From assembly GCF_001544355.1 (NCBI RefSeq), contig NZ_BCQI01000003.1:62001-126000 (forward strand): a stretch of 64,000 bases of DNA. The letters run 5' to 3'. This document shows, piece after piece, positions 1 through 64,000 of the stretch. Below the pieces are notes generated by a model. It saw only the letters and a program-made list of their open reading frames with translations, made no database searches and had not been told where the DNA came from. Made by a program: the position numbers and the translations under genes. The DNA comes from Alicyclobacillus acidiphilus NBRC 100859. Lineage in GTDB: Bacteria > Bacillota > Bacilli > Alicyclobacillales > Alicyclobacillaceae. Position 1 is the stretch's first letter, and each line of letters begins with the position of its first letter.

Positions 1-378
1 AGAGCCGACTTCCTTGAGAATCGACGTGACGTGATTGACGTCGGCCGTTGTCACATCGGACCCGTAGGCCTTGACTTTGACGAGACTCAAGTTGCTAGGA
101 TAGGGAGAGTAGGCGTAATGCGCCTGCGCGGCGGTGTCAACCTTGGCCCGCTGCGGTTGCGCCGAATGGTCGAGGGATGCAATCGCGTCAGCCGATCCCG
201 CTGGTCTGCCAGCGGGCAAAGGGAGAGGGGCGATGTCGCCACTGGTGTGAACGCGCGAGACAGCGGCTGACTGACTGTGTTTGAAAACGTTTGCCCCAAA
301 TGTCGAAAACGACGACAAACCGCTCAATACGACAGCCGAGGACACGATAGCAATAGCAGTATGGGCAGCTTTCCTCAT
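1..378 (-). CDS. Secreted protein, N-terminal part (cut by window edge)
   Basis: The minus strand opens with ATG at 378 and reads without a stop for 126 codons to the window edge, so the C-terminus is missing. An AGAGGA ribosome site lies 9 bases upstream. The first 30 or so residues form a signal peptide (two basic residues, then a hydrophobic stretch, then AXA-like GANVFK), followed by a Pro/Ala/Ser-rich linker and the start of a folded region near residue 100. It lies downstream of purA on the same strand; in many Bacillota the purA region leads into walRK and cell-wall hydrolase genes, so an exported wall-associated protein is plausible. No domain is recognisable in what is visible, so no function is assigned. 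Confidence 0.7.
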   Translation of the reverse strand, partial: MRKAAHTAIAIVSSAVVLSGLSSFSTFGANVFKHSQSAAVSRVHTSGDIAPLPLPAGRPAGSADAIASLDHSAQPQRAKVDTAAQAHYAYSPYPSNLSLVKVKAYGSDVTTADVNHVTSILKEVGS

Positions 379-392
379 GCTGGACAATCCTC

Positions 393-439
393 TCGGGCTA
401 AATGAACGCAACACAGCGTCTATCTATCATTTAGCCCGA
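393..439. repeat. 13-bp perfect inverted repeat at the ribosome site of the secreted protein
   Basis: Positions 393-405 and 427-439 are exact reverse complements (TCGGGCTAAATGA / TCATTTAGCCCGA) with a 21-base loop. On the minus strand the second arm runs into the AGAGGA ribosome site of the gene starting at 378. It may be a repressor operator or an RNA hairpin that limits translation. No U-run follows, so it does not look like a terminator for purA. Confidence 0.55.
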
Positions 440-489
440 ATTTGCCTTTGAATTCAAGACTTTCCTGGGGGCGAATCGGGACGAATTGT

Positions 490-1767
490 TTACGCTTGCG
501 TTTCCATATCGCCGCGCAGGATGGTCTGCGCCCGATCCGGTCCCACGCTCACATATCGAACCGGAACGCCAACCCATGCTTCCACTTGGCGTACGAAGGC
601 CTGCGCGTTCGCAGGGAGATCGGCAAATGTTCTGCAGTCGGAAATATCCTCCTGCCAGCCGGGCAACGTCTCATAGACTGGTTGAACGAGTTCCATGTCG
701 TAGGCGGGCAAGGGCCATTCGTACTGAGTTCCGTCTTTCTCATAGCGGACGGCGACTTGGATCTGGTCCAGTCCAGACAGGACGTCGAGCTTCATCAACG
801 CGAGTTCTGTATATCCGTTGATCCAAGCGCCGTAGCGCAGCGTCGGAATGTCCAGCCAGCCGCATGCCCGCGGTCGGCCCGTCGTGGCTCCATATTCGTG
901 GCCTTTGTCCTGCAGGTACGTTCCGTAGGAATCGTTCAACTGTGTCGGGAACGGGCCCTCTCCAACCGCGGTCGTGTACGCCTTGGTGATGCCCGTGATA
1001 CGCCGGATCGCCGTCGGCGGCACGCCCGCGCCAGCTCCGATGCCGCCGGCAATTGGATTGGATGAAGTCACGAACGGATAGACGCCCCAGTCCAGGTCTC
1101 GCATGATGCCCAACTGTCCTTCGAACAACACGTCTTTCTCGGCCTGATGCGCTTCGTACAGCAACGGAGTCGTATCGGCGATATACGGCAGCAGTTTGTC
1201 CCTGGCTGCGAGCAGAGAGGTCCAAATTTCGTCAAACGTCCCGTACGACGCGAGGCCTGGAATGCGGTTGATCTTGGCCTGGAACGCGGTTTCGAGGCGG
1301 GTGCGAAGACGATGGAGATCGCGCAGTTCACCGACCTGCAGTCCGAATCGCCCCACCTTGTCCTGGTACGCGGGGCCAATGCCTTGAAGCGTGGTGCCGA
1401 CTTTCTTCGATCTCTGTTCTTCTTCCCACTTATCCTGCCATATGTGGTACGGCAGAACCATATGCGCCCGTTCCGAGATCACGAGGCGTCGCGTGTCGAT
1501 GCCAGCGGCTTCGAGTGTCGTCAACTCGTCGACCAACTGCTGCGGGTGCAGCACCACGCCTGCGCCAAGCACGGAGATGGTGTGATTGTGAAAGATGCCG
1601 GACGGAACCAGGTGCAACGCGAACTTGCCGTACTGGTTGACAATGGTATGACCAGCGTTGCCGCCGCCCTGGTAGCGAACAACCAGATCGGCTTTCTCCG
1701 CCAAATAATCGACCATTTTGCCTTTGCCTTCGTCGCCGTATTGGGCGCCTACCACCGCGTGGAACAA
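490..1767 (-). CDS. purA: Adenylosuccinate synthetase
   Basis: This cytosolic enzyme joins IMP and aspartate with GTP to make adenylosuccinate, the first committed step to AMP. The 425-residue length is normal. The N-terminal P-loop GDEGKGK carries catalytic Asp12, and GGGNAGHT carries catalytic His40. The C-terminal VSVGPDRAQT block fits the base-binding segment. The start is TTG, with AGGAGG 7 bases upstream. The block FEGQLGIMRDLDWG is unusual: most PurA proteins have FEGAQGTLLDIDHG there. This marks a divergent branch, but the invariant catalytic Asp is kept, unlike PurZ enzymes of 2-aminoadenine phages where it is Ser. A promoter lies about 100 bases upstream, divergent from the LysR gene. 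Confidence 0.97.
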   Translation of the reverse strand: MFHAVVGAQYGDEGKGKMVDYLAEKADLVVRYQGGGNAGHTIVNQYGKFALHLVPSGIFHNHTISVLGAGVVLHPQQLVDELTTLEAAGIDTRRLVISERAHMVLPYHIWQDKWEEEQRSKKVGTTLQGIGPAYQDKVGRFGLQVGELRDLHRLRTRLETAFQAKINRIPGLASYGTFDEIWTSLLAARDKLLPYIADTTPLLYEAHQAEKDVLFEGQLGIMRDLDWGVYPFVTSSNPIAGGIGAGAGVPPTAIRRITGITKAYTTAVGEGPFPTQLNDSYGTYLQDKGHEYGATTGRPRACGWLDIPTLRYGAWINGYTELALMKLDVLSGLDQIQVAVRYEKDGTQYEWPLPAYDMELVQPVYETLPGWQEDISDCRTFADLPANAQAFVRQVEAWVGVPVRYVSVGPDRAQTILRGDMETQA

Positions 1768-1864
1768 TGCGTTTCCTCCTCAGGTCCCGACTGTCCGTGC
1801 GACCGTCGCAGCTCCTTCGTGCTGCGGCTTGTCGCGGACCGGACATCGCGTCATGTACAACGAT

Positions 1865-1893
1865 AGTGTACGCTTCGTCGATATATGTGTAAA
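1865..1893 (-). promoter_or_regulatory. Sigma-A-type promoter of purA
   Basis: On the minus strand TTTACA (1893-1888) and TACACT (1870-1865) are separated by 17 bases. This leaves a 5' leader of about 90 bases before the TTG start at 1767. The site sits in the divergent purA/LysR intergenic region. Confidence 0.55.
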
Positions 1894-1943
1894 ATGAATA
1901 ATAAGTATGATTTTGATACGGAATTCGTATGGGAGGCGGGCGA

Positions 1944-2864
1944 GTGGAACAGCTCTACGAGACGTTTTTGCGGGTTGTGGAATGTCAATCGTTGTCCCGA
2001 GCGGCATCGCAACTCCACACGACGCAGCCGACCGTGACTAGGCAAATTCAACAGCTCGAACGGCTGCTTGGGGTCTTCCTGTTTGAACGATCCTCTAGGC
2101 GGCTCATTCCTACGGAGGCAGGCCGACGCGTGTACGAGTACGCAACCGAAGTGGCTCAGCTCGAACATCGATTGCTGGAAGACCTCGGCATGCTGGTCGA
2201 TCCCGAACGCGGCATCATCCGCATCGGTTCCGGACTGTCTCCTGCCTTGTATCGTCTGCCATCCATTCTTGCCGCATATGCCTCGCATCATCCAAGCGTA
2301 CAGTTTCAGGTGGTCACCGGCTCATCCAAAGAAACGCTCCATCAACTGAACGCGCGTACGGTCGATATCGCCATCGTCACAACTCCGCCGAATGACTCCA
2401 GTTCGTTCCATGCCACCGCACTGTGGCAAGATCAGCTGGTGGTCGTCGCACCGCCTCGCCACGCTTTGGCGGGGCGGGATTGCGCAGCTGCGGATTTGGT
2501 GAAACATCCGATGGTCGTCATGCATCGCGATTCGGGATTGCGCCGCCTTCTTCACGATAGGTTTGCCCAAATTGGTCTCTCGGAGGTCATTCAACCCGTG
2601 GTTGAAACGGACAGCCTGGAAGCGATGAGCCGTTTCGTCCAAGCCGGGCTTGGCGTCGCCGTGATCCCGTGGTCGGCCGTGCAGGACGATGTTCGAAACG
2701 AACGTGTCCGCGTGATCCGGCTGGCGGACATGGAATTGGGATCGCGAACCATCACCGTCGTCACGCGACGACATGGCATTTTATCTGCCGCCGCCTCCAG
2801 GTTTGTCGACGAACTTCCGGAAATCGTCGCCGCGATGGGCCCCGACACGTCTTGGCCCGGGTGA
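1944..2864 (+). CDS. LysR-family transcriptional regulator
   Basis: A DNA-binding regulator of about 306 residues, the usual size for the family. The N-terminal winged helix-turn-helix (residues about 5-60) has the typical signature SLSRAASQLHTTQPTVTRQI, and the rest is a periplasmic-binding-like effector domain with the expected FVQAGLGVAVIP motif near residue 225. I chose GTG at 1944 because GGAGG lies 7 bases upstream; the ATG at 1929 would overlap that ribosome site. It is transcribed divergently from purA, but LysR proteins normally control a divergent neighbour of metabolic rather than housekeeping type, so the target and effector cannot be named. It is followed by lipL on the same strand after 105 bases. 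Confidence 0.93.
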   Translation: MEQLYETFLRVVECQSLSRAASQLHTTQPTVTRQIQQLERLLGVFLFERSSRRLIPTEAGRRVYEYATEVAQLEHRLLEDLGMLVDPERGIIRIGSGLSPALYRLPSILAAYASHHPSVQFQVVTGSSKETLHQLNARTVDIAIVTTPPNDSSSFHATALWQDQLVVVAPPRHALAGRDCAAADLVKHPMVVMHRDSGLRRLLHDRFAQIGLSEVIQPVVETDSLEAMSRFVQAGLGVAVIPWSAVQDDVRNERVRVIRLADMELGSRTITVVTRRHGILSAAASRFVDELPEIVAAMGPDTSWPG

Positions 2865-2969
2865 AGGCGGCGCCTTGGAGGCGCATTGTTGTTTCGTTCG
2901 CGCTCCCGTATCATGTTGCGAAGAACCGGAGTCAGTGGAACCCCGAGCGAGATGGAGAGGGACAAATAG

Positions 2970-3833
2970 ATGTGGTCAGACGAAGCACGGATGCTATCCG
3001 ACGAAGTGTGGCAACGGATGCCGCGAGATATTGAGATTGATGTGGAAGAAAACAAGGAGTCCGCCGAAGCAAATATTGAACTGGACGACTGGATCGCGAA
3101 GGCCGTGGGGCGCGGAGAGCGCAGGCCGACCATTCGAGTGTGGCGACATGCGGACGTACAGGGGCTGGTCGTGAGTCGGCGAGACGTCGCTGGCGATGCT
3201 GGGCAGCGTGCGATGCAAGTGATGCGGGATCGTGGATGGTCCGTCTTCGTCCGACCGACGGGCGGGACAGCCGTTCCCCATGGCAGAGGCGTGTTGAATT
3301 TGTCGCTTCTGCTGCCGCGAACGCGAGAAAAGGCGACCACGGACGACTATTATCGGCTGCTCTGCGGCAGTCTCATCGCATGGCTGAGTTCCCTCGGCCT
3401 CAAGGCTGCGACCGGCGAGATGCCGGGAAGCTACTGTGATGGCAACTACAACGTGATCGTCGATGGCAAAAAGCTGGTCGGAACGGCCCAAGCGTGGCGC
3501 GGCGGGTTGGCTGGAACCGCGTCGCGCCACCCAGGGTACGTGCTTGCGCACGCGTGCGTGATGATCGATGTGGATCTCGCCGCCGCACTGTCGGCCATCA
3601 ACACGTTTTACGTCGAAGTGGGCAATCCGTATCGAGTCGATCCGGCTACGTCGACGACGCTCGTCGAGCGATTGCGCGCTCACGGCATCGCGGAGGCGTT
3701 CACAGCGGAGCAGGCGCAAAGGTCGCTCGCCGACTTCCTTCATCGTTACTACGAGAGTTTGGGCATCACGGTTCACCGTCAGTCTCATCCGGAACTGACG
3801 GCTCGTGATGGCGAGCCGGATCGTCAGGAGTAA
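2970..3833 (+). CDS. lipL: Octanoyl-[GcvH]:protein N-octanoyltransferase, LipL-like
   Basis: A member of the biotin/lipoyl ligase fold of 287 residues, close to B. subtilis LipL (281). LipL moves octanoyl groups from GcvH to the E2 subunits of 2-oxoacid dehydrogenases by amidotransfer. The visible marks are RPTGGTAV (substrate pocket), GSYCDGNYN, which contains the Cys used as the acyl acceptor in LipL, and the nearby NVIVDGKKLVGTAQ with the conserved Lys. GAGAGG lies 9 bases before the ATG. LipM is a paralogue with a similar Cys and cannot be fully excluded. The 3' end overlaps the convergent histidine kinase gene by 68 bases. Confidence 0.82.
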   Translation: MWSDEARMLSDEVWQRMPRDIEIDVEENKESAEANIELDDWIAKAVGRGERRPTIRVWRHADVQGLVVSRRDVAGDAGQRAMQVMRDRGWSVFVRPTGGTAVPHGRGVLNLSLLLPRTREKATTDDYYRLLCGSLIAWLSSLGLKAATGEMPGSYCDGNYNVIVDGKKLVGTAQAWRGGLAGTASRHPGYVLAHACVMIDVDLAAALSAINTFYVEVGNPYRVDPATSTTLVERLRAHGIAEAFTAEQAQRSLADFLHRYYESLGITVHRQSHPELTARDGEPDRQE

Positions 3834-5172
3834 CCGGATCGTCAGGGGTGCCCGGACTGTCGAGAGCCGGTACTGTGACGCTGCCATCGGAGGCGTCCCG
3901 CAGACGATTCTTCGCCGGCTGAGCAAAGGCCTTGCTGTTGATTGGCAGATCGACGCGAACTGTGGTCCCGTGGCCGATGCCTTCGCTCCAAATGCCGATT
4001 CGGCCGCCGTGCGCTTCGGCCACCCAGCGGGCAATCGACAAGCCCAGGCCAGTGCCTTTGCTCGATTGCTCGCGCGAGCGCGACGGATCGACCGTGAAAA
4101 ATCGATCAAACACGCGGTTCAGATTCTCCTTGGCAATGCCAAGCCCGTTGTCTTTCACCGAGAGAATCACATGGTTGCGCGACTGATGGACGGAGATCGT
4201 GACTTCACCGCCTTCATTGGAGAACTTGACCGCATTGTCAATCAAGATGACGAGCAACTGGTGGAGTCTGTCGCGATCTCCGACAATCCGCACTGGCTGA
4301 GGCACGTCGACCTGAAGTCGAACGCCTTTCATCTCCGCGATCGTCTCATACAGCTCCTGGACGCGCAGCACGAGTTCGCGAAGATCGATGGGCTGCCAGT
4401 GCAGCGGCATGCGCTCGGAATCCGATCTCGCCAGTGTCAGCAGGTCTTGCACCAGCTTCGAGAGCCTGCGGGCTTCGCTGTGCGCGTTGTTGAGCCACTC
4501 GAGGTTGGCTTCGACGCTTTCGTCCGTATGCTCCATCACAATCCCAAGGTTGGATTGGATGACGGCGAGCGGCGTGCGCAGTTCGTGCGATGCGTCGGCG
4601 ACGAATTCGAGCTGCCGAGTCCAGGCTCGCCGGATCGGCTGCAGCATCCGGTCCGACAGGATAAAGCCCACCAAGGCGGCTCCGAACACGCCAAATGCGC
4701 CCACCGTGACGATCACGACCCGCATCATCTGCAGGATGTGCACCGTCTGCGAATCGTCCATCACGGTAGCCACATACGGCTGTCCTTTGTGCGGCTGCTT
4801 CACGAGGGGAACGAACAAAATCCGGTAATGTTCGCCGCTTGCCGTGAAGTCCAAATAGGTTCCAGACGTGTCGATGTTCTGCAGTCTGTGTTCAATCTGA
4901 CTCGCCAATTCGCTGTCTGGAATCGAGTCAAAGACGCCGCCGTAGGAGATGATGTAGCTGACTTGAGGAGAACCAGTCGTCCCGAAACTTGGAATGCCCG
5001 TCTCCAAAGCGGATGCCACCACGTTTAAGTACGCTTTGCGAAGCTGCGCGTCGACTCCGTGCATCACGTAGCTTCGGAGAACGGCAAACACGGCGAACGA
5101 CGTGATGCTGTAGAGAATGACAAGCAGCACAACAGACAACAATGTGAGACGAATGCTCAGCCCTCTAAACAA
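3766..5172 (-). CDS. Sensor histidine kinase, CiaH-like architecture
   Basis: A membrane kinase of 468 residues and the partner of the response regulator 26 bases upstream. Transmembrane helices lie at about 8-28 and 153-175, with an extracellular sensor of roughly 120 residues between them. The dimerisation/phosphoacceptor box ASHELRTPLAV follows the second helix after about 25 residues, which leaves little room for a HAMP domain, as in CiaH. The catalytic part shows LIDNAVKFS (N box), DNGLGIA (G1) and GTGLGLSIARW (G2). The start is TTG with GAGAGG upstream. The C-terminal 65 residues after the kinase core form an odd Pro/Asp/Glu-rich tail with TPDDPVTPDDPA repeats, and the last 68 bases overlap lipL. 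The stimulus is unknown. Confidence 0.93.
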   Translation of the reverse strand: MFRGLSIRLTLLSVVLLVILYSITSFAVFAVLRSYVMHGVDAQLRKAYLNVVASALETGIPSFGTTGSPQVSYIISYGGVFDSIPDSELASQIEHRLQNIDTSGTYLDFTASGEHYRILFVPLVKQPHKGQPYVATVMDDSQTVHILQMMRVVIVTVGAFGVFGAALVGFILSDRMLQPIRRAWTRQLEFVADASHELRTPLAVIQSNLGIVMEHTDESVEANLEWLNNAHSEARRLSKLVQDLLTLARSDSERMPLHWQPIDLRELVLRVQELYETIAEMKGVRLQVDVPQPVRIVGDRDRLHQLLVILIDNAVKFSNEGGEVTISVHQSRNHVILSVKDNGLGIAKENLNRVFDRFFTVDPSRSREQSSKGTGLGLSIARWVAEAHGGRIGIWSEGIGHGTTVRVDLPINSKAFAQPAKNRLRDASDGSVTVPALDSPGTPDDPVTPDDPARHHEPSVPDETDGEP

Positions 5173-5198
5173 AAAGAGACTTCCTCTCCATATGGCGC

Positions 5199-5894
5199 TT
5201 ATCTGGAATCATGGGAACCTGCGTCGGGATCGAACAAATAACCGACGCCGCGCACGGTGGAGATGTACGACGGTTTGTCGGGCTCGTCAATTTTCTTCCG
5301 CAGAAAATGCACGTAGTTTTCGACCGCGTTTCCAATCACATCCGCATCAGGTCCCCAAACCCGATCAAGGATGATTTCCTTCGACAGCACTTTGCTCTGG
5401 TTTCTGAGGAATAGTTCCAACAATTGAAATTCCTTCGCGGTCAACGACAACACCTCGCCGCGCCGAGTGACGGTTCGCGTGGTAAAGTCGAGGCGGAACG
5501 GTCCAACCTCCATTGCGTCGGTACCGCTGAATTGCCCAGTGCGCCGCGAAAGTGCGCGTACCCGCGCCAGTAATTCCTTATTGTCGAACGGCTTCACCAA
5601 ATAATCATCGGCACCCGCATCCAACCCGTTGACCCGATCTTCAACCGTATCCTTGGCTGTCAACAAAAGGACAGGCGTTTGCACATCGTGCTCGCGCATG
5701 CCACGCAAGATATCGACTCCACTCATGCCTGGGAGCATAATATCGAGTATGACCAAGTCGTAACTGTCCGTCAGCGCAAAGTCATATCCTTCTTCACCGT
5801 CGTGCGAGGCATCGACAACGTATTGATTTTCCTTTAGTAATTGCCGAAGTGCTGCCGCAAGGCGGCGTTCGTCTTCGACGAGCAATATACGCAT
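5199..5894 (-). CDS. OmpR/PhoB-family response regulator
   Basis: A DNA-binding response regulator of 231 residues. The receiver domain (1-120) has the acidic pair E7-D8, the phosphoacceptor Asp51 in LDIMLPGMSG, and the conserved LVKPFD lysine. The C-terminal winged helix (about 130-225) has the family signatures LTAKEFQLLELF and ISTVRGVGYLF. It is transcribed first, followed by the histidine kinase after 26 bases, so the two form one operon. The region upstream (5895-6414) also carries the promoter of the opp operon in the other direction, so control of opp by this system is possible but is inference only. Confidence 0.95.
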   Translation of the reverse strand: MRILLVEDERRLAAALRQLLKENQYVVDASHDGEEGYDFALTDSYDLVILDIMLPGMSGVDILRGMREHDVQTPVLLLTAKDTVEDRVNGLDAGADDYLVKPFDNKELLARVRALSRRTGQFSGTDAMEVGPFRLDFTTRTVTRRGEVLSLTAKEFQLLELFLRNQSKVLSKEIILDRVWGPDADVIGNAVENYVHFLRKKIDEPDKPSYISTVRGVGYLFDPDAGSHDSR

Positions 5895-6414
5895 AAGGGC
5901 TTGACCTCCAGAATTCGGGTTGGTATGCTCATGTCTTATCGTTATTGTCCATTTTACTATTGAAAGCGGCTTGAAAGAAGGCGGCTTACGCCGTTTTCGA
6001 CATCAAGACGGCATCAGGACATTGAGAGGGGGAATCTCAGGAGCGAGCGTGGTGGATATGAAGGTCTCTGACAGACTGCATATTCATCCGTATCCGTGGA
6101 TATGACAATCAGCTATTTCTTCACATCGCAGGTTGAAATCTGCAAATCATGTCATCTATTTTGACGCGTTAGAAATAAACTATAATTCAGAACATTTCCG
6201 GAAATAATTGCTCAATCCAGTCATTTCGCGGATTATTAAGAAAAACTCGCTACATCAGCCCATTTTGTGGTGTGTTTACAACGAATATAGCGGTGTTTAT
6301 AATCTACCGTATATCGCAGGTACCGAAGCTTTTCTTACTCGTTTTAGTATATTGATATATCTTTCAAATACCGGGAAACATCCACTTCCCGACAGGTGTA
6401 AGGGGGGAGGATGA
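5895..6414. other. Intergenic region between the two-component system and opp
   Basis: This 520-base gap is more AT-rich than its surroundings from about 6100 on. It contains a good promoter for opp (6275-6303) and a weaker TTGACG/TATAAT pair at 6161-6186 whose 14-base spacing is too short for sigma-A. Short reading frames here have no convincing ribosome site. I see no gene. Confidence 0.6.
6275..6303 (+). promoter_or_regulatory. Sigma-A-type promoter of the opp operon
   Basis: TTTACA (6275-6280) and TATAAT (6298-6303) are 17 bases apart, about 110 bases upstream of the first opp gene. The surrounding DNA is AT-rich, as expected for a strong promoter. Confidence 0.65.
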
Positions 6415-7395
6415 ATGGCCGAACCATTGTTAGCCATTCGAGACCTACGGACTTATTTCATTAGTAAGAATACAGAAGTGCGTGCCGTGGACGGGATCGA
6501 CATCGACGTGCAAAAGGGACAAATTCTTTGCGTCGTCGGTGAATCAGGTTCCGGGAAGAGCATGACTTCTTTGTCGATTATGCGATTGGTGCCGAAACCA
6601 CGCGGAAAAATCGTATCTGGCGAAATCGTTCTCGATGGACAGGACCTGTTGAAGCTCACCGAGCAGCAGATGACGGGTGTTCGCGGCAACGACATTTCGA
6701 TGATCTTCCAAGAGCCGATGACCGCGTTGAACCCAGTGTTGAGCATTGGTGATCAAATTACTGAAGTCATCCTCCGTCACCGCAAGATCACGAAGAAAGA
6801 AGCGCTTCACCGCGCCGTCGAAATGTTGAAATTTGTCGGCGTGCCGCGCGCGGAACAGATTGTGCGTGAATATCCCCACCAACTGTCAGGCGGTCTCCGC
6901 CAGCGCGTCATGATCGCGATGGCGATGGTTTGTGAACCGAAATTGCTGTTGGCGGACGAACCGACCACGGCGCTCGACGTGACCATTCAGGCGCAGGTGC
7001 TCGAATTGATGCGCAAGATGCGCGACGAGTTTGGCACATCCATCATTCTGATCACGCACGACCTCGGCGTCGTCGCCGAGATGGCCGATCACGTCGTCGT
7101 CATGTACGCGGGCCAGGTGGTCGAATCGGTTAACGCCGACGAGTTGTTCGAACAACCGCTTCATCCGTACACGAAAGCCCTGTTGCAATCGATTCCGTCG
7201 ATTGACGCGGATCACGAAGTGTTGTACTCCATTCCCGGAACGGTGCCGGACGCTGCCTCTTTCCCTGCGGGATGCCGGTTCGCGGAACGCTGTCCGCTGG
7301 CGCAGCCGAGTTGCTTTGAGAAGGCTCAGGCCCTGCGCGAAGTGCGGCCAGGCCATTTGGTCCGTTGCGATCTCGTCGAAGAGGGAGGGGTGTAA
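6415..7395 (+). CDS. oppD: Oligopeptide ABC transporter ATP-binding protein OppD
   Basis: One of the two ATPases that drive peptide import at the inner face of the membrane; 326 residues is typical. Walker A is GESGSGKS, the signature is LSGGLRQRV, Walker B is [12 protein letters not shown], and the switch His lies in LITHDLGV. The C-terminal Cys-rich segment ([15 protein letters not shown]) is the usual oligopeptide/dipeptide ATPase tail, which binds an Fe-S cluster in some relatives. A purine-rich AGGGGGGAGG precedes the ATG. It is the first gene of oppD-oppF-oppA-oppB-oppC, and oppF starts 2 bases after its stop. Confidence 0.95.
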
Positions 7396-7397
7396 CG

Positions 7398-8366
7398 ATG
7401 GCAGACACATTGCTCGAAGTTCGCAACTTAAAGAAGTACTTCCCAATCCGCGCAGGCGTCTTAAAGCGTACGGTTGGCCACGTCAAAGCGGTCAACGACG
7501 TCTCGTTCGACCTGAAGCCTGGCGAAACCCTCGGTATCGTTGGCGAGTCTGGTTGCGGCAAATCGACAACCGGACGGATGATCATGCGCGTCCTCGATCC
7601 GACGGAAGGAAGCATTGTTTTCGACGGAGAGGATATCACTAAACTAAGTGGTTCGAAGCTTCGCGCTATTCGTCGGAAGTTTCAAATGGTTTTCCAAGAT
7701 CCATATGCGTCGTTGAATCCGCGTATGTCAATCGAAGATATCATCGGTGAGCCGCTTATCGTCAACAATTTGGCGAACCGCAAACAAGCCACGGAGCGAG
7801 TTGCCCAGTTGCTTGAGACAGTCGGTTTAAGGGCCGACGACCGAGCGCGCTACCCACATGAATTTTCCGGCGGCCAGCGTCAGCGTATCGGGATTGCCCG
7901 GGCGTTGGCGGTGAATCCGAAACTGATCGTGGCGGACGAAGCCGTTTCCGCACTCGACGTATCCATCCAATCGCAGATTCTGAACCTGATGGTCAACCTG
8001 CGAAAGGAATTCAACCTTTCATATATATTCATTTCGCACAACCTCGCCGTCGTTCGTCACATCAGCGATCGCGTCGGCGTGATGTATCTGGGCAATTTGG
8101 TCGAGTTGGCGCCGAAGGGTGAGTTTTACTCCAATCCGCTTCACCCGTACAGCGTGTCGCTGTTGTCTGCCGCGCTGGAACCGACTCGTAAGCAGAAGCG
8201 TCAGCGTATTATTCTGAAAGGCGATGTTCCCAGCCCGGCAAACCCGCCAAAGGGATGTCCTTTCCATACGCGTTGCCCGCGCGTCATGGATGAATGTCGA
8301 ATTCACCGTCCAGTCATGAAGGATGTCGGCAACGGCCATCTCGTTGCTTGCCATCTTCACGCGTAA
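7398..8366 (+). CDS. oppF: Oligopeptide ABC transporter ATP-binding protein OppF
   Basis: The second ATPase of the peptide importer, 322 residues. Walker A is GESGCGKST, the signature FSGGQRQRIGIARAL, and Walker B IVADEAVSALDVS. The C-terminal tail again has the GCPFHTRCPRVMDEC cysteine pattern of this subfamily. I chose ATG at 7398, three bases after the oppD stop, with GAGGGAGGGG just before it; an in-frame start 33 bases earlier would overlap oppD. OppD and OppF normally form the heterodimer that energises OppBC. Confidence 0.95.
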   Translation: MADTLLEVRNLKKYFPIRAGVLKRTVGHVKAVNDVSFDLKPGETLGIVGESGCGKSTTGRMIMRVLDPTEGSIVFDGEDITKLSGSKLRAIRRKFQMVFQDPYASLNPRMSIEDIIGEPLIVNNLANRKQATERVAQLLETVGLRADDRARYPHEFSGGQRQRIGIARALAVNPKLIVADEAVSALDVSIQSQILNLMVNLRKEFNLSYIFISHNLAVVRHISDRVGVMYLGNLVELAPKGEFYSNPLHPYSVSLLSAALEPTRKQKRQRIILKGDVPSPANPPKGCPFHTRCPRVMDECRIHRPVMKDVGNGHLVACHLHA

Positions 8367-8426
8367 AGCCGCGTGTCTGGCGATGAAGATATAACACTTG
8401 TTTATCAACACATAGGGGGTTAAACG

Positions 8427-10148
8427 ATGGCGAAGGTGAAAAAGACAGCAATGGCCACGCTTGCTGTGGCTGCTTCCGTCGCTGTGGTGATCGCGGGTTG
8501 TTCCACGAACACGACGAACAGCGCTAAGCCGGCCAACACCGCGAACACGAACACGGGGGCGGCTTCAACAAGTACGTCGCAGACGCTGGTGATTGCGCAG
8601 ACGACGAAGTACGACGATCAGTTCATTCCAGACATGGACGCGAGCCTGTACACGGCGAACATCGTGGGCTATGCGTACGACCCGTTGCTTACCGTCGATA
8701 AGAATTTGAACTTCGTTCCAGACATTATTCAGAGCTATTCCTACTCGAAGGACAAGAAGACCGTCACCATGCACATCAACCCGAAGGCGAAGTGGTCGGA
8801 CGGCCAGCCAGTTACATCGGACGACGTGCTCTTCACGATGAACTACTTGGGCTCGAAGACGTACGCGACCACTCTGCAAGGCCAGTATGGCTATCTGGTG
8901 TCGCCCCTCGTCGGCTCCAGCGAATTGGCTTCCGGCAAGGCGACGGACTTCTCGAAGGTTGGCGGCTTCACCAAGGTGAACAACACGACGTTCGAATTGC
9001 ATTTCCAAACAGTCGATGCGGCGGCTCTGTATTCAGATATTGCCTCAATCCAGCCGATTCCGGAGCACGTCTTCTCGAAGATTCCGATGAAAGATTGGGT
9101 CACTGCGTCTGAAGACAAGATGCCGACGGTCACGGACGGCCCATACGAGTTCGTCCAGGTCAACGGCCAGGATTCCGTTGAAATGAAGGCGAATCCGAAT
9201 TATTTCCGCGGAAAACCGAAGATCCAAAACGTCGTGTTCAAGACCGTTTCAGAATCCGCATTGCCTGGCCTGTTGGCTGATGGATCCGTGAATTTCGCAA
9301 TGGAAGGCCTGCAGTTGGCCGATGTCGACAAGTTGAAGAAGATCCCGAACATCAAGGTAGTTACGCCGCCGGAAAACGGTTTTGACTACCTCGGTTTGAA
9401 GCTTTACAAGCCGGAGTTCAAGAACGTGAAGGTTCGTCAGGCGTTCGAATACGCGCTCAACCGCAAAGAGATGATTCAGGGCATTGAAAAAGGCTACGCT
9501 ACGCCGATTGAGGGTCCATTGCCCCCGGTCAGTTGGGCATACACCTCGAAGGGTATGAACCCGTACAACTACAACGTGGCCAAGGCCAACCAGTTGTTGG
9601 ATCAAGCTGGTTGGAAGAAGGGCGCAGACGGCATGCGCATCGACCCGTCCACAGGCAAGGAAGCCAACCTGACGCTGTCTTATTCCAGCGGCAGCACGGT
9701 TGACGCGCAGATTGCGGTTGCCGTGCAGCAGGCGTTCAAGGCGATTGGCGTCAAGGTTACCATCAACCCGCCGATGGACTTCAACACTTTGGCGACCAAG
9801 GTTGAGAACGACGACAAGAGCATCGAGATGTGGTTGATGGCATGGAGCCTTGGAACGGATCCGGATCCGCGCGGTCTCTGGGATTCCACCGACGCGATGA
9901 ACTTCCCGCGTTGGAAGGATCCGAAGAACGACAAGTTGATTGCCGCTACGTTCGACGCTGCGTCGTTCAACAAGGCAAACCGCAAGGCGGCGTTCGCGAA
10001 GTGGGCTCAATATGTGAACCAGCAATTGCCGTACATCTTCCTGTGGGCTCCGGATACTCCTTACGCGTGGAGCAGCAATCTGCAGATTCCTGCGAAGGAT
10101 ATGTCGACGCTCGGACCTATCAATCCGCAGGATTGGTCGTACAGCTAA
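8427..10148 (+). CDS. oppA: Peptide-binding lipoprotein OppA
   Basis: The substrate-binding protein of the importer, 573 residues, of solute-binding family 5. It has a lipoprotein signal with lipobox VIAGC and Cys25 as the predicted lipid-anchored first residue, then a Ser/Thr/Asn linker of about 35 residues, then the bilobed domain. Motifs such as AKWSDGQPVTSDDVLF and VRQAFEYALNRKEM are characteristic. The final part (RRGLWDS, YIFLWAPD) fits dipeptide/oligopeptide binders. A stable hairpin follows in the 68-base gap before oppB, which probably gives oppA a higher mRNA level than the permeases. The ligand range cannot be read from the sequence. Confidence 0.95.
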   Translation: MAKVKKTAMATLAVAASVAVVIAGCSTNTTNSAKPANTANTNTGAASTSTSQTLVIAQTTKYDDQFIPDMDASLYTANIVGYAYDPLLTVDKNLNFVPDIIQSYSYSKDKKTVTMHINPKAKWSDGQPVTSDDVLFTMNYLGSKTYATTLQGQYGYLVSPLVGSSELASGKATDFSKVGGFTKVNNTTFELHFQTVDAAALYSDIASIQPIPEHVFSKIPMKDWVTASEDKMPTVTDGPYEFVQVNGQDSVEMKANPNYFRGKPKIQNVVFKTVSESALPGLLADGSVNFAMEGLQLADVDKLKKIPNIKVVTPPENGFDYLGLKLYKPEFKNVKVRQAFEYALNRKEMIQGIEKGYATPIEGPLPPVSWAYTSKGMNPYNYNVAKANQLLDQAGWKKGADGMRIDPSTGKEANLTLSYSSGSTVDAQIAVAVQQAFKAIGVKVTINPPMDFNTLATKVENDDKSIEMWLMAWSLGTDPDPRGLWDSTDAMNFPRWKDPKNDKLIAATFDAASFNKANRKAAFAKWAQYVNQQLPYIFLWAPDTPYAWSSNLQIPAKDMSTLGPINPQDWSYS

Positions 10149-10174
10149 TTCAGATATTGTGACTGAAACGGCAG

Positions 10175-10196
10175 ACCGCGCGCATCTGCGCGCGGT
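10175..10196 (+). repeat. GC-rich hairpin between oppA and oppB
   Basis: ACCGCGCGCA (10175-10184) and TGCGCGCGGT (10187-10196) form a stem with a very short loop. No U-run follows, so it is more likely an mRNA-stabilising or processing hairpin protecting the oppA message than a full terminator. Confidence 0.6.
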
Positions 10197-10216
10197 TCGC
10201 CAGAGAGGGGTTAGGG

Positions 10217-11176
10217 ATGCTTACTTACATCATACGGCGCTTGCTGGGCATGATTCCAATGCTGATCGCCATCAGTATCTTCACGTTCTTGATGATGCAC
10301 CTAGCGCCTGGCAACGCGATTGACGCCATGATCAATCCGCGAATCAAAGACCTGGCCCAGGTTCAGAAGACATTGGAAGCGCAGAATGGCTTGAATCTAC
10401 CACTTCCAGTCCAATATCTTCACTGGTTATGGAACGTCCTTCATGGCAATTTTGGCTTTAGTTTTTCGCAGCACCAGCCTGTCAGTTCATTGCTCGGACC
10501 CGCGATTGAGAATACGTTGATCCTTGCGATTCTTGCGGAGATTTTGATTCTCATCATAGGTATTCCCATTGGTATCATGCAGGCTCGTCGCCCTTATAGC
10601 AGATTGGATTATTCGACATCCATTGTCTCGTTTGTGTTCTTCTCGGTTCCGTACTTTATTTTCGCGATTTTCCTGATGTATGTGTTTGCAATTCACTGGC
10701 CGATTTTCCCGGCTCAAAACGCGGTAGGTACAGGTCCGAATTCGGGTAGCCTGATAGACCATATATATCACGCTCTGTTGCCGGCTATCTCCATTGCGCT
10801 CACGAGCAACACGGTGTACAGCCGCTATACGCGCGGTTCGATGCTCGACGTTTCACGGCAGGATTACGTGCGTACCGCCCGAGCGAAAGGTTTGCAGGAG
10901 GGACAGGTATTTCGGAAGCACGTGTTCCGCAACGCGATGGTCCCGATTGTCACGCAGTTTGGTTTCGATATCGGTGGGTTGATTGGCGGTGCCGTCATCC
11001 TGGAAGGATTGTTCACGTACCAAGGTATGGGGTTGCTGACCATCAACGCGGTGTCCCAACGCGATTACCCTGTCATTATGGCGACAACGTTGCTGATTGC
11101 CATCGGGGTGTTGATTGGCAACTTGGTCGCAGACATTATGTACGCCATAGTTGACCCGAGAGTTCAGTACAACTAA
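10217..11176 (+). CDS. oppB: Oligopeptide ABC transporter permease OppB
   Basis: An inner-membrane permease of 319 residues with six predicted helices, the first at about 9-29. The N-terminus MLTYIIRRLLGMIPMLI is typical of the OppB/DppB type. The cytoplasmic EAA loop is seen at DYVRTARAKGLQEGQVFRKH, where the ATPases dock, and GGAVILEGLFTYQGMG follows near the C-terminus. AGAGAGGGG precedes the ATG. It lies 68 bases after oppA and 14 bases before oppC. Confidence 0.95.
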   Translation: MLTYIIRRLLGMIPMLIAISIFTFLMMHLAPGNAIDAMINPRIKDLAQVQKTLEAQNGLNLPLPVQYLHWLWNVLHGNFGFSFSQHQPVSSLLGPAIENTLILAILAEILILIIGIPIGIMQARRPYSRLDYSTSIVSFVFFSVPYFIFAIFLMYVFAIHWPIFPAQNAVGTGPNSGSLIDHIYHALLPAISIALTSNTVYSRYTRGSMLDVSRQDYVRTARAKGLQEGQVFRKHVFRNAMVPIVTQFGFDIGGLIGGAVILEGLFTYQGMGLLTINAVSQRDYPVIMATTLLIAIGVLIGNLVADIMYAIVDPRVQYN

Positions 11177-11190
11177 GAAAGGAGGTCTGC

Positions 11191-12099
11191 ATGATGTCCG
11201 TAAATACACAGGCAGTGACCAATCGGTCCACGGCGGGCGCTCGTTTGAGCAAGAGCCCAACGCGCCTGGCTGTCGAGCGTTTCATGAAGAACAAGATGGC
11301 GATTGCCAGCGTTGTGGTATTGTTGATTATTGTCGTTCTGTGTTTCGGCGCACCGCTTTTTACGCACTGGAGCCCGACGATACAGGATCTGGCCAACACG
11401 GATTCACCGCCGTCGGCGCTTCACTGGCTGGGCACGGACGACAATGGCACGGACTATTGGGCCCGCGATTTGTACGGCGGCCGAGTGGACTTGATGATTG
11501 GCTTTTTCGATATGGTAATTGTCATGTTGATCTCCATCATCTTGGGTGGCCTCGCGGGTTACTACGGCGGATGGGTCGACTCGGTGATCATGCGGGTGGT
11601 TGACTTTATGTTCAATTTTCCGTTCCTGCTTCTCGTAATCGTGTTGCAGTCGATTTTGAACAACACATCCGTCCCGTTGCTGATTTTGATTATCGGCTTC
11701 ACCGCTTGGCCGGCGCCGACCCGAATGATTCGCGGACTATTCATGACGCTTCGGGAGGCGGAGTATGTCACGGCAGCGCGCATCTCAGGCGCTGGCGCGT
11801 GGCGGATCATCCTGCGTCACATGCTCCCTGCCTCGCTGGGACCCATCGTCGTCAACAGCACTCTGTTGATGGCTGGCATGGTCGGAGCAGAGGCTGCCCT
11901 GACGTTGATTGGCTTCGGCGTGAAACCGCCGACGGCAAGCTGGGGCGCTGTCCTCAACTCGAGCATGGACTACTTCACGCTGTCGACGGAGCCATATGCG
12001 TGGGTGCCGCCAGCCTTGTTTATCACGCTGACGATTCTCTGTATCAACTTCATCGGCGACGGTTTGCGCGACGCGTTTGACCCATCGTTCGAGAAATAA
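11191..12099 (+). CDS. oppC: Oligopeptide ABC transporter permease OppC
   Basis: The second permease, 302 residues. It has the N-terminal OppC extension (FMKNKMAIASVVVLL first helix), the DxxGRD-like segment LGTDDNGTDYWARDLYGGR that is diagnostic for OppC/DppC proteins, and the EAA loop EAEYVTAARISGAGAWRIILRH. AAAGGAGGT lies 8 bases before the first of two adjacent ATG codons. It ends the operon and is followed after 20 bases by a strong terminator. Confidence 0.95.
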   Translation: MMSVNTQAVTNRSTAGARLSKSPTRLAVERFMKNKMAIASVVVLLIIVVLCFGAPLFTHWSPTIQDLANTDSPPSALHWLGTDDNGTDYWARDLYGGRVDLMIGFFDMVIVMLISIILGGLAGYYGGWVDSVIMRVVDFMFNFPFLLLVIVLQSILNNTSVPLLILIIGFTAWPAPTRMIRGLFMTLREAEYVTAARISGAGAWRIILRHMLPASLGPIVVNSTLLMAGMVGAEAALTLIGFGVKPPTASWGAVLNSSMDYFTLSTEPYAWVPPALFITLTILCINFIGDGLRDAFDPSFEK

Positions 12100-12119
12100 G
12101 TTTTCGACAATCACAACAC

Positions 12120-12150
12120 GGCGCGTTCCCGCTTTGGGAGCGCGCCTTTT
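12120..12150 (+). terminator. Intrinsic terminator of the opp operon
   Basis: GGCGCGTTCCC (12120-12130) pairs with GGGAGCGCGCC (12136-12146), including one G-U pair, and is followed by TTTT. It lies between the convergent oppC and the small membrane protein gene. Confidence 0.85.
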
Positions 12151-12660
12151 CTATGTGTCGATCGCGACGAGCGGCGTGATCGTTGATGAGAAGAAGTGGT
12201 CGAGGACGACTTCGGTCGTGTACGGCCTATGCCGGATGCTTGTGTAGTGAATGCGGAGAACGGTGTTCCTCTGAACGCGCTCGCTTGCTTCTTCCTTTGA
12301 CGTGTGAAACACACCAGCAATCTGCGCCAACGTCACGACTTTGTGTTCATTGGTGCCCACGTGGAGCGCGGTCACCTGTTGACCTCCAATCAGTGGCGGG
12401 CATTGCTGCCTCTGCTCCCGCGCGGAATCGGCAACCTCCATGCGAACATCCAGTGCTGGTCCGTTGCCGTAGTTTTTGACGGTAATCACCAACTGACCTC
12501 GTTCGTCCCACGAAATGTCGTCCACCGACAGGATCGGCAGAAAGGTCTCTTGTGCGGTTCGATGCATTTGATACCACGACGTAAACGCAATCGCCAAGGT
12601 CCCCAGTGAAGAGACGATGGTTGCGGTTTCGACGAGATCGAGGGATGTTTGGGACCACAT
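12151..12660 (-). CDS. Small membrane-anchored protein of unknown function
   Basis: A 169-residue protein with one N-terminal membrane helix (about 12-32, TATIVSSLGTLAIAFTSW) and a soluble domain. The region LVITVKNYGNGPALDV is the pattern of a beta-rich immunoglobulin-like segment often seen in uncharacterised membrane-anchored proteins. The ATG at 12660 has GAGGAGG 6 bases upstream; two earlier in-frame ATGs at 12666 and 12678 fit the ribosome site less well. It is convergent with opp and divergent from the antiporter gene. I do not recognise a family with a known role. Confidence 0.7.
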   Translation of the reverse strand: MWSQTSLDLVETATIVSSLGTLAIAFTSWYQMHRTAQETFLPILSVDDISWDERGQLVITVKNYGNGPALDVRMEVADSAREQRQQCPPLIGGQQVTALHVGTNEHKVVTLAQIAGVFHTSKEEASERVQRNTVLRIHYTSIRHRPYTTEVVLDHFFSSTITPLVAIDT

Positions 12661-12787
12661 GGTCATCCTCCTCTTCATCGTTATCGTCCACTTCTTGCCG
12701 CAGATTTATGAAGACCCCAGGTGAGAGAATGGAATATTCCAAGATGTGTACGCTAAGGGCGAACGTCTGTGGAAGGGGTATTCACGC

Positions 12788-14368
12788 ATGTATGGTACCG
12801 TGGTCTCGCTGATTCCATTTATGATTGTCATCCCGATAGCATTATGGACCAAGCAAGTGATCCTTGGCCTCGGTGCAGGCCTCGTCTGTGGTTCATACAT
12901 TCTCCACCCTTCGTTGCTCGGCGGGTTGACATCGCTGCTGCACTACATCGCTGCCGAGGCGGCTTCATCCGGGAACCTGAATCTGCTGCTGTTCCTATTC
13001 CTATTTGGCTCCTTTGTCGGCCTCATCCGCGTGTCTGGCGGCGTTGCCGGATTCTCGCAGTGGATGGAACGAAGGATCCATTCCGCCCGTGGAGCGTTCA
13101 GTCTGACGTGGGTGTCCAGTGTCGCCACGTTCATGGCGCCGGACTTTCGCATCATCACCATCGCGCCTGTCGTGCGCAACATCTTCAGCCGCCTTGGCGT
13201 TGCGCCGGAGCGGGTGGCGTTTGCCATCGACGTCACATCGACTCCGCTGTGCGCTGTGGTGCCGCTTGGCACCGCCTTCGTCGGATACATGGTCGGTCTG
13301 ATGCACACCGCATCCGATCACGCTGGTCAAGTCAACGCACCCGCAGCGGCCTCGCCGTACCGCCTGTTTCTCGCCGCCATTCCGTTCAACTTTTTCGCGT
13401 GGGCCATGCTCATTGTCGGGTTTGTCCTGACTTTTGCGCGGCACGCCAAGGCCGCGACGGCAGCCAGCGGCCAGGCCAAGCCAACGGTGATTCGCCATGC
13501 GCGCGAGATCGAACATCAACCGTTTCGCCTGGCCCGGCACATCCGTGCTGCAGCCGCGATGGAGACCGGGACCATCGGCGTTGCGCCGCTGCCCCCTGGA
13601 GCGCGCCGCGAATGGAGTCGATCCGCTGACGGCAATGAGCAGCAAGCGCCGGACGTGATCGAATGGCTGTCCAACCAAAGCAAACCGCGAGCGCTGCACC
13701 TCGTGCTGCCCATTGCCCTGCTGCTCGCGTTGACGATGGGTCTGACGTACTGGTCAGGGTATCAGAACGGCGGCAGGACCGTGTTCCAGGCGCTCACTCA
13801 GGCGAACGCTTCGGCGGCGATGCTGCAGGCGGTCATCGTGACGGTTTTGTTCATGTTTGTGTTCTACTCCATTCGGCGCATCCCCATCAGCCGGACGATG
13901 GCTGGCTTTCTGCACGGGGGCAACGAGATGATGTCGGTCAACGTCCTCCTGGTGTTGATTTGGGGCGTTTCCGCGGTTTCGGCCGATCTCGGTTTCTCAC
14001 AGTTCTGCCAGCGCGAAATTGCGCAGTATGTGCCGCACTCGCTGATCGTTCCGGCGTTGTTTGTCTTCGGGTGCGCGATCTCGTACGTGATCGGCTCTTC
14101 CTTCGGTACGTGGGCCATGCTGATGCCACTCGCCTTTTCACTTGCAGGCACTGGCACGGCGAATCTGGCGGTCATGGCGGGCGCCGTGTTTGCCAGTGGG
14201 ACGTTTGGCGGCTTCGCGTCGCCCCTGAGCGACAACACCATCGCGATGTCGACGGTGATGAAACTGCCGGTGATGAAATATGCCGCGTACAAGACGAAAA
14301 GCGCCATCTTGACCGCAGGGGCGTGTGCGGTTCTCTACTGGGTCGCTGTGGCTTGCTTCAGATTGTGA
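12788..14368 (+). CDS. Na+/H+ antiporter, NhaC family
   Basis: A polytopic membrane protein of 526 residues with about 11-12 helices, of the NhaC/ion-transporter type that exchanges Na+ or organic acids for H+. The family signatures are the Ser/Thr- and Gly-rich half-helices near the C-terminus: GSSFGTWAMLMPLAF and GTFGGFASPLSDNTIAMS. The central loop (about residues 235-300) is unusually long, hydrophilic and rich in Ala/Arg/His, and probably cytoplasmic. I chose ATG at 12788 because AAGGGG precedes it and the protein then starts at the first helix; an in-frame ATG at 12746 has no ribosome site. The transported ion pair cannot be fixed from sequence. Confidence 0.82.
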   Translation: MYGTVVSLIPFMIVIPIALWTKQVILGLGAGLVCGSYILHPSLLGGLTSLLHYIAAEAASSGNLNLLLFLFLFGSFVGLIRVSGGVAGFSQWMERRIHSARGAFSLTWVSSVATFMAPDFRIITIAPVVRNIFSRLGVAPERVAFAIDVTSTPLCAVVPLGTAFVGYMVGLMHTASDHAGQVNAPAAASPYRLFLAAIPFNFFAWAMLIVGFVLTFARHAKAATAASGQAKPTVIRHAREIEHQPFRLARHIRAAAAMETGTIGVAPLPPGARREWSRSADGNEQQAPDVIEWLSNQSKPRALHLVLPIALLLALTMGLTYWSGYQNGGRTVFQALTQANASAAMLQAVIVTVLFMFVFYSIRRIPISRTMAGFLHGGNEMMSVNVLLVLIWGVSAVSADLGFSQFCQREIAQYVPHSLIVPALFVFGCAISYVIGSSFGTWAMLMPLAFSLAGTGTANLAVMAGAVFASGTFGGFASPLSDNTIAMSTVMKLPVMKYAAYKTKSAILTAGACAVLYWVAVACFRL

Positions 14369-14390
14369 CACTGGGGTATGTTAGAATAGT

Positions 14391-14468
14391 GCGTCCGCCG
14401 AGGCGGAGACATGGGTTGACGAAAAGCAACCGTGACGGATTCCACATGCGCATGAGGAGGAATGCCCA
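14391..14468 (+). promoter_or_regulatory. Leader of the ABC exporter genes with two hairpins and a tiny ORF
   Basis: Two hairpins lie in tandem: TCCGCC-GA-GGCGGA, then GGTTG-ACGAAAAG-CAACC. They are followed by an 8-codon ORF (ATG at 14446; MRMRRNAH) whose TGA overlaps the TTG start of the first ABC gene as TTGA. The ORF contains the AGGAGG used by the ABC gene. The arrangement suggests translational coupling or attenuation, but no known riboswitch class is recognisable. Confidence 0.4.
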
Positions 14469-16214
14469 TTGAGCCCGCAGTCATTGTTGCGACAGTACCT
14501 TTTGGAACACAAATGGGGCTATCTTCTCTCGACTCTCGCAATCATCGCTTCCGAATTCATCAATGTTCAATTCCCCAACATTCTCGGCCGATTCACGGAC
14601 GCCTTGTCGGCCCATCGGTTGACCTATCACAGTGTCGCCGTCTACGCCTTGTTGCTGCTCGCGGTCGGCGTGGTGTATGTATTCTTTTACGCCATCGGCC
14701 AATCGCAGAACGGGCGGGCCGCCCGCCGGTTCGAATACTTGCTGCGGCTGCGGCTGTTCGAACACTGGGAGTTGCTGTCCGCCGAGTATTTCCGGAGGCG
14801 AAGCATCGGAGATCTGCTCAACCATGCCATGAACGACGTTCAACAGGTCAGAGAGGCCCTGTCTGGCGGTTTCAACATTTTGACGAACGCCATCTTTCTC
14901 ATGCTCGCGACGCTGATCATGACGTTTGCCACAGTAAGTTGGAAACTGACCTTGCTCAGCATGATCCCGCTCGTCTTCATCCCGTTTTTCATCGTCTGGA
15001 TGGGTCCGCAGGTGAGGAACTCATCGCGGAAGGTCCAGGAGGCCTTGTCCAGCATGTCGGAACTGGCCGAGGAGAGCTTCACTTCGATTCGGCTGATCAA
15101 GGCGACTGCGAACGAAGACGTGGAGAGCGCCCGTTTCGAGCGGCGCGTAGATCAAATCGTCGGAGAACAGATCTCCTTGTTCCGCAAATCCGCGACATTT
15201 CAGAGTGTGATTCCAACCGCCAGCTCGTTGTCGTTCGCCATCGCCTTGCTGTATGGCGGGTGGATGGCGTTGACGAAGCAAATTCCACTGGGATCGTTCG
15301 TCGCGTTTACATTCTATCTTGGACAACTCGCCATCCCGCTGCAGCAGATTGGCATGGTCATCAACAACTTTCAACGTGCTTCCGCATCGCTCATCCGTTT
15401 GCAAGTGTTGCTCGACGAGAAGCCGGGGATTTCGGATCCGTCAGAGCCCGTGACAGTCGACGCCATTCACGGAGACATCCGGGTCGATCTCGACTCGTTC
15501 CAGTATGCCGATGGCACGGTGGCGGCCTTGCACGATGTTCATTTCCACTTGCGGCCCGGACAAACACTCGGGATCGTCGGCCGCACGGGCAGCGGCAAGA
15601 CGACCTTGGTGAACCTTCTGCCAAGAATTTTCGATCCTCCGCCAGACTCTGTCTTTCTCGACGGCCACGATATCAGGTCGCTCCCGTTGAAGACGCTGCG
15701 CGAGAGCATTGCCTACGTGCCGCAGGACGGATTCCTGTTCTCGGCGACCGTTCGCGAGAATATCGCCTTCGGCGATGCGGACGCTTCGGAAGATGCGATT
15801 GAACGCGTGGCCAAGGCGGCTTCCATCTACGACGACATTATGGAGTTCCCAGACGGTTTCGACACCCTGATTGGGGAACGCGGCGTCGCTTTGTCCGGCG
15901 GCCAGCGCCAACGAACCGCCATTGCGCGGGCGTTTTTGAAACAGGCCCCCATCCTCGTGATGGACGACAGTTTGTCCGCGGTGGACATGGAGACGGAAAA
16001 GCGAATTCTGCAGGGGCTCGAGGACGTCCGGAAATCGCGTACGACGATTATCATCGCGCATCGCCTGTCGGCTGTTCGACACGCCGATTGGATTCTCGTG
16101 ATGGACGACGGAACCGTCGTCGAGCAGGGTACACATCAGGATCTGCTGAATCAAAACGGCCTGTATGCCACGATTTACGCCATGCAGGAAAAAGGGGAGG
16201 CGAGCGCTTCGTGA
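14469..16214 (+). CDS. ABC exporter half-transporter with degenerate ATPase site (BmrC/YheI-like)
   Basis: A 581-residue half-transporter: six membrane helices (about 15-300), then the ATPase domain. Walker A is GRTGSGKTT, the signature ALSGGQRQRTAIARA, and Walker B ends LVMDDSLSAVD, where Asp replaces the catalytic Glu. This is the mark of the degenerate site in heterodimeric exporters such as BmrCD, LmrCD and TM287/288. The start is TTG with GGAGG 8 bases upstream. The next gene starts in its stop codon (GTGA), so both subunits are made together. Such pairs export drugs, lipids or peptides; the substrate here is unknown. Confidence 0.92.
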   Translation: MSPQSLLRQYLLEHKWGYLLSTLAIIASEFINVQFPNILGRFTDALSAHRLTYHSVAVYALLLLAVGVVYVFFYAIGQSQNGRAARRFEYLLRLRLFEHWELLSAEYFRRRSIGDLLNHAMNDVQQVREALSGGFNILTNAIFLMLATLIMTFATVSWKLTLLSMIPLVFIPFFIVWMGPQVRNSSRKVQEALSSMSELAEESFTSIRLIKATANEDVESARFERRVDQIVGEQISLFRKSATFQSVIPTASSLSFAIALLYGGWMALTKQIPLGSFVAFTFYLGQLAIPLQQIGMVINNFQRASASLIRLQVLLDEKPGISDPSEPVTVDAIHGDIRVDLDSFQYADGTVAALHDVHFHLRPGQTLGIVGRTGSGKTTLVNLLPRIFDPPPDSVFLDGHDIRSLPLKTLRESIAYVPQDGFLFSATVRENIAFGDADASEDAIERVAKAASIYDDIMEFPDGFDTLIGERGVALSGGQRQRTAIARAFLKQAPILVMDDSLSAVDMETEKRILQGLEDVRKSRTTIIIAHRLSAVRHADWILVMDDGTVVEQGTHQDLLNQNGLYATIYAMQEKGEASAS

Positions 16215-17998
16215 GCACGAAGGAGAGCCCGGTCCGACCCAAGCCAGGCGTGTCCTCATTGGGTCGGCTGCTGCCGTTTGCGAGGCCTTATGTTTGGCAA
16301 TTTATCGCAGTGATTGCACTGGTCATCGTGTTCAACACGTCGAGCGTCATGCAGCCCTATCTGGTCAAAGTCGCGATTGACAACGACATCTCCACCAACC
16401 ATCCCAATATGCACGGGCTCGTCGTGATCGCGGCAATTTACGTCGGAGTGGTGGTGATTGGCGTTGCGGCGAACTATATGCAAATTATGGTCCTGCAACG
16501 CGCCGGCCAGAGCGTCATCCGCTCCATCCGGCTTGCGTTGTTTCGCCACATCGAACGGCAAGCGATGCGATTCTTTGACTCCAGGCCCATCGGCACCCTT
16601 GTCGCCAACGTCTCGAACGACACCGAGACGGTGAGTCAGTTCTTCACAAACTTTTTCCTGAGTTTGATACGCGATGGACTGTCGATTGTCATGATTGTAT
16701 TCGCCATGTTCCGTTTGGACCCTAGGATTGCCTGCTACGCGATGATTTTGGTGCCCATCATCGCAGGTGTGTCCGCCGCCTTTCGCGGCCAGTTGCGAAG
16801 GCGCTATCAACGCACGAGAACGCTTTTGTCCAGCATGATCGCGTTTCTCGCGGAAAATCTTGCCGGCATGCGCCTCACGCAAATTTTTCACCAGGAAAAG
16901 CGTCAGCGTGCGGCGTTTGAACGATTGGACGCGCAGTACCGCGACGCCAACATCACGGAATATTTCACATCCATGTGGTTCAACAGGACGCTCGAACTGT
17001 TGGGCAATGTCGCGGTGAGCGCCGTGGTGTTCATCGGCGGCAACGCCGTGCTCCACGACGCCATCAAGTTTGGCACACTGTACGCGTTCATCCGCTACAT
17101 TCAACAGTTCTTTCAACCCATTAACGCGATGACGCAACAGTGGAACACGTTGCAATCGGCGGTGGTGGCGGCGGATCGAATCGGCCAAATATTGCAGCAC
17201 GAACCTGAAATTCAGGATAAGGCGGAGACAGCCAGGGTCGATCTCGACGCCATCCAGGGACGCGTCGAATTCGAACATGTCACATTTGGCTATAAACCGG
17301 ACCAACCCGTCTTGCGTGATATCTCCTTCACGGTCGAGCCTGGTCAGTTTATCGGTGTCGTCGGCGCCACCGGCGCAGGAAAGAGTTCCGTCATGGGGCT
17401 GCTCACGCGCTTTTACGAGCCGCAGGAAGGGATTATCACGCTGGACAGGATACCCATTTGGGATTATTCACAGCGCGATTTGCACGCGCTGATTGGGATT
17501 GTGCAGCAGGATGTCAGTTTGTTCACGGGAACCGTCCGCGACAATATCCGGTTGTTTCGCGAAGAGATTCCTGACGAGGTCGTTCGCGAGGCTGCTCGGG
17601 TCGTCGGTGCGGACGGCGTGATTGAACGCCTCATTCATGGGTTTGACACGCAATTGTACGGGAAAGGATCGAATCTGTCGGCGGGGGAGAGACAGCTGAT
17701 ATCGTTCGCGAGGATCGTGGCCCTGAACCCGAAGGTGTTGATCCTGGACGAAGCCACGGCGAGTCTCGACAGCCATACGGAGGCCTTGGTTCAAAAGGGT
17801 TTGCAGGCGGTTACGGAGAATCGAACGACACTCGTGATTGCGCACCGCCTCTCGACGATCCGGCACGCGGATCAGATTCTCGTCTTTGATAAAGGGCGAC
17901 TGGTCGAACGAGGCACTCACGCGGAGTTGGTAGCCCAAGGTGGATTGTACGCAAAGTTGGACGCCGAGAGCGGGATCGAGTCGCGGGTGATTTCCTGA
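16211..17998 (+). CDS. ABC exporter half-transporter with intact ATPase site (BmrD/YheH-like)
   Basis: The partner subunit, 595 residues: six helices followed by an ATPase domain with Walker A GATGAGKSS, signature NLSAGERQLISFAR and Walker B LILDEATASLD, so the catalytic Glu is kept. The LSAGERQ signature in place of LSGGQ is typical of this YheH/BmrD subunit. I chose GTG at 16211, which overlaps the upstream stop by 4 bases and has GGGGAGG 10 bases upstream. Together with the upstream gene it forms one consensus and one degenerate nucleotide site. B. subtilis bmrCD is induced by translation inhibitors through a leader ORF, which makes the tiny ORF upstream of the first gene worth checking. 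Confidence 0.92.
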   Translation: MSTKESPVRPKPGVSSLGRLLPFARPYVWQFIAVIALVIVFNTSSVMQPYLVKVAIDNDISTNHPNMHGLVVIAAIYVGVVVIGVAANYMQIMVLQRAGQSVIRSIRLALFRHIERQAMRFFDSRPIGTLVANVSNDTETVSQFFTNFFLSLIRDGLSIVMIVFAMFRLDPRIACYAMILVPIIAGVSAAFRGQLRRRYQRTRTLLSSMIAFLAENLAGMRLTQIFHQEKRQRAAFERLDAQYRDANITEYFTSMWFNRTLELLGNVAVSAVVFIGGNAVLHDAIKFGTLYAFIRYIQQFFQPINAMTQQWNTLQSAVVAADRIGQILQHEPEIQDKAETARVDLDAIQGRVEFEHVTFGYKPDQPVLRDISFTVEPGQFIGVVGATGAGKSSVMGLLTRFYEPQEGIITLDRIPIWDYSQRDLHALIGIVQQDVSLFTGTVRDNIRLFREEIPDEVVREAARVVGADGVIERLIHGFDTQLYGKGSNLSAGERQLISFARIVALNPKVLILDEATASLDSHTEALVQKGLQAVTENRTTLVIAHRLSTIRHADQILVFDKGRLVERGTHAELVAQGGLYAKLDAESGIESRVIS

Positions 17999-18105
17999 AT
18001 CCGTCCTTAGAGCAAAGGAGCGCCGCGGTGTGCTATGATGGGATGCGTGGCTCATTATGCATCGGTCTAACCTGGCCACTTTCCACGGTGCAGGAGGCGT
18101 TTCTA

Positions 18106-18975
18106 TTGCAATTACCGAGGCCTTTATCGATTCGAGAAGTGTTTCAAGCCGGGCTCGTCGTGTTTCGCCACCGTTTCCGGACGCTCATTGGCGCGTCCTT
18201 GCTTGTGCTCGCACCGTATCTGCTGGCGAGCGCATATATCCGCATTCGCTTTCTGACATTTTCGGACAACGATGTGGAATCCACGCTCAAGCAGCTGGAA
18301 CATGCGACGACCTTGTCGCAATACCTTCGCGCGATGCCTCCGGGCAGCGCGGCGTGGATCGCGCTGCTCGTTCTTTTGTACATATTCCTGGTGATTCCGC
18401 TTTTCTTTGGTATCGTCGTCCACGTGACCTCGCAACACGTCACGAAACGCAGTGACGTGACGTTGGCGGAAGCGGGCAACGTCTCGTTTCGCCGCCTGCT
18501 GCCGAGCGTCGTAACGATGGTCTTGGCATGCTTGCTCTTCGTTTTGGCAATGCTCCTATACTGGTTTGTCCTTGGTTTGATGGTGTCGCTGCTGTCGGCC
18601 GTCTTAGCGCCACTCGCCGATGTCGTCGGCGTCATCGGCAGCCTGGCGTTTCTCGTCGGCTTGCTCTGGTTTGCTGTACGAGCCGTCTATCTGCCCGCTA
18701 TCGTGACGGAAGAAGGCTTGTCGTTCGTTCGTGCGGTCATCCGTTGTTGGCGGATGACGGCGGGCCAAACTGCACGCTTGGTGGGATTTTCAATCTTTTT
18801 GACGTTCTTCTTAAGTATTGCCCAAACGCTGTTGACCGTGATTGGCGACATCCTGTTCGCGACGGAGGGAGGGCAGTTGCTTGTAACGGTATTGGTTGGC
18901 CTTTTGATCACGCCGTTCGCGTATGTCTGTCTATCCGTCATGTATCTCGATTTGCGAACGAGGCGCACGGATTGA
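18106..18975 (+). CDS. Polytopic membrane protein of unknown function
   Basis: A 289-residue protein with about six hydrophobic helices (first at about 25-45) and short loops. The overall pattern, with paired long helices and a final MYLDLRTRR, resembles the glycerophosphodiester phosphodiesterase membrane-domain group and related uncharacterised proteins of Bacillota, but no catalytic motif is present. The TTG at 18106 has AGGAGG 8 bases upstream. The next gene follows after 13 bases, so the two are probably co-transcribed. Confidence 0.7.
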   Translation: MQLPRPLSIREVFQAGLVVFRHRFRTLIGASLLVLAPYLLASAYIRIRFLTFSDNDVESTLKQLEHATTLSQYLRAMPPGSAAWIALLVLLYIFLVIPLFFGIVVHVTSQHVTKRSDVTLAEAGNVSFRRLLPSVVTMVLACLLFVLAMLLYWFVLGLMVSLLSAVLAPLADVVGVIGSLAFLVGLLWFAVRAVYLPAIVTEEGLSFVRAVIRCWRMTAGQTARLVGFSIFLTFFLSIAQTLLTVIGDILFATEGGQLLVTVLVGLLITPFAYVCLSVMYLDLRTRRTD

Positions 18976-18988
18976 GGTGAAGTGTTCA

Positions 18989-20461
18989 TTGCAGAAAATT
19001 GAACGAGTGTTCCGCGTCGAAGTGTTGATTCTTCTTGTCTGGTGCCTCTATTTCGCCGTACGCGCACTGGCGCCGCTCAGCGATCCCGATACGCCATGGC
19101 ATCTTGCCACTGGAGAATATATCCTTGTCCATCACCAAATTCCCACGACGGATCCGTTTTCGTGGTCGATGCGCGGACAACCCTGGGTCACGCAGGAGTG
19201 GTTGTTCGAAGTCGTCTTGGCGTGGCTGGCCAACCACTTTGGCTTTTCCGGCATATGGGGTCTTACGGTCATCTTGCAAACGGTCACGGTCCTGGTCGTT
19301 TACCGCCTGTGCTCGTCGCTCTCCAGCGGACAGCGGGTCTTTTCTGCCCTCGCGGCAGTGATTGCGATCGCGGCCGGCATGGCTTTTTGGGTCGTCAGGC
19401 CGCAAATGGTTTCGTACATGATGTTCGCCATCTTCCTGCTCATTCTGCGCCGCGTTCGCGAAGGGCGCGTGTACTATCTCTTGTTCGTACCGCCGCTTGT
19501 CCTCATCTGGGCGAACGCGCACGCTTCCGTCTCGATTGGCATCCTGATGCTGTTGTTCGAAGTCGCGGTGTCTTTCGTGCCAACGATTGGGCGCTTGCAG
19601 GCCGTTCCACTGCCGAACCGGACGCGCGTCTGCCTGGTGCTCACGGCTGTTGTCTCGGTTGCCTTGGGCTTGCTCAATCCGAATCACGTCCACGAGTTTA
19701 CATACGCCCTGCTCTCAAACAACAGTTTGATGACCAATTCCATCAACGAATGGCACTCTCCCAACTTCCATTCAGACTACTACAAATACGGCGTCATACC
19801 GTTTCTCGCAGGCGTTCTCCTAATCACCATTCTGCGTTATCGCCCCGTGCCCATCCAATACGTGCTGTATTTCGGCGGTTGTTTCGCGATCACGCTCGTG
19901 TACCAGCGCTTCATGCCGTATCTGGCCATTGCTGGGGCGCCACTTCTCGCCAGCATGACCTTCGACTGGCTTCGTGTCTTGCTGCGCCCATCACGACCGT
20001 TTCGCTACGTCTGCGCCATCCTCATGCTGGGGGCCGTCGTCGATTTCGCCACGAAGGTTCCACAAGTGCAAGGTTCCGTGGAATCGCATATGAACGCGGG
20101 CGCGTATCCGGTGAACGCGGTAAATTACTTGATTGAACATCAAGTTCCTGGGCCGCTGCTCAACGCGTACGATTTCGGAGGCTATTTGATTTACCGAGGT
20201 GTGCCGACGTTCGTGGATGGACGAACCGACATCTTCCTTCAAAGCAGCGTCTTCCAGGATTACATGGATCTGCAAAACTTGGCTTGGGACGCACCGTATC
20301 TGTTGACCAAGTACAACTTTCAGTCGGCCATCCTGCCACCGGGGTACGCCCTCAGCGTGTATCTGTTGAACAATCCGGACTGGACGGTCGTATACCAAGG
20401 AACGCAGGCGGACGTCTTCGTGAAGAAACACACCGCGTCCACCTCGTCCGCGCCCTTGTGA
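18989..20461 (+). CDS. Polytopic membrane protein, GT-C glycosyltransferase-like
   Basis: About 490 residues with 9-11 hydrophobic helices. Near the N-terminus, just after the first helix, is SDPDTPWHLATGEYI followed by a second acidic/Trp block (WVTQEWLFE). An acidic motif in the first external loop is the hallmark of GT-C enzymes that use lipid-linked sugars. The last 110 residues are soluble, including GGYLIYRG and VDGRTDIF, which also occur in such families. The start is uncertain: TTG at 18989 fits GAGGTGA upstream, and GTG at 18977 is also possible. It could equally be a non-catalytic membrane protein of this group. Confidence 0.62.
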   Translation: MQKIERVFRVEVLILLVWCLYFAVRALAPLSDPDTPWHLATGEYILVHHQIPTTDPFSWSMRGQPWVTQEWLFEVVLAWLANHFGFSGIWGLTVILQTVTVLVVYRLCSSLSSGQRVFSALAAVIAIAAGMAFWVVRPQMVSYMMFAIFLLILRRVREGRVYYLLFVPPLVLIWANAHASVSIGILMLLFEVAVSFVPTIGRLQAVPLPNRTRVCLVLTAVVSVALGLLNPNHVHEFTYALLSNNSLMTNSINEWHSPNFHSDYYKYGVIPFLAGVLLITILRYRPVPIQYVLYFGGCFAITLVYQRFMPYLAIAGAPLLASMTFDWLRVLLRPSRPFRYVCAILMLGAVVDFATKVPQVQGSVESHMNAGAYPVNAVNYLIEHQVPGPLLNAYDFGGYLIYRGVPTFVDGRTDIFLQSSVFQDYMDLQNLAWDAPYLLTKYNFQSAILPPGYALSVYLLNNPDWTVVYQGTQADVFVKKHTASTSSAPL

Positions 20462-20501
20462 ATGTTGCGGGATTCCGCATTCGCAATAGGCTTCTCCCTA
20501 G

Positions 20502-20510
20502 CATAGGCTA
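20502..20510 (+). promoter_or_regulatory. Possible sigma-K/E-type -10 element of the cortex hydrolase gene
   Basis: CATAGGCTA matches the sigma-K -10 pattern CATAnnnTA and lies 35 bases upstream of the ATG at 20545. The -35 side (about 20480-20486) is not convincing. It fits a mother-cell-expressed spore gene, but this is tentative. Confidence 0.3.
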
Positions 20511-20544
20511 CAACGACCTATCTCACAGGGAGGCTTTAGAGACC

Positions 20545-21441
20545 ATGCGAATTCATCGCGTTCGCCAAGGTGAGTCGCTATCGCAGATAGCGGCCACGTA
20601 TGGCGTGTCAGTTCGGGATTTGATCAGGTATAACGAGTTGCCCTCGCGCAGCGAGATCGTGCCTGGCCTCGCGTTGCTTGTGCCGAAGGGCGATCCGTTG
20701 GCGGTTCAGGCGTACACCATTCAGACCGGGGACACCGTTGAATCCATCTCCCAAAAATTCGGCATTTCTCCTGCAGTATTCAGCAATTGGACGGGTTACT
20801 CGACCACCGCGGCCACGCTTCCGGTGGGCTCACGCGTATACCTGCCCGTTCGCCGCACGAGTCTGAAGACCATTGAGGTAAACGGCTATCTCCTGCCATC
20901 GGGCACGGACAGCGACAGGGAAATTTTGCAGGACGTATCGCAAATGACCTATTTCTGTTCATTCAGCTATCAGGTGAGAGCCGATGGGAGTCTCGTGGCC
21001 CCGAGAGACGACATCGCCCTGGCTGCGGCGAAGCAGGCGCGGATCCAACCACTGATGACGATGACCAACTTTGACGGCAACAACTTCAACACCACCCTCG
21101 CGCATACGATTTTGGCCAACGATTCGCTTCGGCGCCGCGTGATCGACAACGTGCTCTCGACGTGTACCGCGAAAGGATTTGGCGGCGTCAACGTCGACTT
21201 CGAACACATGCAGCCTTCGGATCGCCCGCTGTACAACGCGTTTATCGCCCAACTGCGCGACGCGCTGCACGCGCGGAATTTGACCGTTTCCATCGCGATG
21301 GGCCCGAAAACAGGAGACAATCCGAATCAGTCGTGGATGGGCGCGTTCGATTACAGGACGTTGGGAGAAGAAGTGGACTTCCTGATGCTGATGACTTACG
21401 AGTGGGGGTGGGTCGGAGGACCTCCTCCAACCCGCGTTTGA
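20545..21441 (+). pseudogene. sleL: Spore cortex hydrolase (LysM-LysM-GH18, SleL/YaaH-like), 5' part, interrupted
   Basis: Residues 1-46 and about 52-97 are two LysM peptidoglycan-binding repeats (HRVRQGESLSQIAATYGV; YTIQTGDTVESISQKFGI). From about residue 100 a GH18 TIM barrel begins, with the catalytic-strand motif GVNVDFEHM that carries the acid Glu. The family (B. subtilis YaaH, Bacillus SleL) cleaves cortex fragments with muramic-delta-lactam during germination and is made in the mother cell. The barrel breaks off after WGWVGGPP at 21425, and 13 bases of foreign sequence lead to a stop after 298 residues. The rest of the barrel is found in frame at 34978-35389. Joining the two gives 430 residues, the YaaH length (427). 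GGGAGG precedes the ATG. Confidence 0.93.
21414..21425 (+). other. Left attachment site core (attL)
   Basis: CGGAGGACCTCC marks the exact point where the GH18 reading frame stops matching its family. The same 12 bases recur at 34966-34977, in the same codon register, at the right end of the element. The core is almost palindromic (GGAGG-A-CCTCC), as expected for a serine recombinase crossover site. Confidence 0.88.
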
Positions 21442-21471
21442 CTACAACTTGCGTGGACTGCTCGCGGACGT

Positions 21472-22104
21472 TCACATCACGCGTAGACGTGAATGCCGCG
21501 CACCTTGTTGGATTGGACCGAATCGGAACAGTTTCGCGGCAAGCGTCGTCAAGGGAAGAACCAGCTTCGAGAATTTCCATGTTATTTTCGAAGCGATCAC
21601 GCCAATCACCATGCCCGCAATCACATCGGTTGGGTAGTGGACGCCAACGTACACTCTTGCAAACATGACGATCACAGCGACGACTGTAAATGTCCAGCTT
21701 ATCCACTTTACGTTGTATCCCCATGAACCCGCCGCAAAACCGAAGCTGCCCGCTGTGTGATCACTCGGGAACGACCCATCGTGGCTGTGCGGAATCAACT
21801 GTGTGAACGTACCTTTCTGGAACACTGTGAACGGTCTGGGACGAAACCAGATGTGTCCGATGACGACGTTGATCATGAGTGCGACGATACCGGACAGCCC
21901 TGCCATGACGAGTGCGTGTCGATGTTCAAGGTCTCGCTTTGGCAGTGCAAACCATGCCATCACAAACAGGACGGCATAGATTTCAAGGGCGTCTTTGGCG
22001 AAAAAGATCATGACGTGGTCAAACAGCGAATGATGTCCAGCCATACCGTTGATGAGATGATACACCGTCGTGTCAAAAGGATTGAGGAAAGCTCCGCGAA
22101 TCAT
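21472..22104 (-). CDS. PAP2-family phosphatase, BcrC-like undecaprenyl pyrophosphate phosphatase
   Basis: A 210-residue protein with about five membrane helices. The PAP2 motifs are IWFRPRPF (motif 1), GSFPSDHTAG (motif 2, catalytic His) and RVYVGVHYPTDVIAG (motif 3, nucleophile His). This is the BcrC arrangement; these enzymes dephosphorylate undecaprenyl pyrophosphate outside the membrane and give bacitracin resistance. It ends 47 bases inside the left end of the element. Its promoter (22143-22168) shares an ECF-type motif with the divergent DedA gene, so the two are probably co-induced. Another PAP2 lipid phosphatase role is possible. Confidence 0.85.
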   Translation of the reverse strand: MIRGAFLNPFDTTVYHLINGMAGHHSLFDHVMIFFAKDALEIYAVLFVMAWFALPKRDLEHRHALVMAGLSGIVALMINVVIGHIWFRPRPFTVFQKGTFTQLIPHSHDGSFPSDHTAGSFGFAAGSWGYNVKWISWTFTVVAVIVMFARVYVGVHYPTDVIAGMVIGVIASKITWKFSKLVLPLTTLAAKLFRFGPIQQGARHSRLRVM

Positions 22105-22142
22105 GCATATATCCCCGCTTTCTGTCTGATAACACCCTTATA

Positions 22143-22168
22143 GACAGTCGATGGTGTGAAAAAGTTCA
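22143..22168 (-). promoter_or_regulatory. ECF-sigma-type promoter of the PAP2 gene
   Basis: On the minus strand TGAACTTTTT (22168-22159) is followed by TGTCTATA, with 16 bases between TGAACT and TGTC. The divergent DedA promoter has the same elements at the same spacing. It lies about 40 bases upstream of the PAP2 start. Confidence 0.6.
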
Positions 22169-22230
22169 TCTGAAATTTTGTAATGGAGAAATGCAATCCT
22201 ACGAAAACGAACGTAAAGCTTGCGGTTGGG

Positions 22231-22256
22231 TGAACTTTTTGACTGGACCCATCGTC
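22231..22256 (+). promoter_or_regulatory. ECF-sigma-type promoter of dedA and the sigma factor operon
   Basis: TGAACTTTTT (22231-22240) and CGTCCATA (22253-22260) are separated by 16 bases counted from TGAACT to CGTC. The -10 CGTC is the classical ECF form. The transcript would run through dedA, the sigma factor, the anti-sigma and the membrane protein, giving autoregulation. Confidence 0.62.
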
Positions 22257-22317
22257 CATATAGACAGCAACGAGTACTAGCCACGACTATCCGCGCGTTT
22301 CACGAGGAGGAGCTCCA

Positions 22318-22917
22318 TTGCACGTAAATATACACATGATGCTGCAGCATTACGGGTACTTCGGCGTGTTTTTTATTTTGATGATCGAGATGATTGGTAT
22401 ACCATTCCCAGCCGAAACGACACTCACGATATCCGGCTTCGAGTGGGCGAGTGGGGCGTTTCGATTGGTTCCACTCTTGTTCAGTGCGGCCCTCGGGAAC
22501 ATGGTGGGTTCCACGATCGCGTTTTTCATCGGACGAACACTGGGCCGCCCCGTCGTTGTCCAGTTTGGAAAATACGTTGGAATTACGGAGGCGCGTTTGG
22601 ACAAGGCGAACCTGTTGTTCCATAAGTACCAGAGTTGGATCGTCGTGATCGGAAAGTTTATCGCCGGCGTACGCGTGTTGATTCCGTATCTCGCCGGAAT
22701 CAACAGAATGAACTTTGCCTTGTTTTCCATCTGGAACGCTGTCAGCGCCTTTGTCTGGGCAGGGGTGTTTATCGTTCTGGGCCGCTACATCGGTGTCGAA
22801 TGGTCAAAGTACCATCAAACGCTGCACCAGTACTTGGTGCCGGGCATTTTTGTGCTTGTCATTGCGATGGGTGTCGCGATCGCGCTGAAAGCAAGAGGCA
22901 AAAAGGGGGCTCATTAG
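22318..22917 (+). CDS. DedA-family membrane protein (possible undecaprenyl-phosphate translocase)
   Basis: A 199-residue membrane protein of the DedA/VTT family. The signatures are the re-entrant EMIGIPFPAETTLTISGF near residue 20, GRTLGRPVV, and GKFIAGVRVLIPYLAGINRM with the conserved Arg. DedA proteins such as UptA recycle undecaprenyl phosphate across the membrane. The divergent neighbour is a BcrC-like phosphatase that makes the same lipid, and both promoters match, which supports that substrate here. The start is TTG with GAGGAGGAG 7 bases upstream. The sigma factor gene follows after 72 bases. Confidence 0.85.
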   Translation: MHVNIHMMLQHYGYFGVFFILMIEMIGIPFPAETTLTISGFEWASGAFRLVPLLFSAALGNMVGSTIAFFIGRTLGRPVVVQFGKYVGITEARLDKANLLFHKYQSWIVVIGKFIAGVRVLIPYLAGINRMNFALFSIWNAVSAFVWAGVFIVLGRYIGVEWSKYHQTLHQYLVPGIFVLVIAMGVAIALKARGKKGAH

Positions 22918-22927
22918 TTCGCCCCCT
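22904..22927. repeat. Hairpin at the end of dedA
   Basis: AGGGGGC (22904-22910) pairs with GCCCCCT (22921-22927) around the dedA stop codon. No U-run follows on the plus strand, so it may only attenuate read-through into the sigma factor gene; the minus strand has a short T-run after it. Confidence 0.5.
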
Positions 22928-22989
22928 GGGCATCCGCTTTCCCGCGATTTCATTTCAGGTTACCTTCATCACTTCGGGAGGTTGATTGG

Positions 22990-23526
22990 TTGGACCAGAA
23001 CGACATCAACCTAATCCGAGCTGCGCGTAAAGGGGACACCAATGCCTTCGCGCATATCGTTGGCAATTACAAGGACTACGTGTATCGAACGGCACTGCAC
23101 ATCGTGCGGGATTGCCACGATGCCGAAGATGTCACACAAGAGGTGTTCATGAAGGCATATAAGGCCCTGCGGAAACTCAAGGATGAGCGGACATTTCCAG
23201 CGTGGCTGGCTCAAATCGCGACACGGACTTCGCTGGATTGGCTTAAATCCAAGCGCCGCCACCCAACCACGGATTGGGAGTCGGAGGAGGAAATTCGCGG
23301 CGACACGGGCGTGATGGCCGTTACGACCATCGAGGTGGACCAAGCCTTGGCAAGTTTAAGCGAGGAGCACCGTGTGGTGACCCTGTTGCGAGCCGTGTAC
23401 GGATTCGAGTACGAAGAAATTGCGAACATTCTCGATATCCCCATTGGAACGGTCCGATCCCGACTGCATCACGCGAGACTGCAGCTGCGGCAATATCTGA
23501 AAGAAGAAAGGGGAGATGAGCGATGA
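22990..23526 (+). CDS. ECF-family RNA polymerase sigma factor
   Basis: A 178-residue sigma-70 family protein with only regions 2 and 4. Region 2 shows DAEDVTQEVFMKAYKAL, and region 4 LSEEHRVVTLLRAVYGFEYEEIANILDIPIGTVRSRLHHAR. The start is TTG with GGGAGG upstream. Its stop overlaps the anti-sigma ATG by 4 bases (ATGA). By position it is expected to read the TGAACTTTTT...CGTC promoters in front of dedA and the PAP2 gene. The size, the partner and the lipid-recycling targets resemble SigM/SigW-type envelope stress systems. Confidence 0.93.
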   Translation: MDQNDINLIRAARKGDTNAFAHIVGNYKDYVYRTALHIVRDCHDAEDVTQEVFMKAYKALRKLKDERTFPAWLAQIATRTSLDWLKSKRRHPTTDWESEEEIRGDTGVMAVTTIEVDQALASLSEEHRVVTLLRAVYGFEYEEIANILDIPIGTVRSRLHHARLQLRQYLKEERGDER

Positions 23527-24026
23527 ATTGTCACGAGGTCCGTCCGATGTTCACGGCCTATATCGACGGAGCACTCTCACCAGGGGAGTACGACACGGTT
23601 GCCCGTCACGTCGCCGGATGTCCGTCGTGCCAGGCGCTGTTGGCAGAATTGGAGGAGACAACGTTCGTCTTGGTCGATTTGGTGGAATCAACGACCGCCC
23701 CTATGGATATCGAACAACGCGTCATGGCGGAAATCCAAGCATTGAATCAGACGCGCCAAGCCAATCGGCTCTCCCTTGTGCCAGCGATTGCGGGGATATT
23801 GGGTTTCGCGATCATCGCCGCCATCCTCCTCTCTCCAGCGGGGATGATCATTCGAGTCACGTTCCGGTTGCTGTATCGGGCATCCGGCGGGATCGCAACA
23901 GTACCTGTGCTGCTCGGTCACTGGTGGGTCATCGTCTTCGCGATCTCAGCCTTGATGCTCATCTGGTTTTCCGTTGCCGCGGTATTGCGATTACTCCGTT
24001 CCGTCCAAAGTGAGGTCCTGCTATGA
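23523..24026 (+). CDS. Zinc-binding anti-sigma factor
   Basis: A 167-residue protein starting MNCHEVRPMFTAYIDG, with the zf-HC2/ZAS pattern HVAGCPSC (His, then Cys-X2-Cys about residues 28-36, with Cys3 upstream). This region normally grips its sigma factor. Two membrane helices follow at about 85-105 and 130-152. It overlaps the sigma gene by 4 bases and the next gene by 4 bases, so all three are translationally coupled. The signal that releases the sigma factor is unknown; the third protein may contribute. Confidence 0.9.
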   Translation: MNCHEVRPMFTAYIDGALSPGEYDTVARHVAGCPSCQALLAELEETTFVLVDLVESTTAPMDIEQRVMAEIQALNQTRQANRLSLVPAIAGILGFAIIAAILLSPAGMIIRVTFRLLYRASGGIATVPVLLGHWWVIVFAISALMLIWFSVAAVLRLLRSVQSEVLL

Positions 24027-24883
24027 AACGCTGGTGGGTATGGATCGGGATCGTCGTCGTGGTCCTCTTGATTATTGTGGTTCCGTTCGTTCACATGAGA
24101 AATGTTCTTGCGGTCAGGCAGACAGATACGCTCATCAGCCAGTCGACGACGACCATCCCAAAAGGGCAGAGCATTGCAGACGTCGTGGTACTCGGTCACA
24201 ACGTGAACGTATCAGGCAACGTCTATGAGCTCCTCTTCGTAGTGAACGGAGACATTCATCTGGGGCCGACTGCCCGCGCCGATATGGTCATCGATTTAGG
24301 CGGAACCGTTCGGGAAGCTCCCGGCGCCCACGTCAATCAGTTGTTCCACATTTCTCTCACCACACCGTTTTGGAACGGGGCCCTCGTCGGCGTTCTACTC
24401 GCAGCCATGGTTTGGGGAGGATTCTTATTCCTAAGCATTGTCATGGTCATGCTCTCGGTGATTGTGACATGGGTCCTGCGCAATCGTCTGCATGTGCCAT
24501 TGAACACCATGGATCGCTCAATACGCAAAACAGGTGTGATCGGTTTACTAACCAGCATCGGGGCGATAGCAGTCATTGCGCTGCTGTCGATCACGATCAT
24601 CGGCATCCCGCTGGCCGGCGTCTTCGCGCTCGTTTACGCCGTCGTCGGTGTCATCGGCCTCGGACTGGTCTCACTATGGTTAGGGAAATTTGCGTTTCGA
24701 AATTCCTCCACCGAGCGTCCAGCGTGGCTCATGACGTTGCTTGGCTCAAGCCTATTGGCCGCGTTCTGTAACATCCCGTTTGTTGGGCTCGTGTTGTTCG
24801 CGCTGTTCTGGTGCGTCGGCGTCGGCGTCACGACGGTGTGGGGCTGGAACGCTTGGCGAACACGGAAGTCGCGGAGAGGGTAA
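24023..24883 (+). CDS. Membrane protein with bactofilin-like extracytoplasmic domain
   Basis: A 286-residue protein: one N-terminal helix (about 5-23); a beta-rich segment with the repeating turns DVVVLGHNVNVSGNV and VVNGDIHLGPTARADM, the pattern seen in bactofilin-type right-handed beta repeats (about 50-105); then four more helices to residue 275. Membrane proteins of this type are often next to ECF sigma/anti-sigma pairs. It starts in the anti-sigma stop (ATGA) and closes the operon. I infer a role in sensing or regulating the envelope stress signal; no enzymatic motif is visible. Confidence 0.7.
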   Translation: MKRWWVWIGIVVVVLLIIVVPFVHMRNVLAVRQTDTLISQSTTTIPKGQSIADVVVLGHNVNVSGNVYELLFVVNGDIHLGPTARADMVIDLGGTVREAPGAHVNQLFHISLTTPFWNGALVGVLLAAMVWGGFLFLSIVMVMLSVIVTWVLRNRLHVPLNTMDRSIRKTGVIGLLTSIGAIAVIALLSITIIGIPLAGVFALVYAVVGVIGLGLVSLWLGKFAFRNSSTERPAWLMTLLGSSLLAAFCNIPFVGLVLFALFWCVGVGVTTVWGWNAWRTRKSRRG

Positions 24884-25160
24884 GGAGACGCGGAACGGAG
24901 CGCGGGGGCGCGGAGGCGCAGGGGCGCAGGGGCGCAGGGGCGCGGAGGCGCGGAGGCGCGGGGGCGAATAAGCGCTCGCTGGCGGCTTATTTGTGTCGAA
25001 TCGGAGGATTTGAGCCGAATAAGCGGCTGAGAGAGGCTTAATTGCCTGAAATCCTGCCATTTCGGCGGCCTCGGAGGCGAATAAGCCTTCTGTGGCCGCC
25101 TATTTTGCCTTCGATCCGGTCACTCCATCAAAATAAGCGACTGAGAGACGCTTATACGTG
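24884..25160. repeat. GC-rich tandem repeats and four hairpin repeats of the AATAAGC family
   Basis: Bases 24897-24965 are near-perfect tandem copies of a 10-base GGGGCGCAGG/GGAGGCGCGG unit. Four imperfect palindromes of the form AATAAGC...GCTTATT follow at 24967-24991, 25018-25043, 25080-25106 and 25132-25155. Related, more perfect copies lie outside the element at 46080-46268. I see no credible gene here. Confidence 0.75.
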
Positions 25161-25195
25161 TACTACCTTCATCACCACTCCGCGATCTCGCCTTG

Positions 25196-25735
25196 CGCCT
25201 TCGCGATCACGCCGCCATAGCGGAACTTTTGCCCCTTATGCGGCTGCGGCGCCATCCGCGCCGTCACGCCCGTGCCGCCATAGCGGAACTTTTGTCCCTT
25301 ATGCGGCCGCGGCGCCATCCGCGCCTTCGCGATCGCGCCGCCGTAGCGGAACTTTTGTCCCTTATGCGGCCGCGGCGCCATCCGTGCCTTCGCGATCGCG
25401 CCGCCGTAGCGGAACTTTTGCCCCTTATGCGGCCGCGGCGCCATCCGCGCCGTCACGCCCGTGCCGCCATAGCGGAACTTTTGTCCCTTATGCGGCTGCG
25501 GCGCCATCCGCGCCTTCGCGATCGTGCCGCCATAGCGGAACTTTTGTCCCTTATGCGGCCGCGGCGCCATCCGCGCCTTCGCGATCGCGCCGCCGTAGCG
25601 GAACTTTTGTCCCTTATCCGGCTGGCCGCCGCCTCGCGCCGTCACGCCCGTGCCGCCATAGCGGAACTTTTGTCCCTTATCCGGCTGGCCGCCGCCTCGC
25701 GCCAGCCCGCTCCCGCCGCTGTACAAACTCTCGTG
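25196..25735. repeat. Eight-copy 63-bp tandem repeat
   Basis: GCGGAACTTTT recurs at 25220, 25283, 25346, 25409, 25472, 25535, 25598 and 25661, exactly every 63 bases. Two variants of the flank alternate irregularly (GCCGTCACGCCCGT and GCCTTCGCGATCGC), and the last two copies have a GGCTGGCCGCCGCC variant. Since 63 is a multiple of 3, several frames on both strands stay open (for example a minus-strand 196-codon frame 25762-25172 with unit PHKGQKFRYGG). None has a clear ribosome site, and the array runs into the copZ promoter, so I treat it as non-coding minisatellite DNA. Confidence 0.8.
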
Positions 25736-25746
25736 ACCGCATTGCG

Positions 25747-25775
25747 TTGACTTGTATACCATACGGGGGTATAGT
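25747..25775 (+). promoter_or_regulatory. copZ promoter with CsoR operator
   Basis: TTGACT (25747-25752) and TATAGT (25770-25775) are 17 bases apart. In the spacer and -10 lies TATACC-ATACGGG-GGTATA (25755-25773), a close match to known CsoR operators such as the one at B. subtilis copZA. Cu(I)-free CsoR would block RNA polymerase directly. Confidence 0.88.
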
Positions 25776-25801
25776 AATTACATGAAAGGGGTGCATGGAA
25801 G

Positions 25802-26008
25802 ATGGCAACGATCACGATTCCGGTCAAGGGTATGACCTGCAGCGGCTGTGTCAATTCGGTCACCAAGGCACTCAAGGGTGTCGATGGTGTGGAGACGGTC
25901 GAAGTTAGTCTGGAAGCAAATCAGGCGACTGTGACCTATGACGAAGCCAAGGCGTCCGAAGACACGCTTAAGGAAGCCATCGAGGACGCGGGGTACGACG
26001 TGGCCTAA
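25802..26008 (+). CDS. copZ: Copper chaperone CopZ
   Basis: A 68-residue single heavy-metal-associated domain. GMTCSGC near residues 10-15 binds Cu(I) through two Cys, and the ferredoxin-like fold is evident to the last residue. It delivers Cu(I) to CopA or CsoR in the cytosol. The ATG follows GAAAGGGG at a distance of about 13 bases. It is the first gene after the CsoR-controlled promoter and belongs with csoR (26321) and copA (26625). Confidence 0.95.
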   Translation: MATITIPVKGMTCSGCVNSVTKALKGVDGVETVEVSLEANQATVTYDEAKASEDTLKEAIEDAGYDVA

Positions 26009-26320
26009 CGTTCTGGCCTAACGATCTCGGCGTAAAGATCTTGCCTTACCATTTTGCCTAACGATTGGGCCGCGGCGAAGCAATTCGCCTCGGCCTCAGT
26101 GTTCACGGAAGGTGGGTTGGCTTGGGCGTATCGTGGGTATCGTTTTTCAATACGTCTCGATCATCCCTCATCACTCACCAGAATTTGCGTGAAGCGGGCG
26201 AGACGCGTTGAAAGCCGATACGTCGTTCCTGGATGGCAACCGACTGGTCCGGATTGGTTTTAGGCACGTTTCGGTTCGTTGTACAGGGCGGTGTCAAACA
26301 TCGAATGCGAGGTGCAGGGC
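26009..26320. other. 312-base gap between copZ and csoR
   Basis: The first 60 bases contain degenerate direct repeats of TGCCTAACGAT (about 26002-26065). A 69-codon frame at 26054-26263 has no ribosome site and no recognisable product. No second CsoR box and no terminator are evident, so copZ-csoR-copA may be one transcript. Confidence 0.5.
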
Positions 26321-26611
26321 ATGAGTGAACACAATCACAGTTATGGCAACCATAAATCCGAGTTGTTGGCGCGATTGAAGCGGATTGAGGGGCAGGTTCG
26401 AGGGATTCAGAAGATGATCGAAGAGGATCGGTACTGTGTGGACATCATCACGCAACTGGCGGCTGTGAAAAGCGCAACCAATCAGGTGGCGCTCAACCTG
26501 CTCGATTCGCATGCCCATCACTGCGTGAAGGAAGCGCTCGCGACGGGCAATGACGCCGATCAAAAGATCGACGAACTCATGGACGTGGTTCGAAAAGTGT
26601 CAAAAGGGTAA
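26321..26611 (+). CDS. csoR: Copper-sensing repressor CsoR
   Basis: A 96-residue all-helical repressor of the CsoR/RcnR family. The Cu(I) ligands Cys-His-Cys are present: RYCVDIITQ (first Cys) and DSHAHHCVKEA (His and second Cys). LARLKRIEGQVRGI is the family DNA-binding stretch. I chose ATG at 26321 with GAGGTG 7 bases upstream; an earlier in-frame start would add a non-conserved tail. Cu(I) binding releases it from the operator at 25755-25773. copA follows after 13 bases. Confidence 0.93.
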   Translation: MSEHNHSYGNHKSELLARLKRIEGQVRGIQKMIEEDRYCVDIITQLAAVKSATNQVALNLLDSHAHHCVKEALATGNDADQKIDELMDVVRKVSKG

Positions 26612-26624
26612 GGGGATGTGTTAG

Positions 26625-28805
26625 ATGGCAATCGAGGAACCAAACGTTCGCGAAGCCACCTTTGCCATCGAGGGTATGACTTGTGCGGCGTGCGCAGCGC
26701 GCATTGAGAAGGTGGTCGGGCGCGTCAAAGGGGTCAAGTCCGTTCAGGTGAATCTCGTGTCTGAGAAGGGCAAGGTCGCGTACCTGCCGGGGGTGACGTC
26801 GGAACAGGACATCATCCAAGCGGTGGAGAAGGCAGGGTACTCGGCGCACGTATTCACGGAGGACATGGAGAAACACGAACGCGAGAAGAAGGCGCGAGCG
26901 CATCGGCGAGAGCTGTACACGTTTACGTTCTCCGTTGTGTTGACGCTCCCGCTGGTCATTCAGATGTTCGCGATGCTCGCTGGCGCCGGGGCTTTGATGC
27001 CAAGTTGGGTCAGTCTGATTCTCGCGACGCCGGTTCAATTTTTCGTGGGCTGGCGCTTCTACAAAGGCGCGTATCATTCGTTGCGCGGCGGCGCGGCAAA
27101 TATGGATGTCCTGGTCGCGCTTGGCACGTCTGTGGCATACGTGTACAGCGTCGCCTTGGTCGCCCTGGGGCGCACCGATACGTATTTTGATTCCTCGGCC
27201 ACGGTCGTCACGCTGATTTACATGGGCAAATTGTTGGAATCTCGGGCGAAACGGCGCTCCAGTTCAGCCATTGAGCAACTCGCGAAGTTGGGCGCCAGAG
27301 TTGCCCATGTGATTCGGGACGGCGAAGAATTCGACGTTCCGGTTGAGGAGCTTCAAGTTGGTGATCTCGTCCGTGTTCGACCGGGTGAAAAAGTGCCCGC
27401 GGACGGGGTCATCGCGGACGGGGCAACGTCCATCGACGAATCGTTTTTAACGGGTGAGTCGATGCCCGTCGCGAAACAGGCAGGTTCCCCAGTCGTTGGC
27501 GCGTCCGTCAATCAGACGAACGCCTTCACGATGATGGTGACCAAGGTCGGCGCGGACACGGCGCTCGCGCAAGTGATCCGGCTTGTCGATGCGGCACAGG
27601 GATCGAAGGCGCCTGTTCAACGCCTCGCGGACACGATCTCGGGAATTTTTGTCCCCATCGTACTGGGTATCGCGTTTGTCACGTTTTTCGCGTGGGGCAT
27701 CTTCGGCGGCTGGACGCATGCGCTCGTCGCCGCGGTGGCCGTCCTCGTCATCGCCTGCCCATGTTCCCTGGGGCTGGCGACCCCGACGGCCATCATGGTC
27801 GGCACGGGACTTGGCGCGGAACACGGCATTCTCATCAAGGGCGGCGAACATCTGGAACTTGCACACAAGGTCAACACGGTCGTATTGGACAAGACGGGGA
27901 CGATCACGGCGGGGAAGCCGTCCGTGATCGACGTCTGGAGTGCCGAAGCGGCGAGCGAAGCCGATCTGGTCCGGCTTGCGGCTGCGCTGGAAGCGCAAAG
28001 CGAGCATCCACTTGGCAGGGCGATTGTGGAGTATGCCCGGGAGCGCGGGGGTGTGTGGCCGGAAGCGTCTGAGGTTCGCGCTGTTCCCGGAAAAGGGATC
28101 GAAGCGAACATCGATGGTCATGTCGTTCGCGTTGGCAATCGCCGCTGGATCGCCGAGGAGTTGTACATCCAAGTGCCTGATGAACGTCTCGCCGCGTACG
28201 AAAGTGAGGCGAAGACGGCCGTGATCGTCGCCAGCGATGACCAAATCATGGGGGTGATCGCCATCGCGGATGCCGTGAAACCCGACGCGAAGCAAGCCGT
28301 CGAGCGACTGCGGGCGATGGGCATCGACGTCTGGATGGTGACTGGGGATAACGAACGGACGGCGGAGGCGGTGGCCTCGCAGGTCGGGATCGATCACGTC
28401 ATGGCCTCGGTCCTGCCGCAGGATAAGGTGGGGAAGGTGGCCGAGCTCAAGCGTCGGGGCAGCGTGGTGGCGATGGTCGGAGACGGCATCAACGACGCGC
28501 CGGCGCTTGCCGAGGCCGATATCGGGATCGCCATGGGGACAGGCACGGATATCGCGATGGAGGCGGCGGACATTGCCCTGATGCGGTCCAATTTGATGGG
28601 CGTGGTGAACGCCATCGAGTTGTCCAAGGCGACGATGCGAAAGATTCGGCAGAACCTGTTCTGGGCGTTCTTCTACAACGTCATCGGGATTCCACTCGCG
28701 GCGGCGGGGATTTTGAATCCGATGATCGCGGGTGCGGCGATGGCCTTGAGCTCGGTCAGCGTCGTGTCAAACAGCCTGCTGCTCAAAGGCCGGCGCTTCG
28801 ATTGA
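26625..28805 (+). CDS. copA: Copper-exporting P1B-type ATPase
   Basis: A 726-residue Cu(I) pump. It has one N-terminal metal-binding domain ([12 protein letters not shown], about 18-30), then eight membrane helices. The CPC copper site is in [15 protein letters not shown], the phosphorylated Asp in DKTGTIT, the SEHPLGRAI motif binds ATP, and [10 protein letters not shown] is the hinge. The last helices carry the conserved [12 protein letters not shown] single N-terminal domain is fewer than the two in B. subtilis CopA but is common. It is the end of the copper module and precedes the recombinase genes by about 90 bases. Confidence 0.96.
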
Positions 28806-28895
28806 TCCGCCTGTGATGGTCTTGCCGGCGGTCGATCGCGCCCTCAGGCAAGTGGACAAACGGCTCCATCATATCCATCCCATGAGGTGATGGGT

Positions 28896-29012
28896 ATGCC
28901 AGGTGAAAAGGTCACTGTCGACTCGGTGTCGTATGGCCGTGTCAGCCAAGAGACCATCCGCGAAGAAGTGATGGAACTGTTCTTGCTGTATCGAAACATG
29001 CGCAGGAGGTAG
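28896..29012 (+). CDS. 38-residue protein encoded just before recombinase 1
   Basis: The ATG at 28896 has GAGGTG 6 bases upstream and reads 38 codons to TAG at 29010-29012. The protein is charged and mostly helical (QETIREEVMELFLLYRNMRRR at the end, split here as QETIREEVMELF / LLYRNMRRR). Its last codons contain the AGGAGG used by recombinase 1, so the two are translationally coupled. A small basic protein directly before a large serine recombinase is a natural candidate for a recombination directionality factor, but this is inference from size and position only. Confidence 0.55.
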   Translation: MPGEKVTVDSVSYGRVSQETIREEVMELFLLYRNMRRR

Positions 29013-29016
29013 AAGC

Positions 29017-30303
29017 ATGCCTACCTGCGCCATTTACGCTCGCGTGTCGGATGAATCCCAGGTCAAAGGCGATTCCATCGAACATCAAATTGCATTCTGC
29101 CGGGAAGTGGCGCGAATTCGCAGCCTGGATAGCGACGATCCGTGGACGATCCCAGCGGAGTGCGTGTATGTCGATGAAGGTATCACAGGTACGAGCCTGA
29201 TTAAACGCCAGCAGGTGCAGCGACTGATCCGTGACGCAAGGGATCGGCGATTTGAAGTGGTCCTGTTCAAAGGGATCTCACGGTTTGCGCGTGATACGGT
29301 CGATGCCCTTGTCATGCTGCGTACCTTGCTGTCGTGCCATGTACGCGTGATATCCATGGAAGAAAACTTCGACAGCCTGCGAGACAACGCCGAGTTTGTG
29401 TTTACCATTCACAGCGCCTTGGCCCAGGCCGAGTCGGAGAAGACCGCGATTCGCGTGCGGATGGGGGCGAGCCAAAAGGCGCGATCCGGCCAGTGGAATG
29501 GGCAGCCCCCGGATGGGTACGTGCTCGACCCGCTGACGAAGCGCCTCGACATCGATTGGTCGTTCGCGCCGGTGATTCGGGAGATATTTACATTGTACGT
29601 GAACGGATACGGCGCGAGACGGATTGCCGACCTGTTGAACGAAAACGGCCAGTTCACGAAGCGCGGATACAGGTGGACGCAGAGAAGTGTCTCGCGGATT
29701 GTGCAGAATCCCGTGTATGTCGGCGACGTCGTCTATGGGCGGCGAGAGCGGCGCTATACGGTGTCTGAACATGACGATTTGTTTTCACGCAAGCGTATCA
29801 TGCGGTTCACAAACGATGTAAGCAAGGTCGTCGTGTGTGAGAATGCCCACCCAGCGATTATCGATCGCGAAACGTTCGCGAGGGCCTTGGCGGCGAAGAC
29901 CGCGAGACGGGCGTCGGGTGGCCGTGCGGGCAAACATCACCTGCTCACCAAGGGATTGATGAAGTGTTCCTGTGGGGGCAGCATGACCATCCGCTACAAC
30001 GGATCGGGCACGGCGTATTACCGTTGTCTTCGTCAGATGGACAAGGGGAAGACCGTATGTGATCAGCCCTATATTCGTGCGGACGAGATCGAAGCCGCAG
30101 TTCTGGATCGAGTCCGGATGGACGTCGAAGCCGTCGTTCGATGGGATGAAACGCCGGACTTCCAGCGGACGATGCGGCGACTGTTAAGCATGCAAACGGA
30201 TGATCCACACATCACGAAGCAGTTGCTCGCCAAGCTCGTGCGCTGCGTGTCGATTCATCGCCACAAGGTAACCATACAGTACCGCTTTCGTGAACATCCG
30301 TGA
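29017..30303 (+). CDS. Large serine recombinase 1
   Basis: A 428-residue site-specific recombinase. The N-terminal catalytic domain (1-150) has CAIYARVSDES with the nucleophile Ser11, VDEGITGTS, and KGISRFARD with the conserved Arg. The recombinase domain follows (LDPLTKRLDIDWSFAPVI onward), and a zinc ribbon is seen as CSCGG plus C...C near residues 315-350. It is shorter than phiC31-type integrases (about 600) and lacks a clear coiled-coil. AGGAGG lies 7 bases upstream of the ATG. It is about two-thirds identical by eye to recombinase 2 and probably moves this element between CGGAGGACCTCC sites. Confidence 0.95.
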   Translation: MPTCAIYARVSDESQVKGDSIEHQIAFCREVARIRSLDSDDPWTIPAECVYVDEGITGTSLIKRQQVQRLIRDARDRRFEVVLFKGISRFARDTVDALVMLRTLLSCHVRVISMEENFDSLRDNAEFVFTIHSALAQAESEKTAIRVRMGASQKARSGQWNGQPPDGYVLDPLTKRLDIDWSFAPVIREIFTLYVNGYGARRIADLLNENGQFTKRGYRWTQRSVSRIVQNPVYVGDVVYGRRERRYTVSEHDDLFSRKRIMRFTNDVSKVVVCENAHPAIIDRETFARALAAKTARRASGGRAGKHHLLTKGLMKCSCGGSMTIRYNGSGTAYYRCLRQMDKGKTVCDQPYIRADEIEAAVLDRVRMDVEAVVRWDETPDFQRTMRRLLSMQTDDPHITKQLLAKLVRCVSIHRHKVTIQYRFREHP

Positions 30304-30359
30304 GTATGGGTGAACATGCGTGAACGTGAATTTGCTCGCGTGTCGTCAAATGTCGACCT

Positions 30360-30381
30360 GAGGACCTCCTCCGGCCATCGC
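30360..30381 (+). other. Third att-like site between the recombinase genes
   Basis: GAGGACCTCC (30360-30369) matches the core of both attachment sites. The next three bases, TCC, match the left site, and the following GGCCATCGC (30373-30381) matches the right chromosomal flank 34981-34989 in register. Overall 19 of 22 bases agree with 34968-34989. A chance match this long in the 143-base gap between two recombinase genes is improbable, so it is probably a secondary or relic attachment site. Confidence 0.7.
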
Positions 30382-30446
30382 TGCAACGACAAGTTCCGGC
30401 AGTCGGACAATCTGCACAGGCATAAGCATCATCGAGGTGATAGCCG

Positions 30447-31670
30447 ATGCCTAGGTGTGCCATCTATGCTCGCGTGTCGGACGACGTACAGGTCAAGGGA
30501 GAGTCGATTGAGCACCAAATCTCCTTCTGTCAGGAGATCGCGCGCCGCCGCACAGTCGAGACGGGTGAAACCTGGACCGTCGCCGACAGTCTGACGTACG
30601 TCGACGAGGGCATCACAGGCACCAGCCTGGTGAAGCGCGCCGAAGTGCAGCGATTGATTCGCGATGCGAGAGCGGATCGGTTCGATGTCGTACTGTTTAA
30701 GGGCATATCGCGATTTGCGCGCGATACGGTCGACGCCTTGATCATGCTTCGCACGCTCCTGGCCTGTGGTGTGCGGGTCATTTCGATTGAGGAGAATTTT
30801 GACAGTCAACGCGATCAAGCGGAGTTCGTGTTCACCATCCACAGCGCGCTCGCTCAGGCGGAGTCCGAAAAGACCGCCATTCGAGTGCGCATGGGCGCTT
30901 TGCAGAAAGCCCGGCAGGGCAAGTGGAACGGCCCCCCTCCGGAGGGGTATCGGCTGAACCCGCTCACGAAGCGGCTCGATATCGATCCGGATGCAGCCCC
31001 GGTCATACGCGATATTTTCGATCTATACCTTCGCGGCTATGGATTTCGCAAAATCGCTCGGATCTTGAACGATCGCGGCCAATCGACGAAACAGGGCCAT
31101 CCCTGGACGCAGCGGCGGATCGGGCGCATCCTGTCCAATCCTGCCTACGTCGGCGATGTCGCGTACGGACGCCGCGAACGAAAAATTGCGGTGCCGGATG
31201 ACGGCGAGCTGCTCTCGCGACGGAAAACGACGGTCTGGGTGAAAAATCGCGACGCCGCGATTGTCTGCCGCGACGCGCATCCTGCCATCGTCGATCGCGA
31301 CACATTCGAGCGGGTCGCCGCACGCCTGGTCCAAAGACGCGAACGTTCGCCAAATGGGAGCAAGGCGCAGTTGTTGAGCGGTTTGCTGGCGTGTTCCTGC
31401 GGATCGAGCATGGTAACGCACTACAATGCCCATGGAACGCGGTACTATCGATGCGCAGGGCGAGCCAAACACGGTCGAGCGTTTTGCAATCAGCCATTCG
31501 TTCGCGCGGACGACGTGGAATCGTTCGTCGTCCGCGAGGCCTCGGCACACGCCCACGTTCAAGACCCGGCGAACATCGCAGGCGGTGACATGCGCTCGTG
31601 GCTGCAGCATGTGATTCAACGGGTCACGGTCGATCACGGCGAATTTCAAATGACCTATCGCCCATCGTGA
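30447..31670 (+). CDS. Large serine recombinase 2
   Basis: A 407-residue paralogue of recombinase 1. The catalytic Ser11 is in CAIYARVSDDV, followed by VDEGITGTS, KGISRFARDT and the recombinase domain (LNPLTKRLDIDPDAAPVI). The zinc ribbon is at LLACSCGSSM and RYYRCAGRAK...FCNQPF. GAGGTGAT lies about 6 bases before the ATG, in a context similar to that of the small ORF before recombinase 1. Adjacent pairs of large serine recombinases can act together, as CcrA and CcrB do in SCCmec. The two may differ in site preference, which the third att-like site would allow. Confidence 0.95.
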   Translation: MPRCAIYARVSDDVQVKGESIEHQISFCQEIARRRTVETGETWTVADSLTYVDEGITGTSLVKRAEVQRLIRDARADRFDVVLFKGISRFARDTVDALIMLRTLLACGVRVISIEENFDSQRDQAEFVFTIHSALAQAESEKTAIRVRMGALQKARQGKWNGPPPEGYRLNPLTKRLDIDPDAAPVIRDIFDLYLRGYGFRKIARILNDRGQSTKQGHPWTQRRIGRILSNPAYVGDVAYGRRERKIAVPDDGELLSRRKTTVWVKNRDAAIVCRDAHPAIVDRDTFERVAARLVQRRERSPNGSKAQLLSGLLACSCGSSMVTHYNAHGTRYYRCAGRAKHGRAFCNQPFVRADDVESFVVREASAHAHVQDPANIAGGDMRSWLQHVIQRVTVDHGEFQMTYRPS

Positions 31671-31695
31671 TGACGCCTTCAGGAAAGGGTTTCTG

Positions 31696-31795
31696 TTGAA
31701 CCTCTGGATATACCGCTTTATACTGCGAGAAGCGAAACGTTGAACGCAACAGTTGCGAAGCCCACTAGGGGAAGCCCACAAAGGTGGGCTTTATG
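31696..31795 (+). promoter_or_regulatory. Promoter followed by competing hairpins (leader or small RNA)
   Basis: TTGAAC (31696-31701) and TATACT (31719-31724) are 17 bases apart. About 35 bases on, GAAGCCCAC occurs twice (31757-31765 and 31771-31779), and either copy can pair with GTGGGCTT (31784-31791), which is followed by TATG. It could be a roughly 65-base transcript or an attenuator for the MFS gene 305 bases downstream. The U-run is weak. Confidence 0.4.
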
Positions 31796-31996
31796 TTGCG
31801 CGATTGCTCTCGTGGGCAGCTTGGCATTCAACGGGTCTACGCGAATACACACAGCTTGGTAAACGCGTCAGGCCCAAGGATTGAATCAGGAGAGCGCAGA
31901 TCTCATCAGACGCTCAGGCCATGCGCTCTCCGCGTAATTTCGGCTGGGCCGGCGCGGAGTGGGCCCTTCCTTTGCCCAATTGTAAAGGTTTCGATC

Positions 31997-32062
31997 TTGG
32001 CAGACTGTTCTCGCTGTGCTGTAATAAGCGTAGAGTAACTTGTTATGACATCATAAGGAGTT
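31997..32062 (+). promoter_or_regulatory. MFS exporter promoter with palindromic operator
   Basis: TTGGCA (31997-32002) and TGTAAT (32020-32025) are 17 bases apart. Just downstream of the expected start, TTATGA-CA-TCATAA (32043-32056) is a perfect palindrome, extended by AACT (32037) and AGTT (32059) arms. It looks like the operator of a TetR- or MarR-type repressor, but no such gene is nearby. The rest of the 31671-32100 gap shows no gene. Confidence 0.55.
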
Positions 32063-32100
32063 GTGGGCGGAGCATGCGAGAGCCCGAGGGGGAGTTTGCC

Positions 32101-33528
32101 GTGATCGACAAAGTGCCGCTGCAATCGGTGTGTCATCGCGAGAAGTACCATTGGTTCGTGGTTGGAACGGTCTGCGTCGGAGCGTTCATGGCTGCGCTCG
32201 ATTCCAGCATCGTCAACATCTCTTTGCCCGTGCTGAAGCACGCTTTCGGCACGCGAATGAGCACCATCGAGTGGGTGAGCCTGACCTATCTTTTGACGTT
32301 GGCGGCCACGATTGTGCCCTTCAGTCGACTCGCGGACATGTACGGCCGGCGCTGGATGTATACCATTGGTTTTTTCGTTTTTATCGTTGGTTCTCTCTCC
32401 TGTGGCCTCGCGGCCTCTTTGCCAGTGTTGTTCGGATCTCGAATTGTTCAAGCGCTGGGAGCGGCTATGCTGCAATCCAACAGTGTGTCGATCATCACGG
32501 CGGCGACACCTGCCAAAGATCGCGGCAAGGCCATCGGAATCCAGGCGATGGCGCAAGGTGTCGGATTGAGTCTGGGACCCGTGATTGGCGGCACGTTCCT
32601 CACGTTCTTGGGCTGGCGCTGGATTTTCTACGTGAACGTCCCAGTCGGCATCATGGGTACGCTTCTCGGCATCATGCTGTTGCCAGCGGACGAACGCCAC
32701 CCGCGCTCGGGGAAATTTGACGTCTGGGGTACGATGGTCCTTGCGCCGACGCTTGTGGCGATTGTGTACGTTTTGAACTCGGGCTCACAGGCCGACTGGG
32801 GCTCCCTTGTCATGCTGGTGTGTTACGGCGTGATCGCGGCCGGGTTGACTGGATTTTGGTGGATTGAACGGAGGGTCCCGACGCCGATCGTGGATCTGAG
32901 CCTGTTTCGCAACCGAACGTTTGTTGTCGGGAACGCGTCCGTTGCCTTGTCCTTCGCCGTGATGTACGCGGTGATGTTTCTGGCGCCCTTTTATATGGAC
33001 GATGTGCATCATCTGAACGCATTGACATCGGGCATCGTGTTGATGGTGATCCCCGTGGGCATGGCGATCTTCACGCCTTTGTCGGGTTTCCTGGCCGATC
33101 GCGTCGGCCCCAGGCTCCCATCCGTCCTGGGGATGTCTGTGGTCTGTGTCGGCGCATTGGCCATCTCCGTCTTCACAGTGTGGTACGCGGGTGTTTTGTT
33201 TGCCGCCGGGTTCTTTGTGATTGGCTGCGGCATGGGCGTCTTCACACCGGCGAACAACAGCCAGGTGATGGGAACGCTGCCCTCCAGTCGCCTCGGCGTC
33301 GGCGGCGGCATCCTGAACTTGGCGAGAACGCTCGGCATGGGCTTCGGTGTCGCGATGGGCGGCTTGTCGTATCAGGCGTTTTTGCGCATGTATGGCGCGA
33401 TCGACGAGAACCGGCCTCGCATGGATCAAATGATCCCCGCTTTCCGCGATTCCTTTCTGCTCGTCGGCGTCTTGGCGCTTGTCGTGGTTCTCCTGCTGGT
33501 TCTGGGTGCGCGGAGATCGCGCTCCTAG
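32101..33528 (+). CDS. MFS drug exporter, DHA2 (EmrB/QacA) family
   Basis: A 14-helix proton-driven exporter of about 475 residues. Motif A lies in the loop SRLADMYGRRWMYTIGF, and the family start ALDSSIVNISLPVL and motif C (GPVIGGTFLTFLGWRWIFYVNVPVG) are clear. The GTG at 32101 has GGGGGAG 6 bases upstream; an ATG at 32074 in the same frame would add nine residues with a poorly spaced site. The promoter and palindromic operator upstream suggest induction by its substrate. It is part of the resistance cargo of the element. Confidence 0.92.
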   Translation: MIDKVPLQSVCHREKYHWFVVGTVCVGAFMAALDSSIVNISLPVLKHAFGTRMSTIEWVSLTYLLTLAATIVPFSRLADMYGRRWMYTIGFFVFIVGSLSCGLAASLPVLFGSRIVQALGAAMLQSNSVSIITAATPAKDRGKAIGIQAMAQGVGLSLGPVIGGTFLTFLGWRWIFYVNVPVGIMGTLLGIMLLPADERHPRSGKFDVWGTMVLAPTLVAIVYVLNSGSQADWGSLVMLVCYGVIAAGLTGFWWIERRVPTPIVDLSLFRNRTFVVGNASVALSFAVMYAVMFLAPFYMDDVHHLNALTSGIVLMVIPVGMAIFTPLSGFLADRVGPRLPSVLGMSVVCVGALAISVFTVWYAGVLFAAGFFVIGCGMGVFTPANNSQVMGTLPSSRLGVGGGILNLARTLGMGFGVAMGGLSYQAFLRMYGAIDENRPRMDQMIPAFRDSFLLVGVLALVVVLLLVLGARRSRS

Positions 33529-33632
33529 AGTGATTTCAGCCGCCTTTCGGGTGCGGTTATCACGTCCGTATGACGTTTTTCGAACTTCACGCTATAATGG
33601 AATGAAAGTCTCTGGAGAGGAGAGCGCCGTAC

Positions 33633-34583
33633 TTGAGCACGCACCATCATTCCCATGGACATGATCACGATCACGGCGACGTGTTTCACACGCATGCTCC
33701 TCTTGGAAAAATGCGGATGGCGTTCTTCCTGACGATGCTGATTCTTGTAGTAGAAGTTTTGGGCGGCGTATTTTCCGGGAGTCTCGCGCTGTTATCCGAC
33801 GCTGGGCATGTGCTGACGGACATTGCCGCCTTAGGCTTGTCGTGGTACGCGATGAAACAAGCCGAGAGGCCGTCGAACCAGAGAATGACGTACGGCTATT
33901 ATCGCGCCGGCATTTTGGCGGCGTTTATCAATGGGATCACACTGATTCTCATCACCTTGTGGATATTGTGGGAAGCGTATCAGAGATTTCAACGTCCCGA
34001 ACAAGTGGCCCCGACGTGGATGTTGATCAGCGCGGGTATTGGTCTCGCGACGAATCTGTATCTGGGATTGGGTATGAGTCACCATCACGACATCAACGTT
34101 CGCAGCGCCGTGCTGCATATGATGGGGGACGCGGCGGCGTCGGCGGGCGTGATGGTCGGCGGCGTCATCATCGCCTTCACACACTGGTATCCGATCGATC
34201 CGATTTTGAGTGTGCTGATTGGATTGCTCATCGCCTTCGGCGCATGGCGCATCGTTCAGCAGACCGTGGTCATTCTGATGGAGGGCACGCCGCGTGACGT
34301 CGATTTGGATCGGGTGGTTGGAGCCATTCGCTCCGTGCCTGGTGTGAACAATGTCCACGACGTTCACGCGTGGACCATCACGAGCGGACGAAACGCCCTC
34401 TCTTGCCATATCGCCCTGAATGGATCGCAAACTGTCACCGACAGTCAATCGGTCATCCGCGAGATCGAACACCGCCTCGCGCATCTTGGCATTGGCCATG
34501 TGACGGTTCAAATGGAGGATCAGAACCATCCCCACGAGGACCACGTGTTTTGCACAAATCCCGATGGAACGCATCGCCATTGA
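33633..34583 (+). CDS. czcD: Cation diffusion facilitator, CzcD-like Zn/Co/Cd exporter
   Basis: A 316-residue CDF transporter with six helices. It begins with a His-rich stretch (STHHHSHGHDHDHGD), has the two membrane metal sites SDAGHVLTD and HMMGDAAASAGV (HxxxD pairs), and ends with a cytoplasmic domain and another His-rich tail. CzcD-type proteins exchange Zn2+, Co2+ or Cd2+ for K+ or H+. The start is TTG with GAGAGGAG upstream. It lies 104 bases after the MFS gene and ends with a strong bidirectional terminator. Confidence 0.93.
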   Translation: MSTHHHSHGHDHDHGDVFHTHAPLGKMRMAFFLTMLILVVEVLGGVFSGSLALLSDAGHVLTDIAALGLSWYAMKQAERPSNQRMTYGYYRAGILAAFINGITLILITLWILWEAYQRFQRPEQVAPTWMLISAGIGLATNLYLGLGMSHHHDINVRSAVLHMMGDAAASAGVMVGGVIIAFTHWYPIDPILSVLIGLLIAFGAWRIVQQTVVILMEGTPRDVDLDRVVGAIRSVPGVNNVHDVHAWTITSGRNALSCHIALNGSQTVTDSQSVIREIEHRLAHLGIGHVTVQMEDQNHPHEDHVFCTNPDGTHRH

Positions 34584-34629
34584 GAGGATGGAAGTTGGGG
34601 AGTGTGGAAGTGCGCGAGCGGAAGTGAAC

Positions 34630-34668
34630 AAAAGCGGTCCGAGGTGATTCCACGCTCGAACCGCTTTT
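34630..34668. terminator. Bidirectional terminator after the CDF exporter
   Basis: AAAAGCGGT-CCGAG (34630-34643) pairs with CTCG-AACCGCTTTT (34655-34668), with one mismatch. It has A-runs and T-runs on both sides, so it can stop both the CDF transcript and anything arriving from the small minus-strand ORF. Confidence 0.85.
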
Positions 34669-34691
34669 CGCCATTCCCATCGTTTCCTGAT

Positions 34692-34808
34692 TTAGACTTT
34701 CATCGATTGAATTGCTTGTTCAATACGTTCTGTTTTCTTCCTCAAAAAGCGATTGAGTGCGATCATTCCGGCTGCGAACGCGATAACCACGGCAACTGTT
34801 TCAACCAT
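34692..34808 (-). CDS. 38-residue single-helix membrane protein near the right end
   Basis: The minus strand reads ATG at 34808 to TAA at 34692. AGGAAGGTG lies about 8 bases upstream. The product has one hydrophobic helix (residues about 4-22, VAVVIAFAAGMIALNRFL) and then a basic/acidic amphipathic tail (RKKTERIEQAIQSMKV). Its layout resembles small bacterial holin-, toxin- or regulator-like membrane peptides. It is the last gene before the right attachment site. No function can be assigned. Confidence 0.6.
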   Translation of the reverse strand: MVETVAVVIAFAAGMIALNRFLRKKTERIEQAIQSMKV

Positions 34809-34965
34809 CTACTTGCACCTTCCTGAGAGTATTCGTGAAGATTGCCTACTGCATCTTCATCTCTGTAATCAGTCTACCCAAATTTGCTTGAAAAAAACTT
34901 CAAAGGTACCTTTGTGCGCAAAATCATACGTTCCAAAATGTGGATAACTCGTGTTGCACGATGGG
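34809..34965. other. AT-rich right arm of the element with a 14-bp palindrome
   Basis: This stretch is much more AT-rich than the rest of the window. It holds the perfect palindrome CAAAGGTACCTTTG (34901-34914), 52 bases from the right core, and a TTGAA...TTCAA inverted repeat at 34889-34903. These could bind recombinase accessory proteins or drive the small minus-strand gene. No coding sequence is seen. Confidence 0.5.
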
Positions 34966-34977
34966 CGGAGGACCTCC
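34966..34977 (+). other. Right attachment site core (attR)
   Basis: This second copy of CGGAGGACCTCC sits exactly where the GH18 coding sequence resumes with MAIAPVNQV. The codon phase is identical to that of the left copy at 21414-21425. Confidence 0.88.
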
Positions 34978-34978
34978 G

Positions 34979-35389
34979 ATGGCCATCGCACCCGTCAACC
35001 AAGTGCGTGCCGTGTTGGAATACGCGACCAGCGTGATCGATTCCCGCAAAATTTTGTTTGGCATGTCGCTGTATGGGTACGACTGGCCGCTTCCGTTTGA
35101 GCAAGGGAAGACCAAGGCGAGCGGCCTCTCCAACAACGCGGCTCAGAACCTGGCGATCGCGGAGCAGGCGTCCATTTTCTGGGATCCAGAGTCGGCATCG
35201 CCTTACTTTGACTACGAGGCTGCCGGCGTTGCGCACCGCGTGTGGTTTGACGACGCGCAGAGCGCCGCCATTAAACTGTCCCTGTTGGATGAGTACAATC
35301 TTCGAGGTGTGTCAGTTTGGGTGCTGGGCAATGAGTTTCCGCAGTTGTGGTATATTCTCGAAGATTCGTACCGTATCACCAAACTGTAA
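34979..35389 (+). pseudogene. sleL: Spore cortex hydrolase (SleL/YaaH-like), 3' part
   Basis: This is the C-terminal part of the GH18 barrel whose start lies at 20545. It begins MAIAPVNQVRAVLEYATSVI and continues with GMSLYGYDWPLPF, a barrel strand typical of YaaH, then VWFDDAQSAA and GVSVWVLGNEFPQLW. It ends in the usual family C-terminus. In the present arrangement it could only be translated separately: the core's GGAGG lies 7 bases before the ATG at 34979, so a 136-residue fragment may be made, but it has no catalytic Glu. Removal of 21426-34977 would restore the full protein. Confidence 0.92.
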
Positions 35390-35403
35390 TGTGCAAGCTC
35401 CCT

Positions 35404-35445
35404 CACAGGCTGCCTTGGATATTCCGTCATCCAGGGCAGCCTGTG
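35404..35445 (+). terminator. 17-bp stem hairpin after the cortex hydrolase gene
   Basis: CACAGGCTGCCTTGGAT (35404-35420) pairs with ATCCAGGGCAGCCTGTG (35429-35445) with a single G-U pair and an 8-base loop. It is long and stable but has no U-run on either strand, so termination may be factor-dependent. It lies just before the nsrR gene and could affect it. Confidence 0.55.
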
Positions 35446-35522
35446 GTAGAATCGACAGGTACCCAATCGCGGCCCCTGTCGCGGAGGGGGAATCTGTTGT
35501 TGATGGATGGGGAGTACAGGAC

Positions 35523-35978
35523 GTGCAATTGACGCGATTTACGGACTACTCTCTCAGGATCCTGATGTACGCGGCCGCATTGGATGAGGGAGAGTTGGCA
35601 AATATCGACGATATCGCCGAAACCTTTCATATATCCGCAAATCATTTGACGAAGAGTGTGCACCGACTCGGAAAACTGGGTTACATTCGAACCGTTCGCG
35701 GACGCCGCGGAGGATTCAGATTGGCGAAACAGCCGAGTGAGATTCGGATTGGGGAAGTCGTTCGCCAGACCGAAGAGAATTGGAATTTGCTCGAATGCTT
35801 TGACGCTGGCGACGCCTACTGCATTTTGAATCCAATGTGCAATTTGAAGCGTGTACTTGGTGAAGCCTTGAAGGCCTATCTTGCGGTACTCGACGCCTAT
35901 ACGCTGGAAGACATCGCGGGCAATCGTTCGTTGATGCGCCGTCTGTTGCGCGTTGGCGACCCTCGCCTTTCGACATAA
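35523..35978 (+). CDS. nsrR: Rrf2-family nitric oxide-sensing regulator NsrR-like
   Basis: A 151-residue Rrf2 regulator. The helix-turn-helix lies in the first 60 residues (RFTDYSLRILMYAA, then IAETFHISANHLTKSVHRLG), and LECFDAGDAYCILNPMC supplies three Cys in the C-X7-C-X5-C spacing of NsrR iron-sulfur ligands. The C-terminal EALKAYLAVLDAYTLEDI also matches NsrR closely, so NsrR is favoured over IscR or CymR. NsrR represses NO-detoxification and nitrite-respiration genes until NO damages its cluster. The start is GTG with GGGGAG 8 bases upstream. Confidence 0.88.
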   Translation: MQLTRFTDYSLRILMYAAALDEGELANIDDIAETFHISANHLTKSVHRLGKLGYIRTVRGRRGGFRLAKQPSEIRIGEVVRQTEENWNLLECFDAGDAYCILNPMCNLKRVLGEALKAYLAVLDAYTLEDIAGNRSLMRRLLRVGDPRLST

Positions 35979-36043
35979 TCAGTCAAAAGGATCTTGTGGG
36001 TGAGTTCTTTTTTGCACCTTCGACAGGTTTCGGCAGGATTTGC

Positions 36044-36057
36044 ATCACACCTGTGAT
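36044..36057 (+). promoter_or_regulatory. Palindrome upstream of the small Cys-containing ORF
   Basis: ATCACA-CC-TGTGAT is a perfect palindrome about 40 bases before the TTG at 36096. A related form, TATCAC-N9-GTGATA, follows the gene at 36316-36336. The binding protein is unknown; NsrR in the preceding gene is one possibility. Confidence 0.4.
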
Positions 36058-36095
36058 ATCGTAGCCCTACAGCATGATGTTTTGGGGGGCTTCTA

Positions 36096-36293
36096 TTGCA
36101 GAACCAGTTCTGGACTCTTCGTGAGGATCGGGTCTGGTGCCTTGAGTGCCATGAACTACGCGATGTGAAAGACACCCTTTATGTGATGAACACCTGTTTT
36201 CGCTTGGTGCCTGAGGGTATGTATCGCTTTGGCTTGTGTTCCAGACATGGCGAAGAGACTCATCAATCGGACACGCCGAAACACGATACCTGA
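36096..36293 (+). CDS. Small protein with a possible zinc-binding Cys pattern
   Basis: A 65-residue frame starting TTG at 36096 after TTTGGGGGG. It contains VWCLECHELRD and later single Cys at about residues 34 and 49, i.e. a C-X2-C-X17-C-X14-C spacing that could hold zinc. There is a palindrome in the promoter region. It has no recognised family and could be non-coding; the composition and the phase of the Cys pair are the only support. Confidence 0.4.
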   Translation: MQNQFWTLREDRVWCLECHELRDVKDTLYVMNTCFRLVPEGMYRFGLCSRHGEETHQSDTPKHDT

Positions 36294-36542
36294 TCCATAG
36301 ATGTTCGTCGTGAAGTATCACACATATGCCGTGATAGATCTTCCTCTTGACTGATCTCCACACGCATCGCAACCACGAATGTACCGTGTGATTTTTTCGC
36401 GGGTGTGAGTGGTTCATTCAATACGGTTTTCCCCATGTTGTCGACTTGCCGCCCGCAGATCGAGTTGAGGGTGATGGTGAGGCAAGGCGCGTAATGCTTT
36501 TGTGGCACCTATATATTGTCTTGTACGAAATGACAAGTTTGA
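36294..36542. other. Gap before the molybdate-type operon
   Basis: This gap holds the inverted repeat at 36316-36336 and AT-rich DNA near 36500. An 81-codon minus-strand frame (36508-36263) overlaps it but has no ribosome site. I see no convincing gene. Confidence 0.45.
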
Positions 36543-36571
36543 TTGACAGAATGGTAAGCATTCTGTACTTT
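36543..36571 (+). promoter_or_regulatory. Promoter with built-in operator for the molybdate-type operon
   Basis: TTGACA (36543-36548) and TACTTT (36566-36571) are 17 bases apart. Between them ACAGAATG-GTAAG-CATTCTGT (36546-36566) is an 8-bp perfect inverted repeat that fills the spacer. A dimeric repressor bound here would block transcription. The first gene of the operon encodes a regulator, so autoregulation is likely. Confidence 0.65.
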
Positions 36572-36591
36572 CACCGTATGGGGGTGATCGA

Positions 36592-37698
36592 GTGCTGAAT
36601 AATCGCGTTCGTATGCTCCGGCAACGGGCTCAGATGCCGCAATCGGAACTGGCGGAAAGGATTGGCGTGTCTCGGCAAACGATTCGAGCGATTGAATCTG
36701 GCAGCGCGGTACCGAGCACCGTCATCGCGTTGCGGTTGGCGAAAGTTCTCGGCGCATCCGTCGAGGAAATCTTTCAGGAGTCGCCGGATGTGGCGCGGGC
36801 GGATGTCGTGATCGAGGGCAATCGGCTGGAAGTGGGAGATCGCGTCGTCGTGGCGCAGATCGACGGGCGTACGGTCGTCCATCCCGCGGAACTTTCGCCA
36901 GGTCAAGCCATCCCCATCGCCCCGCACGTCCATGTGGTTGGCAGCGAAGGCGATGGCACGAAGCCCGAGATGATTGGTTTTGGCCAACGGGATGCGGCAC
37001 CTTGGACCATCATCGCTGGCTGCGATCCGGCCTTGTCGCTGCTCGCCAGCCACGCGTCCTCATCCAGGGGCGAAAGTCAGGTGTTTTGGCGCAATGCCAA
37101 CAATGGCACGGCGAAGCGAATGTTGGAGCGTGGCACGACACATGTCGCCGCGCTGCATGGACCAGGCGAAGGGAGCCAGCATGTTTCGATGCCTGCCGAA
37201 CTCCTGACGTCGTGCACCAAAGTTCACCTCGCGGCTTGGCAACTGGGGTGGGTTGTTCGGCGCGGCAATCCGCTCGGGTTTCGGGACGCGTCGCATTTGC
37301 AAAGCGGCAAGTTGCGGATTGTCAATCGTCCGATTGGTGCCGGAGCGCGCGCGTTGCTCGACGACGAGTTGAGCAGGGCGGGTGTCAGACCTCAACAGGT
37401 ATCGCAGTATGAATGGACGGTCGGTGGTCATCTCGAAGTAGCCATGGCTGTCGACGCCGGGGCGGCCGACGTCGGGATCGCCGTCGCTGGTGTCGCGCAG
37501 GCGATGCATCTCGACTTCATTCCGATTCGAGATGAACGATGCGATCTCTGGATTCCACACCGGCACATGTCCGAACCTGGCGTTCAACAGTTGTTGGAGT
37601 CGTTGGCGTCCGATGTGTTTCGTTGGGATTTGGCCCGATTCGGCTCGTACGACGTCGCTCACACAGGTGAGATGGTCGACGTTCACGCGTTCCATTGA
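36592..37698 (+). CDS. HTH regulator with PBP-like domain (molybdate/tungstate type)
   Basis: A 368-residue protein. Residues 1-65 are an XRE-type helix-turn-helix (LAERIGVSRQTIRAIESG). From about 90 to 340 it is a periplasmic-binding-like domain (LLASHASSSRGESQVFWRN, NRPIGAGARALLDDEL, EVAMAVDAGAADVGIAV). This PBP-like domain is found in ModE-like and MoeA-fused regulators and probably senses molybdate, tungstate or molybdopterin. The start is GTG with GGGGGTGATC upstream. It is followed after 42 bases by the binding protein of an oxyanion importer. Confidence 0.82.
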   Translation: MLNNRVRMLRQRAQMPQSELAERIGVSRQTIRAIESGSAVPSTVIALRLAKVLGASVEEIFQESPDVARADVVIEGNRLEVGDRVVVAQIDGRTVVHPAELSPGQAIPIAPHVHVVGSEGDGTKPEMIGFGQRDAAPWTIIAGCDPALSLLASHASSSRGESQVFWRNANNGTAKRMLERGTTHVAALHGPGEGSQHVSMPAELLTSCTKVHLAAWQLGWVVRRGNPLGFRDASHLQSGKLRIVNRPIGAGARALLDDELSRAGVRPQQVSQYEWTVGGHLEVAMAVDAGAADVGIAVAGVAQAMHLDFIPIRDERCDLWIPHRHMSEPGVQQLLESLASDVFRWDLARFGSYDVAHTGEMVDVHAFH

Positions 37699-37740
37699 GT
37701 CGGCTCATGAAGTTCACTTGAATGAGGAGGAAATACATAC

Positions 37741-38781
37741 ATGACAAACAACAAGAAACGCGCTCGTGTCGTGAAGCAGGCCATCGCAGCTTCTTGCGCG
37801 TTGGTTGCTGGACTATCACTGACTGCCGTCGCCTACGCGCGCCACGCCAATAGCGGGGTTCCGGGCACAGCCGGTGCTGCGGACGCAAGCGGGATCGCCA
37901 ACGTCGCCTATGCGGGTTCACTGCAATTGACCAACGATTCGTATATTGCGCCGGCCTTCGAAAAAGCGACCGGATTTTCCTATCAAGGATACGGCGAAGG
38001 TGCGAACGCGGTCGCCAACTTGATCAAATCGAATCAGATTACGCCCAACGTCTTCGAGAGCATCGGCACGACCCCGCTGCAAATGGTCGGCCGTGACAAA
38101 ATCAACTGGGGCATCGGGTTCGCAAGTTCTCCGCTCGTCATCGCCTACTCGAAGAAATCCCCGTACGCGAAGCAGTTGGAGCAAATCGCAAGCGGAAAGG
38201 AACCGCTGACCTCGCTGTTCAAGTTGATGGAGAATCCCGATTTCCACTTGGGCCGAACCGATCCAAACGCAGATCCGCAAGGACAGTATTTCGTAATGAT
38301 GATGCACCTGGCGGAAAAAGAACTGCACCTGCCCTCGGGGACAGCCAACAAGATTCTCGGTTCCGTCGAAAATTCTTCTCAAATTTTCTCGGAAACAGAC
38401 ATTCTCACCCGTCTGCAGGCCGGTCAGTTGGATGCGACGAGCGCGTACTTACCGGAAGCTGTGCAGAAACATTTGCCTTATATCAAATTGCCAAATACCA
38501 TCAATATGGGTGCATCGGCCGACGCGAAACTGTACGCGACACAGCATCTCACACTGTCTGACGGTACGCGTGTGACAGGGGCGCCGATCGAGATCTACCT
38601 GTCTATGGTCAAAGGCACACCGAATCAAGACGCAGGTTTGGCGTTCGCGAAATTCACCTTGTCCAAGCAAGGACTTGCGATCTTCCGAAAGATGGGCTAC
38701 ACGTTGACACCGTTTACCATCTGGGGGCAGACGTCCGCGATTCCCCAAGCCATTCGCGCCGAATTGAAAGGCCAATCCTGA
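37741..38781 (+). CDS. Molybdate/tungstate ABC transporter substrate-binding protein
   Basis: A 346-residue exported binding protein with a cleavable signal (AVAYAR near residue 32) rather than a lipobox. The oxyanion family marks are YAGSLQLTND, YGEGANAVANLIKSN and LGRTDPNADPQG. The last two are typical of ModA/WtpA/TupA-type proteins. The domain order and the downstream permease and ATPase fit this. Whether molybdate or tungstate is bound cannot be told. AGGAGG lies 11 bases before the ATG. Confidence 0.82.
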   Translation: MTNNKKRARVVKQAIAASCALVAGLSLTAVAYARHANSGVPGTAGAADASGIANVAYAGSLQLTNDSYIAPAFEKATGFSYQGYGEGANAVANLIKSNQITPNVFESIGTTPLQMVGRDKINWGIGFASSPLVIAYSKKSPYAKQLEQIASGKEPLTSLFKLMENPDFHLGRTDPNADPQGQYFVMMMHLAEKELHLPSGTANKILGSVENSSQIFSETDILTRLQAGQLDATSAYLPEAVQKHLPYIKLPNTINMGASADAKLYATQHLTLSDGTRVTGAPIEIYLSMVKGTPNQDAGLAFAKFTLSKQGLAIFRKMGYTLTPFTIWGQTSAIPQAIRAELKGQS

Positions 38782-38784
38782 TCC

Positions 38785-39567
38785 ATGCATCGATTTACCA
38801 CTTTGTGTGTGATTCTCGCGGCTCTGTGCAGCGCCTGTTTTCTGCTGGTGCCGGTCGTCGCCCTGCTGCTCCACGTCTCCTGGGGAACGCTCTGGCAGGT
38901 GTGGGGCAGCGACGGCCGCGAGCCATTTGTTCTTTCCTTGGAGACGACCAGTATCGCGATGGCGATGGTCATTGTCTTCGGGACACCGCTGGGCTGGCTG
39001 TTGGCTCGGGATCGACGCGTCGTGTGGCGCGTGACGGAATATCTCATGTTGATTCCTCTCCTGATGCCGCCGTTGGTGATTGGTCTGTTGCTCATCTACG
39101 CCTACGGCCCCTACGGGCCGATTGGAGCGATGTTGTACCATTTTCACATGTCGGCGATGAACACGCGGCTGGCGGTCGTGATCGCTCAGGTCTACGAGGC
39201 AGTTCCGTACTATGTGTTCGCGGCGCAGGAAGCGTTTCGCGGTGTTGATCCGGCCTATGAGCGAACTTCCTATTCACTTGGGGTATCACCCGGGAAAACG
39301 TTTCTTCGCATCACACTGCCATTGTCTTTGCCGGGTTTGCTGATGGGTCTCACGATGGCCTTCGCGAGAGCCATTGGCGCGTACGGCGCCGTGATGGTCG
39401 TCGCTTACAATCCACACACGCTGCCCGTCAGCATCTGGGTGGCCTTGGAGGAACAAGGATTACCCGTCGCGCTACCGTTGGCCTTGTTGCTCATCGTCAC
39501 GGCGCTGCCGCTGCCGTTGGCCACAGCTTTCTGGAGGAGAATGCGCCATGCTGCGATTCAGTCTTGA
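38785..39567 (+). CDS. Molybdate/tungstate ABC transporter permease
   Basis: A 260-residue inner-membrane permease of the ModB/WtpB type with five or six helices. The EAA loop is seen in YERTSYSLGVSPGKTFLRITLPLSLPG. It starts 3 bases after the binding protein gene and overlaps the ATPase gene by 20 bases, so all three are translationally linked. There is one permease gene, so it should form a homodimer. Confidence 0.9.
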   Translation: MHRFTTLCVILAALCSACFLLVPVVALLLHVSWGTLWQVWGSDGREPFVLSLETTSIAMAMVIVFGTPLGWLLARDRRVVWRVTEYLMLIPLLMPPLVIGLLLIYAYGPYGPIGAMLYHFHMSAMNTRLAVVIAQVYEAVPYYVFAAQEAFRGVDPAYERTSYSLGVSPGKTFLRITLPLSLPGLLMGLTMAFARAIGAYGAVMVVAYNPHTLPVSIWVALEEQGLPVALPLALLLIVTALPLPLATAFWRRMRHAAIQS

Positions 39568-40573
39568 ATTGCCCCGTCGGCATTTCACGGTGTCTGTCGA
39601 TCTCACCGTTGCAAAATACGCCATCCACGGCCTGTTTGGCGCATCCGCGACAGGCAAGTCCAGCGTGCTCTCGGCCATCGCAGGGTTTGAGACGGGGTAT
39701 CGCCGCATGTTTCTCGCAATGGACGATGACGTCCTGGTCGACACCGAAGCCGCACCGAACATCGTTCGACCCGCGTGGCAGCGCGGAATTGCCTATCTGA
39801 CGCAAGCGACGAAGCTGTTTCCACACATGTCGGTTATGCAGAACGTGCTCTATGGAGCGGCTCCGGACAGCGACGAGAAGTGGATCGACAGCGTGCTGGA
39901 GGCGCTCGATTTGCGCGGCTATTTGTCCAGTCGTCCGCAGCAGCTCTCGGGAGGCCTGGCGCAGCGCGTGGCATTGGCTCGGGCACTCGTCTCGCGCCCG
40001 CGCGTGCTGTTGTTGGACGAGCCGTTCTCCGCGCTCGACTGGATGTCCAGGCAGACGCTTCAGGAACTGGTCCACGCGGTGCATCGCCAGTTTGGCATGA
40101 CGACGATCTTTGTCACCCACCAATTGACCGAAGCCCAGCGCCTCGCCGATACCATGTCGTTGATCGACGAGGGGCGCATCCTGCAGACCGGCTCTCCGCG
40201 TGAATTGTTGGAGTCGCCGGGATCGTGGCGGGCGGCCCAACTGATGGGCTATTCCGGTCGCATTCGCGACGGCGCTGGACGTTGTTACGCGATTCATGCG
40301 GATCGCACATGGTTGTCCCATCGCCCAGACCTGGGCATTTCGTTCGATAGTATCGTTCAGGACATCATGTGGTACGAAGGTCGACAGCGGGCGTCCGTGA
40401 CACCTTGCAGGCCATGGGAGAGCGAGGGGCCTCTTTACGTCACACTTCCGCCCGATCAGAGCGTCCAGCCTGGAGACTGCGTGACGATTACGGCCATCGC
40501 TCCGCCCCGCCTGGACAGCGCTCCCGATGCCGTCCGACAGCCTTCTCCAATCCACCGAATCCCGCCCCGCTAA
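39548..40573 (+). CDS. Molybdate/tungstate ABC transporter ATP-binding protein
   Basis: A 341-residue ATPase. Walker A is GASATGKSS, an uncommon but valid form of GxxGxGKS. The signature is LSGGLAQRVALARAL, Walker B VLLLDEPFSALD, and the switch FVTHQLTEA. The C-terminal 100 residues (about 235-341) follow the ModC plan with an oxyanion-binding-like TOBE segment (SIVQDIMWY, LPPDQSVQPGDCVTITAIAP). It overlaps the permease gene and ends the operon. Confidence 0.85.
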   Translation: MLRFSLELPRRHFTVSVDLTVAKYAIHGLFGASATGKSSVLSAIAGFETGYRRMFLAMDDDVLVDTEAAPNIVRPAWQRGIAYLTQATKLFPHMSVMQNVLYGAAPDSDEKWIDSVLEALDLRGYLSSRPQQLSGGLAQRVALARALVSRPRVLLLDEPFSALDWMSRQTLQELVHAVHRQFGMTTIFVTHQLTEAQRLADTMSLIDEGRILQTGSPRELLESPGSWRAAQLMGYSGRIRDGAGRCYAIHADRTWLSHRPDLGISFDSIVQDIMWYEGRQRASVTPCRPWESEGPLYVTLPPDQSVQPGDCVTITAIAPPRLDSAPDAVRQPSPIHRIPPR

Positions 40574-40593
40574 TCTTGTCATTTTATCCGAAA

Positions 40594-40631
40594 TGTAAGC
40601 GTTGACATTTCCATTTAGTTTAGAATAATAT
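40594..40631 (+). promoter_or_regulatory. lacI-type gene promoter with overlapping cre-like site
   Basis: TGTAAGCGTTGACA (40594-40607) fits the CcpA cre consensus TGWAANCGNTNWCA at every position. Its last six bases are the -35 TTGACA (40602-40607). A -10 such as AATAAT or TAATAT lies at 40624-40631. Binding of CcpA, or of the LacI protein itself, would therefore repress. Confidence 0.68.
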
Positions 40632-40691
40632 GGACTTGATCAGTTTATGAAATCGTTTTATGAAACTGTTACATGAAGGGGGTGTGAAAGC

Positions 40692-41714
40692 TTGCGAGTA
40701 ACCATTCGCGACGTCGCCAACGCTGCGGGTGTCTCGGCTGCGACGGTGTCGCGCGTGCTCAATCGTCCGGATTTGGTCGATTCGGAAACGTTGGATCGCG
40801 TTCGCAGTGTCATGGAGATGATGGAATATCACCCCAACGCGATCGCCCGCGGATTATCTGTCCGGCGCAGTGAGACAATAGGTTTGATCGTACCGGGTAT
40901 TACCGACCTGTTCTTCAACGAGCTGTACAAAGGCATCGACCAAGAGAGTCAACGCCACGGTCTCAAAGTTTTGTTATACGATTCGGAGCATTCGCGGGAA
41001 CGGGCTCTTGAAGGATTTTCGTTTCTTGGCGGGTATCAGGTTGCCGGTATCATTTTCACGAGCAAACTGGTCACCGAGGATTACGATCCGATTCTTCAGC
41101 GGCTCGACATTCCCGTTGCGCTCACGTTGACGCAGCGAACATCGAAGACGCCTTTACCTGCGTTCCGGGTGGACGACGTCCGCGCGACGTTCGAGCTCGT
41201 TGCCTATTTGGTCTCTAGGGGGCACCGACAGATTGGAATGATTGCTGGCAAGCAAAGTGACGACTCGACCGGTCAGCTTCGATTACGCGGATACGAACAG
41301 GGACTGCAGCACTTTGGTATTCCGTTTGATCCTCGCCTCGTCGAATACGGGCAGTACCGATTCGACGATGGATATGCCGCAATGCAGCGCCTGCTCGACA
41401 AACAGCCGGACATTACCTTGACGGCTGTCTGCGCTGCTGCCGATGAAATGGCATTGGGCGCCATCCGCTGTCTCAACGATCACGGTTTGCGCGTCCCAGA
41501 GGACATGTCGGTCGTTGGTTTCGACGACTTACCGATTGCACGTATGGTAACCCCTCGTTTGACGACAGTCGCTCAACCGTTCGCCGACATTGGCGCCGAA
41601 GCTGTTCGTTGGCTGGTTGAAGCGATTGCTGACAACACGACTTCAGCGGAAGTTGGCGACTACTTTCTTCCGCATCGGATCGTCGAACGAGAATCTGTTC
41701 GAACGATTATGTGA
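40692..41714 (+). CDS. LacI-family transcriptional regulator
   Basis: A 340-residue repressor. The N-terminal helix-turn-helix is VTIRDVANAAGVSAATVSRVL with the hinge SVRRSETIGLIVP, followed by a sugar-binding fold (about 60-330) with TLTAVCAAADEMALGAI and VPEDMSVVGFDDLPIARM. The start is TTG with AAGGGGGTG upstream. It is the first gene of a sugar-uptake cluster and probably binds the operator in its own promoter. The inducer is presumably the imported sugar. Confidence 0.92.
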   Translation: MRVTIRDVANAAGVSAATVSRVLNRPDLVDSETLDRVRSVMEMMEYHPNAIARGLSVRRSETIGLIVPGITDLFFNELYKGIDQESQRHGLKVLLYDSEHSRERALEGFSFLGGYQVAGIIFTSKLVTEDYDPILQRLDIPVALTLTQRTSKTPLPAFRVDDVRATFELVAYLVSRGHRQIGMIAGKQSDDSTGQLRLRGYEQGLQHFGIPFDPRLVEYGQYRFDDGYAAMQRLLDKQPDITLTAVCAAADEMALGAIRCLNDHGLRVPEDMSVVGFDDLPIARMVTPRLTTVAQPFADIGAEAVRWLVEAIADNTTSAEVGDYFLPHRIVERESVRTIM

Positions 41715-41735
41715 GGATGAAGAGGAGGATAACCA

Positions 41736-43097
41736 ATGAAACATCGTAAAAAGGCCATCAGTTTGATCGTCATGGGGACATCTGCAGTCGCGCTGGTTGT
41801 TGGGTGTTCAGCCAATACAACTCAGTCGACTGGGCAGGGAAACGCTTCTAGCGGCACAGCATCTGTAAAAGTCAATTCAACGGGCTCCAGTCATGTCGTC
41901 AACTACAAGAACGCGTCTGGCACCATCGTTTGGGCCGAATCGTTCACGACGGGCAATCTCGCGAACGAGCTCGTGAAAGCGTTTGAAAAGAAATATCCCA
42001 AAATCAAAGTCAAATTGCAGGTGCAGCCGTCTGACACGGACACCAACCGGGCTACCTTGACGACAGCCATCAGCGGTGGTTCGTCCACGCCTGACGTGTA
42101 TATGGGGGACGTCATTTGGCCGGCGCAGTTCGCGAATTCCCAGCTTGCGGCGCCTCTGAGCGATTATCTGCCGAAGTCGTTTTGGAATCGTTTCTCCAAT
42201 GGGCTTGTGAGCGGCGCCACCTATAACGGCAAGGTCTACGCCGCCCCGCTCTTTGCAGATACAGCCTTTCTGTATTATCGAAAGGATTTGCTCGCGAAAT
42301 ACCATCTGCCTGTACCGAAGACCTGGGAGCAAGTGAAGTCTGAAGCGGCACAAATTCAAAAGGCAGGCGGCGCCCGTTATGGATTTGTCTGGCAAGGGGC
42401 AGATTACGAAGGACTGACCTGCGACTTCGACGAATATCTCGCCGATGCTGGCGGTCAAGTGTTGAAGAACGGCAAAGCCGATTTGACGTCGCCCGCAGCC
42501 AATAAGGCCCTGAGCTTCATGCGAAGCCTCATCACATCCGGCGTCACGCCAAAGACCGTTGACACATTTCAGGAGAGCCAGTCTGAAAACGTATTCACGC
42601 AGGGCAACGCCGTATTCCTGAGGAACTGGTCCTATGCTTGGAGCGATTCGCAGACGCCGTCCACGTCGAAAGTTGTGGGCAAAGTCGGCGTCACAGCGTT
42701 GCCAACGTTCGCTGGGCACGGCAGCAGCGGCTACAGTACGGTCGGCGGTTGGGATTTGTACGTCAATCCGCATACGAAGGATTTGCCTGCCGCACTCCAA
42801 TTCCTCGATTGGATGACAGGCACGCAAGCCCAGAGCATCTTGGCCGAAAATTCCGAGATGCCGACGAACAAAACCGTCGCGGACAGCAAGTCGCTGGCAA
42901 AATATAGCCCTGTATTCGCGCTTTTGCCGAAGGTGAAATTTGTATCGCGTCCATCTCAGACGCCTGAGTATCCAAGTGTTTCGAAGGCGATTTACGACAA
43001 TGTCAACGAGGCGTTGGCCGGAAGCATCAGCGTCAGCAAGGCGTTGTCGCTGGCGAACCAACAAATCGACAACGCACAATCGTCGGGCGGACTGTAA
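41736..43097 (+). CDS. Sugar-binding lipoprotein (ABC transporter family 1)
   Basis: A 453-residue binding protein with a lipobox (ALVVGC, Cys24), a Ser/Thr/Gly linker to about residue 60, and a family 1 solute-binding fold (VWAESFTTGNLANELVKAFEK, then GVYA-like YNGKVYAAPLFADTAFLYYRKDL). Similar proteins bind trehalose, maltose or other oligosaccharides. GAGGAGGATAACC precedes the ATG. Two permeases follow, but no ATPase gene is present in the cluster. Confidence 0.92.
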   Translation: MKHRKKAISLIVMGTSAVALVVGCSANTTQSTGQGNASSGTASVKVNSTGSSHVVNYKNASGTIVWAESFTTGNLANELVKAFEKKYPKIKVKLQVQPSDTDTNRATLTTAISGGSSTPDVYMGDVIWPAQFANSQLAAPLSDYLPKSFWNRFSNGLVSGATYNGKVYAAPLFADTAFLYYRKDLLAKYHLPVPKTWEQVKSEAAQIQKAGGARYGFVWQGADYEGLTCDFDEYLADAGGQVLKNGKADLTSPAANKALSFMRSLITSGVTPKTVDTFQESQSENVFTQGNAVFLRNWSYAWSDSQTPSTSKVVGKVGVTALPTFAGHGSSGYSTVGGWDLYVNPHTKDLPAALQFLDWMTGTQAQSILAENSEMPTNKTVADSKSLAKYSPVFALLPKVKFVSRPSQTPEYPSVSKAIYDNVNEALAGSISVSKALSLANQQIDNAQSSGGL

Positions 43098-43229
43098 TCG
43101 TCAGTCGACGAAATGAATCCTCGTATTGACACATGAAACAGGCGAGGCGTCGTCGGGATCGGCAATCGCTATGACGTGGTTTGTCGGTTCCGGCGTACGT
43201 CTTGCTATCGTTTAAGGAGGCGGCGATAG

Positions 43230-44180
43230 ATGGGTACGGGTGCTCCTGAGTCACCAAATGTTCTCGTGCGATCTCGCGGCGCCAGTCATTTACAGCGAAC
43301 GGACAAACGCGCCGGTCTGTCGCTGTTGACGCCCGCAGGTATTGTCATTCTCGCAGTGACGATTTTTCCAATCGTCTATTCCGTCATCATGAGTTTCAAT
43401 AACATCCAAATCACTCAGAATGGCTTCCGTTTTCAGTTCAACGGACTGCAAAATTACAAACAGGTCTACTCTGCGCCGCTGTTCTGGCACAGCGTTTGGT
43501 TTACCGTGTACTACTCGATTATCACCGTCGCGGTGGAGTTGTTTCTTGGCTTGTTGATTGCCTTGGCGATCCAGAATGTCGAACGACTGAAGAGTGTGTC
43601 GATCGTCATCATGCTCATCCCCTGGGCGCTGATCACTGTCATTTCGGCGCAGATGTGGAGCTATATCTACAACGGCGTTTACGGCGTGTTGAACGCAATT
43701 CTGCAGCAGCTTCACCTGATTCACGCGCCGGTGAACTGGCTGGGCCAGCCGACGACTGCAGTGATCTCGCTGATGATTGCGGATATTTGGAAGACCACGC
43801 CCTTCGTCGTGATCATTCTCGTCAGTGGGCTGCAAATGATTCCTAAGGACTATTACGAAGCTGCCCGTATCGATGGGGCGAATAGCTGGCAGTCGTTTTG
43901 GAGCGTGACCTTTCCACAGTTGCGGGGAAGCATCGCACTGGCCGGGCTGTTCCGCATTCTCCAAGCGTTCGGTATTTTCGATCTGCCGTTTGTCCTGACA
44001 CAAGGCGGTCCCGGTACCGCGACGACGTCCATCGCCATGCTCGGCGAAGAGACGCTGTTTACCAACCTGCATTTCGGTCTGGGTGCCGCGGTCGCGGTCA
44101 GCACCGTCATCCTGATCCTGGGCGCCTGCTTGATTTTCTTGTCCGCGTTTCGCGGCATGGTCGGGGAGGAAGCGCAATGA
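43230..44180 (+). CDS. Sugar ABC transporter permease (MalF type)
   Basis: A 316-residue permease with six helices (first at about 30-55). The EAA loop is in YYEAARIDGANSWQSFWSVTFPQLRG, and FVLTQGGPGTATT is a family mark. The start follows GGAGGCGGCGATAG. The 132-base gap from the binding protein gene contains no clear terminator. It overlaps the next permease by 4 bases. Confidence 0.92.
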   Translation: MGTGAPESPNVLVRSRGASHLQRTDKRAGLSLLTPAGIVILAVTIFPIVYSVIMSFNNIQITQNGFRFQFNGLQNYKQVYSAPLFWHSVWFTVYYSIITVAVELFLGLLIALAIQNVERLKSVSIVIMLIPWALITVISAQMWSYIYNGVYGVLNAILQQLHLIHAPVNWLGQPTTAVISLMIADIWKTTPFVVIILVSGLQMIPKDYYEAARIDGANSWQSFWSVTFPQLRGSIALAGLFRILQAFGIFDLPFVLTQGGPGTATTSIAMLGEETLFTNLHFGLGAAVAVSTVILILGACLIFLSAFRGMVGEEAQ

Positions 44181-45007
44181 TCAAACCATTGTGGCAACGT
44201 GTGCTGGGGTACGTGGTGCTCATCCTGTTTCTCTTGATGATCATTCTGCCTTTTTACTGGATGTTCGTGACGTCGTTTGAGCCGAACACGGATATCAGCG
44301 CCTATCCGCCTGCGTACTTTCCGCATCACTGGACGGTATCGCACTACGTGGAGGCGTTCGGACAGTTTCACTTTGGACGCTTCATTATCAACAGCGTCGT
44401 GGTCGCCTGTACGTCGACGTTTCTGGTGCTGGTTTTTTCATCCATGGCGGGATTTGCGATCGCGCGTCTGCCCATCAAGGGCAAGCGCCCCATGCTGATT
44501 TTCCTGTTGATCATCTCTGTGTTTCCGCCAATTGTGGTCATCACGCCACTCTATATGTTGATGCGCGACGTTGGCTGGCTGGATTCGTATCAGGCGCTCA
44601 TCATTCCGTATACGGCGTTCAACCTGCCGTTTGCCATCTGGATTCTGCGAAATTACTTTCTTCAGGTTCCCGGCGCCCTGTTCGAGGCTGCGAAAATCGA
44701 CGGGGCCTCGGTGTTCGGCGCCTACTGGCGCGTCTTCCTGCCGTTGACCAAACCTGGGTTGTTCACTGCCGCCGTGTTCACGTTCGTCGCGGATTGGACC
44801 GAATTCTTCATGGCCCTGGTGTTTAACCCGTCGAATACGATGCGTACGATCCCGGTCGGCATTGCACTGTTCAGTGGCCAATACACGGTTCCCTACGGGA
44901 CGATCTTCGCCGGCTCGGTTGTCTCCATTGTCCCGATTGTGCTGCTTGTTGTCATCTTCCGTCGGTGGATCGTATCCGGGTTGACCCAAGGCGCGGTGAA
45001 GGGCTAA
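44177..45007 (+). CDS. Sugar ABC transporter permease (MalG type)
   Basis: The second permease, 276 residues, with the EAA loop LFEAAKIDGASVFGAYWRVFLPLTKPG. The ATG at 44177 overlaps the stop of the preceding gene (ATGA). With the MalF-type protein it forms the channel. The missing ATPase is presumably a shared MsmK/MsmX-type subunit encoded elsewhere, as in B. subtilis. Confidence 0.93.
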   Translation: MIKPLWQRVLGYVVLILFLLMIILPFYWMFVTSFEPNTDISAYPPAYFPHHWTVSHYVEAFGQFHFGRFIINSVVVACTSTFLVLVFSSMAGFAIARLPIKGKRPMLIFLLIISVFPPIVVITPLYMLMRDVGWLDSYQALIIPYTAFNLPFAIWILRNYFLQVPGALFEAAKIDGASVFGAYWRVFLPLTKPGLFTAAVFTFVADWTEFFMALVFNPSNTMRTIPVGIALFSGQYTVPYGTIFAGSVVSIVPIVLLVVIFRRWIVSGLTQGAVKG

Positions 45008-45059
45008 CATGATGACCAACCACCGTGTCGCGCCCCGGCGCCGACCGAGGAGGATGAAC

Positions 45060-46019
45060 GTGGACGTTTTGGCTTTAGGTGAATTGCTGATCGATTTTAG
45101 CGTAGTCCCTTCGCCCGAAGGGACTACTTCTTCGTTGCGCGGGTCCGCGGGCGGGGCGCCCGCCAACGTGCTCGCGGCGATCTGCCGCCTTGGCGGGACC
45201 GGGCAGCTGATCGCGAAAGTGGGACAGGATCCGTTCGGAGACTTTTTGGAATCCTGCATCGCCGACGCCAAAATTTCAACGGAGTCGATCCTTCGCGACC
45301 CGCACCGAACGACCTTGGCGTTCGTGACGTTGGACCAGCAAGGTGAGCGATCGTTCTCATTCGAGCGAAACCCTGGCGCAGACACGCAAATTCGCGAGGA
45401 CGACCTTCACCAGATCTGGTTCGACCAGGCGAAGGTTTTCCATTTCGGCTCTCTGTCGCTGACCGCCGAACCAGCGCGAACCGCCACCTACGCTGCCATC
45501 GAACGGGCGAAAGCAGCAGGGTGCGTGGTCTCGTTCGATCCGAATCTTCGCGAACCGCTGTGGCGCGATCTCGACGAAGCGAAGCGGCAGATGACGAACG
45601 GCGCGGCCTTGGCCGATGTCGTGAAAGTGTCGGAAGAAGAGTTGGCGTTCCTGACCGGCGAGCCGGAGATGGAGAACGGGATCGACGCGTTCCAAGAGGT
45701 GAATCCGACGGCCCGGCTCATCGTCACACGCGGCCCGCGCGGAGCCGCCTTCAAAAGCGCACACGGGCTGGAGCGCGTGCCGAGCATCGAAGTTCAGGCC
45801 ATCGACACGACCGCTGCCGGCGACGCCTTTTTCGGCGCGTTTCTATACTATGTGACCCACGCGCAGACGACGGTTCGAGCATGTCTGCTGGACGATGCGA
45901 CGACGCTGGAAGCGACCCGCTTCGCCGCCATCGCAGGGGCCTTGACCACCACCAAGCGCGGCGCATTCGACGCTTTGCCACGCCTTGAAGAAATATCTGC
46001 CCACTTGAGCGTTTTGTAG
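45060..46019 (+). CDS. PfkB-family carbohydrate kinase, fructokinase-like
   Basis: A 319-residue ribokinase-fold sugar kinase. The PfkB signatures are GGAPANVLAAICRLGG (substrate side) and DTTAAGDAFFGAFLYY (ATP/anion hole with catalytic Asp). I chose GTG at 45060, with GAGGAGG 6 bases upstream; the ATG at 45054 abuts the ribosome site. As the last gene of the sugar-uptake cluster it would phosphorylate fructose or a related sugar released from the imported substrate. Confidence 0.9.
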   Translation: MDVLALGELLIDFSVVPSPEGTTSSLRGSAGGAPANVLAAICRLGGTGQLIAKVGQDPFGDFLESCIADAKISTESILRDPHRTTLAFVTLDQQGERSFSFERNPGADTQIREDDLHQIWFDQAKVFHFGSLSLTAEPARTATYAAIERAKAAGCVVSFDPNLREPLWRDLDEAKRQMTNGAALADVVKVSEEELAFLTGEPEMENGIDAFQEVNPTARLIVTRGPRGAAFKSAHGLERVPSIEVQAIDTTAAGDAFFGAFLYYVTHAQTTVRACLLDDATTLEATRFAAIAGALTTTKRGAFDALPRLEEISAHLSVL

Positions 46020-46047
46020 CTAAGGCCTCGCGGCGGCAGGGTGAGGC

Positions 46048-46335
46048 GAGCGGGTGAGCGGGTGAGCGGGTGAGCGGGCAAATAGGCGGCCCTGAGCCGC
46101 CTATTTCGGCGAAATGGCCGGATCGAAGCCAAATAAGCGTCTCCAGGACGCTTATTTGGCTCCGCAGCCCCCGAAATGGAGTAATTGCAGTCGAATAAGC
46201 GGCTCACCGCCGCTTATTCGGCGCGAATCGGATAATTCGACACATTTAAGCGTCCGGCGACCGCTTATTCGCCCGGGGGTCACCTCGGTCGCCCCGGGGG
46301 TCACCTCGGTCGGCCCCGGGGGTCACCCCGTCGCC
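46048..46335. repeat. Hairpin repeats of the AATAAGC family with flanking tandem repeats
   Basis: Four palindromes stand in series. Three are perfect: AAATAGGCGGC-N5-GCCGCCTATTT (46080-46106), an arm of 14 with 5-base loop (46128-46160), and CGAATAAGCGGC-N5-GCCGCTTATTCG (46192-46220). A weaker one lies at about 46245-46268. All have 5-base loops. On the left is a short GAGCGGGT tandem array (46048-46079), and on the right three copies of a 21-base GGGGGTCACCTCGGTCGC unit (46272-46335). The remainder of the 46020-46453 gap has no gene. Confidence 0.8.
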
Positions 46336-46453
46336 CCCTCCTTCATGTCCGCTGAACAGATAATTCTGTAAAATGTCTACTCAAGTGCTTGACAGCGTTT
46401 GTTCGGGGCAGGTATAAAGAAGCGAGCCTCATCGAGAGGGAGGATACGGACTG

Positions 46454-47746
46454 ATGAAATTGTCAATAGGTCTTCTTGGCTGCGGAACGGTTGGCGCGGG
46501 TGTCGTGTCGCTGGTTCGCAAACGAGCGGACAAGGTCGAGGCGATGACCGGTTTTCGCCCAATCATCAAATCCATCTTGGTGCGCGATACGGACAAGGAT
46601 CGCGGCGTCGAGTTTGTGGACGAACGGTTGACCACGGTACCGGCAGACATTCTGGACGATGACGACATTCAAATCGTCGTGGAGACGATTGGCGGGATCG
46701 AACCGGCGAAGACGTACATATTGAAGGCGTTGATGAGCGGCAAGCACGTCGTCACGGCGAACAAGGACTTGATTGCCCTGCATGGTCCCGAAATCCTTCG
46801 CACCGCTGTGGAACACGAGGTCAGTGTGCTCTATGAAGCCGCCGTCGGTGGGGCGATACCGCTTGTCGGCCCGTTGAAGGAGAACCTGACGGCCAACGAA
46901 GTGACGGATCTGAAGGGCATCATCAACGGAACAACCAACTTTATCCTTTCCGAAATGACCTCGAAGCGGATCGACTTCGAAGCAGCCCTGCAGATGGCGC
47001 AGGACTTGGGTTATGCCGAAGCCGATCCGTCGAGCGACATCGATGGACTCGACGCTGCCCGCAAACTTGTCATTCTGTCGTCGATCGCGTTCGAAACAGA
47101 AGTGCATCTACAAGACGTGCAGGTGGAAGGGATTCGCAAAGTTACCGCTACGGATGTTCGCTACGCGGAAGAGGCTGGCTACGTCATCAAGCTGTTGGCT
47201 GTCGGCCGCGATCACGGCGGCGAACTCACCTTGTCGGTTCGACCGACGCTGATTCCCCGCAGCCATCCTTTGGCGCACGTGTCGGACGCGTACAATGCGC
47301 TGTACGTTCGCGGCGACGCGGCGGGCGATCTGATGTTTTTCGGCCGCGGAGCCGGCAGAATGCCGACCGCAAGCGCGGTGGTCGGCGATATTATTGCATT
47401 GGTTCGAAACTTGAGGCTGGGCTATGTGACCAGTTCACCCAATATCTCCGAATCAGTTCGCAAGCCTGTCGTCGAACGGGAAGACGATTGCTACAAATAC
47501 TATTTCCGCTTAACCGCGTTGGATCAACCCGGCGTGTTTGCCCACATCGCGCAATTGTACGGCGAATCCGGCGCCAGCATGGAAACGGTCCTTCAAAAGC
47601 GGGTCGAATCCGGACGCGCCGAGATTGTCGTCGTCACGCACGAGATTTCGAGCAGCCGAGCCAGGCTGTTGGCCGAAAAACTTGCCGATCTGCCCGAAGT
47701 GCATGAAGTGAACATGGTGATGCCCGTTGAATCGATCGCGGAGTGA
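46454..47746 (+). CDS. hom: Homoserine dehydrogenase
   Basis: A 430-residue enzyme that reduces aspartate semialdehyde to homoserine for threonine, methionine and isoleucine. The N-terminal NAD(P) fold is GLLGCGTVGAGV, the catalytic part has INGTTNFILSEM and the lysine in the YAEADPSSDIDGLDAARKL region, and the C-terminal 80 residues are an ACT domain (FRLTALDQPGVFAHIAQL) for feedback control. GGGAGGA precedes the ATG at 11 bases. It is upstream of, but separate from, the ilv-leu operon. Confidence 0.96.
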   Translation: MKLSIGLLGCGTVGAGVVSLVRKRADKVEAMTGFRPIIKSILVRDTDKDRGVEFVDERLTTVPADILDDDDIQIVVETIGGIEPAKTYILKALMSGKHVVTANKDLIALHGPEILRTAVEHEVSVLYEAAVGGAIPLVGPLKENLTANEVTDLKGIINGTTNFILSEMTSKRIDFEAALQMAQDLGYAEADPSSDIDGLDAARKLVILSSIAFETEVHLQDVQVEGIRKVTATDVRYAEEAGYVIKLLAVGRDHGGELTLSVRPTLIPRSHPLAHVSDAYNALYVRGDAAGDLMFFGRGAGRMPTASAVVGDIIALVRNLRLGYVTSSPNISESVRKPVVEREDDCYKYYFRLTALDQPGVFAHIAQLYGESGASMETVLQKRVESGRAEIVVVTHEISSSRARLLAEKLADLPEVHEVNMVMPVESIAE

Positions 47747-47751
47747 CTTTT

Positions 47752-47795
47752 GCCTCGACAGTGCAGGTCGTCCAATGGGACAGCGCTGTCGAGGC
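47752..47795 (+). repeat. Hairpin after hom
   Basis: GCCTCGACAG (47752-47761) pairs with CTGTCGAGGC (47786-47795), with an inner GTCC-AATG-GGAC stem. No U-run follows, so termination is not certain. Confidence 0.5.
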
Positions 47796-47916
47796 CTGTA
47801 CATGTATTGATGTCATGATCTCTCACATTGCGATGGCAGTCCGACGAGAGTCTTCACTGGACGTCAATTCAGAAAATTTTTGCTTCAAACCGACAAATTG
47901 GGGTAGTGAAGCTGTT

Positions 47917-47953
47917 CGTAAGCGCTTTCCAAACTAACGTGTAATCGCTTACA
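47917..47953 (+). promoter_or_regulatory. Two cre-like (CcpA) sites upstream of the ilv-leu promoter
   Basis: TGTAATCGCTTACA (47940-47953) fits the cre consensus TGWAANCGNTNWCA at every position. A second, weaker site, CGTAAGCGCTTTCC (47917-47930), lies 23 bases upstream, with 12 of 14 matches. Both are upstream of the -35, a position used for activation, as in the known CcpA activation of the B. subtilis ilv-leu operon. Confidence 0.7.
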
Positions 47954-47977
47954 GAAAATCTGCCGGGCATGCGCTGA

Positions 47978-48006
47978 TTGACAGGGTCATATACCCGTAC
48001 TAAAAT
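47978..48006 (+). promoter_or_regulatory. Sigma-A promoter of the ilv-leu operon
   Basis: TTGACA (47978-47983) and TAAAAT (48001-48006) are 17 bases apart, near the consensus. A short GGGT-N5-ACCC repeat lies in the spacer. The leader of about 150 bases contains a perfect palindrome, TTTGAATATTCAAA (48102-48115). I found no T-box motif (TGGNACC-type) in it. Confidence 0.82.
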
Positions 48007-48164
48007 GACGTGCAAGCCGTTAGATTCCTGTTACGACGCCAGAATTCGATTATTTATCCGAAATTTCTCCGAATTGGCCTGGCCGTGGCAAGGGAATATT
48101 GTTTGAATATTCAAATCCGAGAAAGAAACTCGCTGCTCGATGCGGCGGGAGAGGGGCGTTTGAC

Positions 48165-49058
48165 TTGGCACCGCAGATTTTCCTAGATGGACAGTTTATC
48201 GATCGCGACAATGCCAAACTTTCCGTGTATGATCACGGACTTCTCTACGGAGACGGAATCTTCGAAGGGATTCGTGTCTATGACGGCAACGTTTTCAAGT
48301 TGTCCGAACATATACGCAGGCTCTACGATTCCGCCAAGTCGATTCTGCTTGACATCCCTTATACGCAGCAGGAAATGTCCGACTTGGTCTGTGAAACGGT
48401 TCGCCGGAACGAACTGACGAGCGCTTACATCCGTCTGGTCGTCACCAGAGGCTCTGGCGATCTCGGGCTGAGCCCAACCAATTGCCGCGGCGCGAGCGTG
48501 TTTATTATCGCGGAACAATTGGCGCTGTTCCCTGCGGAGTTGTACGAACAAGGTATTAAGGCTGTCACGGCGGCGTCACGGCGGAATCGATCCGACTCGC
48601 TGAACCCGAAAATTAAATCGTTGAACTATTTGAACAATATATTAATCAAGATGGAGGCACAGACTGCCGGAGCGAACGAGGCGATTGTGCTGAACCATGA
48701 GGGCTATGTCGTGGAAGGCTCCGGGGAGAACATCTTCATCGTCCGCGACGGTGTTTTGACGACACCTGCGGCGTACCTTGGCGCGCTCGAAGGAATTACG
48801 CGCGCGGCCGTCATCGAGATCGCGAAATCGCTTGGCTACACCGTCAAGGAAGAACCGTTTACGGCACACGACGTGTACGTGGCTGACGAGGTGTTCTTGA
48901 CAGGAACCGCCGCCGAGATCGTGCCGGTGATTGAAGTGGATCGACGCGTGATTGGCGATGGCCGTCCAGGCGCCGTCACGCATCAGTTGCACCAGGAATT
49001 CCAGAAAATCACGCGCGTTGACGGCACGAAAATCTATTCCGAAAAGATTACTTCGTGA
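48165..49058 (+). CDS. ilvE: Branched-chain amino acid aminotransferase
   Basis: A 297-residue PLP enzyme of the fold-IV aminotransferase family; the last step of Val, Leu and Ile synthesis. It begins with the usual IFLDGQFIDRDNAKLSVYDHGLLYGDGIFEGIRVYDG. The PLP Lys is in NPKIKSLNYLNNI, and the later DEVFLTGTAAEIVPV is also conserved. It starts TTG at 48165 with GAGAGGGG upstream. Its first place in the operon is unlike B. subtilis. Confidence 0.94.
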   Translation: MAPQIFLDGQFIDRDNAKLSVYDHGLLYGDGIFEGIRVYDGNVFKLSEHIRRLYDSAKSILLDIPYTQQEMSDLVCETVRRNELTSAYIRLVVTRGSGDLGLSPTNCRGASVFIIAEQLALFPAELYEQGIKAVTAASRRNRSDSLNPKIKSLNYLNNILIKMEAQTAGANEAIVLNHEGYVVEGSGENIFIVRDGVLTTPAAYLGALEGITRAAVIEIAKSLGYTVKEEPFTAHDVYVADEVFLTGTAAEIVPVIEVDRRVIGDGRPGAVTHQLHQEFQKITRVDGTKIYSEKITS

Positions 49059-49165
49059 GCCGAATGATTGGTTTGGGCGCGAAGAGCTCTTACCTGGCAG
49101 CTCTCGCAGATTGCTCGATGTTTTCAGCAAAATCTACAGATATAGATACGTAGGGAGAGGCAAGC

Positions 49166-50833
49166 ATGCGCAGCGATATGATCAAAAAGGGTGTGGATCG
49201 GGCTCCACACCGCAGCTTGTTGTATGCCACGGGCATACGTCCAACCGATCTGCCGAAACCATTTATCGGCGTCTGCAATTCCTATGTGGACATCATCCCC
49301 GGCCACGTTCATTTGAAACAATTCGCGGAGGTCGTGAAAGACGCAATCCGCGAAGCGGGTGGTATCCCGTTTGAATTCAACACCATCGGTGTCGACGACG
49401 GGATTGCCATGGGGCATATCGGAATGCGCTATTCTCTGGCGAGCCGCGAATTGATAGCGGACTCTGCGGAAACGATGATCAACGCCCACTGGTTTGACGG
49501 CGTGTTCTTCATCCCCAATTGCGACAAAATCACCCCTGGCATGTTGATGGCGGCTGTGCGGACGAACGTGCCGTCGGTGTTTGTCTCTGGCGGTCCTATG
49601 GAAGCCGGCAAATCCAAGGCGGGCAAAACTTTGTCCTTGACGTCCGTGTTCGAAGGCGTGGGCCAGTATCACAGCGGTCGGATCACGGACGAAGAACTTC
49701 TCGATCTCGAACAAAATGCGTGTCCGACGTGCGGCTCCTGTTCGGGTATGTTCACCGCGAATTCGATGAACTGCATCATGGAGATGCTCGGCATCGCCCT
49801 CCCCGGCAACGGCACGCTCGTCGCCACCTCGTCTGAACGCCACGAATTGATCTACGAAGCGGCTCGGCAGCTCGTTCGCATGATTCAAGAAGACATTAAA
49901 CCTCGCGACATCATCACGCGGGAAGCCATCGATGACGCGTTCGCGCTCGACATGGCGATGGGCGGATCGACCAACACGGTGCTGCACCTGATGGCCATCG
50001 CACACGAAGCCGGGATCGAGTACGATTTGGCGGATATCAACGAGATCGCGAAACGTGTGCCGTACTTGTCCAAAATCAGCCCCGCTTCGGAATACAGCAT
50101 GCAGGATGTGCATCGGGCAGGCGGCGTGTCTGCTATTATTCGTGAATTGTGCGAACATACTGACGCAGTTCATCGGGATCGGCTGACGATATCCGGCAAA
50201 ACGCTGTACGAGAGCGTCAAGGACGCGGAAATTTTGGACGACAAGGTGATCCGCCGGGCGGAGAATCCGTACAGCAAAGAAGGCGGACTCTCCATTTTCT
50301 ATGGAAATTTGGCTCCTGATGGCGCCGTGTTGAAAGTTGGCGCGGTTGATCCAGACATCAAGCGGTTCGTCGGCAAAGCGATTGTCTTCAACTCACAGGA
50401 TGAAGCGCAGGCAGGGATCAACGACGGAACGGTTCAAGCGGGCCACGTTGTCGTGATTCGCTACGAGGGTCCAAAGGGCGGCCCGGGTATGCCGGAAATG
50501 TTGGCGCCGACCTCGTCGATCATCGGGCGCGGCCTCGGCCGTGACGTCGCCCTGATCACGGATGGCCGTTTCTCGGGTGCGACCCGCGGGATTTGCGTCG
50601 GCCACATTTCGCCGGAAGCTGGCGTCGGCGGGCCGATCGCGCTGGTGGAGGATGGAGACACCATCGAGATCGATCTCGCCGCACGCACGATCCACCTGGC
50701 GGTGGACGACGCGACGCTCGAAGCGCGCCGAAAGGCGTACCAGCCGCCGGAGAAGCAGAAGTTAACCGGGTATCTCGCGCGCTACGCCCACCTCGTCACC
50801 TCCGCCAATACGGGCGCTGTTCTAAAGATTTGA
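49166..50833 (+). CDS. ilvD: Dihydroxy-acid dehydratase
   Basis: A 555-residue iron-sulfur dehydratase that makes 2-oxoacids from dihydroxy acids. The cluster Cys are in [10 protein letters not shown] and [18 protein letters not shown], with a third upstream in GVCNSY. The C-terminal motif [19 protein letters not shown] is typical. GGGAGAGGC lies upstream of the ATG. It follows ilvE after 107 bases with a possible small hairpin. Confidence 0.97.
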
Positions 50834-50887
50834 TTCCAGACATCTCAATGCGTCAGATGTCCCTACATTTCGAGAGGAGGAAATGCG

Positions 50888-52633
50888 ATGCCAGGCTTGT
50901 CGGAACCAACGCAAGACATGAGCAACAACATTCCGAGTGAAGCAGTGACAGAACCGAAATTATTAAAGGGTGCCGACATGGTCGTCGAAGTTCTGCGGCG
51001 CGAACAAGTCGACGTCATCTTTGGTTATCCTGGTGGCGCGGTATTGCCGTTGTACGACGCACTGTACCAGTGCGGAATTCGGCACGTACTCACTCGACAC
51101 GAACAGGGAGCCATTCACGCAGCGGAAGGGTACGCCCGTGTCACCGGACGTCCAGGTGTGGTGATTGCCACATCGGGTCCCGGCGCGACCAATCTCGTCA
51201 CCGGACTGGCGGACGCCATGTTGGATTCGATTCCAATCGTGGCCATCACGGGCCAGGTTGCGAAGTCGGTCATTGGGACGGACGCCTTTCAGGAGACGTC
51301 GATCATCGGCATCAGCACGCCGATTACCAAACACAATTATCAGATTCGCCACGCGTCGGAGATTCCGAAAGTATTCAAGGAAGCGTTCCATATCGCGAAT
51401 TCGGGGCGCAAGGGGCCCGTTCTCATCGATATTCCGAAAGACGTGGCGGGAGAGGTCGCTCCGTTTACGTACGAAGATCCGCCGCAGTTGCCCGGCTATC
51501 AGCCGACGGTCGCTCCACACCACCTGCAGATTCGCAAGGTGATGTCGGGGCTGGCGGAAGCGAAGCGTCCGGTCATTTTGGCTGGCGCGGGCGTCCTGCA
51601 CGCGCAAGCGAGCGAACAGTTGCTGGCCTTCGCGGAACGCTATCGCATTCCGGTCGTGCACACGCTGCTTGGTCTTGGCGGCTTCCCGGCCAATCACGAA
51701 CTGTTTCTCGGCATGGGTGGCATGCACGGCAGCGCCGCGGCGAACAAGGCGCTCTACGAGACAGATTTCTTAATCAATCTGGGTGCCCGCTTCGACGATC
51801 GCCTGACTGGAAAGTTGGATCACTTCGCGCCAAACGCGACCATCGTCCACGTGGATATCGATCCAGCAGAGATTGGCAAGAACATCCCGACCGATATTCC
51901 GGTGGTGGGCGATGTCGGCGAGGCTTTGAATATGATGCTGTCCGTCGCTGTCGACAAGCCAGATTGCAGTGGATGGGTCGAGGAACTGCTGGCGGTCAAA
52001 GCGGAGTTTCCGTTCTGGTTCGTCCAGGAAGGCGAACTGATTAAACCGCAGCGGCTGATCGCCGAAATTGCCCGCATCACGGACGGCGAGGCGGTTGTGG
52101 TCACGGACGTGGGCCAACATCAAATGTGGGCGGCGCAGTTCTATCCATTCCGGGCCCCGGACAAATGGGTGACGTCGGGGGGACTCGGTACCATGGGATT
52201 CGGCTTGCCTGCCGCGATCGGCGCTCACTTCGGCAAACCGGACGCACTGACCGTCGCGATTGTGGGCGACGCTGGGTTTCAAATGACTTTGCAGGAACTC
52301 GCGGTGATCGGCGAGATGCAACTGCCCGTCAAGATCGTGATCGTCAACAACGGTGCGCTGGGCATGGTTCGCCAGTGGCAAGAATTGTTCCATGGCGAAC
52401 GCTACTCGTCATCCTTGTTGGAATGGCAACCGGACTTTCTGCTCTTGGCGAGGGCCTACGGGATTCCGGCGATGAAGATTGTGTCGGATGCCGAATTGAG
52501 CGGGCAACTGGAAGCGTTCCTTGCGGCGCCTGGACCGGGACTGCTGGAATGCATCGTCGAACCGCGCGAAAACGTGTATCCGATGGTGGCGCCTGGTACA
52601 GGCATTCACCAGATGGTGGGGGTGAAACCATGA
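50888..52633 (+). CDS. ilvB: Acetolactate synthase large subunit
   Basis: A 581-residue thiamine diphosphate enzyme. The catalytic Glu lies in [16 protein letters not shown] after [15 protein letters not shown], and the TPP/Mg site is in [17 protein letters not shown]. It makes acetolactate from pyruvate. AGGAGG precedes the ATG, and ilvN overlaps its stop by 4 bases. Confidence 0.97.
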
Positions 52634-53160
52634 GCCCAGTTCTCTCCGTGCTCGTCCATAACAAGCCAGGGGTACTCCATCGCATCACGGCGCTGTTTAT
52701 GCGAAAAGGTTTCAATATTCAGAGCTTGACCGTCGGCATCACAGAAAGTCCGGACGTTTCGAGAATGACTTTGGTCATGAGCGAGATGGACGAAGCGGCG
52801 TTGGAGCAAGTCATGAAGCAGTTGCACAAGCAAATTGACGTGTTGAAAGTGACTGACCTGACGGAGGAACCGATGGTTGCGCGGGAATTGGTGTTGATTC
52901 AAGTCAACAGTCCCGTGCAACAGAGGTCCATCATTCACGCCCTGATTGAACCGTTTCGGGCCAACATCATCGATGTCGCAAGAGACACGGTGACGATACA
53001 AGTCACCGGCGACACTAACAAGGTCGAGGCGTTGATTGCCCTCTTGCGGCCGTACGGGATCCGCGAACTGGCGCGCACGGGCCTGACGGCCCTGCCGCGG
53101 GACAGCGTGCTGGGATCGGACGCTCGACGTGTGTCAGAAGGGCAAGTGCTCCCCATCTGA
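52630..53160 (+). CDS. ilvN: Acetolactate synthase regulatory subunit
   Basis: The small subunit, 176 residues. An ACT domain ([22 protein letters not shown]) that binds Val makes up the first 80 residues, and the rest is the usual C-terminal half of the long form. I chose ATG at 52630, overlapping the ilvB stop as ATGA. It activates IlvB and gives feedback by valine. Confidence 0.95.
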
Positions 53161-53263
53161 TCGCGGTGGAGTACAAGGGTTGCTCGTCAATACCACTCGA
53201 TGGCCGTTCAAATGTTGTTGAATCGCCGTTGGATGTCCCATCACAGTGGGTTGCGATAAATAG

Positions 53264-54295
<1,032 letters not shown>

Positions 54296-54318
54296 TCCAT
54301 TTGAGGGGGCAGGACGCA

Positions 54319-55863
54319 GTGCGAAAACTGGACGTATTTGACACCACTCTCCGCGACGGGGAACAGTCTGCGGGCGTCAACCTGCATCTCAGTGAAAAGG
54401 TGGAAATTGCGTTACAGCTTGAGCGATTTGGCGTCGACATCATGGAAGCCGGGTTTCCGGCTTCCTCGCCCGGCGACTTCAAAGCCGTTCAGGAAATCGC
54501 AAAGCGCGTGAAACATTCCTCGGTCACCGGTTTGGCACGATCCATCCAGTCGGATATCGACAAAGCGTGGGAAGCTCTCCGAGACGGCGCATATCCAAGA
54601 CTGCACGTGTTTATCGCCACTTCTCCCATCCATATGGAGTACAAATTGCGAAAGACGCCGGATCAAGTCGTGGAAACGGCCGTGGAATGCGTGAAATACG
54701 CGCGGACGCGGTTTCCGGTCGTCCAGTGGTCCGCCGAGGATGCCACCCGAAGCGACTGGGACTTCTTGGTTCGGATCATCAAGCAGGTGATCGACGCTGG
54801 CGCCACCATCATCAATCTTCCGGATACGGTCGGATACACGACGCCTAGCGAGTACGCGAGATTGTTCCAGTATGTACGCGATCATGTGCCCAATATCGAT
54901 CGCGTCAAATTGTCCGCCCATTGCCATGACGATTTGGGGATGGCGGTCGCCAACACGCTGGCGGCGATTCAAGCGGGTGTGGACCAAATTGAGGGAACCA
55001 TCAACGGGATTGGCGAACGGGCAGGTAACACGGCCTTGGAGGAAGTGCTCGTCGCGCTGGCCATTCGCAAGGACACCTATGGTTGCGAGACGCGGGTTCA
55101 ACTCGAAGAGACTTCGTTCACGAGCAAGTTGGTCGCGAAGTTGACGGGCATGGCCGTACCAGCCAACAAGGCGGTGGTCGGCAACAACGCGTTCGCGCAC
55201 GAGTCGGGGATTCACCAGGATGGTGTTCTCAAGCACGCGTTGACGTACGAAATCATCCGTCCGGAGATGGTCGGGCTGAAATCGAACCGAATGGTTCTTG
55301 GCAAGCACTCTGGCAGGCACGCGTTCAAGGAAAAGTGCGACGATCTGAACCTCGTCCTCACAGACGCGCAGTTCAACCGCCTGTTCGATGCGTTCAAAGC
55401 GTTGACCGAGACGAAGAAAGAAGTGACGGATGACGACATCCTGGCACTCATGGCGGAATCGTCCATCGAGGATGTCAAATACGAGCTGGAGTTTCTACAC
55501 GTCTCGTACGGCATGAACGAAACGACGGCCGCCATCGGCATTCGCCATCCCAATGGCGATGTGATTCGCGAAGCTGCGACAGGCGGCGGATCGGTCGAGG
55601 CGATTTTCAATACCGTCGAGCGCGTCATTGGCACGCCGATGGAATTGATTGACTATCGTTTGCAATCGACGACAGGCGGCGAAGATTCGCTGGCCGAAGT
55701 GTACGTCAAAGTGGCTTATCACAACAGGGTCGTGACGGGACGCGGCGTTCACGGCGACGTGCTCTCGGCTTCCGCGAAGGCGTTCTTGGACGCCATCAAC
55801 CGGGTGTTGATCAAGGAGCGCGTCGACGATGGGCAAATCGAGTCCATTCGCGCACAAGGATAG
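54319..55863 (+). CDS. leuA: 2-isopropylmalate synthase
   Basis: A 514-residue enzyme that condenses acetyl-CoA and 2-oxoisovalerate, the first step to leucine. It begins [15 protein letters not shown]. The metal His pair is in [18 protein letters not shown], and the last 120 residues form the leucine-binding regulatory domain. I chose GTG at 54319 with GAGGGGGC upstream; an in-frame start 27 bases earlier would overlap ilvC. Confidence 0.95.
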
Positions 55864-55871
55864 GGGTTAAC

Positions 55872-56954
55872 ATGGCAAAACGTATCGTAATTTTACCAGG
55901 CGATGGCATAGGGCAAGAAGTGACGCGTGAAGCGCGCCGCCTGTTGGAAGATGTCGCTGCGGCGATTGGCGAGCAATTCGATCTCGACGAAGCCTTGATT
56001 GGCGGTTCGGCATACGAGCAGACCGGGTCTCCGCTGCCGGAGGAAACGGTGGAAAAATGCCTGCAAGCGGACGCTGTTCTGCTTGGCGCCGTCGGCGGCC
56101 CAAAGTGGGATAACTTGCCGGGCCACCTTCGTCCGGAGGCTGGTTTGTTGGCCATTCGCAAACGTTTGAACGTGTTTGCGAACCTGCGGCCGATTCGGAC
56201 CTGGCCTGGTCTGATGCTCGCCTCGCCGCTCAAGCCGGAGTTGCTTGAAGGCGTCGACATGCTGATTGTGCGCGAGTTGACTGGCGGGCTCTACTTCGGG
56301 CAGCCGAAAGCCCGGGTGGAAGACGGCAACGCCGTGGTGGATACGCTGTACTACACGCGGCAGGAGATTGAGCGGGTCGTCCGCCAGGCGTTCGAGTTGG
56401 CCCAGGGCAGGCGCAAAAAACTGACTTCGGTCGACAAGGCGAACGTGCTGGAATCGAGCCGCATGTGGCGTGAGATTGTGAACGAATTGGCGGGCGAGTA
56501 TCCCGATGTCGCGGTCGATCACGTGTTGGTCGACAACGCCGCGATGCAACTGGTCACACGCCCGAGCAGCTTCGATGTGTTGGTCACAGAGAACATGTTC
56601 GGCGACATTCTGAGTGACGAGGCCGCGGTCTTGACGGGATCCATTGGCATGCTGCCGTCGGCGAGCATTGGCGCAGGGGGGCCGGGGCTTTACGAACCTG
56701 TGCATGGTTCCGCGCCGGATATCGCTGGCACGGGTGTCGCGAATCCGCTCGCGACGTTCCTTTCCGTCGCCATGCTGCTTCGCCACTCGTTGAACCTGGG
56801 TGAAGTCGCCAGCGAAATTGAGGCGGCGGTGCTCGGCGTGATCGAACAGGGCGTACGTACTCGCGATCTCGCCGGAACTTCGAACGATTGGGTAGGGACC
56901 GAGGAAATGAGCCGACTGGTCCGCGAAGACGTACAAGGGAGGTTGAACCGATAA
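55872..56954 (+). CDS. leuB: 3-isopropylmalate dehydrogenase
   Basis: A 360-residue NAD-dependent decarboxylating dehydrogenase. The motifs [14 protein letters not shown] and [18 protein letters not shown] are clear. The ATG lies 8 bases after the leuA stop. Confidence 0.97.
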
Positions 56955-58369
56955 TGGGGAAGACACTTTTTCAGAAAATTTGGGATGCGCACGTGGTGAA
57001 GCAACTTGAGGATGGCCAGGCCCTGCTGTACATTGATCTGCACCTCGTTCACGAGGTTACGTCGCCGCAGGCGTTTGCTGGACTTCGGTTCGCCAACCGC
57101 TCCGTGCGCCAGCCGACCCAGACCTACGCCACGATGGACCACAACGTTCCGACCGTCAATCCATCGGACGTCCGGGACGCCATCGCGAAGAAACAAATTG
57201 AAACATTGATGGAAAACTGTCGAGACTTCAACGTGTCTCTGGCGGATTTGGACAGCCCGCATCAGGGGATCGTCCACGTGATTGGGCCGGAACTTGGCTT
57301 GACCTTGCCTGGCAAGACGATTGTTTGCGGAGACAGTCACACGTCGACACATGGCGCGTTTGGCGCGTTGGCGTTTGGCATCGGCACCAGCGAAGTGGAA
57401 CATGTGTTGGCAACCCAATGCCTGTGGCAGACCCATCCCAAGACGATGCGGGTCCAACTCAACGGCTCGCTCAAACCTGGCATTACGGCGAAGGACGTGA
57501 TTCTGGGCCTGATCGCCAAGTACGGCGTGAACTTCGGAACGGGTCACGTCATCGAATACGCGGGAACGTTGATTCCTAGCTTGTCTATGGAACAGCGCAT
57601 GACCATTTGCAACATGTCCATCGAATTCGGCGCACGTGCCGGACTCATCGCGCCGGACGAAACGACCATCGAGTACGTGAAGGGCCGCGCGCACGCGCCG
57701 CAGGGTGAAGCGTGGGAAGCCGCCGTCGCCGAATGGAAGGAACTTCGGTCGGATGCCGACGCGCAGTTCGATGTCGACATCGTCTTCGATATCGACGATC
57801 TTGAACCGCAGGTGACTTGGGGAACCAACCCGGGGCAGGGCGGCAGTGTCAATGGTTTTGTGCCAAATCCTGCTGACGCGAAGTCGGATGTGGAGAGGCG
57901 TGCCATCGCTCAGGCCCTGGAGTACATGGGTTTGGAGCCAGGCACCCGAATCAGCGATATTCCCATTCAGCACGTTTTCATCGGATCGTGCACAAACGCG
58001 CGCATCGAAGATCTGCGTCTTGCGGCGGCCGTTGTGAAGGGCCGCAAAGTGGCGGACGGCGTTCATGCGATGGTCGTGCCGGGATCGAAACAGGTGAAGC
58101 AACAGGCAGAAGCCGAGGGACTGGACAAAATTTTCAAGGAAGCAGGATTCGAATGGCGTGAACCGGGCTGCAGCATGTGCTTGGGAATGAATCCTGACAT
58201 CATCCCAGCGGGTGAGCGTTCGGCCTCGACATCGAATCGGAACTTTGAGGGTCGCCAGGGGCGCGGTGCGCGGACGCACCTCGTGAGCCCGGCAATGGCT
58301 GCGGCTGCGGCGATTGCGGGACATTTCGTCGACGTTCGCACGTTTGAAGTGGAAGGAGTCACTGCCTGA
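56954..58369 (+). CDS. leuC: 3-isopropylmalate dehydratase large subunit
   Basis: A 471-residue aconitase-like subunit. The iron-sulfur Cys are in [13 protein letters not shown] and [32 protein letters not shown] is the family signature. Its ATG shares one base with the leuB stop, and its own stop shares one with leuD. Confidence 0.97.
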
Positions 58370-58974
58370 TGGAACCGTTGGTAAAACACGAGGGTAAAGT
58401 CGTTTGCATGAACCGCGTCAATGTGGATACAGACCAGATCATTCCGAAGCAATTCCTGAAGCGAATCGAGCGCGACGGTTTCGGCGAGTTTCTGTTCTAC
58501 GACTGGCGTTATGAGCCGAATGGCAATCCGCGGCCTTCCTTTGAATTGAACACGGAGCGGGCGCAAGGCGCGAGCATTTTGCTGGCAGACGCGAACTTCG
58601 GCTGCGGATCTTCTCGGGAACACGCCGTGTGGGCGTTGCAGGACTACGGCTTCCGCGTCGTGATCGCGCCGTCCATCGCGGATATCTTTTTCAACAATTG
58701 CTTCAAAAACGGCGTGCTGCCGATCGTGATCGACCAGCAGGTCCGCAATGAATTGGCACAGTCGCACGAGCGCGGAGAATGGGAGCGCATGACGGTCAAT
58801 TTGGCCGATCAGGTGCTGGAAACCGACCATGGTCAGAGGATCGCGTTCGATGTCGATTCGCACAAGAAATATATGCTGATGAACGGTCTCGACGACATCG
58901 GGCTCACCTTGCAGTATCAAGCCGAGATCGAAGCGTACGAGGCGAAACGCAAGGCGTACCAGTTCGTCTATTAA
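58369..58974 (+). CDS. leuD: 3-isopropylmalate dehydratase small subunit
   Basis: The 201-residue swivelling subunit of isopropylmalate isomerase. [13 protein letters not shown] and [15 protein letters not shown] are typical. It closes the nine-gene operon and is followed by a strong terminator. Confidence 0.97.
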
Positions 58975-58993
58975 GGCGTTTCCCATCGAGTCG

Positions 58994-59029
58994 GAGAGCT
59001 TGTCTTTGGGCAAGCTCTCTTTGCTTTTT
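58994..59029 (+). terminator. Terminator of the ilv-leu operon
   Basis: GAGAGCTTG (58994-59002) pairs with CAAGCTCTC (59011-59019), an 8-base loop lies between, and TTTGCTTTTT follows. Confidence 0.9.
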
Positions 59030-59111
59030 GGACAGATTGGAATAGACAAACCCTGTCGGCAAAGCGCTGTCCAGATGTGGTACACTGGGTTCGGAGAGCG
59101 GGGGACCATGG

Positions 59112-60551
59112 GTGGCTCAGACGTTAGCCGAACAAGTGACTGAAGCGATTCATTTTGTGTATGCGTCGTATGGCCGGCTGACCAAGGAACGTCACACGGG
59201 ATACGACAGAGATGTGCGCAATCCGCATTGGACGAGACGTATTCTCGACCAACTGGGCAACCCGGATCACGAAGGTTTCAACATCGCTGTGACGGGGAGC
59301 AAAGGCAAGGGTTCGCACTCCATCCTTGTGGCAGGTATTCTTCAGCGGCTTGGGTTTCGCGTAGGACTGTTTACAAGTCCGCACCTAGTCGATTTTCTCG
59401 AACGGATTCGCGTACAGGGCGAAATCATCTCAGAGGAAGCGTTTCTCCGATGGGTGCGTGTCGTGCAGGAAGTTGTTCGCCAGTTCGACGTTCCCGACGA
59501 CGAGTACATAGGACCGGTGGGCTTGGTCGCGGCAGTCGCGGCATTGTTTTTTCGGGACTGTCATACGGATTTCAATGTGTATGAACTCGGCCGCGGCGCG
59601 CTTCACGACGACGTCAATCAAGTCGTGCATCAGGGCGCTGTGATTGCACCTATTTTTCCCGAGCATTTGGATCGGCTTGGACCGACGTGGGAAGACGTGG
59701 TGCGTGAAAAAATGGGTATTCTCACCGAGGATACGCGTTTTGCCGTCAGTTACCGGCAAGAAGCCTTCGTCCAAAAGTGGATGGATATGTACGCTTCTGC
59801 CGCACCGGCGCACCGGATATATCTGGATCAAGACATTCATGTGGATCTGCGCGCGGGCGACGAAGACACCGCGATCGTCGAGGCAACGTACGGCGATTGG
59901 ACGCACCGTGCGCGAATTGGCACAGCCTTGCGTCCGTTTTACGAAAACGTGGGTGTCGCTTTGGTCGCTGCCGCAATGGCAATTCGCAATCGCTCGGCGG
60001 GCCAGGCGCCGTATTCCACCGATTGGCGGAATGGTCGCGCCATTGAAGTCGATCTCACGGACATGGTTCAGCCCGGGCGGCTGCAAGTGATACAGCACAG
60101 TCCGACCATCGTGATCGATGGCTCCATCCACGAGGTCAACGCGCGTTTTGTCCGGCGCTGGGTGGAGGAACATCAGGCGAATGGCCCGATGGGACGAGTC
60201 GTCGCAATCTTCTCGCTGCCAGACGACAAGGATGCGCCCGGCGTACTTCGGACACTCAGCCCAGTCGTGGACGAAATCGTGTTTACAACGAGTTCGAATC
60301 GACATCTGTCGTACACGCGAGACCTGTTGACACATGTTGGATCATTCGCAGGCCGGGTGGACGTCATTCCATCTGTCGAGACGGCTCTTTCGTCGGCTGT
60401 GGATCGTGCACAGCCACCCGATCTCGTCTTGTGCATCGGAACCCAATCGTTTGTTGGTGACGCCCTTCGCTTTTTTCGAGTGCCGACGAGTTCCATCTGG
60501 CGTTCAGAGCGCGGCTCGAAGGAGCAGTTGCACGCATCACCTGAGGAGTGA
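59112..60551 (+). CDS. FolC-like Mur ligase family protein
   Basis: A 479-residue member of the folylpolyglutamate synthase/dihydrofolate synthase group, longer than most FolC (about 430). The ATP loop reads VTGSKGKGSHS where FolC has VTGTNGKGSV, and FTSPHLVDFLERIRV is the folate-side signature. The region GGSIHEVNARFVRRW-like (VIDGSIHEVNA) takes the place of the FolC DGAHNP motif, with Ser and Glu for Ala and Asn. So it is a divergent paralogue and may ligate another substrate. The start is GTG after GGGGGA. Confidence 0.72.
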   Translation: MAQTLAEQVTEAIHFVYASYGRLTKERHTGYDRDVRNPHWTRRILDQLGNPDHEGFNIAVTGSKGKGSHSILVAGILQRLGFRVGLFTSPHLVDFLERIRVQGEIISEEAFLRWVRVVQEVVRQFDVPDDEYIGPVGLVAAVAALFFRDCHTDFNVYELGRGALHDDVNQVVHQGAVIAPIFPEHLDRLGPTWEDVVREKMGILTEDTRFAVSYRQEAFVQKWMDMYASAAPAHRIYLDQDIHVDLRAGDEDTAIVEATYGDWTHRARIGTALRPFYENVGVALVAAAMAIRNRSAGQAPYSTDWRNGRAIEVDLTDMVQPGRLQVIQHSPTIVIDGSIHEVNARFVRRWVEEHQANGPMGRVVAIFSLPDDKDAPGVLRTLSPVVDEIVFTTSSNRHLSYTRDLLTHVGSFAGRVDVIPSVETALSSAVDRAQPPDLVLCIGTQSFVGDALRFFRVPTSSIWRSERGSKEQLHASPEE

Positions 60552-60557
60552 CCACCA

Positions 60558-61097
60558 CTGATTTGGCAACTGATATTGTTTGGCATCGCAATGGGGGCTA
60601 ACAATGCCCTGACGTCCGTAGCGCTCGGCACTTCGCAACTGACGAGGGGCCAACAGTTCCGAACCGCGATCATATTCGCCGTCTTCGAGGCCATCATGCC
60701 CATCATCGGGATGGTCATCGGCGAATCTGTCGCTGGCGGAATTGGCCAGAAGGCGAAGTACATCGGCATCGCCGTGCTTGTCATCATGGCATTGTACAGC
60801 CTCCTGCGCAAAGACAACGGCGAAGACGAAGCCAGCCGTGCGGCGCGGGCGCAAGGGGCAAAAATTTTGTTTTTGGCCATCGCGCTGTCCTTGGACAACC
60901 TTACCGTCGGATTTGGCGTCGGCATGTTTGACGCGCCGTTGGGACTGGCTGCGATCGTCTTTGGCGTTATCAGCCTGCTGATGACACTGGCTGGCCTCGA
61001 GCTTGGAAGGTTTCTTGGCAAGCGCATCTCTGTTTCGCCAGATAAACTGTCCGGCGTCGTTTTGTTGCTGGTCGCTGGTGTGATGGCGTTCGTGTAA
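60558..61097 (+). CDS. MntP/DUF204-like membrane protein with unusual start
   Basis: A six-helix protein of about 179 residues. The two halves show GIAMGANNALTSVALG and AIALSLDNLTVGFGVGMF, the paired Asn/Asp helices of the MntP (manganese efflux) family. The only in-frame TTG, at 60576, would cut the first helix and lies 28 bases from the nearest ribosome site. AGGAG at 60544-60548 instead fits a CTG at 60558 or an ATT at 60561, so a rare start codon, coupled to the preceding gene, is likely. Confidence 0.75.
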   Translation: MIWQLILFGIAMGANNALTSVALGTSQLTRGQQFRTAIIFAVFEAIMPIIGMVIGESVAGGIGQKAKYIGIAVLVIMALYSLLRKDNGEDEASRAARAQGAKILFLAIALSLDNLTVGFGVGMFDAPLGLAAIVFGVISLLMTLAGLELGRFLGKRISVSPDKLSGVVLLLVAGVMAFV

Positions 61098-61126
61098 CCT
61101 TTTTCAGGCATCCTCTGTAACGGTTT

Positions 61127-61154
61127 TTGAGCGTATACAATGTTGTAGTATAAT
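61127..61154 (+). promoter_or_regulatory. Promoter of the citrate synthase gene
   Basis: TTGAGC (61127-61132) and TATAAT (61149-61154) are 16 bases apart, 84 bases before the ATG. Confidence 0.65.
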
Positions 61155-61237
61155 GACGACATGCGTTTGAATGCGGCGTTTCACTACGTGAAACAATGAA
61201 ATCTGGAATGCAACTGGGATGAGGAGGTTTCTGCTCT

Positions 61238-62371
61238 ATGGCAGCCGATTCAGGATTTAAAGCCGGGTTGGAAGATGTGGTCGCCAATACGTCAGAAATT
61301 TGTTTTGTGGACGGTAAAGATGGCCGGTTGATTTATCAAGGGTACGATATACACGATCTCGTCAATGGCGGCGCAAGTTTTGAAGAAGTGGTCTACTTGC
61401 TGTGGCACGGCAAACTGCCGAATCAAAGCGAATTGTCGGAATTCACCGCCGAGATCGCGGCAAACCGAAAACTTCCTGAGGAAGTCATGGCATTCCTCAA
61501 ATCGGCTCCAAAACAGGCAAACGCCATGGAAATTCTTCGCACCGCCGTATCGGATTTAGGGTTGTATGATCCGGACAACGGCGATGAATCCATCGAAGCA
61601 AACGTTCGTAAAGCAACGCGCCTTGTGGCTCAAATCCCCACGATTGTGACCTCCTATGAACGTATTCGACAAGGTTTGGATCCCATTGATCCACTTCCGG
61701 AATTGTCTGCGGCATCCAGTTTCTTTTATCAACTTCGCGGCGAGAAGCCCAGTGAGTTCGAAGAACGCGCGTTTAACACGGCGCTCATCTTGCATGCTGA
61801 TCACGAATTAAACGCTTCCACATTCTCTGCTCGGGTTACTGCGGGAACGCTCTCCGACATGTATTCGGCGATCACGTCGGCCGTTGGGACACTCAAGGGA
61901 CCGCTCCATGGCGGTGCCAACGAACAGGTCATGAAAATGTTGTTGACCATCGGGGAAAAGGAAAAAGCGCGCGAGTGGATCAAGAACGCGCTCGACAACA
62001 AGGCGAAGATCATGGGCTTTGGTCACCGCGTTTATCGCACGGAAGATCCGCGGGCGACGCACCTGCGTCGATTGAGCAAGGAAGCTGGAGAACGGGCTGG
62101 CGATACCAAGTGGTTCGAGATGTCGCAAATCATCGAGCGGTACGTCAAAGAGACAAAGGGTCTGAACGCAAATGTCGATTTTTACTCGGCATCGACGTAC
62201 TACTCCATGGGCATCCCAACGCACCTGTACACACCGATCTTCGCTTGCAGCCGCATCGCTGGATGGTCTGCGCACGTGCTTGAACAGTATCGTAACAATC
62301 GTCTGATCAGACCGCGCGCCGAGTATGTCGGCAAGGTCGATTTGACGTATGTACCGCTCAGCCAACGCTGA
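61238..62371 (+). CDS. citZ: Citrate synthase
   Basis: A 377-residue enzyme that makes citrate from oxaloacetate and acetyl-CoA. The catalytic residues are in GPLHGGANEQVM (His), GFGHRVYRTEDPR (His) and NVDFYSASTYYSMGI (Asp). The short form without an N-terminal extension is typical of Gram-positive CitZ. AGGAGG lies upstream. A 2-methylcitrate synthase role cannot be excluded by sequence alone. Confidence 0.94.
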   Translation: MAADSGFKAGLEDVVANTSEICFVDGKDGRLIYQGYDIHDLVNGGASFEEVVYLLWHGKLPNQSELSEFTAEIAANRKLPEEVMAFLKSAPKQANAMEILRTAVSDLGLYDPDNGDESIEANVRKATRLVAQIPTIVTSYERIRQGLDPIDPLPELSAASSFFYQLRGEKPSEFEERAFNTALILHADHELNASTFSARVTAGTLSDMYSAITSAVGTLKGPLHGGANEQVMKMLLTIGEKEKAREWIKNALDNKAKIMGFGHRVYRTEDPRATHLRRLSKEAGERAGDTKWFEMSQIIERYVKETKGLNANVDFYSASTYYSMGIPTHLYTPIFACSRIAGWSAHVLEQYRNNRLIRPRAEYVGKVDLTYVPLSQR

Positions 62372-62454
62372 GCCAAGCATTGGTTAAACAGGTCATCATC
62401 CCATAGGCTACAGCCAGTCCATGCGGGAACCATACGCGTGGGGAGGGATGTACA

Positions 62455-62679
62455 ATGGCAAATAACAACCGATTGTTGTTGTCGCAAGCGTCACGGGCAC
62501 TTCAGGATTTGAAGTACGAAATTGCGGGAGAACTCGGCATTACACCGCCATCGGACGGATACTGGGGATTTGTCTCGTCCTTTGAAAATGGCTCAATCGG
62601 CGGCAGCATCACCCGCAAACTGGTCGCTTACGCTCAACAGCGTTTGGCCGAAGGCGTCACGGAAAGCACAACGGAATAA
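62455..62679 (+). CDS. Alpha/beta-type small acid-soluble spore protein
   Basis: A 74-residue DNA-coating protein of dormant spores. The germination protease site is LKYEIAGELGI, and the DNA-binding half has GYWGFVSSFENGSIGGSITRKLVAYAQQ. Compared with most family members GN of GYWGN is GF. It is read in the forespore under sigma-G. GGGAGGGATGTACA precedes the ATG. It proves the host forms endospores. Confidence 0.93.
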   Translation: MANNNRLLLSQASRALQDLKYEIAGELGITPPSDGYWGFVSSFENGSIGGSITRKLVAYAQQRLAEGVTESTTE

Positions 62680-62695
62680 ATCGATTGAAGTTCGG

Positions 62696-62724
62696 AAGGC
62701 TGCCATTATTTGGGCAGCCTTTTT
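62696..62724 (+). terminator. Terminator of the spore protein gene
   Basis: AAGGCTGCC (62696-62704) pairs with GGCAGCCTT (62713-62721), followed by TTTT. Confidence 0.88.
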
Positions 62725-62760
62725 CTTATAGGCCACAAGTCGTCAGTCATCGCGCAACGA

Positions 62761-62788
62761 AAAGACTGCCTGTTTGCACAGGCAGTCC
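62761..62788 (-). terminator. Terminator of the CBS protein gene
   Basis: GACTGCCTGT (62765-62774) and ACAGGCAGTC (62779-62788) form a 10-bp stem with loop TTGC. On the minus strand it is followed by TTTTCG, so it ends the CBS gene. Confidence 0.85.
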
Positions 62789-62827
62789 TCGTTTCAATCT
62801 CAATGAAAAGTCGAGCCATGAAGTCGA

Positions 62828-63265
62828 TTAATGTAGCACGTTGTTCTGCGTTTCCGTCCGCGTCGAGATTTTGCTGAGCGCGTCTCCGGCTTCGTTGATG
62901 TGAATATCCACCGTTGCGAGGTCGCCAATGGAGACGATGCCGCAGAGTTCGTTTTGCGCATTGACGACAGGCAGGCGGCGAATTTGGTGCTGAGCCATCA
63001 GATCAGCGGCCTCGTGCGCATCCATGTCAGGTGTGGCCGTGACGACCGTGTTGGTCATACATTCCTCTACGCGGCAGTCGGCTTTGCCTTTGGCAACGGC
63101 TTTCAGGACGATATCGCGATCCGTGATGACACCAATGACACGTTTGTTATCACAAACTGGAATGGAACCGCAGTTGTAGTGCTTCATCGCCTGCGCTGCC
63201 TTTTGAATGGAGTCGGTGCCGCAACAACACTCGACATTGGTGGTCATGATCTGTTGCAACTTCAT
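62828..63265 (-). CDS. CBS domain protein
   Basis: A 145-residue protein of two CBS domains (about 8-60 and 72-125), as in stand-alone adenine nucleotide sensors. Typical phrases are IPVCDNKRVIGVITDRDIVLKA and RRLPVVNAQNELCGIVSIGDLA. An unusual CCCG cluster lies near residue 13. GGAGG lies 8 bases upstream of the ATG. A role in general stress or energy sensing is an inference from the family. Confidence 0.9.
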   Translation of the reverse strand: MKLQQIMTTNVECCCGTDSIQKAAQAMKHYNCGSIPVCDNKRVIGVITDRDIVLKAVAKGKADCRVEECMTNTVVTATPDMDAHEAADLMAQHQIRRLPVVNAQNELCGIVSIGDLATVDIHINEAGDALSKISTRTETQNNVLH

Positions 63266-63322
63266 TCGACATACCTCCCATGCTGTTAGGCGTTCGTGGG
63301 TAGTATGTCCGGCGACGCGTCT

Positions 63323-63700
63323 TTAAGAAGCGGAAGATATTTGTCTTCGCCACAGCCACGCTTCGTGGCTTGCCGTTCCGAGTCCCCATATGGCAGCCAG
63401 CTCGCGTATGAGGGCGTCGAGCGGCTCAGGGCTGCCGATGACTGGATGCTGGAAGAACATACCTGATGTTCCCCAGGCAAGATACACCAAACCAGTTACA
63501 AGCGCCGCCACGGCAGACACACGCCGTCTGCGTCGGGCGGCAGCGACGCTGACCAGTCCAAGTCCCAGGCTGATATACGATTCGGTTGGCGTGAAATGCA
63601 GGTACGATCCCACGTCCCCGACGGTAAGACCTGTCCCGCCCAGCGCGAGGAACAGCCAACCGAGGATTCGGCACACGATTTTACTATTCAGCGCAGTCAT
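63323..63700 (-). CDS. Small membrane protein, DUF4383-like
   Basis: A 125-residue protein with three or four helices. It starts RILGWLFLALGGTGL and contains HFTPTESYISLGLGLVSVAAA, the pattern of the DUF4383-type group. The second half contains LVTGLVYLAWGTSGMFF. It lies upstream of the CBS gene on the same strand, with a gap of 57 bases. Its function is unknown. Confidence 0.72.
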   Translation of the reverse strand: MTALNSKIVCRILGWLFLALGGTGLTVGDVGSYLHFTPTESYISLGLGLVSVAAARRRRRVSAVAALVTGLVYLAWGTSGMFFQHPVIGSPEPLDALIRELAAIWGLGTASHEAWLWRRQISSAS

Positions 63701-63843
63701 TGGATTCCCTCGCTTCGATCCGTTTCAACTCCCTTGTCCATATGTACGACATCGATGTACAGGTTATGTCAGTGTGGTGCGATGGGTAATCCGCAGGACG
63801 TGTGGTATTTTATACGTATGTTTGATGCCCGGGAGGGAGTCGC

Positions 63844-64000
63844 GTGACCCCAGAAGTCACTCGACCGAGGCGGCGTGCGTGGTATGTCGTGATTGCGATC
63901 GCGATCCTATTGGCCATCGCCGCTTTGGTTGCCGTTTTTGTGTGGAGGTCTCATCATCGAATTCCTACAGTGCAAACGACCACCGTGAGTCTGCAGAAAA
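63844..64000 (+). CDS. Efflux membrane-fusion protein, N-terminal part (cut by window edge)
   Basis: GTG at 63844 follows GGGAGGGAG and reads 52 codons to the window edge. A cytoplasmic basic stretch (RPRRRAWY) is followed by one helix (about 14-34) and then TVQTTTVSLQK, the start of a HlyD/MacA-type periplasmic adaptor. This is the typical N-terminus of such adaptors in Bacillota, often followed by an ABC or RND pump. The rest lies outside the window. Confidence 0.7.
   Translation, partial: MTPEVTRPRRRAWYVVIAIAILLAIAALVAVFVWRSHHRIPTVQTTTVSLQK

Follow-up and report, generated by a model that had tools for sequence, protein, structure and literature searches.

A short att-type sequence between two large serine recombinase genes of Alicyclobacillus acidiphilus NBRC 100859 can be assigned, with good confidence, to the seam between two mobile units stacked in tandem, unit A with the recombinase rec1 and unit B with the recombinase rec2. 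The 64,000-nucleotide stretch of DNA that was analysed, called the window here, appears to hold a two-unit tandem array of gene-intervening elements at one chromosomal attB inside a LysM/GH18 hydrolase gene, which we take to be yaaH/sleL-like. Unit A would extend from attL to position 30365 and unit B from 30365 to attR, and the seam would combine a left half-site of unit A with a right half-site of unit B, joined at an 8-bp core. The features read from the sequence are the split of the gene, the restoration of its frame, recurrent sites, two recombinase lineages and the pairing of the arms. Since the units appear to be stacked head to tail with a seam between them, the gene would in principle be rejoinable, and the units could be lost singly or together.

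Organization of the element

Features of the window are given by position.

20501..20510, + strand: sigma-E/K-like -10 (GCATAGGCTA), with the CATA lying 43 bp ahead of the split gene's start codon
20545..21425, + strand: 5' part of the split gene, to the attL core inclusive, with Pfam LysM (two stretches) and Glyco_hydro_18 (profile 54-182)
21416..21450, + strand: attL, with the chromosomal arm preceding, the core GGACCTCC at 21418, then the P' arm of unit A (TCCAACCCGCGTTTGACTACAACTTG)
21472..28805, strand given for PAP2 (-) only: unit A cargo from the ORF list, namely PAP2, DedA, sigma factor, anti-sigma-like protein, membrane protein, CsoR and CopA-type ATPase
28870..28898, + strand: hairpin over the Shine-Dalgarno sequence of the small ORF before rec1 (z -1.07)
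28896..29012, + strand: small ORF before rec1, 38 aa, a member of the conserved small ORFs that precede recombinases, found by eye and missed by the pattern search
29017..30303, + strand: rec1, large serine recombinase, 428 aa (Resolvase, Recombinase and zinc-ribbon domains; alignment; tree)
30338..30395, + strand: third site, with the P arm of unit A on the left, the core GGACCTCC at 30362-30369 and the P' arm of unit B on the right
30418..30452, + strand: hairpin directly before rec2 (z -1.46)
30447..31670, + strand: rec2, large serine recombinase, 407 aa (domains, alignment, tree and predicted models)
31921..34583, + strand: unit B cargo, an MFS transporter (31921-33528) and a CDF-type metal transporter (33633-34583), named by eye
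34945..34989, + strand: attR, with the P arm of unit B (CTCGTGTTGCACGATGGGCGGA), the core at 34970-34977, then the chromosomal arm
34970..35389, + strand: 3' part of the split gene, 139 aa, GH18 profile 208-316; joining restores the frame

The names of the unit A cargo genes are presumptive, having been assigned by eye. The CDF protein of unit B is 74% identical to that of the second unit in genome G001. Within unit A, the interval 25042-25785 between the membrane protein and CsoR genes contains tandem coding-like repeats of SRRHSGTFAPYAAAAPSAP units (by eye). No tRNA was found in the 64-kb window, and a tRNA-associated insertion was rejected. Two single-unit elements, in G006 (L044) and G012 (L046), have a cargo close to that of unit A (sigma factor, PAP2, CsoR and CopA) without DedA. 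They combine this cargo with a recombinase of another lineage, so that cargo and recombinase seem to have been exchanged.

The third site and its equivalents in relatives

The third site at 30360-30381 reads GAGGACCTCC TCC GGCCATCGC and the right end at 34968-34989 reads GAGGACCTCC GAT GGCCATCGC. Direct reading of both bears out the 19 identical positions of 22 on which the original prediction of an att-like sequence was based. attL (21416-21428) shares the first 13 bases of the third site (GAGGACCTCCTCC) as well, a match absent from that prediction, and the site therefore has a partial likeness to attL and attR each. Allowing at most three mismatches, GAGGACCTCCNNNGGCCATCGC has two matches in the window, the third site and attR, against 0.01 expected from shuffles. 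The exact 10-mer GAGGACCTCC occurs three times in the window (at 21416, 30360 and 34968) and seven times genome-wide (3.86 Mb, both strands), where three of the copies are both element ends and the third site; the four copies outside the window correspond to about 0.014 per 13.5 kb. The foreseen losses of 8,944 bp by recombination with attL and 4,608 bp with attR agree with the site coordinates, within an element of 13,552 bp from end to end, and loss of cargo in such modules is possible.

A close recombinase (E ≤1e-90) was found in 17 of the 41 genomes examined in the family, with 23 genes in all. The LysM/GH18 gene is split at the same place in 16 of these 17, as seen by tblastn and reading of the regions, with the gene halves on different contigs in G021 (A. 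tolerans BL-1) and G031 (A. ferrooxydans TC-34). G022 has a whole LysM/GH18 gene and a split htrA-like gene instead; outside the family, G041 has its hydrolase gene split as well. All five genomes with at least two close recombinases have internal sites, flanked on both sides by element-type arms, after their internal recombinases, six sites in total: 30362 in the window genome (G000), 31132 in G007 (A. fastidiosus DSM 17978), 29430 and 41764 in G001, 2972 in G031 and 10331 on contig C139 of G021, the coordinates being those of stitched slices except for the window. The occurrence of equivalent sites after internal recombinases in the four other multi-recombinase genomes supports the att-type nature of the third site, and att homology was looked for at the equivalent position in relatives and was present there. 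The original prediction also suggested a composite of two nested insertions. Its composite part is supported, with two recombinase lineages and one unit for each, and its nested part is probably wrong, as the flanks fit head-to-tail stacking.

For 18 of the 20 recombinases computed, the stop falls between -28 and +59 bp from the core that follows, a count that left out G021 C162, G041 (reversed), G061 (A. mengziensis), G022 and G046. The exceptions are the window's rec2 (+3,300 bp, to attR) and G025 (+6,435 bp). No core was found after the rec1 relative on G021 C162, a gene that lies some 25 kb ahead of the 3' part of the split gene. Across the elements compared, the chromosomal arms are strongly conserved. 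Inspection by eye shows the element arms as an inverted repeat, in which TGTAGT or TGTTGC stands roughly 20-25 bases away from the centre. At G016 10790 and G031 13880 (stitched), the recombinase frame extends 28 bp beyond the core start into host-gene DNA, so the final residues of these proteins would depend on integration.

A separate observation concerns the htrA-like gene, which is split by related recombinases in all five genomes checked: G022 (C219, 18291-21219), G043 (C43, L117), G047 (C50, L119), G053 (C125, L113) and G054 (C25, L112). Its halves carry PF13365 pieces from 1 to 90-95 and from 70-87 to 144, with the recombinase between them. The split in five genomes points to a second target gene of the recombinase family.

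Pairing of the arms

The seam test set the left arm found at a unit's right end against the right arm found at its left end, the latter taken as its reverse complement. For 23 units, gapped pairing gave a mean of 4.57 for own arms versus 0.77 for permuted arms, and none of 20,000 permutations reached the observed value; the own arm ranked first of 23 in only seven units and in the lower half in four (the first unit of G031, and those of G016, G003 and G005). Tandem pairing was best in five of five arrays, with the observed sum reached by one of 96 combinations, where two-unit arrays offer one alternative each and where the first and last units were assumed in G021 and G031, which span contig breaks. 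Scores for tandem pairing against its alternatives were 13 versus -3 in the window, 14 versus -12 in G007, 24 versus 5 to 17 in G001, -4 versus -6 in G031 and 14 versus -7 in G021. One cross pair in G001 (7) scored above an own pair (5).

Within the window, the unit B pairing of the third-site right arm with the attR inner arm scored 11.0 and ranked 1 of 2001 against shuffles, and the unit A pairing of the third-site left arm with the attL inner arm was weak (2, rank 96 of 2001). The third-site right arm is also like the arm of the first A. fastidiosus unit (10.0, rank 1 of 2001), and the attL right arm resembles, at rank 1 of 2001, the right arm of the internal site in A. tolerans. Arm likenesses appear to track recombinase lineages in part. 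Compared with the rec2-type unit arms of A. fastidiosus and A. tolerans, the attR left arm shows a weak likeness, at ranks 47 and 63 of 2001 respectively. The third-site left arm, assigned to rec1, is closer to that A. tolerans rec2-type arm (rank 5 of 2001).

Position matrices scored the third-site left arm at 8.4 as a P arm, compared with 4.8 for the 99.9th percentile of window positions. The right arm scored -12.3 as element type (just under the 90th percentile) and -6.0 as chromosomal, both poor. A two-arm matrix scan of the window ranked the third site 24 of 63,944. The matrix clearly classed the attL left arm, the attR right arm and the right arms of five other internal sites, and for these five sites, all in other genomes, the element-type score on the right side was far above the chromosomal score. 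In a left-out test, two of 26 training arms scored equally low (-13.1 and -11.9). The gapped pairing test was adopted only after the poor matrix result for the third-site right arm; an earlier ungapped comparison gave 14.1 for own-unit arms versus 11.4 of 24 on average, and 11 own versus 12 other for unit B of the window. By eye, the conserved arm motif is off register by one base in the third-site right arm and by three in the attR left arm. We give more weight to the pairing test and to the match with the A. fastidiosus arm, and the matrix result stands against this weighting, together with the weak likeness of the attR left arm to rec2-type arms and the closer likeness of the third-site left arm to one of them. 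On this weighting, GGCCATCGC in the third site most probably forms part of the arm of unit B itself and is not a chromosomal copy.

The split gene

Removal of the element at the core gives a single open frame of 430 aa. The joined frame was open at 14 of 14 loci tested, comprising the window and 13 other elements in the same gene at the same codons; this set took in neither G021, G031 nor G061, start codons are uncertain for G018, G025 and G041, and the 3' part in G016 consists of 131 codons with a divergent end. The 5' part is 49-76% identical to the split genes of relatives. Of the 12 regions examined upstream of split genes, 10 have CATANNNT at -41 to -44 (the exceptions being G016 and G025), compared with 3 of 14 intact-gene upstreams at -38 to -41, where a further 6 of the 14 have none in 110 bp. 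Its rate in the window is 0.026 per 110 bp. We presume this -10 to be of the sigma-E/K type, and its position is consistent with control by a mother-cell sigma factor. This -10, along with the presumed yaaH/sleL homology, points towards a spore gene.

The 3' half of the gene in split relatives is under purifying selection, judging from dN/dS values of 0.034 (G003/G005), 0.053 (G003/G011), 0.037 (G005/G011), 0.052 (G006, A. suci/G012) and 0.079 (G004/G007). These five split pairs have a dS of 0.28-1.06, pairs with dS ≥1.9 or saturated having been left out. For comparison, the 5' half of split pairs gave 0.043-0.096 and the 3' half of six intact pairs 0.023-0.096. Such selection on the 3' half suggests regular rejoining, provided that the elements were present throughout.

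The recombinases and their leaders

Both rec1 and rec2 contain the Resolvase, Recombinase and zinc-ribbon domains of large serine integrases (Pfam), and they are 63% identical to each other. In the tree, rec1 groups with the recombinase on A. tolerans C162 (support 100/99) and rec2 with those of A. fastidiosus and A. tolerans C139 (99/96). An alignment of 24 recombinases revealed that a coiled-coil segment is missing in rec1 and rec2 and present in 21 others, the remaining row, G046, being cut by a contig end. Their nearest relatives are 507 aa long. In the model of the A. fastidiosus relative the missing segment forms two long helices (387-415 and 421-454), and in the model of rec2 both helices are absent and the terminal beta hairpin is retained; with pTM values of 0.39 and 0.38, the models were used for local structure only. 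Short recombinases of 425-446 aa also occur in four genomes of another genus (G043, G047, G053 and G054), all in the split htrA-like gene, and the one that was aligned, from G047 (L022), lacks the coil too.

The coiled coil controls the direction of integrases. According to published work, phiC31 integrase without its coil is inactive (PMC10754689). For the Listeria LI integrase without the coil, the same source reports recombination of about 1.6% for attB x attP and of about 2.2% for attL x attR (PMC10754689). Given that LI still recombines and phiC31 is inactive, loss of the coil could mean either loose control of direction or inactivity, and from the phiC31 case the copy in the window, with both rec1 and rec2 affected, may be unable to excise.

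Database searches returned one plasmid record at E ≤1e-40 (36% identity), 276 phage matches of rec2, all below 60% identity and at most 33.8% among the 15 matches listed, and four distant loci in viral contigs (30-31% identity). Assignment to the Ccr recombinases of staphylococcal cassette chromosomes was rejected, with CcrB scores of 138 and 155 bits (best 154.7) versus an NCBIfam cut-off of 900.

A small ORF of 38-84 aa with the motif V.YG/FG directly precedes the recombinase in 22 of 29 cases by pattern search, and some others were found by eye. The pattern missed those of rec1, G001_42996, G004, G025, G022 and L111, some of which are doubtful by eye; before rec2, no small ORF was found either by pattern or by eye. 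The small ORFs measure 38-48 aa before short recombinases (rec2 having none) and 45-84 aa before others, ranges that overlap. Two members searched in NCBIfam and one in Pfam had no match. GirX and SprB are directionality factors of sporulation gene-intervening elements, and the small ORF is a candidate for a directionality factor or a regulator. The two hairpins in the window are no better than shuffles, and four leader hairpins of relatives have z-scores of -2.50, -3.32, -6.15 and -6.91. Their stems differ in sequence yet pair in three relatives (CATATCCAT, CATACGCAT and CATAAGCAT), with the fourth leader pairing otherwise. Hairpins over the Shine-Dalgarno sequence could silence read-through transcripts.

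Proposed mechanism and alternative explanations

We infer from the sequence that recombination occurs, along with its timing and the recombinase responsible. Most probably, a recombinase acting on attL x attR would take out the whole array and rejoin the gene, the presumed setting being the mother cell of a sporulating bacterium, and the seam would also allow the exit of a single unit or growth of the array. Any joining of two units at their att sites would produce such a seam, whether by attP x attR, attP x attL, attP x attP or, with two copies of the chromosome, attL x attR, and these routes would all give the same product and look alike in the sequence. That excision rejoins the gene in the strain analysed is slightly more likely than not. 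Removal of the array may need both recombinases or cross-recognition, because the arms at attL, the seam and attR come from different units. A stronger version, which we regard as improbable, has rec1 and rec2 obliged to act together in excision without a directionality factor. With a unit A arm at attL, a unit B arm at attR and one of each at the seam, neither recombinase alone would recognise a full pair, and the usual control of direction would have gone when both lost the coil and rec2 its preceding small ORF. If this were true, the pair would be natural excision-competent integrases that rejoin a spore gene while dropping or gaining units.

The right half of the third site might be read differently, as attB sequence from another host's gene, which would make the site a true attR of unit A within a nested or serial insertion. 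GGCCATCGC is indeed in register with the right chromosomal flank, at a score of 8.0 (rank 7 of 2001), and the matrix prefers the chromosomal class (-6.0) to the element type (-12.3). The likeness to the flank stops after about nine bases, however, where a coding sequence would continue; the unit B arm (11.0) and the first A. fastidiosus arm (10.0) are better matches, each at rank 1 of 2001; and on the right side of the five internal sites in other genomes the element-type score is far above the chromosomal one. We judge a chromosomal right half unlikely on this balance. A more serious question is whether the array, which would still be joined at a seam, is dead, with both recombinases inactivated, the gene permanently split and the third site a scar. 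Features that would fit are the coil shared by the 21 other complete alignment rows and missing from both recombinases, the small ORF missing before rec2, and the off-register att motifs of unit B (by eye). Yet the coil was lost in two separate in-frame events that left the invariant N-terminal-domain positions and the zinc-ribbon domain in place, and short recombinases of 425-446 aa persist in the four genomes of another genus. Furthermore, both gene halves are open, with dN/dS against G003 of 0.107 and 0.083 at a high dS (1.9), and the coil-less LI integrase still recombines at roughly 2% (PMC10754689). We regard a dead array as rather unlikely.

The adjacency of rec1 and rec2 and their 63% identity might suggest that a recombinase gene and its flanking att site were duplicated in place within a single element. 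The tree does not place the two as sisters, setting them in separate, well supported lineages with relatives in other genomes, and the duplication was rejected as highly improbable. An equally slight prospect is that the sequence reflects chance, or a rec2 operator unrelated to recombination. The core lies about 80 bp before rec2, a plausible position for an operator, but sites are placed likewise after internal recombinases in four other genomes and the 10-mer is rare in the genome; chance resemblance in particular was rejected on this rarity and on the shuffle expectation of 0.01. A seam between tandem units remains the preferred reading of the third site.

Relation to known elements and significance

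The element resembles gin, a non-phage island with several serine recombinase genes that splits the sporulation gene gerE of Bacillus cereus ATCC10987 and has a short shared core inside an inverted repeat (PMC5595907). The authors of that work considered gin a likely composite of mobile elements (PMC5595907). The differences lie in the target, gerE rather than a LysM/GH18 hydrolase gene; in the three gin recombinases, which are about 22-26% identical; and in the seams, as no inter-unit seam sites are described for gin in the available excerpts of its report (PMC5595907). Excision has been demonstrated for gin (PMC5595907) and is predicted for the window element.

The elements skin (sigK), SPbeta (spsM), phi3T (kamA), yin (yabG) and the Alicyclobacillus phage MMB025 (sigK) likewise split a spore gene and use a site-specific recombinase (PMC6957869, PMC10747680, PMC13141910, PMC4191935), and rejoining by excision has been reported for several (PMC6957869, PMC10747680, PMC13141910). 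They are prophages or prophage-like, and the rearrangement is usually served by a single recombinase gene (PMC5595907). Three integrases are annotated in MMB025. The window element differs from this group in its metal-transport and other cargo, its distant phage matches and its stacked units.

Composite staphylococcal cassette chromosomes are also built of units with serine recombinase genes, and their Ccr proteins are reported to join non-canonical att pairs, which is thought to permit the fusion of units (PMC5595907). The window recombinases are not Ccr proteins by the NCBIfam cut-off, and the target gene differs. The target of the cassette chromosomes is orfX. With regard to the coil, the segment missing from rec1 and rec2 matches in position the coiled coil deleted in LI and phiC31 integrases; those proteins are laboratory mutants (PMC10754689), and the loss here is natural and affects two neighbouring recombinases.

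As in skin- and gin-type elements, a putative spore gene is interrupted, its frame would be restored by precise removal, and a recombinase and att sites are present. As expected of a tandem array, the units have one orientation and an apparent att-type seam between them, with reservations on its right arm. The element is predicted to work like the gene-intervening elements skin, gin and yin, with putative excision in sporulation, and to stack like composite cassette chromosomes. Searches of the open-access PubMed Central literature found no description of an interruption of this gene in Alicyclobacillus, nor of seams of this kind.

In spore formers, gene-intervening elements have been described mainly as prophage-like, with one recombinase gene each (PMC5595907). 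Here, one putative spore gene serves as a docking site in 16 of the 41 genomes of the family examined, for units that carry metal-transport and other cargo. The units appear to stack in differing orders: the rec1-type unit comes first in the window and, on an assumed order of contigs, last in A. tolerans. The seams hint at the matching of half-sites to recombinases and may thereby provide a natural set of recombinase and att pairs, and the two neighbouring recombinases without a coil would allow the role of the coiled coil in direction to be tested on natural proteins.
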